Shown: positions 1-64,000 of the stretch, piece by piece
How the letters are laid out: every line of letters begins with the position of its first letter
Numbering within the stretch: position 1 is the first letter of the stretch
Source: Beroe forskalii
Taxonomy: Eukaryota; Ctenophora; Nuda; Beroida; Beroidae
Length of the DNA stretch: 64,000 nt
Assembly (NCBI GenBank): GCA_011033025.1
Contig: WFMF01000037.1
Coordinates: forward strand, 1-64,000
Direction: 5' to 3'
Notes under the pieces: model-generated
What the model saw: the letters and a program-made list of their open reading frames with translations, nothing else
What the model was told of the DNA's origin: nothing
Database searches by the model: none
Program-made: the position numbers and the translations under genes

Positions 1-190
1 TACTATGAAAGGTGACTCAAGTATGATGGATTGAAACTCGGTGCTTCAGAAAGGTACATGAGTGAAGTTTGGTTCAGAAAGGTACCTATATTGATGGATG
101 AAGTGAAATGATGGTTCACAAAATACCTATAGTGAAGTGGGTTGAAGTGGTGATTCAGAAAGGCACGGTCTATAGTGAGACTGCGATGAA
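1..190. repeat. Short imperfect tandem repeat
   Basis: A degenerate unit of about 30-40 bases containing a 'ttcagaaaggtac'-like core recurs at least three times. No coding sense is seen. It may continue to the left of the window. Confidence 0.45.
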
Positions 191-267
191 TATTATTCAC
201 GAAATTAACGAACGTGTCATCTGAAAGATAAATCGTTTATGAAAAACGGGTAATCATGATCTGATGC

Positions 268-905
268 ATGTGGCTAAAAAGGAGGTTTTTTTTTTTCCAT
301 AAATCAAAAACGAAAGGGGGAACGACTTTCAAACCATGCTCTACCCCCCTTAATGTGCTCATTCTGCATACCCTAGTGTACTTGTTGAGTTCTGTACGAC
401 CGTTAGTTTTCATTTATTACAAAAGGGCATTTTTGGTCATACGCGAAGGAATAAAAAGGGTTTTTTCGTCCATAACTCGAAAACGAAAGGAGGTACGGCT
501 TTGAAACTATGCTCTACCCCCCATAATGTGCTCATTCTGCATACCCTAGTGTACTCGTTTAGTTCTGTACGACCTTCAGTTTTCATTTATTACAAAGGGG
601 CATTTTTGGTCATACGCGAAGGAATAAAAGGGGTTTTTCGTCCATAACTCGAAAACGAAAGGAGGTACGGCTTTGAAACAATGCTCTGCCCCCCATAATG
701 TGCTCATTCTGCATACCCTAGTGTACTTGTTGAGTTCTGTACGACCTTCAGTTTTCATTTATTACAAAGGGGCATTTTTGGTCATACGCGTACAAAGGGA
801 TAAAAAGGGGTTTTTCGTCCATAACTCGAAAACGAAAGGGGGTACGACTTTAAAACTATGCTCCGCCCCCCATAATGTGCTCATTCTGCATAGTTTGGTG
901 CAAAG
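268..905. repeat. Tandem repeat, period about 172-177 bp, four units
   Basis: The core 'cataactcgaaaacgaaagg' (first copy slightly changed) starts near 299, 471, 643 and 820, giving spacings of 172, 172 and 177 bases. Each unit carries the same run: a purine-rich stretch, a 'gctctaccccccataatgtg' segment and a 'ttcatttattacaaagg' segment. The plus strand stays open through parts of the array, and the same peptide recurs in each unit. That follows from a period close to a multiple of three and is not taken as a gene. It looks like a small satellite block. Confidence 0.85.
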
Positions 906-1370
906 ATTGGCTTCGTATCTCAATCAGAGGCTGAGATATTTCCAATCAAAGTTTTTGCCCCATTTAGGAAGAAAAGGGGTCCAAAAAAGGGGTTTCCCCA
1001 ACTCAGAAGTTGGAGTGTTTTTTCTGGTGAATCTATGACCCATAAGCGACCGAAAAACGTTCTCAGACCTACTATACTATTTACTTCACACTGGGTTACA
1101 GTTCGGGGCACATACATCCCTTACTACTTACACACAGGTTAGTTTAAAGTAAGAAGGTAGTGGATAGCGACAAAACCTTAAGAAGCATAGCTCTGAAGTA
1201 TTTGACGAAAGGTCATACATAGATTCATAATCATAATGTCAGCCGATGTTTTTCAAAAAGATGAGAAAAAGATAACAATAAGGACTGTTAATAAGAGAGA
1301 AGACGCCAACATACGATCGAGTTCACCTTTCTGAACTCAAGCTGACGACAAGGAGTTGCTCAACAGTAGC
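906..1370. other. No gene; part of a dispersed repeat
   Basis: No supported coding region. Bases 1,150-1,280 match 5,760-5,880 (shared 'agctctgaagtatttgacga' core), so this is one copy of a dispersed repeat that precedes Harbinger-like material at both places. Confidence 0.5.
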
Positions 1371-2570
1371 CACTGAGAAGAGAAATCCTGAAATCATGTG
1401 AGAAGAAGGTCTTCAAGGCAGAAGATAAGGAACTTTCCAATCATCAGGCGTTCGAGGCCATGACCAAGAACTTCACCTTTGTTCCTCCTACAAGTGCCTC
1501 CCTACGAGCAGAAGCATACGGATATCAATTGAACATTGAGTGATATTACTAGACAACTCATCATACCGGATGAATTCTCATAAGGTGTCAGGGTAAGGAG
1601 ATTTTTTTCGTATTCAGTCCAGAAGGGACATCCAAAATCATAACAACCACGTATCATTTACCAGTTTTGTATGTTGATCTAACTTTATTTGGAACAGTGT
1701 GATGATAAAATAATATCCATAATATTCATTTCCCTAGCTTGATGTTTTGAATCAACTTTAAGTCAAGTCTTTCAGTCCAATTCGTAATTCTCAGGATCTC
1801 TGATTGACACGGATTAAATCTCGCTAGAGATGCTATGACCGATACAACGCAAGATCAGGTGCACGAGATCAACCTGCAGATAGATTCACAAACGACCTGC
1901 CCTGGATGAGCCACTATTCTCTTCCTTGGAGCGTAGCACCGCAGCAGCCCATTACTAGGGAGGTTCAGAAATCATTTTTTCGTTAAATAATTAGGAGTAT
2001 TGTTTTAAAAGTTGACCTAGGGGGTCAATAACTCCCAGAAAAAAATTTGGCCCGAAAGTCGTTCATCTTACCTCTGCGCATGGCCAAGCCCTTTTTTTGG
2101 GCTTCCTTATACAGGCAAAAATCGGAAAAATCGATTTTTGACCCTGATACGTTCTTTTAATCACCTTGGAAAGTGGTTAGTCTAATATAAACCGTAGGGG
2201 ATGAACCTTTTTCTATGTAATGGGCCATTACATGGAAAAAGGTTCATCCCCAAAAAGAAGAAGAAATGATCTCACGCAGCAGAGAGTCAAGCAACCCTGA
2301 ACTCGGCGTCTCGGCACTCGAAACTAATTTACGCTTAGAGCATGGTCAGTACATGATGCAAGGATGGAGAAACTCTCCAGTCTAGAACGTGTTGGAGTCA
2401 GGAATAGCGGGGGATAAGGTATTAATTGGAGATAGCGCTCATCCTATCAGTCCGACTTTGATGATGCCATACACCCAGGCTGGAGCTGCAGTGGATCCAC
2501 AGAAAACTTGTCAGCGCTTTCACATGACCGTGTTATAGTTGAAAAATAGTATGAGCAATTCAGTGAAGAA
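1370..2570 (+). mobile_element. Decayed PIF/Harbinger DNA transposon, copy 1
   Basis: Bases 1,370-1,560 and 1,590-1,960 match 8,810-9,130 and 9,150-9,820. Near 2,408-2,560 the plus strand reads GDKVLIGDSAHPISPTLMMP followed by YTQAG...VDPQK. This resembles the stretch around the second catalytic Asp of HARBI1-type DDE transposases (GDSxYPLSPxLMTPY). The frame ends in stops, and neither the first catalytic Asp nor the Glu region can be traced. PIF/Harbinger elements normally carry a transposase and a Myb/SANT-like DNA-binding protein. Terminal repeats and target duplication were not identified. The family call rests on motif memory and agrees with the clearer copy at 10.1-10.5 kb. Confidence 0.6.
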
Positions 2571-3895
2571 TCTAGATCTTCACTAATATATTCCTTATTG
2601 TCTAATCAAATGGGCATCAAGATAAATGGTTTAATTGGTGATGGTGATTCAAAGTTAACAGCCCCCATAGAACTGAGTATAATTTATTCCTTGCAGATTT
2701 GAATTTCTGAGGACTTAAGAATTTCCTTTTTTGTATGGGATTAGGTCAATTAAGATGGACGGACATCACGTATACTAATCAAGATGTCCTCCATTTTCTG
2801 AAAAAGATTAGGAATAACATGAAATATAGCTAGACTTAGCTATTGCTTGGAACCAGTCTCTCCTCTCATTACAGAATAGACTCAAGTTCTCAGCAGCTTG
2901 GGAATGTGTTTATGATATGTACATCAGATCAGCTAATATGAGGAATGCACTGAGAAAGAGTTCGGTCACTGTGACAGATAAACAGGATCCGGCGGCAGCA
3001 TCTGAATTATTCTTTTGCTACGAGATTTTTTACCATGCTGGATATTACGCTACCGGTTTAGTACTAGAATGCGGGTACTTCCTTTTAAGAGCATACAAGA
3101 ATACGGGTCTTCGAATTGAAGCATTAGCAATGATCAATCACATGATCAGAAATAGTATTCTCAATATACCTGAAGACAAGTGGAGCTGGGCACTATGGCT
3201 CCTGAAGAATGGATACGACACCGACGACCAAAAAATCATAGATAATAATTAAGAGACAACGGAACATGGTTCCCTTGAACTCTCGAATGTATGAACCTAA
3301 ACATGGGTTTAAACTTTTAAATCTATATGTCTATATATTGAAGATGAGGATATCTAACATTCGACCCGTGCTGCAGAGGTTCAACTTTGAGTACCTTGCA
3401 GCAGAGGTACATTACTGAATGAAATAGAGTATTTTGAAGAACCAAACTGCGTTGTTGAAGGGCTAAATATCAATACTTTAATATTCCATATTTTGGATTA
3501 TCAAATAAAGAAAAAAAAAAACGTACGAGCAGGTCAGTGAAGGTTTCAAAATTTCACCGATATCTTCCTTATTGTCTTGTACTCTTATCAAATGGGCACC
3601 AAGATGAATGGTGACGGTGACTCAAGGTTAACAGTCACCCAGAAAACTGGGTATAATTTTTTCCTTGCAGATTTGAATTTCTGAGGACTTAGGAATTTCT
3701 GTTTTTTGGGATTAGGTCAGTCGAGACGGACGGACATCACTGATCAAGATGTCCATTAATTATCCTCCATTGTTTGGAAAAGATAAGAAATCACATAAAA
3801 TACGGCTCGCCCAAGCTATTGCTTGGAAGCAAACAGTCCCTTCTCTCACTACAGAATCAACTCAAGTGTATTTATGATGTGTACATTTACGTTAC
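2570..3895. repeat. Two ~330-bp direct repeats flanking an unidentified ORF
   Basis: Bases 2,575-2,930 and 3,545-3,890 are diverged direct copies; both contain 'gcagatttgaatttctgagg' and a 'gacggacatcac' segment. A related start sequence recurs near 3,945. Between them lies an open frame at 2,917-3,252 (111 codons). No known family was recognised for the repeat, which sits among Harbinger-derived pieces and may belong to them. Confidence 0.6.
2917..3252 (+). CDS. Unidentified 111-residue open frame
   Basis: The translation is mixed in composition and fairly hydrophobic in the middle (FFCYEIFYHAGYYATGLVLE), with no signal peptide and no motif I can place. It starts at the edge of the 2,575-2,930 repeat, so the upstream bases are repeat sequence. 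It could be an exon, a transposon fragment or a chance open frame. Nothing upstream or downstream joins it into a larger gene. Confidence 0.25.
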   Translation: MYIRSANMRNALRKSSVTVTDKQDPAAASELFFCYEIFYHAGYYATGLVLECGYFLLRAYKNTGLRIEALAMINHMIRNSILNIPEDKWSWALWLLKNGYDTDDQKIIDNN

Positions 3896-4935
3896 ATATT
3901 ATTATTAATCATTTACGCTACAAACATTAAATTATCAAAGAAAGAATAAAACGTACGATCAATTCAATAAAAAATTTAATTTTCATTGATACTTTATCTT
4001 TTAGATTAATAGCAATCATGAAATAAAATTCCCATTGTAGTTGTTTTGAATCACCTCCAGGACTATCAAGACACTGCCTAAGCCTTCTATAGCTGCCACT
4101 GTGAAAGTTCAGTGTATGTAGAGATAGGTTTGTTGCAAACTTGGCAAACATGGAGCCAGCTGTTAACTCTTTACTAGATCCCCCTAGAAGCATGCAATTC
4201 CTAAGACACAGTGGAAATAAGCTAAGAAGAGTATGAAGAAGTACAATTCAGGATGTGAATATAAGCTTCCTATGATTAAAAATAAAAGTGTGTACTGTTT
4301 TCGAGAAACGTTTCTGTGATGGAAACTGCAAAAAGGTGTTTAGATATAACCGCTTATTAGTGTTCGTGTCTTCATCCTCTCTTGGTGATGGAAGGGCAAC
4401 TGTTGACTGAGTCCAAGTACTCCCGCCGCAATGGCCAGGACCAGCCGTGCACGCAGTCTGTAACATAGCGACCCTCTCTGCCACAGTACAGCAGATGCAT
4501 GCCATTTACCAGCTGATGAAGTTCCTATAATCAAAAATAACTGCCAAAGGGCGTTAAGATATAATCGACCACTCCACTATAATATGGGAAATCGGAGGAT
4601 CCCACAGGACTGGTGCTGTGGAAACGCGCACCAGTTATCCAAGCAAGGAATCTGATTTTTTAATCCAAGAAATCAAAACTATTATAGTATTATTTCACTA
4701 AATCTTATAATCTTATAGAAGTTATTTAGAAGTGCGTGAAGAGTTTACATTTTGAAATGTTCACATTAAAGTATCTCCTCAGAAACACACGTATGCTGGT
4801 GTTGGAAGCGAATTGAGAGAGTTTTGAGATGATTAGCACTGGCCTGCAAATACGCGTAATAGGACCAAAACAGCAAGAAGTGCCACAATTTGCAGATGAG
4901 GATTCAGGATAAAGAAGAATTTCACTGCGCTCCAA
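3896..4935. other. No recognisable gene
   Basis: Short unconnected open frames on the minus strand show no known motif. No repeat structure was seen apart from the boundary with the neighbouring duplicated blocks. Confidence 0.4.
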
Positions 4936-5285
4936 CACCCTGGACATTGATGATGCAGTTGTCGAGTGCAATGGAATCAGCGAAAGCAAGAAAGAGAATG
5001 AGTAGTTACCAGCTGGATCTTCATCACTAATTCCACAGCTAAGTCAGGAGTTCAACCTGTTGAGAAGGTTACTGCAGACAGGTCGTCTCATGAGGGAGCT
5101 ACAGCAAAACATAGGACCGCCGAGATCACGGACCTCAGAGAAAGGAGGACTGAAAAATGGACAAGAGCTCCGTGAAGGTGATCAACATTCGAAGTGTTGC
5201 TGTACGCTATGCTTCAATAAACTAAGTAAACAAGTTACTGAATACTGGCAAAACCACCATATTCGTACGGAAATGGGTACACAGT
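4936..5285 (+). mobile_element. Fragment of the Harbinger-associated repeat, copy A
   Basis: The stretch containing 'gagtgcaatggaatc', 'cagctaagtcaggag' and 'ccgccgagatcacg' recurs at 10,610-10,860 and 12,400-12,640, always in the same order. In the two later copies it follows transposase-like sequence or its tail, so it is probably part of the same transposon. The plus strand here keeps an open frame at 5,060-5,287, but the homologous copies do not, so it is not called a gene. Confidence 0.55.
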
Positions 5286-6228
5286 AGGTAATGAGTATAT
5301 CCACATATTTTAGAAATCCAACTTCATATCTATTCAAAGAAGGAAAAAACACTCGGGAAGATTGTTACCAACCTGTTTCATCAAGCACAAAACTGGACGA
5401 TACTTTTTACAAAATCAAGATGCCTCATCAGGCTCAACAGAGGACGATGACGTGTCCTCATCAGTGAAAGAAACTCAGCCTCCATATATATTTGTTTTAT
5501 GACAACTTTCGGGGTCCGGTCAGGGCAAAGATTCTTGACAGCCAATTCGATAAATTATGAAAATCTTGATTTGATCGATAAAATATTCAGATTAAGTCTT
5601 TTAGTGGTGAGATGTGGTACTGGTAGGAAGACTTTACATCCGGATTTACAAAAGTATAATAAAGGTATTTGCCATATACTGTGGTGGTATGACAATTGTA
5701 GAGGGTAGAACAAAACTTGGTTCCTGTACGGAGAACTATTCTTAGTCTGTTAACAGGTAAGTAAGTAGTTAATAGCGACTTTAAAAGGGTAGCTCTGAAG
5801 TATTTGACGAAAGGCCATACATATATGACTGCCGATGATTTTGAAAAAGATATGATAAAGATTGGAAATCAATTATTCTGAGAGATTTCCGAACAAGTGT
5901 TAATAAGGCGAGAAGATTTATTAAATAGAAAAAAGAAACTATCAAGAGGGGGCATCCAAAATCATAACACCCACACAGGGATGGGGTTTAAGCAACTAAG
6001 CACCCAACCGGTATCAGAGTTGAAGTATTTGGACTGATACACAGTGCTCAGGCAAAAAGGATGCAAGGGTTGGAGCCGTTGTTTTCTCTCAACCACAACA
6101 TCAGATCCCACGAGGAGTCGAATCTGATCAAGCTGGTAGCCATTGTATTTTTATTTTTTTAATGAGATCATGACCAAGTACTGAATAGGGAAGAAACTCA
6201 GAAAAGTATGGGATTGACCCTGGTAGCC
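5286..6228. other. No gene; dispersed repeat remnants
   Basis: Bases 5,760-5,980 match 1,150-1,310 and 1,615-1,650 in part. A short plus frame at 5,499-5,708 has no known motif. The stretch ends at the target site of the LTR element. Confidence 0.4.
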
Positions 6229-6232
6229 ATTG

Positions 6233-6536
6233 TGTTAGCTGGTTAGCTTCATAGATATTTAGATTATACTTTTCCATTATTAATTTCAGAATATTGCTAT
6301 TCGTTGTAAAGTGGTTGTAGGCAATATGTTTGGGTTATCAGTTATACTGAATGGGTTGTCTGGGGTTTTAACAGAAAGCCATAACATTGAGAGGTTTAAG
6401 ATATATTTTGTGAAATTGTGAATTAGCACTGTCACAATACGCTTATGAAATGGTTTGGAAGATGGTGGTTGTCATTGAGTAAACCTAAACGAAAGTGCGG
6501 ACCAACGTAGTTCACCCATTGTGATTCCCTTTCACA
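6233..6536 (+). repeat. 5' LTR
   Basis: 304 bases, TGTTAG...TTCACA. Identical to the 3' LTR except for about three positions near its right end. Confidence 0.9.
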
Positions 6537-6647
6537 GTGGCGCGAACTGTAGGCGTTACACTTTTGTAACATAATCACTTTCGTTTAGATTTTTGTTTGA
6601 TGGCAACTGTTTGGCTCGTGTTCGCTTTTGTTTTGATGTAAAAAGAT

Positions 6648-7382
6648 TTGTGGTTTGGCTGTTTTTGGATGGCAAATTTTGCTTACATCAAGGGGTCAGC
6701 GGATTTCCAATTCGGTGATGATGTTGATCTGTTTTGGGAACGTTTAAAATGTTTTATTACGTCATCGAAGTGTGAAAAGCGATGCCAATTTTCTCTTTTA
6801 AAAGCCCATGTTGATGATCGTAGCTTGAGACGTATCCAAGCCATTGCTTTCACAGAAATCCATAAATCTGACAACGAGGTTGACCTGTCAAAGGATAGTG
6901 TCGTTGCTCTTATTAAGGCTGCCTTGAAAAAGAGCCCGGATGTTCCGGAGCGTATTTCTTTGAAATTTAGGATTCAGGATCCCTCTGAGGATATTGTCAG
7001 TTTTGGTGACGCTATACGGTTGCTCGGGCAGAAAATTTATGGTGAAACCACGGATACTAATGCCACGGTTATTGAAAGCTTTTGTGCTGGTTTACGGGAT
7101 ACCAATTTAGCTTCTAAAATGCTTGGTAAGACCTTTGCTACGTTGACTGATGCCATAAATTATGCTTCCGCCCGCGTAGAAACCAGCAATATCAAAAAGG
7201 TTTTGCTTCACCGACGTGAAGCTGTGGCTAATAGTAATAAGACATGTGATGTGTCGTTGATGACTGCTGATAGGATGCCTGGTAGTTCCAATTTAATGCC
7301 GGATTGGAGTGACGATGATAGTGGGGTTTGTTATAATTGTGGGGAAGTTAGTCACTCACAACACACATGTCATCGAAATTAA
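6648..7382 (+). CDS. Gag-like ORF of the LTR element fossil
   Basis: The frame encodes 244 residues. An inner Met at 6,669 (MANFAYIKGSADF) is the more likely start, since the first seven residues look unlike the rest. The middle resembles the helical capsid-type domain of retrotransposon Gag (phrases such as IQDPSEDIVSFGDAIRLLGQ). Near the C-terminus CYNCGEVSHSQHTC is a CX2CX4HX4C zinc knuckle, which in this family binds RNA. It looks whole as a single frame. It lies between the left LTR and a repeat-rich interior, with no protease or polymerase visible. Confidence 0.8.
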   Translation: MWFGCFWMANFAYIKGSADFQFGDDVDLFWERLKCFITSSKCEKRCQFSLLKAHVDDRSLRRIQAIAFTEIHKSDNEVDLSKDSVVALIKAALKKSPDVPERISLKFRIQDPSEDIVSFGDAIRLLGQKIYGETTDTNATVIESFCAGLRDTNLASKMLGKTFATLTDAINYASARVETSNIKKVLLHRREAVANSNKTCDVSLMTADRMPGSSNLMPDWSDDDSGVCYNCGEVSHSQHTCHRN

Positions 7383-8445
7383 TGTTTTGATAATCGTCCG
7401 GCACTAGCGGACTGTTCCCAGTGCACATGTAGGACGGATTGAATCTTGTGGACTGTTCCCAAAGGATTCACAGGTGATTGGTTCTTGAGGGACAGTTCCC
7501 TGTGGAATTTCAGACGGACTATAGTTCTTGAGGGACAGTTCCCTGTGGACTATAGTTCTTGAGGGACAGTTCCCTGTGGAATTTCTGGATGAACAGCTAC
7601 TTATGGGACCGTTCCCAGTTTATTTCAGGGATGGCCTAGCACGTTAGGACTGTTCCTAGTGCTCCTGTAAGGACGAATGGACGGTGGACTACTTTACCAT
7701 GTCAGACTTGGGTGTCTGATGGTGGACGACAGGATTCGGAGTCCCCGTGCAGAAGAGGAGACCACCGTGATGGAGCGATTCACGACAACCGACGATGTTG
7801 CTTATGGAGTGGGACAGACAAGTGTGGGGCAGAACGAGTATGAGACAGTATGAAGTGTCCCCGCTTCAGAGATTCACGTGTTCCCTACCAGTAGAGTTGC
7901 GTAGTGCAAGAGATATGGCACTGTTGAGTGTTTATGACAGTTTTTGCTAGGTAATAATTGGGTTTATTGACTTAGCCACAACATTATAAATGAGAATCAT
8001 CCTTGGCATTGTGTTTGATGCGCGCGTTATGAATCTATAATGATTATTTTAAGGATGTTTAATGAAATGCATTTAGGGGAACTAGCTACTCCCTGGTTAA
8101 TCTCTAATGTTGTGTTTGTGACATGTGAATCGAAAAGGTTACGTAAGTAACGAATGAAAACTGGGTTAGTTTTCAGTACTTCCAGATAGGATTAAGCTTC
8201 GTTCTGGTATGATCAAGCAGCGTTCAGAATTGTACGCATGGAAGTAGGTGATGTCAATTAAGTTGTAAGTACTGGTATAGCATGATGATGAAATATGTGA
8301 TCGCTAATTTTCCATCTGAACTTTAATTATCAATGATGATCGATTAGGTTTCTATTTAAATGAAGGTGGTTCTTCTTAATGCACTGTATTGAAATATATT
8401 ATTTTGTGACTTTGTCAGGAGACAAATTTATTGAAAAGAGGGGAA
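7383..8445. repeat. Non-coding interior of the LTR element with short repeats
   Basis: Bases 7,390-7,680 carry at least six variants of 'ggacagttccctgtgga' (or 'gactgttcccagtg'), each with mirrored 'ggacagttccc'-like arms. The rest, about 760 bases, shows no coding sense. The purine tract at 8,434-8,445 abuts the right LTR. Confidence 0.65.
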
Positions 8446-8750
8446 TGTTAGCTGGTTAGCTTCATAGATATTTAGATTATACTTTTCCATTATTAATTTC
8501 AGAATATTGCTATTCGTTGTAAAGTGGTTGTAGGCAATATGTTTGGGTTATCAGTTATACTGAATGGGTTGTCTGGGGTTTTAACAGAAAGCCATAACAT
8601 TGAGAGGTTTAAGATATATTTTGTGAAATTGTGAATTAGCACTGTCACAATACGCTTATGAAATGGTTTGGAAGATGGTGGTTGTCATTGAGTAAACCTA
8701 AACGAAAGTGCGGACCAACGTAGTTCACACATTGTGATTTCCCTCTCACA
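8446..8750 (+). repeat. 3' LTR
   Basis: 305 bases, a direct copy of 6,233-6,536, followed by the target duplication ATTG. Confidence 0.9.
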
Positions 8751-8786
8751 ATTGCCTGTGGACAATCTTTAGCTCAACTGCCACAC

Positions 8787-9830
8787 ATGTTTAGAGAGTG
8801 TTGGCACTCACAGAGACATGGGAGGCAGGCCCTGAGAAGAGAAGACCTGAAATCATGCTATGAGAAGAAGGTCTTCCAGGCTAAAGATAAGGAACTTTTC
8901 AATCATCAGGCGTTCGAGGACATGGCGAAGAATTTCACTCCAGTGTCTGGGACTACTGCCCCTTTCAAGACTCCCATCTTTTTTCCTATACCTCCAACAA
9001 GTGCCTCTCTACTAACAGAAGCGGGTGAACCTTCAGTCCCAATACCACCATTCAAATTCCTTCCGATTGAGATCTATTGAACATTGAGTGATTTATTACT
9101 AGACAACTCATCATACTCGGATGAACTCCCTCATAAGGTGTCAGGGTAAGAAGATTTTTTTAATTTTCAGTCCAGAAGAGACATCCAAAATCACATATCA
9201 ACCACATATCATTTACCAGTTTTGTATGTTGATTTAACTTTATTTGGAACAGTGTGATGATAAAATAATATCCATAATATTCATTTCCCTAGCTTGATGT
9301 TTTGAATCAACTTTAAGTCAAGTCTTTTAGTCGAATTCGTAATACCTCCACCAAATTCTCAGGATCTCTGATTGACACGGATGAAATCTCGCTAGAGATG
9401 TTTGCCCAATCCAGTGCAAGACAAGGTGCAGTGAAATAAACATGCAGATAGATTCACAAACCATGACACTACTATCCTCTCTGACCGATCCCACAGTAGT
9501 CAGTACAACTTGCAAGACGTGCCATCTGGATAAAACTCCCAGTTCAGGTACAAAACCTTCACAAATCACAGTCGAGTCCCAACTCCACCTTTTCCAATAA
9601 CCAGCTGATGGCATAAAATAAAGATTTGAATCAGATTGTGTCAATATGCTAATACAAATCGTATTTTGCTGTATTAAACTATTTACAATTGATAACCGAT
9701 CACGATAGATTTGAATCCAGAATAGATTATCATGAAAGTCCTCCTCAGGAGGTAGAAAACGACCTGCCCTGGATGAACCACTATACTCCTCCTTGGAGTG
9801 TAACAACCCAGCAGCCCATGCGAAAAGGTT
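8787..9830 (+). mobile_element. Second copy of the 1.37-1.96 kb Harbinger-linked repeat
   Basis: Bases 8,810-9,320 and 9,350-9,455 run parallel to 1,370-1,880. Bases 9,760-9,835 parallel 1,895-1,960, so this copy has about 300 extra bases (9,455-9,760) relative to copy 1. A plus frame at 8,787-9,080 (97 residues, starting MFRECWHSQRHGRQ) covers the shared REDLKSCYEKKVFQAKDKEL segment. That segment is basic and may come from the element's second, DNA-binding protein. A minus frame at 9,327-9,833 overlaps the region without a recognisable motif. Confidence 0.5.
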
Positions 9831-10560
9831 CATCTCAAAAAGAAGAAGGAGAAATGACCTAACTCACACAGCACTCAGCAGAGAGTCAAGCAACCCTGTC
9901 CCAGAACTCGGCACTCGTAACTAATAAAGAAGACATCAGTTCAGGATATAAACCTAACGAGTACCCTGAAGTGAATGATGAACTGAGCTGCCCTCCCATC
10001 CTCCCTGACCAGCTCTTTCAGAAATGATCTAAAGATGAATCCAAACCATCACCAAGACAAGTGTTTTTTTACTTAATACCACTTCGGCGCGTGGCTTTGC
10101 CCGGGTCAGTACATGATGCAAGGATTTGGAGAAACTCTCCAGTCAAGAATGTGCTGGAGTCAGGAATAGCGGGGGATAAGGTATTAATTAGTTAACTGGA
10201 GATAGCGCTTATCCAATCAGTACGACTTTGATGATGCCATACACCCAGGCTGAAGCTGTAGTGGATCCACAGAAAAGTAGTTTCAACACAGCACTTTCAT
10301 ATGACCATGTAATACTAATAGTTGAAAATACCTTAGGTCAATTGAAAAGCAGATTCCAGCAGTAACGTGACCCACAGAGAATTGACTTGGAAATGGTACC
10401 TAAGTTTATTGTAGCATGCTGTATGTTGCATAATGAGACAAGCCTGAACTAAAACACTTTATCAGAAATTATGGCTCGATTTGTAGAAAGAGCTAAGTAG
10501 AGACTTATTTTAAAATTTATAAGAACTGGGAATGATATTTGTTCAATCATTGGATTTGCA
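9831..10560 (+). mobile_element. PIF/Harbinger transposase remnant, copy 2
   Basis: The best-preserved transposase remnant. Near 10,195-10,480 the plus strand reads GDSAYPISTTLMMPYTQ, then FNTALSYDHVILIVENTLGQ and LKSRFQQ, then IVACCMLHNET. This is the order of HARBI1-type DDE transposases: the GDSxYP region with catalytic Asp, the FNxxLSxxRxxVENxFGxLKxRF region with catalytic Glu, and the C-terminal ACCxLHN. Stops and a small insertion near 10,190 show it is dead. Upstream bases 10,100-10,180 match 2,340-2,420 of copy 1. Harbinger elements cut and paste into 3-base targets, but the ends were not located. Confidence 0.75.
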
Positions 10561-11285
10561 ATAATAACGTAGTGAGAACACCACTTGAAAGTGATGACGC
10601 AGTTGTCAATACGAGTGCAATGGAATCTGCCAAATTAAGAAAGAGAAGGAGCAGTTCCCAGCTGGATCCACATCACTAAGTCTACAGCTAAGTCAGGAGC
10701 TCAACCTGTTCCAGAGAAGTGAACAGCAGACAGGTCAAAAAGTCCTGCGTAATCCAAACAGGTCGGCAAGAGGGTCATTAGGGACCTACAGTGAGTAACC
10801 CCCAAAACATAAAGCCGCCGAGATCACAGTCTTCGGAAAATGGATGGGCTGGTAGAATCAGACAAGAGCTTCCCGGAGGCAGTCTGTTTAGCAAATAAAA
10901 CAGTAATTAAGTTACTCATAATGTTGATTATGGGCCTCAATCACAAACTTTAAATCAAATTCGTTGTAGAATCAGTATCATATTTGTTATTATCAGTATT
11001 ATAAATTTATCAGACATAATTATCATTGATCAGACATAACTATCATTTATTACTGAGATTCGACACATCAATACCTATTACGTGATCAACATGAAGTGTT
11101 GTTGCACGTGTATCATACTTCATCAATTCGGTGCGCATGGCTTTGCTGCGCGCTGTGGAAGTACCCCTATTCAGGAATCACATGATTCCATACCCCCACG
11201 CTATGGTCATAGCAATAATAGTGTGTTGATATAACACGACAGTATAGCCATAACACGACCCCTACTAACCACCGCACCCTGATCA
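10560..11285. repeat. Direct repeat block R1 (Harbinger-associated)
   Basis: About 700 bases that recur at 12,340-13,050 in the same order: the 'gagtgcaatggaatc' segment, a 'caaattcgttg' segment, 'catcaattcggtgcgc' and 'agccataacacgacccc'. The shared right end at 'ataacacgacccc' could be an element terminus. Confidence 0.75.
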
Positions 11286-11890
11286 CGTGACATAGGATAC
11301 TCCTAATATATTGGGATGAGATGGGACATTCTCATGTAATGTTGTGGATGCAGGAGAGTGCATTCAATGCAGTGCTCTTCATTTGACACCAACTGCACAA
11401 ATGTGTCTGTGTGGGAAAGGGACCTCGGAAAACAAGATACACGGGACTGTACAAAGTGGTTAAAATCAGCGATGTCCAAGGTAGATTTTCGCCTGCTCGT
11501 TGGGGCAAATATCATACTTGATTGTTGGGTTGAAAAGCCGTTTTCAGTGACAACCGACGATGGGTTTTGTAAGATTATGATGCTAAAAAACCGTAGAGTA
11601 AAAATAAAATTTTTATAAAATTATGCTTCATTTTTTGATAAAATTAATTATGTGGAGGGGGTGGGTAGCACCGTTGATGAGAAGAAGTATGAAGTCCAAG
11701 TACGAACACATCAAAGATTTGGGAGAATTGAACTAAGGTGAGTTACTGTGTCAGAGTTAAATGATATCCATAGAGGAATGGAGGTCGTAGCTAGGTGGGA
11801 TGAGAAGGGAGAATGTTTGATCAGAGGTCAAGAAATATTTAACTGTCAGCATGAATCCTTAGACACAGTGGAAATCAGCTAAGAGTTGTA
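11286..11890 (+). pseudogene. Fragment of an unrecognised duplicated coding sequence
   Basis: Bases 11,308-11,480 resemble 13,425-13,560 and 13,061-13,142. The shared plus-strand reading includes YWDEMGHSH and QESAFNAVLFI, the latter ending at the same stop in both copies. Because the same peptide and stop are shared, the sequence may once have been a gene or transposon ORF. No family was recognised. The frame at 11,358-11,618 is in a different register and is probably spurious. Confidence 0.35.
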
Positions 11891-12340
11891 CGAAAAAGTG
11901 TGGATCATGCAGGGAAAAGTCTATCCAGACAAGTTCAAATTGAAAATAAAACTTCAAGAGTGTGTACGGTTTTTGAGAAACTTTACTTGTTTACTGTTGC
12001 TACCCTTCTAAGTAACTGTAAAAGGTGTTCAGATATAATCCACTTTAGCAAATCAAAAGAGGCCACAGAACTGGTGATTATGTTTTGATGACGTTTCCTG
12101 TAGTGGGCAAGATAACAAGGCCCTTTTTATATCAATATACCAAGATACTTGTAATGTGTCTGATAAAATGGGCATCAAGATAAATGGTGTAATTGGTGAC
12201 GGTAATTCAGACATCATTGATGTCCATAAAACCACTAGAAATGACAAACCCGAACTGAAACAATTTATCAGAAATTGTGGCTCGATTTTTAGAAAGAGCT
12301 AAGTTGAGACTTACTTTAATATTGATAAGAACTGGAAATG
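11891..12340. other. No gene; leads into repeat block R2
   Basis: No supported coding region. Bases 12,240-12,340 match 10,439-10,545, the tail of the Harbinger transposase remnant. Confidence 0.45.
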
Positions 12341-13050
12341 ATATTTGCTCGATCATTGCAGTTAATATAATAACTTAATAATAACACCACTGGACAGTGA
12401 TGATGTTTTCGAGTGCAATGGAATCTGCGAAAGTAAGAAAGAGAAGGAGCAGTTCCCAGCTGGATCCGCATCACTAAGTCTACAGCTAAGTCAGGAGCTC
12501 AACCTGTTCCAGAGAAGTGAACAGCAGACAGGTCAAAAAGTCCTGCGTAATCCAAACAGGTCGGCAAGAGGATCATAAGGGACCTACAGTGAGTAACCCC
12601 CCAAAAAATAGAGCCGCCGAGATCACGCACTTCGGAAAATAGAGGACTGAGAATAGGCTGGGGCAATCGGACAAGAGCTCCGAACTCCGTTTTGTGAATG
12701 AATTAGTAATTTAGTTACTCGTAATGTTGAGTATGGGCCTCAATCACAAACTTTAAATCAAATTCGTTGCACTTTCTAGAATCAGTATCATATTTGTTAC
12801 TATCAGTATTATTAATTTATCAGATATAACTTTCATTTATCACTGAGATTCAACACATCAATACCTTCAAGGTGATCAACATTAAGTGTTGTTGCACGTG
12901 TATCATACATTATCAATTCGGTGCGCGGCTTTGCTGCGCGCTGTGGAAGTCCTCCTATTCAGGAATCACCAGATTCCATAGCCCTAACACTATAGTCATA
13001 GCAATATCAGTGTGTAACACGGCACTATAGCCATAACACGACCCCAGCTA
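12340..13050. repeat. Direct repeat block R2 (Harbinger-associated)
   Basis: Second copy of 10,560-11,285 and closer to it than to the 4,936 copy. It suggests local duplication or two insertions of one element. Confidence 0.75.
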
Positions 13051-13600
13051 CTAACCACAACTGCACAAATGTGTCTGTGTGGGAGAGGGACCTCTGAAAA
13101 CATGATACACAGGACTGTACAAAGTGGTTAAAATCAGCGAATGTGCATTTTTCGTTGCATGATTTTGCAGATTTGCAGAAAACATGCCGTTTATGGTAAT
13201 AGGAATATAAGCAAGCGGATCACACGGATCTAAAATAGGGTCATATAGGAGTATGAAATGTCTGGAGCTGTTGTATTGGAGGGGGGTGTTACTAAGATAA
13301 CAGAAGTAGACCGTAGATCTAAGATTGAGATTCTCACACCAACTCGCTGTGGGATCCACATTCTTCGAACTGTAGAGGTTGGATGGCTGAATGGGATTGA
13401 AGTTGATTCAAACGTGGGAGTTTACTGGGATGAGATGGGACATTCTCATGAAATGTGGAAGCAGGAGAGTGCATTCAATGCAGTGCTCTTCATCTGACCC
13501 CAACCTCTACTAATGTGTCTAGGCTGTGTGGGAGAGGGACCTCTGAAAACAAGGTATACAGGATCAGAGCCAATTAGTGTTTACATTGTATATTGTATTT
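13051..13600 (+). pseudogene. Second copy of the unrecognised coding fragment
   Basis: A plus frame at 13,258-13,497 (79 residues, starting MSGAVVLEGGVTKITEVDRR) ends in WKQESAFNAVLFI, as in the copy near 11,345-11,385. Bases 13,061-13,142 separately repeat the 'aactgcacaaatgtgtctgt' segment of 11,393-11,476, so the locus is scrambled. No domain is recognised. Confidence 0.35.
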
Positions 13601-15640
13601 CACATAATAGCAGACAGTAGATTGTCGTATAATAAATTTTAGTGCATTTTAATTAATTAATTTAATTTCAATTATCTATTGATTTAGTTAAGATACGAAC
13701 CAAGTGATATGAATAAGTTGTATCAGTTGTATGTTGTAACCAAGAAAATACGATGTCAGGGAGGCCGAGAAAATACGATGTCAGGGAGTCTTTAATGTTA
13801 TGAAGAGTACGTCAGTTACGATCTGATAGCGGATCATTCGTGGTAACAACCTTATTCGATACCCATGTCGATTACGAGGTGGTTAGATCCCTAATTTGTT
13901 GCAAAGAGGGTATGGGTGAAAAGGTTTGCATGATTAGAGTATAGAAGATTATGATGTTGGCCTGGGACCCACCTCCCAGCGAAGCAGGGGGTGGGAGCGG
14001 GGTTACAATTCTCATGTAGGAGGTGCGGGTAGGGCTACAGTCACGTGATCATTTTCTCAAGCAGATAATCCATGATCATGATGATGGAACTTTACAATTC
14101 TGATGAAGGAGGTTGGAATTGTTGGAACTGGCGTGAAAAAGTGACGCAGATTATCAACCAACCTGCACGTCATCAACAAAGACCAAACCATACAAACTGG
14201 ATTTTTGGAAAGATACAGCGAAAAAGACCTATCTATTGATGAGGACCCTGTCATGACAAGCCCGGATCCTATTATACCAGCCCGGACCCTGGCATGAAGC
14301 AAAACAGGAGTCACAAGGACTTAATGAATGGTAAATTGAATATTTAGGATATCATTTGACCCGAATGAAGCAGCCGTCAGCTCGACTTCTCTTCATGATA
14401 ATTTATAATTATACGAGAACAAAGAAAAGAGGAAAACACAAATTCAAAATTACTTTCCCAAGGGAAACCAAAGTGGTCAACAAATGGAATATTTCTGTTG
14501 CTGAGCTGGCATGGAGCAATAACAACATAACAACATATCAGTGATAGTATATTGAGTTATTGTGCGCTGAACGTCTAATAATCGAAAATACTGAGATAAA
14601 GGCGCAACACCATATTCAATCATATGGAGATGCAAAAACTTGTTATAGTTTCTTAATACTTACCACGTACGTACATACCAATTCGTTCCGAATTTCTTCA
14701 GTCAAGTGCACACAGTTCAGCTGAACGAACATTTTAATTAAAAGTCGTTCAATTTAAAATAATCTGATTCACAATAATATATCAAAATTTCTTGTAAAAC
14801 TGGAAGACTATATCATCGAATTTCAAGATCAATTAAGAAACCAACAGCAAGCAAATGTAGGATGTTTGCGAGTTAAGACAACAAACAGTGCCAAAGCACT
14901 GCGTTGATTCAACGAATCGAAGAGCATGTTACGCCCACATACCAACTCTATGACGTTTCCGCCAATCAGCATCTTCTAATGGGGTTCGGGGCTGAACTTC
15001 AATGGAACATGCCACGAACTACCGACTAGTTAGGACATGTACCGCGGTATAGACCGATTATTTGGGGTTTAACTTAGACAAACATTACAACTATAAGAAT
15101 AACATGGTCAGTACAGAGGGTACTGTAAGATAACGATACTCTGAGATATGTAGGACAATAGTCAGTTTTTGGATACTTTTTGGCCAATCTCGGTCACCTT
15201 GATGATCAGTGTGAGTGGGTAATGCGAGCAGTGAGTTAGTACGTATGTTATGTCTAGAGAGAGCGAGGAGTGAGTGTGAGTGAGTAGTATGTGAGTAGGT
15301 TTTGGGTTGGATGTATGACGTTTTATCGCTGAGTAACACCTTTGATCGATAAAGTGATACTTGATTATTGATAAGCTCCGAGTTTACCTCCTCCATTCTT
15401 GAAGATAAATCAGCGCCACCCTCGGCCAAGATCTTAAATTGTGGTATCCCCAACCTCAATCCATCTCTGCGGAAGCCCCACCTCCCCACTTGATAACACT
15501 TAACATGGAACCTGCCGCCCAAGCTTTGGATAAGGAAGAAAGATGTTTTGTTTGGTTTTGTTTGATAAATTATTATTACTTGAGTTAATGTTTTTCAAAT
15601 TATAGTTTTATTATGCGTGTTTGAATACTCCTGCTGTGTA
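13600..15640. other. No recognisable gene
   Basis: A short direct repeat, 'aaaatacgatgtcaggga', occurs twice at 13,745-13,792. A minus frame at 15,091-15,522 (143 codons) has a low-complexity Ser/His/Thr-rich middle from GAGTGAG-type repeats near 15,215-15,300, and is not supported as a gene. Nothing else was recognised. Confidence 0.4.
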
Positions 15641-15676
15641 ATCAGGGACAGAAAGAATTGCAGAAAAAGGGGGAAG

Positions 15677-15784
15677 ATGGAAGTGGAAAAGGAAGTGATA
15701 TTCGTTGATTTGGATGTTGAAACAAACCCTGGCCCTAGTGAGAAGCTCATTGATTCAATTCTTGAGTCAGTAATTCACAATTAG
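15677..15784 (+). CDS. 35-codon frame with a 2A-like DVETNPGP motif
   Basis: The frame begins MEVEKEVIFVDL, continues DVETNPGP and ends 15 residues later. D(V/I)ExNPGP is the core of 2A ribosome-skipping peptides. In animals such peptides are known in several non-LTR retrotransposons and in some NLR-type immune genes. Usually a Gly precedes the core Asp; here it is Leu, which may weaken activity. The frame stays open upstream without a Met for some distance, so this may be an exon or the residue of a larger ORF. No downstream domain is visible, so its origin is unresolved. Confidence 0.4.
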   Translation: MEVEKEVIFVDLDVETNPGPSEKLIDSILESVIHN

Positions 15785-16034
15785 AAGAAGAAAAATTATG
15801 ATTAAATTGTGTATACAGTTACATATCTTAAGTATTGAATACTTACTTATTTAACATTATCGTAGTAACAATAAGTACTGACTACGGATTGTACCTAAAT
15901 GCCATTCAATACTTCATCTTGATTGATCAATTACCCTTCAATGACTAATTAGTTTCGATAAATAATCAATTCTGCAATTGCTACTTCATTTTCTTACTAT
16001 TAGTACTCAGTTATTAGTACTCAGCTGGGGTGCG

Positions 16035-16246
16035 CGGACAAAACACCACCCGGACAAAACCCCACCCGGACATAACCCCACCTTAGAGTTCACCAGTACC
16101 AGACAGGGACGCTTTCGTAATCCTGTGAAACAATTGTTACGGTTTAGGTTAGGACGTACGGTCGCAATGAACGTTCCCATCGCGCAATGGAATTGCTCTA
16201 AGGTGGGGTTATGTCCGGGTGGGTCTTTGTCTTGTGGGGTTTTGAG
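16035..16246. mobile_element. Foldback MITE with CCCGGACAAAACCCCA subrepeats
   Basis: The left end has tandem 'cccggacaaaaccccac' units, then 'acccggacataaccccacct'. The right end is the inverted copy, including an exact 25-base arm (16,064-16,088 against 16,197-16,221). The core is about 110 bases. No target duplication could be assigned with confidence. A non-autonomous, hairpin-forming element. Confidence 0.75.
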
Positions 16247-16729
16247 TTTACCATCCTCAGATTAACCACAGTTCATATTCCTAAGCTAAATATTTACAGT
16301 TCAACCAGTACCAGACATTTGGCAGACCTTTCGATGATCTTGCACGAAACATTAGAAGAGCTACAGCGCACAAAGAAAAAGTTGGAAGCTAAAGATTCTG
16401 TACGTTAAAAAGGAATTCGATGATAATTGATCACCTTATTGCTACCGATTATCAGGGTCTAATTACGCTTTGAACCTTTGAGTTTAGGGGAAGTGATTAA
16501 CCACAGTTCATTCCTAATTCTAAATTAATTACAGGTTATAACACAGTTACAAAACATCATCAGAACAAGGGACATGTACCTCAAGGTAGACTCTGACCTC
16601 ATGGAGACAGAGGACAGCCTAGGCCTCCCGTAGGAGGCAGTTTCGGTACAGAAATAAAAGGGGGAGGGGAAAGGCATGAGAGGAGATGCCAGCTGAACTA
16701 TGAAGTTTTACCTGAACTATGAAGTTTTA

Positions 16730-16895
16730 CCTTATAGATTCAATATTGAGGACAGAGGATACCTCTCGAACCGAAGCAAAACAGGAGTGACATAGAATTA
16801 TAGATTCAATATTGAGGACAGATATATCACTCGACTCGAGTGAAGATAAACGGTAGTGATTTAGAATAATAGATTCAATATTGAGGGTATCACTC
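16730..16895. repeat. Tandem repeat, period 65-67 bp, three units
   Basis: 'agattcaatattgagg' occurs at about 16,736, 16,801 and 16,868, with related sequence between. Non-coding. Confidence 0.8.
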
Positions 16896-16899
16896 ATCC

Positions 16900-17570
16900 C
16901 GAAGCTGTTCCTCTTGTCTTGAGCAATCCATATCGATGAGAAATTCATGTAAATGATGAAAAATCGATCGATCGATCTAGCTGCTTAAAACTGCCATGCG
17001 CGCTGCTTTAATGAATTAATTCGATTAAAAATGTGTGACATTGCGCCAAACCATCGAAAAGTACAAGCCCGCGCGTTCCTGTTTTAACATTGGCAGTGAA
17101 ATAGCCAATTGAAGAATTTATTTGACAAAACTTGAGGAAATCATGATGCTATGTTTTGATTTGGCTAAGTTTTCATTCAACCAAGCGAGAGATTCACCGT
17201 TCACTGCAATCGGATACATAAATTCACCGAATCTGTATGAATTCATGGCAATATTGAAGCTGCACCCTATGAATATCTAAGATTATTGCGAATCTTAAAA
17301 TCAATGACAAAATGTCCATGCTAAGACACATTTTCTGGCCCAACCGAGGGCCGAAACTTCCATTTACTTCATATCTTGATCCCTTGATCATATTCCCATC
17401 CTTCCTTGCTCTGAATTACTATTCAGCACGTGCAAACTCCCGTTGCTAGGCGACGTAAATTTCAAAATTGTACAATCCGCCCACGCGGTCTCAATTCTCG
17501 TTACAACACACATCTTACGTCGCTAATTTGTACTTTGATCGAATCGATTTTCGAAAATTCTCTCAACAAT
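16900..17570 (+). promoter_or_regulatory. Upstream region of the small membrane-protein gene, with X-box-like site
   Basis: Bases 17,185-17,455 match 21,024-21,290 at high identity, far more than the surrounding sequence. Both copies hold an E-box CACGTG (17,427-17,432) and GTTGCTAGGCGAC (17,442-17,454). The latter fits the RFX X-box pattern RYYNYY-N-RRNRAC with a one-base spacer. X-boxes in animals mark ciliary and other RFX targets. The regulatory reading is inference. Alternatively the conserved block is a 5' exon. Confidence 0.35.
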
Positions 17571-17574
17571 CGAG

Positions 17575-18422
17575 ATGATGACGGTGGCAGAACTTATTCT
17601 GCTAACGTTAATGGTAGTGGCACTGACATATGTCAGTGTCACATTACGAAGAATTCTGATGGCGCTACGTCAGAAGCCAGAGGAGGGGAAAAGCGGAGAA
17701 GAAAGCTCGATGAAGATTGGCCGCGATAAAGACGCCCTCAAAATGAAGAAAATAATCAAACGGATGGAGGAAGAGGAACAAGCGGACATCGGGGACCTGG
17801 AAACACCATTCCAGACCCTGATTCTCAGTGACACGGAGCTGTCTAGGACAGGAAGCCAAGATCTGCTGAAAGAGGCGACTTTCAGCCTCCCGCCGTTTGA
17901 GTTCAATGACTTCGTCATTGAAGTGCCGGATGACTTGGTGGGTTTAATTTGTTATCATATTATTATTATTAAAATAATAAGTCAAAGCGGCATATTAAAC
18001 ATGCCTCCATCAATTCGAAATTTTGAGTATTACATAACAAATTTAAATTCGGAGACACTCGAAATGAAAGGTCGCCATTGACATCAAACCTCTCTTTACA
18101 GGAACCGGGCGAAGTCTTGGACGATGCTTCGGTGGCAGACTCCGTGTCAACGATGGGGACAAGAAGGCTATTTATGGTAAGCCGAAATCTTTAAAATTTC
18201 TTTTCACTATTCAGTGTTATCAAACAGATACATGTGCAGTAGTGTACTGTGTATGGCTTTTACTTGATGAATTTAATCAGGGTTTCCAATTCAAGAAAAT
18301 AAATAAATGGATTAACACATTCAACAGGTTTCCTTATTAATGAACCTGACTTTCAGGAGCTAGATGACAGTGAGGAAGAAGCTACTACGCCTCCAGCTGA
18401 CTGGATAGCCTTCTTTCCCTGA
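17575..18422 (+). CDS. Small three-exon gene, single membrane segment, acidic tail
   Basis: Predicted exons are 17,575-17,937, 18,102-18,176 and 18,357-18,422. Both introns are GT-AG and phase 0. The donors are TTG|GTGGGT and ATG|GTAAGC, with acceptors CTTTACAG and GACTTTCAG. The spliced product is about 167 residues. Residues 4-24 (AELILLTLMVVALTYVSVTL) form one membrane helix, followed by a basic then charged region (KMKKIIKRMEEEEQADIGDL) and an acidic C-terminus ending PPADWIAFFP. The last exon is conserved in the partial copy at 21,620-21,679 (PADWTAFFP), which supports it as coding. No family was recognised. A signal-anchored small membrane protein is the simplest reading; function unknown. 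Confidence 0.6.
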
Positions 18423-18439
18423 TCAGAAGTGTCACCTAC

Positions 18440-18800
18440 CAAGATCTTAGATTTTATTCACCGCATTGAAATTTTATTTATCACCATACCTGTGATTTTA
18501 TACACCTTTTAAGTAATTTTATTTAACTACTATCGTTATTTTATTCACCATTTCTGTATTTTATTCACCATTTCTGTATTTTATTCACCATTTTTGTATT
18601 TTATTTACCATTTCAGTAACTTTATTCACCATTTCAGCAACTTAATTCACCATTTCAGTTACTTTAATTTACCAGTATTAATATTATCATTTTAATCGCC
18701 ATTTCAGTATTTTATTCACCACTTTAAGTAACTTTAGTTTAACAACTCTGTGATTCTAATCACCACTATTTGTAATTTTAATTACTGTGGTCTGCCGAAT
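18440..18800. repeat. AT-rich degenerate tandem repeat, ~20-22 bp unit
   Basis: Many variants of 'ttttattcaccatttctgta' follow the stop codon of the small gene. A shorter array of the same type follows the partial copy at 21,725-21,930, so the array predates the duplication. Confidence 0.75.
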
Positions 18801-19425
18801 CTACAACAAATTGCCTATGTGCTTCTTATATTTTTGAATTGAATTTTTTCTAATTGTTTTATTCATTTCAAAATGTCGTTTTCCTTGTCTCGAGTATCTT
18901 AATAATGCGAAGACTAAGGAAAAATCATGCCACGAAAAAACTTAATCCTGGCCATCCTAGATACATGCAAAATCCTTTTCAAAATATGCAGTTTTGAGAT
19001 TTTTCCAACTCCCAAGACAAAAATGCATAAAATTACTTGAATTCTGTCTTTATTTTAGAAACGAATGTGCATTTTTAAAAATAAAATTGTGCATTTTTTG
19101 TGTTTATCGATTTTCCATATCAAGGGATTCTTGTTTCTTGTCAGTAGCTGTGAAAATTAAAGTGCATGTTTTAAGCACTGAAATGAAAATTATGCATGTT
19201 TCAATTATGCACGTTTCAAATCTCATTTGTATTACAAAAAAATAGTAATTGTATTCATAGAAATTGTACGTTGAATAAAATTACGATATTATGCATAATA
19301 TTAAATTATCCCCAGATCCCAATTTACTGGATTTAATATTCATCTCTAGAAATTTTAACTACATTTCATTTACTAACTAGGTACCTTGATCTTAAATTAC
19401 GCTGAAATAAAGAAATAAGAGTTAT
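18800..19425. other. No recognisable gene
   Basis: AT-rich sequence, with only a low-complexity short frame. Confidence 0.4.
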
Positions 19426-19427
19426 AT

Positions 19428-19750
19428 AATCCTATTGAGGCGACAATTTTATTCATAGAAAACATCTGGCTTCTGGGGGCTGCCGCCCCCAGACCCCGGC
19501 TTCACATGTTATCAATCAACTCAAGTTAAAGGACAGAAAGAGTTAAAATCCTATTTAGGCGACAATTTTATTTATAGAAAACGTCAGCTGGGGCTGCCGC
19601 CCCCAGACCCCCTCGCTTCACATGTTATCAATGGACTCAACTAACAGGACAGAATTAAGAGTTAAAATCCTATTGAGGCGGCAAATTTATTTATAGAAAA
19701 CGTCTGGCTTCTGGGGCTGCCGCCCCAGGCCCCTGCCCCACTTATTAGAA
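19428..19750. repeat. Tandem repeat, period ~119 bp, three units
   Basis: Units start near 19,430, 19,549 and 19,668 with 'tcctattgaggcgacaa'. Each contains the hairpin GGGGCTGCCGCCCC and 'cttcacatgttatcaat' (lost in the last unit). Confidence 0.85.
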
Positions 19751-20740
19751 AACAACCCAACATGCAGGGAGCTTTTAGGATGCTACTGAGAGGAAATTTT
19801 GAAATTTGATGTCGTGAAACTGTGAATAATTTAATTTGTTGTAGGTATATGAAATCAGAAATTGCCTAGGCAAAAAATATGCAGTTTTGTGATTTCAAAC
19901 TCAGGATACATGCAAAAAAATATTTTTTCGAGGTATGGGAAAAATTTTGAGTGATTTGATGATTGTAACTCTAAAATTTTCTGTTATGCAAATGAGAATT
20001 ACCCACATTTGAAATCCCTCAAAAAACCAGGGGAGTATCAGTGTCCGTTTTTTCTTTTTCCCTGGAAAAAACGGACACCCCATACGTGGAATTTCCAATT
20101 TAAATTCCGGTATTTGAATGAGATCCGTCTCACTCACACAGTGTCACAGTGAAACAGCTGGACCAAGGACTGCAGTAGGAGGCTTTATTGATAGCAGGTG
20201 ATAGTCACCACTAGACAAATTTAGACAATCATAAAATTATGTCTAGAAATTTAATACACCAATATATTTTTAACTGATATTATTCCAAGTTATTCAATAT
20301 CGTAAACATGGAAGGGGATATTGGAAAAGATCAGTGATGGTGTAAGTGATTTAAAATCATTTCTGAATCCCAGTATCAGTTAAAGGGCGAGACTCAAAGC
20401 ATTATCTATTGGAATCCCTGAGGAATATCTAGTTATTCCCTTACTAACCGTAACAAGTTATCTAATGGGTGTGACCTCCAAAGAGTTCTTTAAGGCACAT
20501 AAAAATCACTTCAGAATCCTTACTTTTTCCTGAACCTGTTCATATGAGATCTATTTTTAAAGTACAATCTCCGGGCATTGAATGGGGAGAAACGAACTCC
20601 AACCCAAGATTTTTACCCACCAGGCAGCCTACCTCTACCACCAACTGTGGTGGTAACTGAACTGATCGAAAATCAGGAAAAATCCGATGTCTATTATATC
20701 TCTGATACAGAATGAATTTATTTCTTTGTTCTGATACTGA
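19750..20740. other. No gene; one strong hairpin at 20,041-20,078
   Basis: GTGTCCGTTTTTTC and its exact inverse GAAAAAACGGACAC are separated by ten bases, a 14-bp stem. Otherwise no structure was recognised. Confidence 0.5.
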
Positions 20741-20754
20741 TAGTGATTAAGTGA

Positions 20755-22595
20755 TAGCAACAAGAAGCCAGGGCCGGGATTTGAACGTGTTAACCGGGGC
20801 CGGGATTTTAAAAACAAATTAACCGGGAACGGGGAGAAATCGCAAATCCCATCTTTATCCGGGGCCGGGATCCCGGCTGACCGCTGGTTTAATTACAAGT
20901 TATATTGTTTATTTCACGTTGCGACTGACTGACTGAGTAACACTCGTGATAATTTGAGACAATCTCGAGTGAAGAACTTATTATGTACGAAATAAGACGG
21001 AAGAAGAAAGATCAACCAAAGAACCAAGAGAGCGATTCACCGTTCTCTGTAATCGGATACATAAATTCGCAGAATGTGTATGAATTCATGGCAATATTGA
21101 AGCTGCACCCCAAGATTATTACGAATCATAAAATCAATGACAAAATGCCCATGCTAAGACACATTTTCTGGCCCAACCGAGGGCCGAAACTTCCATTTAC
21201 TTCATATCTTGATCCCTTGATCCTATTTCCGCCCTTCCTTGCTCTGAATTACCATTCAGCACGTGCAAACTCCCGTTGCTAGGCGACGTATCATTTCTCG
21301 TTACAACACACAGTTTACGTTGACAGTTTCTCCTTATCGAATATCGAAAATACGGTCAACAATCAAAATGCTGACGGTGGCAGAACATCTTCTGCTAACG
21401 CCGATTTTTTGATAATTTATTTTCACTTAACAGTATGATCGACATTCGACATCCACCAGGTTAAATAGTTAAAAAATGTTAAAACAGATACATGAGCATC
21501 GTGCAGTACTGTATGACTTATACTTGATGAACTTTAAATATCATCAGTTTTTCCAATTCAAGGAATTAAAGAAATTGATGAACAAATTCAACAGGTTTCC
21601 TAATGAACCTGACTTTCAGGAGGACAGTGAGGTAGACGCTACAACGTCTCCAGCTGATTGGACAGCCTTCTTCCCCTAATCAGAACACCCGAGGAACACG
21701 GAGTGTCACCTACCAAGATCTCAGACTTTATTTAACAACATTGTAACTTTGTAATTTTATTTATCACCATTTCAGTAATTCTATCCACCTGTTAAGCAAT
21801 TTTATTTAACCAATATTTCAGTTTTATCGTATCGTCATTCCACTTTTTTATTCACCTTTGCAGTACCTTTAATTTACCAATATTTCAGTTCTATCGTTAT
21901 TTAATTATTTTATTCACCCTTTCAGTAACTTAATAATAATGATAATTGAAATTTAGATACACCGCTTTTAAGAAAAAACTTATAATCAGCAGTGTAAAAC
22001 CAACTCAAGCCAAAAATATTCTACTAAAAGGTGTTAATAATAACTGAAAAAGTGCTTACACTTGAAAAACTGGATATTAAGGAAGCAAAAACTAAACTAA
22101 GATAATAACTAGATTAAGATAATTTATCAACATCGTAATTTTAATCGTCATTCATTACACCATACACGTTGTTTTATTTCTAGGCGGATGTCAATTAGCG
22201 ATGTACAGGGTGCTACTACTAAAAGACTTAAATCATCAAACCAGGACAATTCACGATGGAATTGTCAAATAAAAGACTAAATTATGATATAAGGTAAAAT
22301 CTCGGGCTAAAATGTTACAAACTTACAAAAAGCCGGGGCCAGGATTGGGACTTGCCGGGAATTTTAAAGACAAATTAACCAGGACCGGGGAGAAATCGCA
22401 AATCCCAGCTGTATCCCGGTCGACCACTAGTTTTATTTCAGGTCATATTTTTTATTTCACGTTGGGACTAACTGACTGACTTGACTGAGCAGCACTCGTG
22501 ATGATTTGAGACAATCTCGAGTGAAGAACTTAATATTATGTACGAAATAAGACAGAAGAAGAAAGATCACCATTCACCGTGTAGAGGGCTTACCA
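20755..22595 (+). pseudogene. Partly deleted duplicate of the 17.1-18.8 kb gene
   Basis: Upstream block 21,024-21,290 matches 17,185-17,455. The start region (21,368-21,412, MLTVAEHLLLTPIF then stop) matches the first codons of the intact copy. Bases 21,485-21,679 match the second intron and last exon (21,620-21,679). Most of exon 1 and all of exon 2 are missing. Intron sequence is retained, so this is a DNA duplication and not a retrocopy. It lies between two ~250-bp direct repeats (20,765-21,020 and 22,330-22,590) rich in 'ccggggccggga'-like sequence. An open frame at 20,983-21,282 (99 residues) covers the conserved upstream block and raises the possibility that this block is coding. Confidence 0.6.
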
Positions 22596-22599
22596 TCCG

Positions 22600-23175
22600 G
22601 TGACAACATTAAACTATTAAATCATAACGGCTCTGTTACATGATCAATGCAACAGCCAATTAGTGAATTGATACGAGAGAATTGATAATCAATATACGAC
22701 ATAATTATTAATTAACATACGAGTGAAGACGGGCGAAGAAAGCATCATGAGAGTTGAGACTGAAGAGATGAAAGGAAATCGGACGAGGATTTAGAAGAAC
22801 AGACAATAAATAGAGTTACTCCATAGATAGGCGCGATATTATGGTAACAGTTGCTCAATGAGGTTTTCAGGAAGAAGAAACGTCAAGAAGTCAAGAAGTC
22901 AAGACGTTTGTTCCGTCTGCACTCTGCAAACATGCTGACTATTTAAGCATTTTCATTCTCAGCTACGAATTTTCATTCTTTGTTACGTTGCGCGTCCTAT
23001 CTCAGTTATCTGTCCTACAAGCATTGCGTTCACAGCATCAGCTATGTGGATTGCGAATACCAAAAGATTCACTCATTTAGATATTATTCAGAGCACCGAG
23101 ACATTTTAAAAGGGTAGAATGGTTCAACCTAGAGACCCCTAACTGAAAAAGAGATTCCACGAAACACGGAAGATG
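22600..23175. other. No recognisable gene
   Basis: AT-rich sequence with a short run of 'aagtcaag' repeats near 22,883-22,905. Confidence 0.4.
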
Positions 23176-23177
23176 TT

Positions 23178-23263
23178 GACTTTGCATTTGGCGCCGATAG
23201 ACGCTGATGAGAGCTGATCGGCGACACCGCCGACCAGCACTGATCGGCGCCGATTGCAAAGTC
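23178..23263. mobile_element. Short palindromic element (86 bp)
   Basis: Ends GACTTTGCA and TGCAAAGTC are exact inverses; inward of each lies a GGCGCCGAT / ATCGGCGCC pair. GC-rich against an AT-rich background. It looks like a minimal foldback MITE. Confidence 0.6.
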
Positions 23264-23264
23264 A

Positions 23265-24130
23265 TTATCTGCCCAAATCACAATATTCTATTAGTTTATA
23301 TTCACTTCAGAATCCTTTCTGAACCTGAATAAGCAAGTATTTCTGAAAGCCTCCACGTGCAAATAAAACACCGAACAACGCGCATGTGACACTAAACTAG
23401 TATCATCAGAATATGATATAGAATAGGCAATAGATCGTAATGGAGAGGATGTTTCTAAAATTATTTCTAAGCTGGGAAATTGGTAATAATATATGAGCCA
23501 TCCAAGCAACTACAAAGAACAAAACGGACCATACCGGTTAAAAAGTCAACTTCGTTAGTATGTATTAACGGTTTACTAAGACTATGCAATTTTGATGATG
23601 TTTCGGCAACACTAAAAGTTTACTGAGACACTGCTAGTGGCTCGGTGGACTGGTGATTGGTGAAGGCCACTGCCTACACTTACTTCTAAAGCTGATTACA
23701 CATATTTCACCAGATATCAGCGTACGAGTTTCACCAGACATTGGGGCTAGAGGAAGCAGCATATAATCCTTGCACAACTGCACGCTGAGAGGCAGTTATA
23801 TATAGCTGAGCTAAAACTTGATGTCTCAAAACCATTTGTCGTTTCAAAACATCCATGAACTTACTGGCCAGCACAGATATGTTCCATAACATTGCAAAAA
23901 GTAACTGAAACTTTATCTCGATATTATTATCATATTAATATTTAATGTTATTATATTCTATTATTCTGAAGAACTTAGCAGTACGCCCCAGGCATTTTCA
24001 AACAAACAAATACAGCACGGGTAGACAGGACTAGGTACCCATGTACAAGAATAAGGGCCTTTTCTCCTCTCATTGGGGCTCCAAGGCATGGAAAAGGCCC
24101 TCTGAGTTCTAGAAGAAGTTTAATGGTTCT
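23265..24130. other. No gene; hairpin at 24,054-24,102
   Basis: AGGGCCTTTTC and GAAAAGGCCCT form an 11-bp stem. No coding region is supported. Confidence 0.45.
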
Positions 24131-24365
24131 GTTTATTCTGAATATAGAAAAATAATTTAATTAACCGACAATTAGTTTCAACCGACATGACGAAGTTGGT
24201 TAATAATTATTTGATAAATTTCATGGTTATGCCACGACTGAGAAGGAAACTTCGAGTGAAGAAAGAAAGAAAAAGACCACGTCTGCAATATAGAGAAATT
24301 TGCAAGCATCCACAAATCTCCAGTTCCCGAGCTTGTTATCAAAGAAAAAAGAAATTTTAAATTAG
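24130..24365. repeat. Dispersed repeat, copy 1 (pairs with 26,352-26,612)
   Basis: Shares 'ttcatggttatgccacgact', 'aaatctccagttcc' and 'gagcttgttatcaaagaaaa' in order with the second copy. Family unknown. Confidence 0.7.
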
Positions 24366-25430
24366 ATAATTAATTGAACCAGAGAATTGCTGTTATGAAG
24401 AAGGCATGGAAAAGGCTTGGTTGATGATCATCCAAACAGTTCACATATGACAGCGATCTCTGCATTACGAAGAAGATGAACCACCTAAGAAAGCAAGATG
24501 AGGAGGAGGATGTCCGAGTTGACTACTTACCAAGAAGACGCAGCAATTTACAAGAAGTTCGGGAACGAGTGCAGTCTGGCGAGGACTTCCTGACAGCAGC
24601 AAAGAATAACAGCTCGAGCAAATCTTCTTCTTCGAGGAGATTCATCGTGGAACTGCTCAAGACAAAATGAGGACCCCCATGGCAGAAGATAACTGGTCAT
24701 GGTACATCTCACTGGACATGCACTGTCAAACGTCCTCTGACATTAATAACGACTGCATGGGGTGTTTGCATTGATGAACATGAAGAGTATCCCGGCCGGT
24801 GAAACCCTGGATACGAACCCTACACTCTACAGCTAAGCGTTATGCCAGGTGCCGAACACTTTAGCATTATTTAATAATCATTATAAACAAGAAATCTAAA
24901 TACAGTCCTCCACCAGGGTTTGTAAAGAAAAGAAACAACCAAGAGGCAATGGAAGACGGAGAGATGGAGCACTCACAACCTGAGTTCAACGTAAGAGTGA
25001 AGTGGACCAAACGAAGAGCTGAGCCCGTAACAGAAGAAGTCAACGTCTCCCCAAACAACAGATCTACCACTGCCACTCCTGCCAGAGGAGATAAGTTTGA
25101 CTTGAGTTCCTATGGGGGGGGGGGGGTTCTGAGCCACCCTCAAAGGAAGATGAAAGAAACAGCACAGCATCACCACTGAAAAGGGCCATAAAGCTCTGAA
25201 GGAGGAAGGAAGTATCCTTAAAGTAAGATCTAGAATTTTATGTGCTTATATCAGATTTATTTATTGTGGTTCATCAGTTTATTATATAAAGTACATGATT
25301 CTGATCTGCTTGTAATGGAATATAATAAGATTTGATTGAATAATTACAATCTTGAGTATATTATCCGCTTAGCTTAGCTGAGTCTGCATACAACCAATGT
25401 ACCCCTCCAAGCGGTCATGTCATGACTCCA
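24366..25430 (+). other. Anonymous region with two short frames and a dispersed repeat
   Basis: Bases 24,665-24,825 match 40,195-40,345 ('catggcagaagataactggt' core), a dispersed repeat pair. Plus frames at 24,476-24,670 (MNHLRKQDEEEDVRVDYLPR...) and 24,949-25,179 (MEDGEMEHSQPEFNVRVKWT...) are charged and could be exons, but no splice pattern or motif supports them. A G-tract lies at about 25,113-25,125. Confidence 0.35.
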
Positions 25431-25433
25431 CGG

Positions 25434-25625
25434 AGAGGCAAGGAGATAAGAGGCAAGGAGATAAGAGGCGAGGAGATAAGAGGCAAGGAGATAAGAGGTA
25501 CCAATTGAGAATGAGGCAAAAAATCAAAAAGAAAAGAGACCAGGAGAAAAGAGGCTGGAGATAAACAAAAAGGTACCAAGAGGCAAGGAGATAAGAGGCA
25601 AGGAGATAAGAGAGAGGCAAGGCTA
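25434..25625. repeat. Minisatellite, 15-bp unit, in two blocks
   Basis: 'gaggcaaggagataa' repeats at 25,434-25,500 and 25,573-25,622, separated by about 75 bases of related purine-rich sequence. Confidence 0.85.
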
Positions 25626-25959
25626 CCATTCGTGAAGCAGCTAGATTGGTAGATTTTTATTCAGTAAAAAGTCCGGGCAAGTTGAGGATGAGAGTCGAGG
25701 TGAGTAGGATTCCTTTTCATAAATAGTACGAAAAATCGGAAAGGGTTATACCATTTGAAAATCTGCCAAAAATCTCGGGCATAGATTTAATGCCTCATTC
25801 ATGATTGTGCTTAATCAAAAGCGGAATTTTAGCTATTTGCTACCGATGAAAAGATAATTCATGGCTGATATTCCATGCTATCGCGTTTGTTAACTATACT
25901 AATTTCACCATCAGCTTTAAACCTGCATCTCATGAACGCAACAGACGAATTTGACGAGA

Positions 25960-26350
25960 AAGTGAACAGAACATGGGGAAAGTTCTGAAAATGTTCGTAC
26001 AATATACGAATAAAAATGGTACCAGTATTCAAACTTTCAAATGACTTGTCGAAATGGTACCATTTTGAAATTTTGTAAAAATCAGAAACAAAACGTTTCC
26101 ATTTGAAAGAGATGCTGAAAATCAGAAACAATAATGGTACCATTTCATAAAAGTTCCAAAAATTATAAACAAATTTAGAAGTAAAACCGGAAACAAAAAG
26201 TAAAATTTATCAAAATCGCCAAAAATCACGACCAAAAATGGTACCATTTTGAAATGGTGCAAAAATCAGGAACAAAAGGGTACCAGGAAAAAATGCAGTT
26301 TTAAACTTCGAACCTTAAGCCCCAAAACCCCCTAAAACCCCCAAAATTAA
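25960..26350. repeat. Partial copy of the 'ggtaccattt' satellite element
   Basis: Units of about 40 bases with 'aaaatggtaccattt' and 'caaaaatcagaaacaa', followed by 'ccccaaaaccccctaaaacc'. This is the same order as the element at 37,988-39,038. Confidence 0.75.
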
Positions 26351-26351
26351 A

Positions 26352-26612
26352 CCTTGTTCTATGGTTCTGATTACTTTAAAGATAGAAAAACACGATCTTA
26401 TACTTTAATTAGATGGAACTGGTAATTAACCGACATGACGAATTTGGTTAATAATTAATTGATAAAGTTCATGGTTATGCCACGACTGGGAAGAAAACTT
26501 TGAGTGAAGAAAGAAGGAAAGAGACCACGTCTGGAAGATAGATGGATTTAAAGCGAGAAATTTGCAGGCATCAACAAATCTCCAGTTCCAGAGCTTGTTA
26601 TCAAAGAAAAAT
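26352..26612. repeat. Dispersed repeat, copy 2
   Basis: Matches 24,130-24,365 (see there). Confidence 0.7.
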
Positions 26613-27680
26613 GAACTAAACTAGAGAACTGTAATATGCAATACACAAAGCAGAATCAAACCTTATACTCTAATAAGCTAATAGAATCAATGACAGAGTA
26701 TGAGAAAATCCACGACCACAGTAAATTCAGTTCAACATTTTCATTTTCATCAATCAGCTAAACTAAACTTAATCTTTCTTCATATAAACATAGAAACAAA
26801 ATTAAAATGATAGAAGGGTATTCTAGAAAACACAACGAAGCCGTTTAGAAATTCAAGCAAAACCAAAACCTAATCTGCCTTATTATACTTCTAACTTTGA
26901 CTGTTTAACTGCCATTGAGACATTATCATTATTGCATACATAAAGCAATGAGACGTGACTATAATTGGTCCGTGCAAAACAAGCTTGAATAGGTGTAAGG
27001 AGCAAATGGGTGTTAGATACCATTCAAATTGAGTCTTGCTGAACGCTCTTTGAGTCTTAGAGTCTAACGAAACCACCTTCTGAGCTCCTGCTCTGTGGTA
27101 TCTTTTATCATTCAGGAGTATCATCATTAACGGATGTCAATATTTAAAAGTATTGTAAAAGTATAAAGAATGTTTTGTTTGGTATATTCGTGAATAGTCA
27201 CTAAATAATACTCAACAGTTTAAAAGTCTAGAACTGACTTGAAATGCCATTTTTATCAACTGGGCGACTGGTGGATTCGTTTGATTTAAAATATCGTTGT
27301 TTATAAGCTTCTCGGATTCGCCGAACCCATACAAAACTTTAAAAGTGGTGAATTCACCCACAGTGTATCAATCTCAAACAGAACCACACAGGACCTATTT
27401 GCTGAGTTTAAACAAGTCTGTCTATTTTCTAATTTCGTGGGGTTTCTGTTGAGTTCCATTAAGTTTCAGTCTCCCTCCCTGGAAGAAAGCAATAAGGTTG
27501 GATGACCTATAAAGACGTTAACATTTCGACAATCTCGATTGAGGATTACCAAATCTTCATGCAAACCTGCATTGTTTTTACAGAACTGGGAAGGCAACAT
27601 CTTTATTAACTCATTGTTAATCGTTTTTAGTCGTAAAGGAAGCCAAATAAAAAAGTCAATAGGGGGAATAGGTATATAAG
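26613..27680. other. No recognisable gene
   Basis: AT-rich sequence with no supported frame or repeat. Confidence 0.4.
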
Positions 27681-27689
27681 AACATTAAT

Positions 27690-28010
27690 GAAGATTACGT
27701 TTCACTGTCCCCAACTCCATCCCTGATGGAAGTCCTAGATCCGAGATCACCCTCATAATGCTCTGGGGTAAGCCCATACTCATAGCTGGATTCAGCGTCA
27801 CTACTCCCTACAACAGCAGTCTTTGTACCCTGTTAAGCAGCCTGAACATAAGGCACAAGCCACTTCTTTAGCTTACGCCCCAACGGCAAATCATTCAGAA
27901 TGTTGTGTTCCTTAACCCATTTGTGCCCAGTGGCCTGCTAACCAATTCCAGGTGGATGCTTCCCGAGGGAATCCAAATGGAAAATAAATACTTTCCCAGC
28001 CTAAAAAAGT
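27690..28010 (-). pseudogene. Possible coding fragment, minus strand, unidentified
   Basis: One minus-strand frame reads GKVFIFHLDSLGKHPPGIG, then ATGHKWVKEHNIL, LPLGRKLKKWLVPYVQAA and GSSDAESSYEYGLTPEHYEG, broken by two stops. Composition looks protein-like. The 'FxxDSLGK' phrase vaguely recalls Ulp1-type proteases found in some DNA transposons, but this is weak. It could be a decayed exon or a transposon piece. Confidence 0.25.
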
Positions 28011-29194
28011 AGCCAACAAAATACCTTAGGGATCGTAAATTTGAAATTTTTTAAGTAATAGCAGTGCTATCATGGACAAATGCTTCAAATTTATAAAAGA
28101 GAGGGCTAATAATGGTAGGGAGGCAAGGTATATATTAAGTTATATGTAAGAACTATGTACAGAACAGTGTTAAATGTAGCTGAATAATATGCGGAGTTCC
28201 TCAAGAACAGAAGAGGAACATCTTTCATCTTGCAAAATTACATAGAACAGCTGCCTGTTGCATGAACAGATAAAACCCAAATTCAACCAGATTCCCAAAG
28301 CTTATTTTAAACAAAGGTAAATTTTCTGAAAAATAGAGATAATCCAAATAAAGAAATAAACAAGATAACAAGTGCATGAATTAAACCCCACGTGTTTCAG
28401 GACACGCAGAGAATGCCAGAGGTGGAAATGGCTTTTGACGTGAAATCATAGATTCTGAAATTAAACACATTGGATTAGAAAAGAGATCATAACAAAGAAA
28501 ATTCCAGGATGGTCACATTTGGTTAGAAAACCTCGAAGTACCCACTACAAGACGTAAAGAGAGCATTAAACAGAAAACATTCCGGAGCCAGAGCCTCAAC
28601 TAGCATTCACACCTGTGTGAGCAGTGTGTCCGAGACCACTCGGAAGCAAATCTTCTGCACCTCATATATGCTACCGAGCAATTAATATTGATTCTAATGA
28701 GGTTACAATTGTGCTAATTAGTCCACCAGATGGAAAATCAAGAATTAACAAAACTTATTCCAGCTATAATATCCACATAGGGATGTGGTGATATTTCCAC
28801 ATCGGGAATGGTGAAATTCCAGGAATTGAGATTCCTGAACATAATGAACATATTTTGAAATTAGGGCTTAATTGATCTAAAAATTAGGGTTTGATGAACC
28901 TTTGATCAATTCATTACATGCTTCACCTGCATGTGCCACTTCAGTTCTATTATCGCAAGACCAATTTCTTATCATTAAAATGATTTACTTTTGATAGAAC
29001 ACTAAAATAATATCTCATAGAACTTGGAAGCAATCAAGTGTTCAGGACTTGGGTGAAATGCCCCACAGTTGTTTCTAACAGGATAAAGATAAAAACTAAA
29101 ATTTTGTGAGAGAATACACTGCTGAATACACTGCTGACAACCTATAAGCGAACAAAAGGGAGGCATATTTCAAATGCATAGCATCATTATCATA
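28011..29194. other. No recognisable gene
   Basis: AT-rich, with no supported frame. It ends at the A preceding the first Helitron-like unit. Confidence 0.4.
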
Positions 29195-30173
29195 TCTCTT
29201 ATATAATTTCGCAACCTGTTGTTTGTGCGTAACGGCGGAAACATCTTCGGAACGCGCGCGCATTACGATTTGTGCGGGTAACCATGGTGACACGTGCACG
29301 GAGAATTGCGCGCGCTCTCATTTCTGTTAATGGTGTTTTGATTACGTTGCGCGATCTCTAATATAACTTTTGAACGGATCGGAGTTTTTTGATGCGGTAA
29401 AATTTTTTCATGTACTTGGTCGATTTGAATTGTATTGGTTGAAATTTGCGAACGAGGTGCTGCGTAGCAGCGCCGAGTGAGCTTTGAAGTAGACATTCTG
29501 TGATTTTTCACAAATTATTGTGTTTTCAGAGGCTTGCTGATCCAGTGGCATTAAAATTTTTAGTGGCTAGCCGACTGAATTTTATTTCAAAAGTGGCTGG
29601 TTTAAGTCTAATGTTAAGATGTCCGTTATTTGCGTCGTATTTGTCTTAGTTTTTGGTCACCAGATTAGAATTTCTACTGATGTATTTGTAAAAGGCTTTA
29701 AGCAGCATCAGACGGACTTTTACGATGTCATTTCGAGTCAGAATGACTTTTTTCATGAAGCAGAGCCAAAATTGTAAAATTTGTCACTAAGTAAAAAAGT
29801 CTTCCCGGCACTGATTCGAACCCACAATAACCTCGCTTGAACTAGATACCTTAGACCACTCGGCCATCGCGGCGATGTACTCCAAAGAATTAGCAATACC
29901 TAATGGAAGATTTTGCACGTAGAGCATTGAACGGCATTGAATTCAACTTTTGGCCATGGAATCACATTGTGAAGTTGAATTGATTGTTTATCACTGAATT
30001 ACTTTATACTCAACTCATTCAATTTGCCATTGGATATTGATGATTTCTGAATTCGATTTGATTCATGTTCCGTGATTCAGTGACATGACCACAAATCATT
30101 ACACTTTGCTCCATTGCTTAATGCTTATGCTATGCCTTTTCCTGTGACCTAGAAGGCCCAACGGGCCTTCTAG
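29195..30173 (+). mobile_element. Helitron-like unit 1 (979 bp)
   Basis: Begins TCTCTTATATAA after an A and ends with the hairpin GAAGGCCCAACGGGCCTTC running into CTAG, followed by T. Helitrons insert as A|TC...CTRR|T with a 3' hairpin, so both ends fit. An internal core (29,216-29,490) has a palindrome GTAACCATGGTGAC and the hairpin GGTGCTGCGTAGCAGCGCC, shared with the other units. No helicase gene, hence non-autonomous. It abuts unit 2 directly, head to tail. Confidence 0.6.
29795..29880 (-). other. tRNA-like sequence (Leu/Ser type) with Pol III terminator
   Basis: The minus strand has an A box TGGCCGAGTGG and a B box GGTTCGAATC at normal spacing, and a T6 run just beyond. The D-arm phrase GATGGCCGAGTGGTCTAAGG is typical of class II tRNAs. 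The acceptor and T stems do not pair, so it is a pseudo-tRNA or the head of a tRNA-derived SINE. Confidence 0.55.
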
Positions 30174-30805
30174 TCTCTAATATAATTTGGCAACCTCTGT
30201 TGTTTGTACGTAACGGCGGAAACATCTTCGGAACGCGCGCGCATTACGATTTGTGCGGGTAACCATGGTGACACGTGCACGGAGAATTGCGCGCGCGCTC
30301 ATTTCTGTTAATGGTGTTTTGATTACGTTGCTATCTCTAATATTAATAACTTTTGAACGGATCAGAGTTTTTTGATGCGGTAAAATTTTTTCATGTACTT
30401 GGTCGATTTGAAATGTGGTTTTTGAAATTTGCGAACGAGGTGCTGCGTAGCAGCGCCGAGTGAGCTTTGCAGTAGAATATCTATGTACTTATTAGAAATT
30501 CTGATGGTCAAAAGTACGATAAGTTGGATAGCTATCGTGTATCGAGATCTTCGTTTCTGAGCCCTGTTTTATACTGTTTTGAATACGTTTCTTTTTTTCT
30601 TTCCCTTTAATGCTTTTTGTGGCGTGGCCTGTGCTCCAAAGGCAGCGAAAGCAAATGCTGAGTTATCGCCTTATGTGCTCCCAGAAGTTTTTTTGGAACA
30701 TGGTTTAAAAACTTTCTGATGCACTGATGAGGCTGTAGGATCATTATTTGCTATCATAAAACTGAAAATACGGTAAGAAAATGAAAATTTTAAATTTGAC
30801 TATAG

Positions 30806-30893
30806 TCGGGCTCGAACCCGTGACCTGCTGCGCGACAGATCAAGGTGATAGATAATTAAATTGAACGCGCTAACCATTACGCCACTGAGACGT
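30806..30893 (-). other. tRNA-like sequence in unit 2
   Basis: The minus strand has an A box TGGCGTAATGG, a pairing D stem GCG/CGC, a B box GGGTTCGAGCCC and TTTT downstream. The anticodon arm is enlarged and the acceptor ends do not pair. Degenerate tRNA or SINE head, at nearly the same offset as in unit 1 but of a different type. Confidence 0.5.
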
Positions 30894-31249
30894 GATATAG
30901 CGTGTAAATAATGTGTAACTATACGAGGAATATTCGTTGCTTCATAATTGCTTTGAGTGTTTTATCGTGATATTGATTCAATTTCCAACATCATTTCTCA
31001 AACAATAGTTAAATTTAGCAAACCTTTTTCACATTGCCTTGGCCAATATCTATTTTTTGGGGTCAAATAATAGTGCTGAACAATGGCTACATTCTTTACG
31101 AAAGAGGTACGTCCGAGTGTATCACCAGTGGATACATAACGTGATTGGCGGCAACTATAATGGTCCTTATTACTAAATGGGATGTTTATAGGCCAAAACC
31201 TCTATTCCACTGATCATTTTTCCTCAACGTGAGAATGTTTTCTTTTCTG

Positions 31250-32503
31250 GGTAAATTGAGCGATCCGTCGAGGCCAGTATCACGCCAGTATCGCGCCAGT
31301 ATCGCGCCAGTATCACGCCAGTAGCGCGCCAGTATCGCGCCAGTATCAGGCCTACCTCACACCGTTATCGCGCCAGTAGCACGCCAGTATCGCGCCAGTA
31401 TCGCGCCAGTAGCACGCCAGTAGCGCGCCAGTAGCACGCCAGTATCGCGCCAGTATCACGCCAGTAGCACGCCAGTAGCACGCCAGTAGCACGCCAGTAG
31501 CACGCCAGTAGCACGCCAGTAGCACGCCAGTAGCACGCCAGTAAGAAACACTTAATATTTCGGACGCCAGTATCACGCCAGTATCGCGCCAGTATCACGC
31601 CAGTATCACGCCAGTATCACGCCAGTAGCACGCCGGTAGCACGCCAGTAGCACGCCGGTAGCACGCCAGTATCATGCCAGTATCGCGCCAGTAGCACGCC
31701 AGTAGCACGCCAGTATCGCGCCAGTAGCACGCCAGTATCGCGCCAGTAGCACGCCAGTATCGCGCCAGTAGCACGCCAGTATCGCGCCAGTTGCACGCCA
31801 GTAGCACGCCAGTAGCACCCCAGAATCGCGCCATGATATCATGACGTAGGTATCAAATGCTGATGTAATCATATGCTAGTATGACGATCGTATCAAAACA
31901 AAACTTGATTGAAACTAAATTTGAGATATATCAATGCATCAATATTTATCATAGACATAAAGTACTGGCGCGATACTGGCGTGCTACTGGCGCGATACTG
32001 GCGTGCTACTGGCGCGATGGCCTGCGTGCTACTGGCGCGATACTGGCGTGCTACTGGCATGATACTGGCATGATACTGGCGTGCTACGATACTGGCATGA
32101 TACTGGCGTGCTACCGGCGTTACTGCGTGCATACCGGCGTGCTACTGGCGTGATACTGGCGCTACTGGCGTGATTGGCGTGATACTGGCGATACTGGCGT
32201 GATACTGGCGTCCGAAATACTAAGTGTTTCTTACTGGCGTGCTACTGGCGTGCTACTGGCGTGCTACTGGCGTGCTACTGGCGTGATACTGGCGCGCTAC
32301 TGGCGTGCTACTGGCGCGCTACTGGCGTGCTACTGGCGCGATACTGGCGTGCTACTGGCGCGATACTGGCGTGCTACTGGCGCGATAACGGCGTGAGGTA
32401 GGCCTGATACTGGCGCGATACTGGCGCGCTACTGGCGTGATACTGGCGCGATACTGGCGCGATACTGGCGTGATACTGGCCTCGACGGATCGCTCAATTT
32501 ACC
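31250..32503. mobile_element. Foldback (FB-like) transposon, 1,254 bp, with 8-bp target duplication
   Basis: CTTTTCTG stands on both sides (31,242-31,249 and 32,504-32,511). Ends GGTAAATTGAGCGATCCG and its exact inverse open two arms of about 550-590 bases. Each arm is made of 11-base units such as GCCAGTAGCAC or GCCAGTATCGC, and each contains the same interruptions ('aggcctacctcac'; 'aagaaacactta'). The ~130-base centre (about 31,836-31,965) is unique. Drosophila FB elements have the same plan: long inverted arms built of short tandem units. The 8-base duplication points towards hAT-like or related machinery. No transposase is inside. Confidence 0.85.
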
Positions 32504-32552
32504 CTTTTCTGTGGCCTTTTTTGTGACCTAGAAGGCCCAACGGGCCTTCTAG

Positions 32553-32824
32553 TCTTACTTATAAAGTCGCAAATCGTGTTTTTTCTTTGTACGTCACGCC
32601 CCATGGCAACGCGCGCGCAATGGGGGGAATTGCACGTGCAGATTAACTGCGCGCGCGATCATTTCGGTTTAATGCTGTTTTGATTTCGGAGCTTCATAAC
32701 TTTTGATGAGGTCGGAATTTTTTGATGCGGTAAAAAGTATTTAGTTGATTTGAAATTTGCGAACGAGGTGCTGCGTAGCAGCGCCGAGTGAGCTGTGTAT
32801 TTGCAGGCCCAACGGGCCTGCTAG
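32553..32824 (+). mobile_element. Helitron-like unit 3 (272 bp)
   Basis: TCTTACTTATAAAG... to GCAGGCCCAACGGGCCTGCTAG. It is the short form: core and hairpins without the long insert of units 1 and 2. Confidence 0.6.
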
Positions 32825-33092
32825 TCTTACTTATAAAGTTGCAAATCGTGTATGTTTTACGTCACGCCCCATGGCAACGCGCGCGCAATGAGGTTAATTG
32901 CACGTGCAGATTAGCTGCGCGCGCGTTCATTTCTGTTTAATGCTGTTTTGATTTCGGAGCTTCATAACTTTTGATGAGGTCGGAATTTTTTGATGCGTGA
33001 AAAAGTATTTAGTTAATTTGAAATTTGCGAACGAGGTGCTGCGTAGCAGCGCCGAGTGAGCTGTGTATTTGCAGGCCCAACGGGCATGCTAG
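32825..33092 (+). mobile_element. Helitron-like unit 4 (268 bp)
   Basis: Same ends as unit 3 (TCTTACTTATAAAG...CTAG) and nearly the same sequence. The terminal hairpin has one changed base (GGGCATGC). Confidence 0.6.
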
Positions 33093-33874
33093 TCTTATAT
33101 ATAAAGTAAAGTCACACGTGAATAATGTTTGTATGTGCCGCCGTACACAATTGAAAATTGAGCTTGCCAAGAAAATATCAAGAGAAACGAATGCAAAAGG
33201 GAGAAATGAGGCGCCGTTGCTATGGGAACTGATTTTAGTGCACGTGCAGATTATAATCACTTCTATGCAAGTGCTTTCTATTACGCTACTACTTTTTAAT
33301 GCTGTGCTGACATAGTTTTTGAAAATTTGACGTTTTCATTACTTCACAATATGGAGAATGGACCTAACTTGAATAACGGAGGATATTTCAGGTAGATAGT
33401 TTTCATAAAACTGTGACAGGGTTTCTCGATGATCAATAATGATAACAACTTAGTAATTGTGGTTCAAAAATTTACCGTTAAGAGCAATTCAAAGTTTACG
33501 AAAGCGTTCAATCTAATCGAGTCGAATATAGCTGAAGCAGAAGAATTGATCCTGGCCTGGAACAATGTGAACAAAACAAAATTGTCCAATGTAAGTATGA
33601 GAATCAGGTGTCAGAATTGAAATCATGTTGGAATCTGAACGGAACAAAATTCACATGGTTTAGCAGACTAAGAGTGACCAACGAATTCTATTTTCCAATC
33701 TGATCCTTCATAAAATTTAATATTTTATATATTTGATCTGATAGGAATATTTTGATGCGGTAAAATTAAAAACTGTCCAATCAATTTGAATTGTAGTGTT
33801 TAAAATTTACGAAAGAGGTGCTGCGTAGTAGCGTCGAGTTAGCTGTGTGTTAGCTGGTTCAACGGGCCTGCTAG
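33093..33874 (+). mobile_element. Helitron-like unit 5 (782 bp)
   Basis: Starts TCTTATATATAAAG and ends AACGGGCCTGCTAG, followed by T. It is closest to the unit at 44.4-45.7 kb. It contains GTTGCTATGGGAAC (33,216-33,229), an X-box-like palindrome. Short frames inside are not supported as genes. Confidence 0.55.
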
Positions 33875-34805
33875 TTAATATAATAAATTTCCATATTCGG
33901 GATTTTGAGCACCACATTTTTGTCTCAAATGCGTACGCCAATTTAGAATGGTGACAAACCTAGGAATTGTACCCATTTTAGTCTCTAAACCCTCAGTAAT
34001 ATTTTGCTAATGTATTAAGTTTAGAGCTTATTATATTTCGAAAATAGACTGAACGCCAATTCAGCTTCGTATTGTTGGCAATTGAAGAATCTCTTGAAAT
34101 TATGAATCCTTTGTTATACATGAGTTAGGCGCCAAAGAAGTTGGACCCAGACAATTGAAAATAAATATAACTTCCCCTTCGCACGTGGTCAACGTATTTT
34201 AATAATATTGGAATTGAGCGTCTTTGAGAATTGAGCAGTTTCAAAGCAACTGAAGGGGAACCAATCACAATGAGACATAAGGTAATACGGTCCAATCATA
34301 GGACGTTTGGAGACGTCGAGAACAAACCAAAACATTACACGTGCTCACGTGAGCAACAGTCGTTCTAATCTGGGGTTAATAATTCCAGGACACTGGAGGC
34401 AGCTTTAGTTAGAGCTTTTACCGTACACTTGGGACGAGGGGAGTTTACTACAAGGGGAGGATTGAAGGGTACTCTATAAGGGGATTTGAGACAGTACTAT
34501 CTGAGAGACCAGTACTATCTACGAGACCTGTTAAGCTGTTAATACTGTTACATTGCACACTTACTTGTTACGAACTCCCGTTTCTACTTTCGTTCATCAT
34601 CATAATTTCATCGATGCTTATTGTACTAACCCCATTATACTCTCTGAACATTACTAATAATAGTGGTATTTCAACTGGTGGCCCGGACAGAATGGTATCT
34701 AAAATTGCTAACACATATTGCAGGTACTAAGCATGGAAAAATATACAATTTCCTTAAAAATTTTATTATTTGAGCATTTAAAGAGATGTAGTCAGAAATT
34801 TTGCG
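33875..34805. other. No recognisable gene
   Basis: No supported coding frame or repeat. Bases 34,480-34,530 hold a short direct repeat ('cagtactatct'). Confidence 0.4.
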
Positions 34806-34962
34806 TCTCTACCTTAGAAATTTTAGGAGGAAATACCGGACTTGATTTTCACGGATCTGAAAATTACGGACATTAGTATTACGGGCATTAATGATATTCA
34901 CGCTGAGGTGCTCAGCGTGAATGTAATGTCCGTGATAATTATGTCCGATAAGGTAGAGTTAG
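34806..34962. mobile_element. Small foldback element with perfect central hairpin
   Basis: Ends 'tctaccttag' and 'ataaggtaga' are near-inverse. At the centre (34,896-34,922) ATTCACGCTGAG and CTCAGCGTGAAT form an exact 12-bp stem with a 3-base loop. 'ttacggacatta' / 'taatgtccgt' pair between them. Confidence 0.6.
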
Positions 34963-35039
34963 GATGGAATGATTAACAGCTAGCTCTGTGTGGTCACAAT
35001 GATTCTCTGTCTGCTCTTACACTGAGCTTCGCTGACACC

Positions 35040-35345
35040 ACTCTCCTCTGACACCCGAAACCACTCACGGTCGGTCTACCCTGACACCAGTCTTCCGACT
35101 TTCCTGACACCGGTCTACCCTGACACCAGTCTTTTGACTTTCCTGACACCAGTCTACCCTGACACCAGTCTTCCAACTTTCCTGACACCAGTCTACCCTG
35201 ACACCAGTATACCCTGACACCAGTCTACCCTGACACCAGTTTACCCTGACACCAGTATACCCTGACACCAGTCTACCCTGACAGCAGTCTACCCTGACAG
35301 CAGTCTACTCTAACACGAGCCTACTCTGACACCAGTTTCTCTAAC
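35040..35345. repeat. Minisatellite, 16-bp unit 'accctgacaccagtct'
   Basis: About 17 units; some alternate with 'tgacaccagtcttccgactt'-type longer units. Confidence 0.85.
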
Positions 35346-35717
35346 ACCATTCTAGTTTTCTAATAAATCAATCATAACTTTTGTGATAGAATGCCATGGA
35401 AATGTACCAGAACATTCATATATTGAAATTTGGAAAAGAGCAAAATAAGAAATGCGTGGGTTAATTTGTCAAACAATCTAGAAATAGAATTGAAACAAGA
35501 AATTGAAACAAAAAATTTGTCTTTTAGACATTCCACGCTCCATCAACCTCACTTCTATGAATAAGATAAAAAATAATCCATTCTTTATAAAGCCTATCAC
35601 ATTCCTTATGTGACATGTGTAATATCAATAACAATCATTATTGAGTACTGATTGTCATAATCAAAGAAAAGAGGTCTGTTGTAGTTTTAAACTCACTACT
35701 TCTACCAAATAAGAAAT
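35346..35717. repeat. Dispersed repeat; target of the LINE insertion
   Basis: Bases 35,527-35,729 are homologous to 39,985-40,165. Across the LINE the homology resumes at 39,602 and runs on, matching 40,150-40,190. The paralogue at 40.15 kb therefore acts as an uninterrupted reference for the insertion site. Confidence 0.7.
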
Positions 35718-35729
35718 ATCTTCAGTTGT

Positions 35730-36845
35730 CTTGCAAAGCCAGGTAAAGATAAATACAATGACCCAAAGTCCTTTAGAATAATAACCCTAAGTTCAAATCT
35801 GCTAAAAATCCTCGAAAAACTAATTCTATGGGATCTGCAAGACGATTTAAATATAGAACAAAGTTTAAACAAGAATCAATATGGATTCAAAAAAGGACAT
35901 AGTACGGAAGCAGCAATTAATAACTTAGTCAACAAAATTCAAGAAGCTCTCAAACATGAAGAACATGCAATGGGCGTATTCCTAGATATAAAGGGGGCTT
36001 TTGATAACTTACCTTTCCACTCCATTAAAAGAGCACTTAACAAAACCAAAGCTAAAGGATTCGTAGCAGACTGGATCATAAATATGATAAGCAACAGAAA
36101 AATAGAATTAAGCTGGGGTGATACTAAAATCACAAGGACCATTAAGAAAGGCTGTCCCCAAGGTGGAGTACTATCACCATTCCTATGGAATCTTGTACTC
36201 GATGACTTACTAAAAATCTTTAGAAAAAGTGACAATATACAAGCATTTGCAGATGATGTCAGTCTACTCAGTACTGGGAAAGATATATATGGAATAAAAA
36301 TAAACACAAAAAACATGGTTGAGAAAATAATGAAATGGTGTAACCAAAACTCACTAGAAATCAGCACACTTAAAACAAAAGTAATTTTCTGGTCTACAAC
36401 CAGGGAAAATAAACACCCAAAATCAATCAAACTTGATGGTCACAAAATTGAGATATCAAAAACAGTAAAATACTTAGGAATAACAATTGATAATAAACTA
36501 AAATGGAATGATCACATCGAGAATGTAGTCAAAAAGAGTAAAAGGCTCTTTTGCCACAAAAGGGCAATAGGTAGCAAATGGGGAATATCTCCACAACAAA
36601 TGCTCTGGATATACAAGACAATCATCATACCGATTATAAGTTATGGATCTATTGTTTGGGCAATGAACCTAACAAAATCACAAATAGCTAAAATAACTCC
36701 TATACAAACTATGGCACAACATATGATAACAAGGTGTAAAACTAGCACTCCCAAAGTACTCCTAAATTTACTCCTTAATATGGCACCAATTGAGTTAAAA
36801 TTAGAAGAAACAGCTTTAAAAAAGAGCATTAACTCTCAAGACTGA
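35730..36845 (+). CDS. LINE reverse transcriptase (long open segment)
   Basis: The frame is open from about 35,733 to 36,845; an internal Met lies at 35,970. Motifs in order: KPGKDKYNDPKSFRIITL (finger region), GFKKGHSTEAAI, FLDIKGAFDN (motif A Asp), GCPQGGVLSPFLWNLVLDDL (motif B), QAFADDVSLL (catalytic ADD, motif C), KTKVIFW, and VKYLGITIDNKLKW (thumb). These are standard non-LTR RT signatures. The polymerase would copy its own RNA at a nicked target. The frame stops at 36,845, before RNase H, which is in another frame. Confidence 0.9.
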   Translation, partial: LAKPGKDKYNDPKSFRIITLSSNLLKILEKLILWDLQDDLNIEQSLNKNQYGFKKGHSTEAAINNLVNKIQEALKHEEHAMGVFLDIKGAFDNLPFHSIKRALNKTKAKGFVADWIINMISNRKIELSWGDTKITRTIKKGCPQGGVLSPFLWNLVLDDLLKIFRKSDNIQAFADDVSLLSTGKDIYGIKINTKNMVEKIMKWCNQNSLEISTLKTKVIFWSTTRENKHPKSIKLDGHKIEISKTVKYLGITIDNKLKWNDHIENVVKKSKRLFCHKRAIGSKWGISPQQMLWIYKTIIIPIISYGSIVWAMNLTKSQIAKITPIQTMAQHMITRCKTSTPKVLLNLLLNMAPIELKLEETALKKSINSQD

Positions 36846-36907
36846 AAGACACTGAAACATGAATAACTATAAAATGAAAAAATACAATCAACACAAGAAA
36901 TAATTGA

Positions 36908-37640
36908 TTGGAAATTAAAAATGTGATAAAAATTGACCCAAACCCAATTTCAGACAAAATTAGTCCTTTCTCAATCTTAAACAAAACATACAAAAACAAC
37001 ATTGAAAACAGGGACAGTATACAAGTGAAAGAATGTGAATCAAACCTTCTAATCTTCACAGATGGGTCAAAAAATGAAAAAGGCAACACAGGAATCGGTA
37101 TAACATTCAGTGAAGAAGAAATAAATGAGGTAGCAGAACCACTCCCAACACACACCAGCATTTACCAAGCAGAAGCAATTGCCATATGGAAAGCTAGCGA
37201 AATCATACGAAACAAAAACTTAAGTAATTTAAATATCGAATTCTACTCAGATTCACAAGCAGTACTTAAGTCTCTAATGAACAAACATACAAAAATGAAT
37301 TAATAAAATGTGCCATAACTCACTTAATGAGCTGGGAGGAAATAACACAGTCAATCTCAACTGGATACCTGGCCACGAAGGTCATGAAGGAAATGAAATA
37401 GCTGACTACCTTGCTAAGAAAGGTTCCCTAAAACAAGTATCAAATCCGCTATATAATAAAGCACCATTCACAACATTTATTAATATCATTAACAAACACT
37501 ACCATAGATCAATAGAAAACAGATTTATATATAGTGATATAGGCTGTGAGGCTAAGATACTTACATCTGGTTTAGTTAAAGCTTATAAATACAGGACAAA
37601 TAAAATGACAAACAAAAATCTTAACACTAAACTATGAGAA
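36908..37640 (+). pseudogene. LINE RNase H remnant
   Basis: LLIFTDGSKNEKGNTGIGIT (first Asp), IYQAEAIAIWKASEI (Glu), FYSDSQAVL (Asp) and, in a shifted frame from 37,308, WIPGHEGHEGNEIADYLAKK (His and last Asp) are the four RNase H blocks. The frame changes at about 37,300. Together with the RT above, this marks a LINE group that keeps its own RNase H. Confidence 0.85.
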
Positions 37641-37689
37641 AATAAGAACTTTAATTAAAATATTATCCAATCATAACAACCTAAACTAT

Positions 37690-38065
37690 CACATGACAAA
37701 AAACAAAACAGAGTTATAATGAACACTGTGAATACTGTACAGAAGTAATGAAATACGTTGACTACAACTGGGAAGAGAACTGCCTAGAAACAGCGCATCA
37801 TATACTGTGTAAATGCTCTTATTTCAGCAGTAAAAGAAAAGAAATATTCAACAAATACCAATTTGATAGCATTGACGATCTGCAAAGTAGTCATCTAATC
37901 AACAAAATGATAAAATTTTTCAACAACACCAATATTTTTGAAAGAAAGCCACAAATAACAAAAGAAGCCTTTCCCCAACAGAACACTGGGGGGGGCCAAC
38001 CCCCAAAACCCCCCAAAATTAAGCCCCTATTGGAAATTTGTTATATCCACCAGGGGTTAAATTAA
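37690..38065 (+). pseudogene. LINE C-terminal Cys/His region
   Basis: ENCLETAHHILCKCSYFSSK resembles the C-terminal 'ET..H.L..C......R' zinc-like segment of many LINE ORF2 proteins. A CEYCTEV just upstream could supply the first Cys pair. The 37,748 frame runs on into the poly-G element at 37,988, so its last codons are not LINE. Confidence 0.7.
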
Positions 38066-39038
38066 ACCCCTAAAATTAAACCCCTATCGACAGCAAAAAT
38101 TAAACCCCCAAAATTAAACCCCTATCGACATACAGCAAAAATTATTCTAGTATGATTCAAAAAAGCACCAAAATGAAGAAACAAAAAAGGTACCATTTGA
38201 AAAAGTTGCCAAAAATCACGAATAAAAAGGTACCATTTGAAAAAGAAAGATGCTGAAAATCAGAAACAAAAATGGTACCATTTCATAAAAGTTCCAAAAA
38301 TTATATACAAAAATGGTACCAAAAACCGGAAACAAAAATGGAACCAATTCCAAAAATCGCCAAAAATCACAACCAAAAATGGTACCATTTTGAAATGGTG
38401 CAAAAAATCAGGAACAAAAATTGTACCATTTCGAAAGGGTGCAAAAAATCAGAAACAAAATGGTACCATTTGAAAAAGATGCTGAAAATCAGAAACAAAA
38501 ATGGTACCATTTCGAAAGGGTGCAAAAAATCAGAAACAAAATGGTACCATTTCATAAAAGTTCCAAAAATTATAAACAAAAATGGTACCAAAAACAGGAA
38601 ACAAAAATGGTACCATTTCTAAAATTCGCCAGAAATCACGACCAAAAATGGTACCATTTTGAAATGGTGCAAAAAATAGGAACAAAAATGGTACCATTTT
38701 GAAATGAAGCAAAAATCAGGAGCAAAAATGGTACCATTTCGAAAGGGTGCAAAAAATCAGAAACAAAATGGTACCATTTGTAAAAGATGCTGAAAATCAG
38801 AAACAAAAATGGTACCATTTCATAAAATTTCCAAAAATTATCAACAAAAATGGTACCATTTTGAAATGGTATAAAAAAAAATCAGAACAAAAATGGTACC
38901 ATTTGAGAAAAAATTCCCTTTTTTTTCACTAAGAATTAAGCCCCTAAAACCCCCAAACCCCCAAAACCCCCAAAATTAAACCCCCTATTGGCGATTTTTT
39001 GATATCCACCAAAATTGAGGGGGTTGGCCCCCCCCCCC
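37988..39038. mobile_element. Poly-G-ended element with internal 'ggtaccattt' satellite, nested in the LINE
   Basis: AACACT flanks it on both sides (37,982-37,987; 39,039-39,044). Ends GGGGGGGGGCCAACCCCC and GGGGGTTGGCCCCCCCC are inverse. Inside are about 19 units of ~40 bases with 'aaaatggtaccatttcgaaa' and 'caaaaaatcagaaac', framed by 'cccctaaaacccccaaa' blocks. Open frames on both strands (38,237-38,930) are products of the repeat. It resembles 25,960-26,350 inside and 43,595-44,349 at its ends. Superfamily unknown. Confidence 0.7.
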
Positions 39039-39613
39039 AACACTATCTCACAAAACTAACAAACGTAGAAGCACACCTACACAAGGTAATAATAATAAAA
39101 GACGACGATACACCAGCTGATTCAAGAAAATAATGGAAGGAGAGCAGGAGGGTCCTGACATTTCGATAATCACCACTCAAAATGAAATCCGTACCACTTT
39201 TTTAAATACACTTATGTTACTGAAGGCAACCCAGCTCACGCCTTCAAAACTACACTTACCTTTATGACTTTTTGACCGACCCATGGCAATGTGGACAGAG
39301 AGAGTAAATCTATTTTTCTGTGCTTTGGACAGAGATATAGTTGACTCAAACTGTAGTGTGCAGCAGTAAAGGCGGCTTGTCTGGCCTAACACCGGACCCC
39401 CATTGCTCAGTGAAGTTCACCAAGCCAATGTCACTGAAATGCTGTTCCCAATAAAGCCAGAGCACCCAGTGGGTACCAGTGGCAACTTGCCGTCGCTATA
39501 AGTGGTGTCCCGTGGCCCCAGTGCTGGCAGTGCCCTTAAGGGTACTGTCCCCCTTACTTCCGAGTTTGGGGAACCTACAATACAATACAATACAATACAA
39601 AATCTTCAGTTGT

Positions 39614-40524
39614 ACAATGTTATCCATAAGATGCATGTCTTTACCACTGTAAAGTCACCTGTTCATTAAAATGCTGCAAATTCTCCCCCTTCCACTATTG
39701 CTACTCCTCCTACTACTGCTATCCCTTCATTGCCCTATGTTACCAGCATAAAAGCACCAGTAGTTTCAAATGCTGCAAATTCTCCGCCTGTTGACCAAAC
39801 AAGTGCTCTCACCACAGAGGAACCTCTGGTGGTTTATGGAATCTTTGTAAGCAATTCAAAGGCATGCCTCGACCCTCATCAAAAGCTGAACGGAAATGTA
39901 ATTGACGCAGCATCCAGATGCTTCATCCACGAACATGGATGAAGCGAGTCCGGTATATAGAGGGAACGACTATCCAGTCTCTTTTGGATATGTGGATATA
40001 CCACGCTTCATCAACCTCATTTCGATGAATGAGATGAAAAAGAATCCATTTTTTTTTATAAAACCCATAATAACAATCATTGGGCACTGATTGTTATAAT
40101 CAAAGAAAAGAAGTCTGTTGTGATTTTAGATTCACTCCTGCCAAATAAAAAATATCTTCAGATGTACGATCTTATTCAAAAGATGCATTTCTTGGAAATG
40201 AGGACCCCCCATGGCAGAAGATAACTGGTCATCCCACAGGACATGCAGTGTCAAACATCCTCTGACATTAAAGTCTGTGGGATGTTTGCACTGATGAACA
40301 TGAAGAGTATCCTCTCTGGTGAAGCCCTGGATGCAACCCTTCTGATGTGCATGTAAAATCAAATTTATCAGTACAGTGTAGATTATTTATAGGGTTTAGT
40401 TAGATTAGAGTTTAGTCACGAATAGAGTTGTCTAGTAGACAAAATCCATTATTATCATTATAATACCAATCCAGTGCAAATAACCACAGTGCAATATCAG
40501 GGCATATTGCACTGGTGGTGGTAT
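39614..40524. repeat. Dispersed repeats, several copies
   Basis: Bases 39,985-40,165 match 35,527-35,729. Bases 40,195-40,345 match 24,665-24,825. A plus frame at 39,730-39,942 (MPYVTSIKAPVVSNAANSPP...) has no recognised motif. Confidence 0.5.
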
Positions 40525-40713
40525 TATACGCTAATCTAACTCCCCAGAAGTGATATTGTTGCACTAATATGCACTCGGCTGACGCCTCGTGCACATTAGT
40601 GTACTAATCAACACTCGGCTTCGCCTCGTGTGATTAGTACACGTATTGGCACTCGGCTTCGCCTCGTGCAATAAGTGCAACAATACCACTATGCGTCGTT
40701 AGATTAGCGTATA
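40525..40713. mobile_element. MITE with inverted ends and three internal hairpins
   Basis: TATACGCTAATCTAAC and its inverse GTTAGATTAGCGTATA close the element. Inward lie 'gttgcac'/'gtgcaac' and three consecutive hairpins, each with ACTCGGCTTCGCCTCGT-like arms and each extended by its own matching flanks ('cactaatatgcac'/'gtgcacattagtg' and so on). The plan equals that at 58,813-58,981. Confidence 0.8.
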
Positions 40714-40729
40714 TTATTAACAGCGTTGA

Positions 40730-41230
40730 GGATCGACATCCTAATGACACTATCTGCTCATGCAATAAGCCCTTCACTAAGGATCAGAGCCTTGTTTGTT
40801 CTCAAACAAGTGGAAGTGACAACAACAGGAGAGACACCACGGAACGAGTCCGCCACCTGATAGGGTAGATGAGATAGAAGAAATGATAGATCAAGTTGTG
40901 GGGGTGGCAAGTGCAACTGACAGAAAGATAGATCATAGAAATAGAAGATTTTGATTTTCTAGGAAAGCTGGACGACACCACAAGTGGTCGCATAGTTCCA
41001 GTTTTGGTGAAATTCAAAACCAACGAAGATGCAAAATTGGTTAACCAATGAAAGAAAAGAAATATCTAATTTCAAAGTGTGTTCATTAGACCTGACATGG
41101 ACAAGGAGGAAAGAGATAAGCAACGTCAACTGGTTAAGGAGTTGAAGAAGAAAATCGGTGATGTCCAAGCTTCCCAGACAAACACTGGTTCATAAGAAAT
41201 GGACACATCGTATCGAAGGACAAAATCCTT
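40730..41230 (+). pseudogene. LINE ORF1-like fragment
   Basis: The plus strand reads DFDFLGKLDDTTSGRIVPVL and VKFKTNEDAKLVNQ, then after stops FIRPDMDKEERDKQRQLVKE and LKKKIGD. This resembles the RRM-like and following segments of LINE ORF1 proteins ('RLGKxx..RPxxVKF', 'RxDxTxxER...'). Bases 40,745-40,855 recur at 41,405-41,517 ('ataagcccttcactaaggat'), showing a local duplication. It is broken by stops. Which LINE family supplied it is unknown. Confidence 0.5.
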
Positions 41231-43590
41231 GCGATATGATGGTAGTGAAGAACTGATGGGTTATTCATCGAACTCGCGAAAAGTGTGCCTAATGCACAAA
41301 TAGCTCAAAATTGATTATTGTGTGAAATGGAATAGGGTAGAGACAATAAGAGAATAAGGGTTTATATGATTGATTAGAGTTGGCTGCGTGGTCAAAATTT
41401 TATTGTTATTATTATCTCAGCCAATAAGCCCTTCACTAAGGATCAGAGCCATGTTTGTCCCCAAACAAGTGGAAGTGACAACAACAGGAGAGACACCACG
41501 GAACGAGTCCGCCACCTTCTCAGCCAGATGGTTGTCTACTGAATACCACTCAAGTCCGTATTCATGAAAAAGGGCACAAAGAAATGGCTTGTGGAACTAT
41601 TCCGAACCCTAATTTATTAATAATGAAATTAGTTTAACAGAATTTTAATCTATGTAAAGTTAAAAGTAGTATTCGAAGTTTTATTAGTTCAAAATCGGCA
41701 TGTGCCATGTATGCATAGATAAATTGAATAAAAATGTTCACAGCACAATAACAATTTTCTCGTATATATTTTTTTAGTGGGTGTCAACCCCCACAGAATG
41801 GGTCTCAAACCACGCGTTTCACTTTGTTGAATATACCTACTACAGTACAGAATATGACAGGCAATCATCCATTTATCTGTAGAATAACATATTTGTAAGC
41901 ATGTACACATCACATATCAGTAGATAATGGAACAGTTTTGGATAATTTCTGTTCTGTTGATATACTAATCTGAATAATCCTTGTATAACTGTATATCACA
42001 TACCTGTAGAGGGTGAGTTACCATTATTGAGAATACTGAGCCTCTTGTATCCAGCATCCAGATACTCTACTCATTAAAAGGTAATGAGTTAATGTTCATT
42101 CCATGATGTTTATCGCCAGGTATCTGATGAGTATTGTACCAACTTCAACATTTTTAGCAAAAATATTTAGATATTCAATGAATTCAGGAGTAAATAAAAT
42201 TTGCAAAGAAAAATTGTCTCAGATAGTTTACTTCACCATCTCCAAGCCCCTAATTATTAGACTCTGAGGTGGGAGTTTTATTGTCCCTATCCCAACTTAC
42301 TTTTTTGAGTTTAAGACTGGTTTTTGGGACAATTCATACCAAGTACATTTTTTGGTTGTGTTTGTTTGCAGTGGTAAAGTGTTCCCTATCTCAAAACCTA
42401 TAATATGAGCTTATTATGGAACCAAATATAGTGTCGCGTGGGGCATTACAAATGGACGAAGAGTCACACATACAGTGTTAATTCAGGTAATAATGTACTA
42501 AGTACCGCCTTTCAATGCAGGGGAATTCAGACATGATATTATGACCCAGGTCGTGATTATCTTAGATTATCTTAGATTCATTGAGTTTTATAGCGGGGAG
42601 AACCCTCCCCATGTTTATGTAAGTTTTGTAATTATCATATTTGTAAATGTTCGTTAGTATAGTGGGGTCATTCACTGGAACAGCTCATGACACCAAAGAA
42701 ATCGCTACTCTCCAATATAAAAGCAGAACAAAAATAATTTCTTGTGTTTGAAATGCTCGCCAGTTTTTCTTTTATTATGGTCCTAGTAAGGAAGACTAAA
42801 TAAGATGAATGGAGATCAGAGAGCATGAAAGCTTGGCAGTTAAAATTTTTAGCTGCACGTTGTTTCAGTGGTTGAAGTATACAAGTATAACGGGGAGCGT
42901 TCTCCCCTTGTTTCATACAGTTAATATTTCCAGAATTATAGTTTCCAGTTAGCTTCAGGGTAGAGCATGGTGGAGCAATTATTTGCTGACGCACATATTT
43001 ACTCCACGACGAGTGAGATATTTTGAAGTGATATGAAATAGAAATAGAAATATATCCTTGCATTTGAATGACGTCCAGTTTACATGCCGCTTAAAAACCC
43101 AGCACGTGGTTATGCAATGGAAAGCTCGGTGACAACAGTGCTTAAAAGGAATGATAAATCATGTACAACAAACAGACGGACGATGGTATCAAGAAAAATC
43201 ATAATTATTATAGCATCTACTAAATCATCTTAGCAATGGAATAAGTAGTGACATCAAAACATTTGAGCATTTGCAGAACCTACCACTTCATGTTGTCGTT
43301 AGGGCTGGCACTGAATGTTGAACTTTTGAGGGTCTGTCCCATTTTCCCATTTCCTCTCGATAGTAAATTAAGTTGTTCATCATCCACATGTAGGAAAACT
43401 TTATCACCTGACAACAGATTAAACACGTTGAATATTGCAAAATAGTCACGAAAAAGATAACAACATGCATTAGAGATTTCATATTTCAATTCTGTGAATA
43501 TTGAACCAGTTCCTGAGGAAAGATCCCTATTCATACCTAAGAAATATATCAGTTTCGATATACTATCTCTCATAATTCCAAAGAATATTC
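41231..43590. other. No recognisable gene
   Basis: Minus frames at 42,668-43,063 (131 codons) and 43,280-43,573 (97 codons) show no motif, signal or splice support. Two small hairpins with GGGGAG...CTCCCC arms lie at about 42,595 and 42,893. Nothing else was recognised. Confidence 0.4.
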
Positions 43591-43594
43591 TTAA

Positions 43595-44349
43595 GGGGGG
43601 GGGGGGGGGATCAACCCTAATATTCCTATTTTGGAAAACACGAATTCGGGATAGGAGTTGGCCAGGATGGCCTGGACGTGTAACAACATTTTAGCAGTAG
43701 TCTCAACTCCATAGGTCCAACATTGCCCATGTGAGGCCCATGTAAGGAGCAAAAATGGGCCATGTGGTCAATGTGAGGAGCAAAAATGGGCCATGGGGTC
43801 CAAAAATCGAAATTTCAACGGAAGGAGATAGAGCTTAGCATTTGATTCATCTCGACGAGCTGAACATTTTTGAGTATTTGTTGTCAAAATTGGATGAAAA
43901 TGGCCAAGTTATGGCAGTTTGGACCTCAAGGTGGTCAGATTGGCCACATTTATGGAGATATGAGCTTCAAACTTGTAGTTGTTTTGCCCATCATTTAGGT
44001 CAAAATTGATGGGCAAACCAATTTATAAGTGAATTGGACTTTATTTCGCCATTTTAGCCCATAAATACCTTCACAAATCCACAAAAATGGCCATATCTCA
44101 AAACACCAATTTTCCAAAGTGTCCTCCACTCAAAGTCTTATAACTTCCGCCAGGATTAATATTTTTGCATAATTCTTTTTGCAGGGGCTAGAGGGGTAAA
44201 TTCCTCAGATACAAATGGACTCCAAATGGGCTCAAAAATTTTTGGAGGCTTAAGCCTCACATGGGCAATGTTTAACCTATGGACTCAAGACCACTGTCAA
44301 AATGATGGTTCATGTCCAGGCAAATATTAGGGTTAACCCCCCCCCCCCT
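43595..44349. mobile_element. Foldback element with poly-G ends (~755 bp)
   Basis: The left end is a run of G then 'atcaaccctaatatt'; the right end is 'aatattagggttaa' then a run of C, so the ends are inverse. Further in, 'ccataggtccaacattgccc' (43,708-43,727) pairs with 'gggcaatgtttaacctatgg' (44,262-44,281), with 'catgtgaggc' continuing the arm. The ~500-base interior has no coding sense. No clear target duplication. Confidence 0.65.
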
Positions 44350-44401
44350 GAACCTATCATTTCCTATTTATGGTATGCCCAAATGTGGGCATATGCCCAT
44401 A

Positions 44402-45718
44402 TCTTATATGTATTTGGTAAGAGCATGTGAATTATGTCTGTCTGTGCGGGTGCACAGTTTAGATTTGAGCTTGCCAAAAAAATATCAAGAAAAACAAAGG
44501 CTAAGCTGGGCTACCTTACGAGACATATTTAAACGGTACGAAATTTGGGGATTTTTCAAAAAAATCTCCATATTTTCGCACCCTCAAAATTTCGATCCCC
44601 AAAATTATTTCCCCCAAATTAGTTAATTGCGGGTTTGTCTTTTGACAAACAGTGCATAAAAATATGGAATTCCAGACAAATTTCAATAAAAATATCAGTG
44701 CAGAAGGGTTCAAATGATCTAAAAAAATGCAGTAATTCCAAATAAAACCTTCTACACTCGACTCGTGAAGGAATCTTGTACTGGAAATTCTACTGCATCG
44801 ATCACATCAGTGATATTGGCCTTTCTAAAGTTCTGATTTATTCCCAATAGTAACCCTATTTTTTCGAATTTGAAAAAAAAGCGAAAATCCCCTAATTTAA
44901 TTTGGGGTACGAAATTTGGGGATTTTTGATTAAAATCCCCATATTTTCGGACCCCCAAAATTTCGATCCCCGGAATTATTATCCCATGTTATTTTGTCTT
45001 GTAAGGTAAGTCGTGCCGTTGCTATGGAAACAAATTTTTGTGCACATGCAGATTATGATCAGTTCAATGTGAGTGCTTTCTATTACAGTTCTACTGTTGA
45101 AAGTGTTGAATGCTGTGCTGTAGCTTTTTGAAAATTTTTGACGTTTCCTTTACTTCAAATTTAAGATCTCAAGATGGAGAAAGGACATAACTTGAATAAC
45201 GGAAGATATTCGAGATGGATTGCTTTCATTGTGCAGAGGTTGGTTGATAATCAATGTTGTGTCAGTGAAAACAGTATTAATTGCAGTTGTGAAATTAACT
45301 GTTAAAGTTACAAGGTGTGCACAATTCAATCAAGTCGAATTTAGGTGTAGCAGATTTCGAAGACAATTCCTGGCCTGTGAACAAAACAAAATTATCCAAT
45401 GTCAGTGTCAGTATGAGAATAAGTTGTCAGAATTAACATAATCTTGCAATCCAAACTGAACGCTAAACGTGGTTTAGCATGCCTAAGACTAACTGACGAA
45501 TTTCATCTATTTCCCACTCTGCTCCTTCATTTTGCTCCTTTTTTTGAATATTTGATTTTTTGCACATAACTTTTGACTTTTGATCTAATTGGAATTTTTT
45601 GATGCGGTAGAAAGTATCCAATCAATTCGAATTGCAGTGTTTGATAAAACTTGCAAACAAGGTGCTGTGTAGCAGCGCCCAGTGAGCTATGTGTTTGCAG
45701 GCCCAACGGGCCTGCTAG
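44402..45718 (+). mobile_element. Helitron-like unit 6 with an internal insert
   Basis: Starts TCTTATATG after an A and ends GCAGGCCCAACGGGCCTGCTAG followed by T. It matches unit 5 (33,093-33,874) on either side of an insert at about 44,520-45,005. That insert holds two copies (44,535-44,615 and 44,908-44,988) of a palindromic 'gtacgaaatttggggatttt' block. X-box-like GTTGCTATGGAAAC is at 45,018-45,031. Confidence 0.6.
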
Positions 45719-45889
45719 TGTATATGTAAACATCATTACCTGAACTTGTGTGAGATAACAACTCTCAGCAATAGGCGAGCAATATTAGCATCGAATTGTT
45801 TGCTTTGCAAATCAGCGACCATCAGCACTGATCTGTCGGAGGCTGTCCCACTCCACCAGCTGCTACATCCAGCTACCTTTCAACTTCAA

Positions 45890-46186
45890 CTAATTGAGAG
45901 GGGGAGGGTTAGAACCTTGAAACTTCAGCTAATTTAGAGGGGAAGGGTCAAAACCTTGCTACTTCAGCTAAATCAGAGGGGGGAGGGTTAGAACTTTGCA
46001 ACTTCTGCCAATTTAGGGGGAGGAAGGTTAAACCTGGCTACTTCAGCTATGTCAAAGGGTAGAAACCTTGCTACTTCAGCTAATTAGAGGGAATGTTACA
46101 ACCTTGATTCTTCAGCTAAATCAGAGGTGTTAGGGTTTAAACATTGATACTTCAGCAAGATCAGAGATTTTAGGGGTTGAAACCGT
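45890..46186. repeat. Minisatellite, ~38-40-bp unit, left part
   Basis: Units contain 'ttcagctaatt' and 'gagggttagaacctt'. The array is split by the 46,187-47,499 insertion and resumes at 47,500-47,700. Confidence 0.75.
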
Positions 46187-47499
46187 GGGGGCAGGGACCT
46201 GGTTCTTTCCAGTTGGGGCCTCTCGCACCTCCCCCTCCCGAGTGTGCCAACTGCACTTCCCCTGCAGTTGGTATCATCCACACCTTCCACCTGCTGGGTA
46301 CTCTCTAGTACCACTCACCAGCTAAGTATCATAACTTCGCTATCCAGCCCCTCACGGTATATTAACTTTTGATTTTACATTATAACCACCCTAGCCCCCT
46401 CTTTCTATATCTATACTATTCTTCTATCTTTTGACTTAATTCATTATAATTCAGGTACACTACTTGAAGACTGTCCTCAAAAGGAATGATCAACCCATAC
46501 ATACATATTATATACAGATATACTGTAACAACATTGGCACAGCCCGGTAGTCATAACCCACTTTGTACTACAAAAAACCAACATGGCTTCCTCCATCAAA
46601 CTATCAAAGGCCACTCAAGAAGCCCTGATAAAAATTTTCTCCTCATACAACTTGTTAAAGTTCAGATCCCTCCAAGGTTCCTCAGCACCATCATGAGATA
46701 AATTTTGTTTCATTCTGGAATCAGCAGTTGCATTGGCGACCCCTGCATTATCAACCCTCTTACTGCTATAAAAATTAGCCCACTGTCCAACTCTCCCATA
46801 TTATATCCAATAAGTAAACAACATTTTATTTCGTTATATCTCCCACTTTCATCACCCTCACCTGCTTGGTACTCCATACTTCAAACCAGCTAAGTCTCAT
46901 TACCTCACCACTTCTGTCAAGCAACAAATTTCTGTACATCTAGTCCCATAGAAATAAATACAATAAACTGCAGCCCATTTCGAAAGGATGTCCCCTCCCA
47001 ATAAATCTGATTTAGGTAGCAACATTACTATGATTACTGAACAATAATACAACACCAAAAACAGCACCAAAACTAACAATCAGTTCCCTCTCTTCTTTTC
47101 CAGGTAGTACCCCATAGCTGGGCTTTGCCCATTGAACCCCGCATAACTCCAATCAATGGGAATATTATTTACACAGTCTGGTTGGGTCAGACCTCCCTGT
47201 GGCTCAGTCAGACGAAGGGAGGCGGCTGATCTCCGACTTAATCTGCAGGCAAGCATTGACTTGCTTTGCAGTCTGTTTGAAGCCAGGGGCGTTGGTAGCT
47301 TACTGGTCCAGTGAGGTCCTGGACGGGTGGGCTACTCTCAGCCCAGGATATCTCCGGCAGTCGGGTGGCCTAAAAAACCACCCAGGAGTTCACACCCTTT
47401 GCCTAGTGTACTAGGGATAGTCTCCATGCTCAGCATGGCTGCCACCGGCCTGGTTGATTAAACCGACTGTGGCCATTTTACTAAGACTACTAAGACTAA
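46187..47499 (+). mobile_element. Non-LTR-type insertion (LINE or SINE), 14-bp target duplication
   Basis: GGGGTTGAAACCGT lies at 46,173-46,186 and at 47,500-47,513. The right end is an 'actaag' microsatellite tail, as expected for a retroposon on the plus strand. The last ~390 bases (47,105-47,480) are GC-rich and structured, like a LINE or SINE 3' end. The plus frame at 46,486-46,701 reads TTKNQHGFLHQTIKGHSRSP, which recalls the QxGFxxGHST segment of RT but is too short to be sure. Confidence 0.7.
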
Positions 47500-47705
47500 G
47501 GGGTTGAAACCGTCATAACCAGCTAATTCAGAGGGATGAATTCAAAGCTGCTCGGACTGAGTCAATCCTAGAAATGCTTCAACTAATTTAGAGGGATGAG
47601 GTTTAAAACTTTGCTACTTCAGCTAATTTAGAGGGTGAGAGTTAAAATCTTGCTACTTCAGCAAGGTCTTAGGTCAGCTACATCAGTGGCATTAGGGTTA
47701 GAACA
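47500..47705. repeat. Minisatellite, ~38-40-bp unit, right part
   Basis: Continuation of 45,890-46,186 after the insertion. Confidence 0.75.
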
Positions 47706-48385
47706 GGAATTTACAGGAATACCGAGTACATGTACATCAATTGAGAAAATCTACTTCACGACTGATACTACACACTGTTTTCAAATGATAGAGATTTCAT
47801 TATCATATCAAATCAACCCAACAGCTTTTTTTCATTAAAATTGAAGTAATATTGTTCAACGACGTAGTTTGAAAACATAAAGCACACTCACCATGTTATT
47901 TAATATCATAATTAAAAACATATATCAACAATTAAAGAATAAGTCCTTAAAACAATAATCCATCCCTTGCTAAACACGTATATCCCTGTCTGCGTTGCGC
48001 CCTTCCTCAGGGAAGCGCCGCGCGCGTACACACACCTATGCGGGCTTAGGAAACGCTGAGTGCGCAGCGCCGCGCACCTTTGGTGCTTAGCAAATTTATT
48101 TAATTTAAACGGAGTTTATCAGACGTTGTCTGACCATTATTTCGCGCGCCCGCCAAAGGCGTAGGGGTCAGACAACGTCTGACAAAACGGAGTAACCATC
48201 AATAGTTACTCCATGTTCATGTTACGGAGCCTTATTTTGCGCGCGCAGGCGCGAACAAACAGGGACACGTAACATGTGATAACATCAGTAGGCAAATTGA
48301 TTTGGAAACGGTTTCACTTTTAAACGCAAACAACAACATAAATCAAGCAAAACAATGAGACACGAAATTTATGACAGATTTCAGT
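47706..48385. other. GC-rich hairpins downstream of the aminopeptidase gene
   Basis: At 48,118-48,185 'tcagacgttgtctgacc' pairs with 'ggtcagacaacgtctga'. Further short inverted pairs follow (ggagtaac...gttactcc; catgttac...gtaacatg). On the minus strand AATAAA lies at about 48,095-48,100, some 290 bases past the stop codon, a possible poly(A) signal. Confidence 0.45.
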
Positions 48386-48529
48386 TCACTTCTTCGCGAT
48401 ATTGTTTTCAAGCCACTCAGCCACAGCCTCACCGTCACGGTCCAGCCAATCAGAGCGAAGTTTGATGCTTTCAAGACATTGCTGTACAGTTCGCTCAGCC
48501 GCCGGTGCTTTATTAGCTTGGAAAAATTC
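48386..48529 (-). CDS. NPEPPS: NPEPPS-like last exon g
   Basis: 144 bases from phase 0 to the stop; acceptor CTTATTTCAG. Encodes EFFQANKAPAAERTVQQCLE and ends EWLENNIAKK. Matches FFESHPAPSAERTIQQCCEN of the human protein. Confidence 0.88.
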   Translation of the reverse strand, partial: EFFQANKAPAAERTVQQCLESIKLRSDWLDRDGEAVAEWLENNIAKK

Positions 48530-51500
48530 CTGAAATAAGATTGGAGATTAGCATAGGTGCCCAAGAAAATTTTTGGGCAGCACAGCGCGCATATTAGTTT
48601 ATGTGCACGCGCGCGCGCCGCGCAAAGAGAGTATTTTCTTGAAAATTTGCGTACTTCGATTAACGTTAAATTAGCCGCGCCTTACATACAGGAGATGATT
48701 CCGCGAAGTGGATGCAGATTTGGGACAAAGCGCGGCGCGAAAAAAGTTGTTTTATGCGTGAGCCGTCGTTACGAACTAGTTCGGCCGATATCCTTCAGTA
48801 TTCTCTTGGAAGATTAAGTCTCTATTCCTTATATGACAAAGTGTCCGATTTGAAAATTGCCCGAGGAATCTTGAGGCACTGCAGTTCCATTTGTAGCATT
48901 CTGAGGGGACATAATAAAAACTCCTCTTTATTGAGTAGTGCCCCTGAACTCGAACATACTTTGTAACCTTGGCAAGCTCCACTAAGGGGCCATCCATAAA
49001 AGCACAACGGACGAGGGAGTCTGGCCAATGCGGACATAGGGGGAAGGGGGGCTGTTTGGCCAAGTGCGTACGTCCGCAGTTTACGGTAATTTTGGCCGAT
49101 TTGACGGGCATTTCACTAGAAAATCGTGAAATTTCGTACCCAAATTTGATGACTGAATATATATTCAGGAAAAAAATGCGGATAATGGTGCGTGGCAATC
49201 CACAACAGATCTGTTTCTGTAAATTTTGTTGGAGAGAGTAAGGAACCAATTTGGGCCCATGATGACACAATTGGCCCGTGAAAGGTTGGGCATTCTTTGG
49301 AACTATCCTAAAAACCATTTGATATGATCACTGGAGGTTACAAAATACCGCTTATGTAGACAGAAGACAGAAAATCAATATCTCGAATTTGTCTACTTCG
49401 CATCCACTTTGTCGGAATCATGAAATCCTTCCATAGCAGAATATACCAGTTTGAGACGAAATTCCAGTTTGAGACAATGCGCGCGTCTAAAATTGTACCG
49501 GGTGGGCCAAAACTCAAAAGATCGTTACAAAAAGTAACGCACTGTAACTTTGGTTTTGTTTGGAGTTAATTAATGAAACTTTGGGATGTCATACGCATGT
49601 ACGATACAATTTTACCAAAAATGTCTACCTCGAAAAATGCCCGAGTAATCAACGAAAAAACCAGTTTATTTGCCATATCTCAGCTTCTGGGACTCAAAAA
49701 TGTTAGCTACTCCAGGGTCATATTGGTCAGATGTAGCCCGAAATATGCTGAAAGTTTCATGAAGATTGCTCAAAAAACCTCGGAGATATGCGCCTTTTTG
49801 TTACAGCGCGTTGCTTTTGTAACGTTCTTTTTGGCCCACCCGGTATTTATTGATTTGATGTGGCCGATATTAGGCATTTTTCGAACGTGACCCTACTATA
49901 GTCTACTACTGTAGTAGACTAGTACTACTTAAGTGCTTTGCCTCTTTTCAGGTTAACAAATTATAACTTTGGGTCCATGACACGAGCAGCCCAACACTCT
50001 AAAATTACACACTGGAGTGACTAACCTTGACTTCTCCATACATCTTCATATCAGTGAAGTAACTGCAGCATGCACCAATGAGTCTTTTAAAGAGGAACCC
50101 ACCGGTGTACCTGTGGAATTAACTTTTTAAGCCACAGAGTGATTCTTAACAAATTGCCAAGTTCCTAAACCACATCTATAATCTTTCAAAGCCAGAGTGT
50201 AGTGATTCTTGACAAATTGCCAAGTTAACTAAGTCCTAAACCACATCTAACCTTTCAAGCCAGAGTGTGTAGTTATTCTTGACAAATTGCCAGGTTTCTG
50301 CCCTTCCTTCCCATCCAGACCCAGAGACAGCAGCAATGACGAAGGGCGTGTCGTTAGAACGGACTTTGTCACTAATGGCAAATTCTAGAGTCTTATGTCG
50401 CAGTGTTGGACAGGGCCTGAAATTGCAGCGTTGAAGCAAGGTGAAATTACAAAGTTACAAGTAAATGCAGAGTAGAAAGTTTTGAGCCCTGCCATTTTAC
50501 TTGAAACCCCCTAGGCCTCAATCATCATCGCCCAGAAAAAAACTCACGCAGCTCTCAAAAAACCCTCGCAACCCCAGAAAAAAATCTCAGAAAACACGCA
50601 GCCCCCAGAAAAAACTCACAGCTCCCAGCTCCCAGAAAAACTCACGCAGCTCCCCAGAAAAACTCACGCAGCTCCCAGAAAAACTCACGCAGCCCCAGAA
50701 AACTCACGCAGCTCCCAGAAAAACTCACGCAGCCCCAGAAAAAACTCACGCAGCTCCCAGAAAAACTCGCCCCAGAAAAACTCACGCAGCTCCCAGAAAA
50801 CTCACGCAGCCCCAGAAAACTCACGCAGCCCCCAGAAAAACTCACACGCAGCTCCCAGAAAAACTCACGGCCCCCAGAAAACTCACGCAGCTCCCAGAAA
50901 AAAACTCACGTAGAAAAACACGGCTCCCAGAAAAACTCACGCAGCTCCCAGAAAAACTCACGCTCCCAGAAAAACTCACGCAGCTCCCAGAAAAACTCAC
51001 GCAGCTCCCAATGGCCCCAGAAAACTCACGCAGCTCCCAGAAAACTCACGCAGCTCTAGAAAACTCACGCAGCTCCCAGAAAAACTCACGCAGCTCCTGA
51101 AAAACTCACGCTCCTAGAAAACTCACGGCTCCCAGAAAAACTCACGCAGCTCCCAGAAAAACTCACGCAGCTCCCAGAAAACTCACGCAGCTCCCCTGAA
51201 AACCAACAGCCCCAGAAAACTCACGCAGCTCCCAGAAAAACTCACGCAGAAAACTCACGCAGCTCCCAGAAAACTCACGCAGCTCCCAGAAAAACTCACG
51301 CAGCTCCCAGAAAAACTCACGCAGCTCCCAGAACACTTTGGATCCTGACTCTCTCCTCGTGAAGGTCGGTCTTGTGGAACAGGTCGAGGAGCTCAGAGTA
51401 CGTCTTGTTAGAGTCCGAGCTGCCGCGGATAACTGTGCTGTAGACCGAACCTCGGATGTCCGCGGGAATCAGACCGCCACCGCTGGGAATTAAGAAGTGT

Positions 51501-54500
51501 GAGAAATAAGTATTTTGATCTACAAACCACAGTACAGAAGTAATGTGATTTGATCCTTCCACAATATTATCTCTGTGTTCCATACCTCTGCGTATAATAA
51601 GACCTATAAAGCTGTAATACTGATAGTTCTCAAGGTTTTTAAGGAAATTTGATAATTTGATCGGCGTGGGAACATCTGTGAAATATGCATCATTTTTTTC
51701 TTTGAGTAGAATCAGGACGAAGGTTGAAATACGAGAAGAAGATAATAAACGTCTCTGCCAAGACGCCTCACCAGTCACCTGGTGTGTTTGTTGAAGAGTT
51801 CCAAGCACCGGCTAACGACCTCCTGGTCAGCACTCTTGCCCAGGGTCCCTATGAGCATGTCTCTAAGCAGGGACTGCGTGTGGGCCTCCTCCGCCCCCTT
51901 CTCCCATCCCACCTCGCTCAGGATCCGGGAGAAGATGCGCCGTCGCAGGGCTTGGAACTGTGTAAAGCATGCGTGTGAAGCAGTGTCACCTGTGCTGTGT
52001 CACCTGCTCAGTGTCACCTGTGCAGTGTCACCTGTGCAGTGTCACCTGTGTAAAGCAGTGTCACCTGTGTAAAGCAGTGTCACCTGTACTGTGTCACCTG
52101 TGCGAAGCAATGTCACCTGTGTAAAGCAGTGTCACCTGTACTGTGTCACCTGTGTAAAGCAGTGTCACCTGTGTTGTGTCACCTGTGTAAAGCAGTGTCA
52201 CCTGTGCTGCGTCACCTGTGTAAGAGGCTAAAGCAGTGTCACCTGTGCAGTGTCACCTGTGCAGTTTCACCGGCTCAGTGTCACCTGTGCTGTGTCACCT
52301 GCTCAGTGTTACCTGTGCAGTGTCACTTGTGCTGTGTCACCTGTGTAAAGCAGTGTCACCTGTGTAAAGCAGGGGAGATGACTGAAGAGGGAAGCAAGCT
52401 CTGAGAGGTTGGTGTTTATACTTTCCAACACAACGTAGTTCCGTTCATTGACGAAGGAGCCCATCAGCGTCAGCAGGTCAGGCGTAGAGCAGTAACCTGA
52501 AGAGGGGCGGTGTGAGTGTTCATTCTACGAGATGTACAATGTACAATGTAAATCTTTTACATTGTACAATGTACAATGAACATTGTACAGCTTGTAGAGT
52601 GTACAATGAACATTGTACATCTTGTAGAATGTACAATGAACATTGTAAATCTTGTAGACTGTACATTGTACATTGTACAGCTTGTAGAATGTACAATGAA
52701 CATTGTATACTTGTAGAATGTACAATGTACATTGTAAAGCTTGTAGACATGCCATTACACACTTTTTCGAGCTAGTGGGGGCCGAGGCCCCTCCCTAGAT
52801 TTTTTCTAGGGGGGGGGGGGTTTCAAAACTAGGGGGGACAAAATTTACGTAGCAAATTTTGGTTTTTCATAGCCTTAATTTTCACTATTTTGCATAAACA
52901 TGCAACGAAAATCATGTTCTTATTATATTGATTGGTTTAAGTCTAAAAAGGTGAATTTCAGGAAAATTTCTGTCTAACTAAACTTAATGGTAGCTTCTTT
53001 TCGATGTTCAAATTTTTTAGAAAATCCTAGGTAGGGCCAAGGCCCCCCCTAAGATTTTTCTAGGGGGGGCTTTTGAAAACTAGGGGGGCCTGGCCCCCAT
53101 AGGGGGGGCGTGTAGTCCCATGCTTGTAGAATGTATATTGTACAATGTACATCTTGTAGAATGTACATCTTGTAGAATGTACATTGTACAATATACATTG
53201 TACAGCTTGTAGAATGTATATTGTACATTGAAAGGTTTAGTAACGAGTAAAAATTACTAAACGTCATATTACACACGAGGGCCGAAGGCCCGAGTGTAAT
53301 ATATGAATTGGAAGGCCGAGGTTTTTAATGCTGAGTTTAGTAATTTTACGGTTATTAAACTGAATTATGCACCGACTTTACTCGAAAAAATGGCAATATT
53401 TTCAAACACAAGGAAATGTTTTATATTAAGATTTGAAGGTACAGTTTGCTCAACTGTGCGAAATAAATTATTATGCACCTTCCAGGCGTGTATATGCTAT
53501 GTATTCAAAAACCCTATAGGCACCAGGGTACCGTGCGCAATAAATTATTGCGCACTGTAGGTCATAATAATTTATTATGGTGCAGTAGAACAGTGCGTAA
53601 TAATTTATTTCGCACAGTTGAGCAAACTGTACCTTCAAATCTTAATTTAAAACATTTCCTTGTGTTTGAAAATATTGCCATTTTTTCAAAGAAATCGGTG
53701 CATCCAATTTAATAACTCGTAAAAGTACTAAACTCAGCATTAAAAACCTCGGCCTTCCTTATTCGTTTTTTTCAATGCCATATTCGAACTTGGGCCTCCG
53801 GCCCTCGTTAATAAGTGGTGACGTTTAGTTTCAAAGGGACTCGTTACTAAACCCTTCATTACGCACTGTTCTACTGCACCATAATAAATTATGACCTACA
53901 GTGCGTAATAAATCCCAGTTTCGGCACTACAGTGCGTAATAATTTATTGCACACGGTACCCTGGTGCCTATAGGGTTTTTGAATACATAGCATAAACACG
54001 CCTTGGAGGTGCATAATGTACGATTAGATGCGTCATTCCACGCCGTTATAAAAGTACATATTAATAACTGTAGAAGTCATCCGAAAAATTGGATTCGTAT
54101 CGCAGAAATAATGAATAAATCTCAGGTGCCCGTTGCAAAATAAATGAAATGTAGGTATAATAATCTAATAATGTTTGCAATGAATGAAATGTGTATTTTA
54201 ATCTACAAACTACAATGCAGAATTGCTGTAGTTTGGACCGTGCATATCTCAGAGTTAGGAGAGAACAACATAATATGAACCATTATACCGTTTGATACAC
54301 TGCATTATGCACCTCCGAGGCGTGTTTATGCTATGTATTCAAAAACCCTATAGGCACCAGGGTACCGTGTGCAATAAATTATTACGCACTGTAGTGCCGA
54401 AATCCGGATTTATTACGCACTGTAGGTCATAATAATTTATTATGGTGCAGTAGAACAGTGCGTAATAATTTATTTCGCACAGTTGAGCAAACTGTACCTT

Positions 54501-54881
54501 CAAATCTTAATATAAAACATTTCCTTGTGTTTGAAAATATTGCCATTTTTTCGAGTAAAGTCGGTGCATAATTCAGTTTAATAACTCGTAAAAATTACTA
54601 AACTCAGCATTAAAAAACCTCGGCCTTCGGCCTCGGTTTTTCAATGCCATATTACACACTCGGGCCTTCGGCCCTCGTGTGTAATATGACGTTTAGTAAT
54701 TTTTACTCGTTACTAAACCTTTCAATCTAATTCAATACATTTAAATCAGTTTTACCAGCTTTAGCGAGGGCGAACAAATCGTCCTGGATTCCAAGTCTAT
54801 CGGCCGCCTCCAGGGCCTGGTTCTTAATGGCAGGGAGCAGTCTTTGAAGGAGGGCACTACTGTACTTTACTCTGAATAAAC
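48386..54881 (-). CDS. NPEPPS: Puromycin-sensitive aminopeptidase (M1 family), C-terminal exons
   Basis: Seven GT-AG exons were traced on the minus strand: 54,756-54,881, 52,360-52,496, 51,779-51,957, 51,321-51,482, 50,252-50,416, 50,026-50,110 and 48,386-48,529. All phases join and the total gives 331 residues plus stop. The product runs from GLFRVKYSSALLQRLLP through ADRLGIQDDLFALAKAG, FVNERNYVV, IPADIRGSVYSTVIRGSSDS, SVLGAAP, VSGSGWEGRAETWQFVKNN and YTGGFLFKRLI to APAAERTVQQCLESI. This follows the helical ERAP1-C-like domain of human NPEPPS with almost no length change. The family cleaves N-terminal residues from peptides in the cytosol with a zinc HExxH-E site, which lies further N-terminal and is not in the window. 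Upstream exons should lie above 54,881; only the end of one is suspected, inside the 55.0 and 63.1-63.4 kb arrays. The C-terminus (WLENNIAKK) is complete. Confidence 0.85.
48982..49300. repeat. Dispersed repeat in last intron (pairs with 59,007-59,290)
   Basis: Both copies start CTAAGGGGCCATCCAT and share 'catttcactagaaaatc'-like and 'acgtccgca' segments. Family unknown. Confidence 0.65.
49498..49843. mobile_element. Mariner-like MITE (346 bp) in last intron
   Basis: Ends CCGGGTGGGCCAAAA and TTTTTGGCCCACCCGG, with a wider inverted match including 'gttacaaaaagtaacgc', bounded by TA on both sides. TA targets and these ends fit the Tc1/mariner group. No transposase. Confidence 0.7.
50026..50110 (-). 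CDS. NPEPPS: NPEPPS-like exon f
   Basis: 85 bases, phase 2 to phase 0; acceptor ATTCCACAG, donor TCAAG|GTTAGT. Encodes YTGGFLFKRLIGACCSYFTD and MKMYGEVK, matching the YQGGFLISRLI...GEVK block of the human protein. Confidence 0.82.
50111..50251 (-). repeat. 141-bp intron e-f made of two diverged copies of exon e's tail
   Basis: On the minus strand the exon end 'TGGCAATTTGTCAAGAAT...CTGGCTTGAAAG' plus donor flank 'GTTAGATGTGGTTTAGGA' is followed by two further copies of the same ~63-80 bases. The second copy runs straight into the acceptor TTAATTCCACAG. The whole intron is thus a tandem duplication of the exon-intron junction. Confidence 0.85.
50252..50416 (-). CDS. NPEPPS: NPEPPS-like exon e
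   Basis: 165 bases, phase 2 to phase 2; acceptor CAATTTCAG, donor GAAAG|GTTAGA. Encodes TLEFAISDKVRSNDTPFVIA and SGWEGRAETWQFVKNNY. Confidence 0.86.
50530..51335 (-). repeat. 21-bp minisatellite in intron d-e, each unit holding exon d's end and donor
   Basis: On the minus strand the unit is TTCTGGGAGCTGCGTGAGTT, about 35-40 copies. Exon d ends GTTCTGGGAGCTGC|GTGAGT, so the first unit is the real junction and the rest repeat it. The plus strand is open for 199 codons (KLTQLPE-type repeats); this is a by-product. Confidence 0.92.
51321..51482 (-). CDS. NPEPPS: NPEPPS-like exon d
   Basis: 162 bases, phase 2 to phase 2; acceptor TAATTCCCAG, donor GCTGC|GTGAGT. Encodes GGGLIPADIRGSVYSTVIRG and HKTDLHEERVRIQSVLGA. 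Confidence 0.88.
51779..51957 (-). CDS. NPEPPS: NPEPPS-like exon c
   Basis: 179 bases, phase 0 to phase 2; acceptor CTTTACACAG, donor CACCAG|GTGACT. Encodes FSRILSEVGWEKGAEEAHTQ and LLRDMLIGTLGKSADQEVV. Confidence 0.85.
51958..52359 (-). repeat. Intron b-c made entirely of 14- and 19-bp units with splice-like ends
   Basis: On the minus strand units read GTGACACTGCTTTACACAG or, shorter, GTGACACTGCACAG. Every unit starts with a donor-like GTGACA and ends with an acceptor-like CACAG. The array starts at the true donor after exon b (CTTTACACAG|GTGACA) and ends at the true acceptor before exon c (CTTTACACAG|TTCC). Confidence 0.92.
52360..52496 (-). CDS. NPEPPS: NPEPPS-like exon b
   Basis: 137 bases, phase 1 to phase 0; acceptor CCTCTTCAG, donor TTTACACAG|GTGACA. 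Encodes LLTLMGSFVNERNYVVLES and ELASLFSHLPCFTQ. Its last 13 bases are themselves a unit of the intron array that follows. Confidence 0.85.
52515..52746. repeat. Minisatellite of self-complementary ~30-bp units, left block
   Basis: Units combine 'cttgtagaatg' with 'tacaatgtacattgta', the latter self-complementary. The array resumes at 53,124-53,232 after an inserted stretch. Confidence 0.85.
52747..53123. mobile_element. Insertion into the minisatellite, with poly-G blocks
   Basis: About 377 bases split the array. Two related blocks ('ttttctaggggggg' followed by 'aaaactaggggggc'-like sequence) lie at 52,800-52,840 and 53,055-53,090. Possible imperfect inverted ends 'catgccattacacac' and 'gcgtgtagtcccatg'. 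Type uncertain. Confidence 0.45.
53124..53232. repeat. Minisatellite, right block
   Basis: Continuation of 52,515-52,746. Confidence 0.8.
53227..54726. mobile_element. Composite 1.5-kb foldback element in intron a-b
   Basis: ATTGAAAGGTTTAGTAACGA at the left and its exact inverse at the right open arms of about 240 bases or more, nearly identical. Each contains hairpins with GGGCCGAAGGCCC or GGCCGAAGGCC. A third copy of the terminal structure lies inverted at 53,700-53,855. An inner segment ('aaaaaccctataggcaccag') occurs at 53,510, inverted at 53,960 and direct at 54,340. It reads as one foldback element with a second, truncated copy joined to it. Confidence 0.75.
54756..54881 (-). CDS. NPEPPS: NPEPPS-like exon a
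   Basis: 126 bases, phase 1 at both ends; acceptor GTGTTTCAG, donor GCTG|GTAAAA. Encodes GLFRVKYSSALLQRL and ADRLGIQDDLFALAKAG, the signature start of the C-terminal domain in this family. Confidence 0.88.
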
Positions 54882-55008
54882 CTGAAACACGCTAGGAATA
54901 ATTGGCATGAATATATATTGAATTCCATTCATACTGTAACAGAAACGTATCCAAGAATTCAAAAACCCAACTTTAAAAGTTCTTCTAAATTCGATTTCCA
55001 ACCCGCAT
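54882..55008. other. Short spacer upstream of exon a
   Basis: No feature recognised. Confidence 0.4.
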
Positions 55009-55133
55009 TCCTGATTAGGGTTGACTTTGACCCAATCATACACCCAACTATCTGATTAGGGTTGACTTTGACCAAATCATACACCCAACTGTCTGATTAG
55101 GGTTGACTTTCACCCTATCATATATGACCCAAT
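55009..55133 (-). repeat. ~40-bp tandem repeat carrying a likely NPEPPS exon end, three units
   Basis: On the minus strand each unit reads 'GGGTCAAAGTCAACCCTAATC' (variants) = WVKVNPNQ. This is what should precede GLFRVKYSS of exon a (human QWVKLNLGTVGFYRTQYSS). The same array with about nine units is at 63,050-63,430. Confidence 0.65.
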
Positions 55134-55693
55134 GACCCATGGCTGACTTTGAGTTCTTTCAGAGTTTCAGGTGACCACCGACCCCATGCCCATACAAGTA
55201 AATCGGTAACCCATATGTGTGCAGACCGCTTGATTGAAAAAAGCCTCGATGAAGACGCGCGAAATTGTGTGCTTTTGACGGAATTTGTATAGAAAGTTAA
55301 AGCGCGCAGAGGAAATCCGCGCGTCTTTATCGAGGCCTCTGTCAATCGAGCGGTCTGCACACATATGCGTTATAGGCTAACTCAAGTAATTCTTGAATTC
55401 ACTTCACACATAAAACATACTGTGTGTTTCCTTTGCCTCAGAATTTTGGCTACAGTTAAATTCGAGACACTCTACAAAATAATATTACTTCTAAGTTACA
55501 CAACGCTGTTTGGTCGCTTTGATTGAAAGAGGGTTAGTCCAGACTTACCTAAGCCCCTACACTCCTACATGGTAAATTGCCCATGATTGCTTCAATTGCC
55601 GGATGCCTCATTGTCCAGTGGTCTAATTTATTTCTAATTTAAGAATTTATTGAAAAGTTATTTCCATGTGGTACAACATAAAGAGAGACAAAG
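55134..55693. repeat. Long direct repeat D1 with internal foldback
   Basis: About 560 bases, over 90% alike to 63,431-63,982 by eye. It contains a foldback at 55,208-55,371: CATATGTGTGCAGACCGC...GCGGTCTGCACACATATG, with arms of about 48 bases including 'aggcctcgataaagacgcg'. D1 and D2 flank the PLAT-repeat gene. Confidence 0.85.
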
Positions 55694-55740
55694 CAGGGGC
55701 GTAGCCAGGGGGGAGGCGACGCAGGCGACTGCGATTTTGG
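55694..55740. mobile_element. hAT-like terminus, 5' end only
   Basis: CAGGGGCGTAGCCAGGGGGG matches the left end of the complete element at 58,198-58,374. No right end is found nearby. It begins exactly where D1 and D2 stop matching. Confidence 0.5.
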
Positions 55741-55927
55741 TTATAAATCGAGAGTTACAAGCAAGCTGACATTGGTTTGCTAAACACACATCATTTCATG
55801 TGCCCCAGTTTGTGATGATTCCCAGTGTGTTGATTATGAAAATAATTTATTCTGTGAATTCAGTTGTGTGTAAAAGTTTCAGAAATTTCAACTCTTCGTG
55901 ACACCTGATAATTTGTAATCTATCACG

Positions 55928-56183
55928 ATGCACTGCACAAGTTTTGTTGGGCTCCTTCTGGTGGTTACTACGTTTCAACTCCTTCACCTTGGTAGTGGAG
56001 CTGACTGCAAGGACTCAGAAAAGGACTTCAAGATTTACGAGGAGAAGTGTCTGAAGATTGGCTATGAATCAACCTTAGCAGGATGCAAATCACAGGGAGA
56101 CCCATCGCAGCTGAGCAAGAAGCAAAGGAAGAAATGCGATAAGATCAACGAGAAACTTGGAGCATGTGAGGTGACATGTGAAG
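55928..56183 (+). CDS. Exon 1: signal peptide and six-cysteine domain
   Basis: Hydrophobic leader then a 61-residue Lys/Cys-rich domain, ending CEVTCE + G. The donor is one base into a Gly codon. Confidence 0.72.
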
Positions 56184-59100
56184 GTAAGAAACTTTTTTTC
56201 CTTCACACTCTCGGATTTCAAGAAATTAATCAACGTATACGAAAATACAAATGATAAATTTATACATTATGGAACGAAATTTGTGGGTTTAAAAAACATG
56301 TTTCTTGTAGGGGTGGGAAGAAAATGGGTGATATGTTTTTTGGTATCTCCATGTGCTTCGAAGAAGTCTAGAACCGGTTTTAGGTTCAAATCTTGAAAAC
56401 TCGTTGATTCTCCCCCGCCATTTTTACTTTTTTATAACTATATTTGCCAAATTATTCACGTTAGACACTTCTAATTTCTAAACCAGGGAACATACCAATC
56501 AACTGTAAGAAACATATTAAAATTGGTCTGATCAGAAATTTGCCCATTTGATGGGCTAAAAACGACCAAAATTAAAAATTGACGTACATGACCAAAAGTG
56601 ACAAACTGCTATATCTCAGCAAGGCAAGGTGCTAGCGACCTGGGACCAAAGTATTTCACCATCTAATCCTACCATTAGTGGGGATAGAACACTGAAGAAT
56701 GAAAATTATCTAGGAGGCTTATTTCGCTGATTTTGTTGATAATGAAATGTCCAATTTTCAACTAAAGTAGGCGTTCTAGGATGTTTTCATGGTGTTTCCA
56801 CCCACTAATGGTAAGATGAGATGGTAGAATCCCAAGAATAAACTCTGTCCCAAATATCCAGCGCCTCCCTGGGTTGAGATGTAGCATCTTGCCACTTTGA
56901 GCCAAGTGTCTGAAATTTGGTACTTTTTAGGGCATCAAATACATCAAATAGGTGTCTGTGTCTGTGCTACTGGAGTTGAAAGTTGGTGATAGGTCAGAAA
57001 GGTACATGCTAGACTTGTGGCAGTGATCCATCAGGCTGGTGAAAGTGGAACGTGAGCGTTTTTTATGAAATTTTTCAATTTTACAAGCATTTCTCAACGC
57101 AGACTTTTTGCTATTTCATCTAGATAAAAATAATTTTTTATCTAGATAAACCAATAATTTATTTTGACGAATTATCGGAGATAATCATCGGTTTCAATTA
57201 TCGGACTGGAAAGCCTAATTGAGAAGTGTTCAGCTAATAAAAATTGGTCTGAGAGTTGAAACAAAATCTCTTTATGAGCAATGCTTTTTTTCAAATACCA
57301 AAAATAATCAACAAAATCAGTGAAATAAGCACCCAAGAGTTTGCCATTTTTGGCCTTGCATATCAAATTTGGTCCTATTTAGCCCATAAAAAGGCATATT
57401 GTTTCTTGCAATTAGATAAATATATATTATATAACGATCGTTATATAATTCTTGCTCCGATAATTTTTGTTATATAACAGCTTCAAAAATTAATTTTGAT
57501 GGTCGATTTACATTTTACATGAGATTTTAAAATTTTCGAAATTTTGGGGTGTGATAATTTTTCCAAGTGTGTGATAACTGTACAGTTATCACTCCCCTCA
57601 AAGAACAGTTATCACACCTTTGAAGAATTATCACACCCCAAAAATTAAACCTTTAGAATTTTGTGATTCGTATTTATTTACTATTCAAAATCATTTGAAC
57701 CTGTCAATGCTCTCACTCAATTGCGATACACCAGTGTATACATCTTATGTTATCTTGTTTTGGTTTCATGAGTTTATGCAATCACCGTTCACATTACTCG
57801 TTATATGAGCCGCGCACCCACGTGCCAGTAAAGCAGTAAGACCACTTGCTCACACTTCATTACGATACACCAGTGTATACATATGATGTTATCTTGTTTT
57901 GGTTTCATGAGTTTATGTATACTTGTTGGTCATTATATGAGCCGCGCACCCACGTGCCAGTAAGACCACTTGCTCTCACTCAATTGCGATACACCAGTGT
58001 ATACATCTTATGTTATCTTGTTTTTGTTTCATGATTTTATGTATACTCGTTATATGAGCCGCGCACGCACGTGCCACAAGGACCACTTACCCTCACAACA
58101 TGTCTATATCATGATACACGAGCGTATACATATTATATTTTGTTGCTTCGGCGTGATGTTTTCTTGTTTTGGTGTTTTGAATACTTGTTGTACAGTGCAG
58201 GGGCGTAGCCAGGGGGGCGGCGACACAGGCGGCTGCCTCCCCTTTTTGGACAGACAACATGATAATTTTGTTAATTTTGTTGAGATGAGAGCTTTGAGTC
58301 AAGCAAAATAAAACATTCAACAGGTTGTGAATGTAACTCGCCACCTCCTTTTCAAAAATCTAGCTACGCCCCTGGTACAGTGTACACGTTGGTGAATGTC
58401 GCTTGTTTGAATGTGCCCGCCATTCGCCAATAAATGTGCGTCCGTTACTGTGTTACACACACGGAAATGATCTTTCTATTTTGTTTCGTCATAGCCTAAG
58501 AAATATTGACATTGTCATACATTTCAATCGGCAAACACTTCATTACATAGTACCTAGGTGAATCAAAAGATATGACCAAAGTTTATGAATATTTCGGACT
58601 TGCGTTTTTATTCATACGGCAAATTTAAATATACATAGCTACTCTTCACCATCTAATCTAAAATTCCCGGCCACTTCGAAGCTTGATTTTTTCAAGATTC
58701 AATTTGAAGCCCTCTAGTTCAAAGGATTTTTATATTTAAAAGCTTATAAATTTTCTTTCTTATTGGAAAACCAGTTTCAATCTCCTCCCGTTTCTCACGT
58801 TATATAATAGATTAATCAAACACCCTAAGGATACGTTTATATCAATTATCACACTCGCCTTCGGCTCGAGTGATAATTGGAATTATTGCACTCGCCTTCG
58901 GCTCGAGCAATAATTCGAATTATCACACTCGCTTCGCTCGTGTGATAATTCATATAAACGTATCCTAAGGGTGTTTGATTATCCTATATTATCTAGTTAG
59001 AGGTGTCTAAGGGGCCATCCATAGAGGACGTCCGCAATGAGGGAGGAGTATGGCCAATGCAGACGTAGGGGGGGTGTTTAGTCAAATGGGGACGTCCGCA

Positions 59101-61473
59101 ATTCATGGAAATTTTGGGCGAATTGGTGGCTATTTCACTAGAAAATCATGAAATTCCGGGGCCAAAAATGATGACCCAAAAATTTTTCAGGAAAAATTTG
59201 GACATCCAGGGGCCGGGGGGAGGGAGGGTTTTCTGGATTGTGGACGTTTACGGACAAGGAGGCGGGGGAAGGGAGGGGTCTGAAATAGCGAAAATTTTGC
59301 GGACGTATGGACATGAGAGCTCAAAAACCTTCGAAAATGGAAAAAATTGGTGGGGTATTAACGAGTTTTCAAGATAATGTCTGACTGATCAACTTGCAAA
59401 TTTATCAAATATCTTCCAGTTACCAGAGTCATAAAGCATCAAAAATTACAGATTGAGTCTCTGACTTTATAATTTTCTATCAAAAATAGTTTTTCCCCGT
59501 TTTTTCTTTTAACTGATTCTGATTTTTCTATTTGATGACTGACCAAGCTTAATTTCAAGGAGAAAAAACGACACAGTACACAATCACTCACGAAACTGGA
59601 AGTGGCATCTACGATGGCGGATCTTCAGAAGGATATATGTTCACCATAATCGGAGCAAAAGGTGAAACAAGTCCCCATGATTGTCCTGCAGCCAGAGGGA
59701 AAACTGAGATTGGACAATGCACAATAGAGGATGATGCTGACATTGGAGAAATCAAAGAAGTTAAGATATACAATTCTGGAGATGACTGGTGGCTTTTCAC
59801 ATCTCTCACTGTCAACGGAAATCATGTTGGAGGTGGAAGTGTAGATGACTACAAAACTGAAGTATACCCTGCGTATGGAAAGGACGCATCTGAGTATAAA
59901 GTCCTTTTTGAAACTGGAAGTGGACAATAATTATGATGGAGGGTCTAGCAAAGGATATATGTTCACCATAGTCGGTGCGAAAGGTGAAACAAGTCCCCAT
60001 GATTGTGTAGCAAACAGAGAAAAGGGAACTTCTAACGGCTGCACTTTTTATGATAACACCGACATTGGAGAAATCAAAGAAGTTAAGATATACAATTCTG
60101 GAGATGACTGGTGGCTTTTCACATCTCTCACTGTCAACGGAAATCATGTTGGAGGTGGAAGTGTAGATGACTACAAAACTGAAGTATACTCTGCGTATGG
60201 AAAGGACGCATCTGAGTATAAAGTCCTTTTTGAAACTGGAAGTGGACAATATGATGGAGGGTCTCGCCAAGGATATATGTTCACCATAGTCGGTGCGAAA
60301 GGTGAAACAAGTCCCCATGATTGTTTAGCAAACAGAGAAAAGGGAACTTCTAACGACTGCACTTTTTATGATAACGCCGACATTGGAGAAATCAAAGAAG
60401 TTAAGATATACAATTCTGGAGATGACTGGTGGGTTTTCACATCCCTCACAGTCAATGGATATCATGTTGGATGTGGAAGTGTGGATGATTACAAAACTGA
60501 AGTATACCCTACATATGGAAAGGACGCATCTGAGTATAAAGTCCTTTTTGAAACTGGAAGTGGACAATATGATGGAGGGTCTAGCCAAGGATATATGTTC
60601 ACCATAGTCGGTACAAAAGGTGAAACAACTCCCCATGATTGTGTAGCAAACAGAGAAAAGGGAACTTCTAACGGCTGCACTTTTTATGATAACGCCGACA
60701 TTGGAGAAATCAAAGAAGTTAAAATATACAATTCTGGAGATGACTGGTGGCTTTTCACATCTCTCACTGTCAATGGATATCATGTTGGATGTGGAAGTGT
60801 GGATGATTACAAAACTGAAGTATACCCTGCGTATGGAAAGGACGCATCTGAGTATAAAGTCCTTTTTGAAACTGGAAGTGGACAATATGATGGAGGGTCT
60901 AGCCAAGGATATATGTTCACCATAGTCGGTGCGAAAGGTGAAACAAGTCCCCATGATTGTGTAGCAAACAGAGAAAAGGGAACTTCTAACGGCTGCACTT
61001 TTTATGATAACGCCGACATTGGAGAAATCAATGAAGTTAAGATATACAATTCTGGAGATGACTGGTGGGTTTTCACATCCCTCACTGTCAATGGATATCA
61101 TGTTGGATGTGGAAGTGTGGATGATTACAAAACTGAAGTATACCCTACATATGGAAAGGACGCATCTGAGTATAAAGTCCTTTTTGAAACTGGAAGTGGA
61201 CAATATGATGGAGGGTCTAGCCAAGGGTATAAGTTCACCATAGTCGGTGCGAAAGGTGAAACAACTCCCCATGATTGTGTAGCAAACAGAGAAAAGGGAA
61301 CTTCTAACGGCTGCACTTTTTATGATAACGCCGACATTGGAGAAATCAAAGAAGTTAAGATATACAACTCTGGAGATGACTGGTGGGCTTTCACATCCCT
61401 CACTGTCAACGGGCTTAATATTGGAGGTGGAAGTGTGGATGATTACAAAACTGAAGTGTTCGGTATCCAATAA
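55928..61473 (+). CDS. Secreted cysteine-rich / PLAT-repeat protein gene
   Basis: Exon 1 is 55,928-56,183 and exon 2 is 59,560-61,473. The donor GAAG|GTAAGA and acceptor TAATTTCAAG|GAG are both phase 1 and join CEG to EKTTQYTI. Residues 1-25 (MHCTSFVGLLLVVTTFQLLH LGSGA) are a signal peptide. Residues 26-86 carry six Cys (27, 41, 53, 70, 80, 84), loosely ShKT-like, starting CKD. Exon 2 holds six PLAT/LH2-like domains of 106 residues with YKVLFETGSG, FTIVGAKGET, HDC...C, ADIGEIKEVKIYNSGDDWW and SLTVNG. PLAT domains bind lipid or protein surfaces, so an extracellular matrix or lipid-binding role is possible. The frame changes once between units 1 and 2. A TATA-like 'ttataaat' lies near 55,740. 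No poly(A) signal was seen close by. Confidence 0.72.
57541..57645. mobile_element. Nested-hairpin MITE in the intron
   Basis: 'ttttggggtgtgataatt' and its inverse 'aattatcacaccccaaaa' enclose inner pairs ('gtgtgataactgt'/'acagttatcac'). Confidence 0.7.
57700..58140. repeat. Tandem repeat, period ~125-138 bp, four units
   Basis: 'gatacaccagtgtatacat' at about 57,725, 57,863 and 57,988, with a variant at 58,114. Units also share 'gttatcttgttttggtttca' and 'gagccgcgcacccacgtgcc'. Confidence 0.85.
58198..58374. mobile_element. hAT-like MITE, 177 bp, 8-bp target duplication
   Basis: Ends CAGGGGCGTAGCC and AGCTACGCCCCTG are inverse with one mismatch. GTACAGTG flanks both sides (58,190-58,197; 58,375-58,382). 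The 8-base duplication and CAGGGG ends fit hAT. No transposase. Confidence 0.85.
58813..58981. mobile_element. MITE with inverted ends and three internal hairpins
   Basis: TAATCAAACACCCTAAGGAT and its near-inverse close the element, with 'acgtttatat' continuing the arm. Inside, three hairpins in a row have arms AATTATCACACTCG, AATTATTGCACTCG and AATTATCACACTCGC around CTTCGG- or TTCG-type loops. Same plan as 40,525-40,713 with different sequence. Confidence 0.8.
59007..59290. repeat. Dispersed repeat (pairs with 48,982-49,300)
   Basis: Starts CTAAGGGGCCATCCAT as in the partner; carries two 'acgtccgcaa' segments. Confidence 0.65.
59560..61473 (+). CDS. Exon 2: six PLAT/LH2-like repeats
   Basis: Units: 59,577-59,894, 59,895-60,216, 60,217-60,534, 60,535-60,852, 60,853-61,170 and 61,171-61,470, then stop. 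All are 318 bases except unit 2, which is 322. Four extra bases near 59,927-59,931 shift the frame, so unit 1 ends in TAA at 59,930 and units 2-6 are open in another frame. Units 2-6 differ at only a few positions (GNHVGGG/GYHVGCG, WWLF/WWVF/WWAF), so the array is recent or homogenised. Unit 1 is most diverged (HDCPAARGKTEIGQC). A minus frame of 381 codons at 60,325-61,470 is a shadow. Confidence 0.78.
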
Positions 61474-61910
61474 CAGGAATACTCTTGATTTTGTCCCATT
61501 TTAAAGAGGGAATGTAGAAGTTATAGAGGGAATGTAGAAATCTTAAGCATATTGCATGAATGATAGACAGACTCTGGTTGGAACGTTTAGGGCTACGGCA
61601 ACGCCGTCAGAATATTATTGAGCTTTTGAACTAATATGATTAGACCAGAGGCCCATTGGGCCTTCTAGCTTTCTAGGTCAAAGGAAAATCAGCCATAGAA
61701 ACGAAAACCTTCTCTTACTTATTCGAATGGACCATACTTTTTTAGTAGCACAGCATGACATTGATAGCAGCCTGAATGTAAGGAATTTGTGAATAAGCTT
61801 ATTTAAACATCATTTTTTCAAAAAGGTGACAGTATAGTGCCAATTTTTTCACATATTATGTTAGTTTGGACATCTCTAGTGATCAATTTTTTTTGAATTT
61901 GATATTTCCT
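61474..61910. other. 3' flank with a terminal-hairpin fragment
   Basis: AGGCCCATTGGGCCTTCTAG at about 61,651-61,670 resembles the hairpin ends of the Helitron-like units, but their core is absent. Confidence 0.4.
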
Positions 61911-61914
61911 TATT

Positions 61915-62710
61915 TGTAGCAACTGAGGGGTTATTAAATCCTAGACAGATTAGAGAAAACGGAAAAAATGCCCTATTTCATAGCTTTTGGCCATTAAGGT
62001 ATTAATCCATCAAAGAAGTGTTTAGTCCTCCAAAAGTAATTGTATCTTAGAGGTCTAAAGTTATTGATCTAGAGGTCAAAAAGCACTTTCTTGGTCAAAA
62101 TTAAGGAATTTATGACATTGTGATGTTTGAGGCTAACGCAAAGTCCAATTCTTTAATAAAATCATGGGGAGGAAGACACTTATCCTCACCTGAGATCTGA
62201 CAACATATCCCAGTAGGTATTTAAAATTTTTGAGGTGATCCTAGACAGCTCCAGCTTCATTTTGTTATTACAAGAATATGTCTTTACTGGCTTGCGTTGC
62301 TGTTTTGAGGCTAAATTTTGTCGTGATATATCTGAAAACCTGGATTTCACAGTTTTTAGCCATTTCATGCATCAAAAGATCAAAGAAGTGCTTGAGTCCT
62401 CCCAAATTTATTTTATCTTAATCAAGAGGTCAAAAATCAAAATACACTTCTTTGGTTCAAATTTAGAAATTTTTGACCTTGTGTTGTCCATTTGAGGCTA
62501 AAAGAAGGTAAATTTTTTGATAAAATCCCGGGGAGGAAGTCTCTTTAACGTCACCTGGGAGCCAACAACTCATCCATTGTGCAAAATTTGGGTTTGAGGT
62601 GATCCTAGACAGTTTTAGCTTTCTTTTTGGTATCAAATATTATATGTTTTCATTGGCTTGTGTTGTGGTCTTGAAGCTAAAATCAAGTTGTGACATCCGA
62701 AAACCAAATT
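61915..62710. repeat. Diverged tandem repeat, period ~300-370 bp
   Basis: 'cctagacag' occurs at about 61,940, 62,241 and 62,609. Between them 'ttgaggctaa', 'aaatcatggggaggaag' (62,160; variant 62,524) and 'aagaagtg' recur in the same order. Non-coding. Confidence 0.7.
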
Positions 62711-63045
62711 TTGGAAAATGGGCCCAAGATAAACCTCTGAGGGACACCGAAAAGAGGCAGGACCATTTTAATACCACTAACTTGTAGCCACCACTCAACA
62801 AATGAAATTGTATGAAATTATGATCAAATTAATATGTTAATTAATTAGTCCAACACACAGTCTCTGATGTAAAACTTTCAGACAGTAGGGATTCTAATTT
62901 AAAAATTGCTTTGCATTTGTTTGTGCTTTTGGGAGAAAAACAAGTGGGCCCTAAAATTCACTTTCAACCTAAAACACGATAAATTTTGGTTGAAAGTGAG
63001 GGGATTTGAAATGGTGCAACCAAGGAGATTTTTCCTTTTGAAAGC
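62711..63045. other. No recognisable gene
   Basis: A short inverted pair ('tttcaacctaaaa' / 'ttttggttgaaa') lies near 62,965-62,996. Nothing else was recognised. Confidence 0.4.
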
Positions 63046-63049
63046 CAAC

Positions 63050-63430
63050 CCAATCATAAACCCACCCATCTGATTAGGGTTGACTTTGACCCAATCATAC
63101 ACCCAACTATCTGATTAGGGTTGACTTTGACCCAGTCATACACCTACCTATCTGATTAGGGCTGACTTTGACCCAATCACATACCCAACTATCTGATTAG
63201 GGTTGACTTTGACCCAGTCATACACCCAACTATCTGATTAGGGTTGACTTTGACCCAGTCATACACCCACCCATCTGATTAGGGTTTACTTTGACCCAAT
63301 CACATACCCACCTGTCTGATTAGGGTTGGCTTTGACCCAATCATACACCTACCTATCTGATTAGGGTTGGCTTTGACCCAATCACATACCCACCTGTCTG
63401 ATTAGGGTTGGCTTTGACCCAATCATATAT
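63050..63430 (-). repeat. ~40-bp tandem repeat with a likely NPEPPS exon end and donor, about nine units
   Basis: On the minus strand the unit nearest the right edge reads YDWVKANPNQT ending CAGACAG|GTGGGT, a good donor in phase 1. That is exactly the phase exon a needs to give NQT-G-LFRVKYSS. Other units read WVKVNPNQ with donor variants (CAGATAG|GTAGGT, CAGATAGTTGGG). The full upstream exon is not visible, since the frame meets a stop about 25 codons upstream. Confidence 0.68.
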
Positions 63431-63982
63431 GACCCATGGCTGACTTTGAGTTCTTTCAGAGTTTCAGGTGACCACCGACCTCAGACAAGTAAATCGGTAA
63501 CCCATATGTGTGCAGAGTGCTCGATTGAAAAAGGCCTCGATAAAGACACGCGAAATTGTGTGCTTTTGACGGAATTTATATGAAAAGTTGAAGCGCACCG
63601 AGGAAATCCGCGAATCTTTATCAAGGCCTCTGTCAATCAAGCAGTCCGCACACATATGCGTTATAGGCTAACTCAAGTAATTCTTGAATTCACTTCACCC
63701 ATAAAACATACTGTGTTTCCTTTGCCTCAGAATTGTGGCTTCATTTAAATTCGAGACACTCTACAAAATAATATTACTTCTAAGTTACACAACGCTGTTT
63801 GGTCGCTTTGATTTAAAGAGGGTTAGTCTAGACTTACCTAAGCCCCTACACTCCTACATGGTAAATTGCCCATGATTGCTTCAATTGCCGGATGCCTCAT
63901 TGTCCAGTGGTCTAATTTATTTCTAATTTAAGAATTTATTGAAAAGTTATTTCCATGTGGTACAACATAAAGAGTGACAAAG
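63431..63982. repeat. Long direct repeat D2 with internal foldback
   Basis: Copy of 55,134-55,693, including the foldback (about 63,501-63,660). The match ends at 'gacaaag'. The last 18 bases of the window are unrelated to the D1 flank. Confidence 0.85.
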
Positions 63983-64000
63983 TGAGGCTTTGCAATTTAA

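What the first reader, a model, noticed from the sequence alone, without database searches (positions are those of the whole stretch)
50026..63430. One aminopeptidase gene whose introns are built from copies of its own splice junctions
At four introns of the NPEPPS-like gene the tandem repeat in the intron is made of exon tail plus 5' splice donor. The cases are the presumed exon upstream of a (55.0 and 63.1-63.4 kb), b-c, d-e and e-f. Array lengths range from two copies to nearly forty. Minisatellites are common in this genome, but in-register anchoring to real splice donors in four of seven introns is not expected by chance. It suggests recurrent slippage or duplication starting at AG|GT-type junctions. 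It may be intron birth or remodelling by tandem duplication, a model proposed long ago for single cases. It also means the spliceosome faces many identical donors.
Basis: partly seen in the sequence, partly recalled or inferred. Interest (0 to 1): 0.93.

Follow-up and report, generated by a model that had tools for sequence, protein, structure and literature searches.

The report
Introns filled with copied splice junctions
In an aminopeptidase gene, and in several unrelated genes of the same genome, introns contain tandem copies of the end of the preceding exon together with its splice signal, a kind of repeat described before in lancelets under the name 'mirage'.

Summary
A puromycin-sensitive aminopeptidase (NPEPPS-like) gene on the minus strand has arrays of exon tail plus 5' splice donor at three introns inside the window (b-c, d-e, e-f). 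The fourth case is real, but its exon ends at contig position 79010, beyond the window; the arrays at 55.0 and 63.1-63.4 kb are detached copies without a recognisable exon. An inverted second copy of the 3' half on the same contig encodes the identical 284 residues, yet these introns differ in length (402 vs 156, 904 vs 550, 141 vs 132). Exon tails align without gaps to relatives, so the arrays were copied from exons. Other M1 peptidase genes, one kinase gene and two ubiquitin-hydrolase genes show the same: 10 of 62 donors assigned. Array 5' edges lie at donors more often than their density predicts (p about 1.5e-6; 3 of 27 in unrelated families, p 0.024), but donors were assigned by eye, not blind, and a cruder test was not significant. 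Acceptors are affected too (3 of 44). This matches amphioxus 'mirages'. The organism was not identified; protein divergence argues against a lancelet (inference). Remodelling of introns fits better than birth; b-c is the best birth candidate. RNA and a genome-wide count are missing.

The parts
54756..54881 (-). exon a of the NPEPPS-like gene (LFRVKYSS...LFALAKAG)
   Evidence: identical in the second copy
52360..52496 (-). exon b; its tail CTGCTTTACACAG is the exon part of the b-c unit
51958..52359 (-). intron b-c, 402 bases, nearly all array of CTGCTTTACACAG|GTGACA and shorter GT...AG units
   Evidence: 156 bases in the second copy
51779..51957 (-). exon c
51483..51778 (-). intron c-d, no array (296 bases; 94.9% identical to the second copy)
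51321..51482 (-). exon d; its tail TTCTGGGAGCTGC is the exon part of the d-e unit
50417..51320 (-). intron d-e, 904 bases, array of TTCTGGGAGCTGC|GTGAGTTT from the junction to about 50588; acceptor TTTCAG outside the array
   Evidence: 550 bases in the second copy
50252..50416 (-). exon e; its last ~38 bases are the exon part of the e-f unit
50111..50251 (-). intron e-f, 141 bases, degenerate copies of the exon-e tail plus donor (TRF 50163-50296, period 70)
   Evidence: 132 bases in the second copy
50026..50110 (-). exon f
63048..63427 (-). detached 41-base array, 9.3 copies, same unit as the array that follows the exon ending at contig 79010; no recognisable exon here
55011..55122 (-). detached 41-base array, 2.7 copies, no recognisable exon here

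Best explanation
These are mirage-type minisatellites: DNA tandem duplications that span a real exon-intron junction, so each copy carries the exon tail and its 5' splice donor. The arrays then grow, shrink and exchange sequence with the junction, while selection keeps the first copy, the coding exon end and its donor, working. Shown: the units, their register with homology-defined exons, the same structure in unrelated genes, and length change between two gene copies with identical protein. Inferred: the exon-proximal donor is the one used; the duplications arise by replication slippage or unequal exchange and are more frequent, or better kept, at junctions than elsewhere.
For: Gene model and units. 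Exon tails align without gaps to P0001 and P0002, whose proteins run through the b, d and e junctions, so the arrays derive from exons. Second copy: 0 of 284 residues and 9 of 854 exon bases differ, while array introns differ 402/156, 904/550, 141/132. The exon-b donor is GTGACACTG in one copy and GTGAGTGG in the other, so junction and array exchange sequence. Same structure in C432 (two introns), C271, a kinase and two UCH exons. Array 5' edges at donors: 10 of 62 against 2.3% expected. Of 96 downstream donors tested, 94 would shift the frame or add a stop in the phases I assigned.
Against: The random-position test was not significant (8 of 44, p 0.10-0.16). Donors were assigned by eye, several after their array had been seen, and some share contigs and families. 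Array units show little excess of donor motifs over reversed units (35 vs 22 of 142 at 7 of 9 matches). Donor and acceptor rates do not differ significantly (10 of 62 vs 3 of 44, p 0.13). Polarity evidence is mixed. No RNA.
Confidence: 0.62

Rival explanations
1. Ordinary minisatellites land anywhere in a repeat-rich genome. Selection removes those inside exons; those that just touch a junction survive because the first donor still works. No junction preference exists.
For: 10-12% of random positions have a nearby downstream copy; the window alone gives 76 TRF rows; array units have little excess of donor motifs.
Against: Edges within the last 8-60 exon bases: 10 of 62 against 2.3% expected; 3 of 27 in unrelated families, p 0.024.
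Confidence: 0.25
2. Intron birth by tandem duplication of an AG|GT-bearing exon segment (Rogers model): the first copy gives the donor, the last the acceptor.
For: In b-c the exon tail and the intron tail match over 12 bases here and 14 in the second copy, and units run GT...AG. In copy 2 the e-f intron also ends TTGAAAG|GT like exon e. The intron before exon a lies inside an exon in two paralogs.
Against: In d-e the acceptor lies outside the array. The C432 array follows an exon end near which other M1 exons also end. Exon c does not begin with GTGACA as the simple model needs. No outgroup intron positions were available.
Confidence: 0.09
3. Assembly artefact: collapsed or misjoined repeats.
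For: The second copy is inverted on the same contig and could be a misplaced haplotype; reads were not available.
Against: Different units with non-identical copies recur on several contigs, each in register with its own exon.
Confidence: 0.04

Closest known systems
Mirages of amphioxus: Adh3, globins, troponin C, PGBD5 (PMC3087553, section 16 read; PMC3902484, one passage)
   Same: Tandem repeats spanning exon-intron boundaries, on either side of the intron; many copies keep AG/GT signals; copy number differs between haplotypes or copies; proposed as a source of new introns.
   Different: Those are lancelets, from a handful of genes; here the protein divergence argues against a lancelet (inference) and 10 of 62 sampled donors are affected. 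Normal splicing was reported there by RT-PCR; no RNA here.
Intron gain by tandem duplication of AGGT segments (Rogers model; passages of PMC4974935; Zhuo et al. seen only in reference lists)
   Same: AG|GT-bearing segment duplicated, peptide unchanged; exon and intron ends match in b-c.
   Different: Gain is not shown here; up to tens of copies; in d-e the acceptor is not in the unit.
Variable internal tandem repeats at human exon-intron boundaries (passages of PMC2812944)
   Same: Minisatellites at exon-intron boundaries of recently duplicated genes.
   Different: There they often change the transcript; here 94 of 96 downstream donors would break the reading frame.

Membership tests
Mirage (amphioxus type) | tandem unit spans an exon-intron boundary in register with a real exon | tested here: met
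Mirage (amphioxus type) | both 5' and 3' intron boundaries can be duplicated | tested here: met
   10 of 62 donors; acceptor side clear in C271 and L052, weak in L059
Mirage (amphioxus type) | copy number differs between haplotypes or copies | tested here: met
   402/156, 904/550, 141/132 bases between two copies; whether they are haplotypes is unknown
Mirage (amphioxus type) | normal splicing in spite of extra splice signals | not testable with these tools
   no RNA; relatives' proteins read straight through the junctions
Mirage (amphioxus type) | found in a cephalochordate | tested here: inconclusive
   organism not named; C-terminal part scores 211 bits over 283 residues against the solved human-type enzyme, the catalytic part 439 bits over 259; cox1 search unanswered
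Mirage (amphioxus type) | somatic length instability | not testable with these tools
   no reads
Rogers-type duplication-born intron (b-c) | donor and acceptor lie in copies of one duplicated segment | tested here: met
   exon tail and intron tail share 12-14 bases
Rogers-type duplication-born intron (b-c) | downstream exon starts with the sequence that follows the duplicated AG | tested here: not met
   exon c starts TTCC, the unit continues GTGACA
Rogers-type duplication-born intron (b-c) | intron absent in outgroups | not tested
   no outgroup gene structures held
Introner-type elements (definition recalled) | one dispersed sequence family forms many introns | tested here: not met
   each array has its own unit, copied from its own exon

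The most novel reading that the evidence does not exclude
In an animal-like lineage outside the lancelets, splice junctions are hotspots of tandem duplication, so that perhaps one donor in six to nine is followed by copies of itself and introns are continually rebuilt, and sometimes born, from their own exon ends. Arrays whose units run GT...AG, such as b-c and the 22-base UCH array, would then work as ladders of recursive splice sites.
Probability: 0.33. Interest if true: 0.82.

Novelty: new member of a known kind. Interest (0 to 1): 0.6.

Why it matters
How introns are born and remodelled is an old question with few young, readable cases. Here junction arrays look common and young, and two gene copies with identical protein differ mainly in array length. 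That makes it possible to ask which of many near-identical donors is used, how arrays grow, and whether duplication makes introns. If the organism is not a lancelet, mirages are wider spread than the papers I found report.

Tried and rejected
Random-position null for donor duplication: not significant. It counts array interiors, so an edge test was used afterwards.

Ungapped junction matching scored the e-f and kinase cases low because of indels; replaced by gapped scoring.

Donor motifs in array units against reversed units: 72 vs 68, 35 vs 22, 7 vs 4 and 1 vs 1 of 142 at thresholds 6 to 9; not convincing.

Polarity (newest copies next to the exon): the first half was more like the first copy in 7 of 9 arrays, nominal p below 0.05 in three; the first third was more uniform than the last in 6 of 9, the opposite in three. 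Left open.

The exon upstream of a was first placed at 63.4 kb by frame and donor, then corrected to 79010 because the sequence before it at 63.4 kb did not fit relatives and the 79 kb exon did. Recount unchanged, 10 of 62. Tables for that array, and five of the 96 donors, used the detached 63 kb array.

Donor list: assigned by eye from frame and GT. The 40 kinase/UCH/DEAD loci were picked from search lists before their DNA was seen, but L079 and L080 junctions were written down after one search had shown their arrays, and M1 and L067 arrays had been seen. Of these 40 loci 27 gave a donor; left out were L050, L051, L053, L055, L056, L057, L060 (near copy of L058), L063, L073, L076, L083 (near copy of L082), and L052 and L066 (no GT at the match end). 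M1 matches L001, L038 and L040 gave no donor; the duplicated C271 exon was counted once; the second gene copy was not counted. Acceptors: 31 listed, and 13 more taken from match starts with a wider window.

Organism: protein search gave four unnamed relatives; cox1 searches unanswered.

Full report
GENE. On the minus strand lie six exons of a puromycin-sensitive aminopeptidase: a 54881-54756, b 52496-52360, c 51957-51779, d 51482-51321, e 50416-50252, f 50110-50026. Joined, they give 284 residues matching residues 547-827 of a solved puromycin-sensitive aminopeptidase with one 2-residue gap. The catalytic half lies on the same contig at about 84.8-87.8 kb, with HELAH and WLNE in the aligned part. 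The exon before a ends at contig position 79010 and encodes ...GAKPGDWVKVNPNQIG, so the intron before exon a is about 24 kb and holds a block duplicated between 55.7-63.3 kb and 64.0-79.0 kb, in pieces.

ARRAYS. Read on the minus strand, intron b-c (402 bases) is nearly all CTGCTTTACACAG|GTGACA units and shorter forms; 22 of 24 copies found have GT at the junction. Intron d-e (904 bases) starts with TTCTGGGAGCTGC|GTGAGTTT repeated, 35 of 36 copies with GT; its acceptor lies outside the array. Intron e-f (141 bases) is degenerate copies of the exon-e tail and intron start, period about 62-70. After the exon ending at 79010 the 41-base unit TATGATTGGGTCAAAGTCAACCCTAATCAGATAG|GTGGGTG repeats. The arrays at 63048-63427 and 55011-55122 have the same unit but no recognisable exon. 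None of the eight donors assigned in the catalytic half, nor those of a, c and f, has an array.

DIRECTION. The exon tails HLPCFTQ, QSVLGAA and WLER align without gaps to P0001 (84% identical), and the first and last also closely to P0002 (63%); these proteins run straight through the junctions. P0003 has DWVKINPQQIG at the other junction. The exon ends are older than the arrays, so the arrays were copied from them.

SECOND COPY. Contig 118420-121694 carries the same six exons in inverted orientation. Residues differing: 0 of 284; exon bases: 9 of 854; intron c-d 94.9% identical. Array introns differ: b-c 402 vs 156, d-e 904 vs 550, e-f 141 vs 132; intron a-b also differs, 2259 vs 1279. The exon-b donor is GTGACACTG in copy 1 and GTGAGTGG in copy 2, so array and junction exchange sequence. 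The last bases of exon b and of intron b-c match over 12 bases in copy 1 and 14 in copy 2. Whether the two are paralogs or haplotypes is unknown.

OTHER GENES. C432, an M1 paralog: a 49-base unit ending CCTATAGGAAG|GTAGGTA, 11.9 copies, and a 34-base unit CTTTGACAGTG|GTAAGTACTGAG..., 12.5 copies. C271: a 40-base unit ending AACGAG|GTAGGGG, 4.3 copies, and a detached array of the same unit at 187.3-188.3 kb, 24.6 copies. Kinase L067: ATCATCCTCAACAAG|GTAACTTTACAATG, three copies found, the last decayed. UCH exons: L079, 36-base unit, two copies; L080, CCCTTCCACTCTAACAG|GTGAT, ten copies. Acceptor side: C271, CTCTCAG|GTGGACGCTAACCTGTAC, kinase L052, and a weak 18-base case in L059.

STATISTICS. 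62 donors were assigned by eye: 15 here, 20 in other M1 exons, 27 in kinase, UCH and DEAD exons; not blind (see Tried and rejected). Counting random positions, 10-12% have a nearby downstream copy, and 8 of 44 donors is not unusual (p 0.10-0.16). Counting array 5' edges, 71 in 163 kb, 2.3% of donors should have one 8-60 bases upstream; 10 of 62 do (p 1.5e-6): 4 of 15 here, 3 of 20 in other M1 exons (p 0.01), 3 of 27 in unrelated families (p 0.024) (recount). Acceptors: 1 of 31, or 3 of 44 with a wider window for the 13 added; donor against acceptor p 0.13. Independence is only approximate.

HOW IT LIKELY WORKS. A duplication that spans the junction leaves the coding exon and its donor as first copy, so it can be neutral while splicing uses that copy. 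Of 96 downstream donors in nine arrays, 94 would shift the frame or add a stop, so selection should act against their use. [quoted passage not shown] Why edges favour junctions is inferred: duplication may be more frequent there, or a constrained first copy may keep re-seeding the array.

KNOWN OR NEW. The kind is known in lancelets as mirages. In the held open-access library the two papers that I opened for it are both on lancelets; one search listed eight papers, some others with the word 'mirage' that I did not open, and one search listed 12 of 176, of which only those two hold 'mirages'. The original Adh paper (Canestro et al., recalled; seen only as a citation) was not read. The organism here is unnamed: 216-Mb assembly, window GC 39%. 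Its C-terminal part is far more diverged from the human-type enzyme than its catalytic part (211 bits over 283 residues; 439 over 259), which I take as arguing against a lancelet; that is inference, without a lancelet sequence in hand.

Noticed in passing
window 59592-61457 and contig 71.9-75.2 kb: A 318-base coding repeat (5.9 copies, ETGSGQYDGGSS...) inside the large intron of the aminopeptidase gene, on the opposite strand and duplicated next to the window; Pfam gave only scattered weak matches with no stretch passing on its own.
   Followed up: partly
window 35691-37300: LINE-like reverse transcriptase (RVT_1, E 2.6e-38) followed by an RNase H frame (E 3.7e-8).
   Followed up: no
contig C436 86392-85997 (minus): Two adjacent, diverged copies of one aminopeptidase exon (FYNDYFEIAYPLPKMDLIAIP and FYADYFELKYELPKLDLIAIP); possibly alternative exons.
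   Followed up: no
C271:187.3-188.3 kb: Detached array, 24.6 copies, of the junction unit of an M1 exon that lies about 34 kb away; no exon seen beside it.
   Followed up: no
C44:54511-55749 (minus): An M1 peptidase with an uninterrupted 885-residue open frame, unlike the multi-exon paralogs; possibly intronless or foreign DNA.
   Followed up: no
contig C436 116418-123458: Inverted duplication of window 48290-56920 on the same contig, about 94% identical in the longest matches; paralog or misplaced haplotype is undecided.
   Followed up: partly
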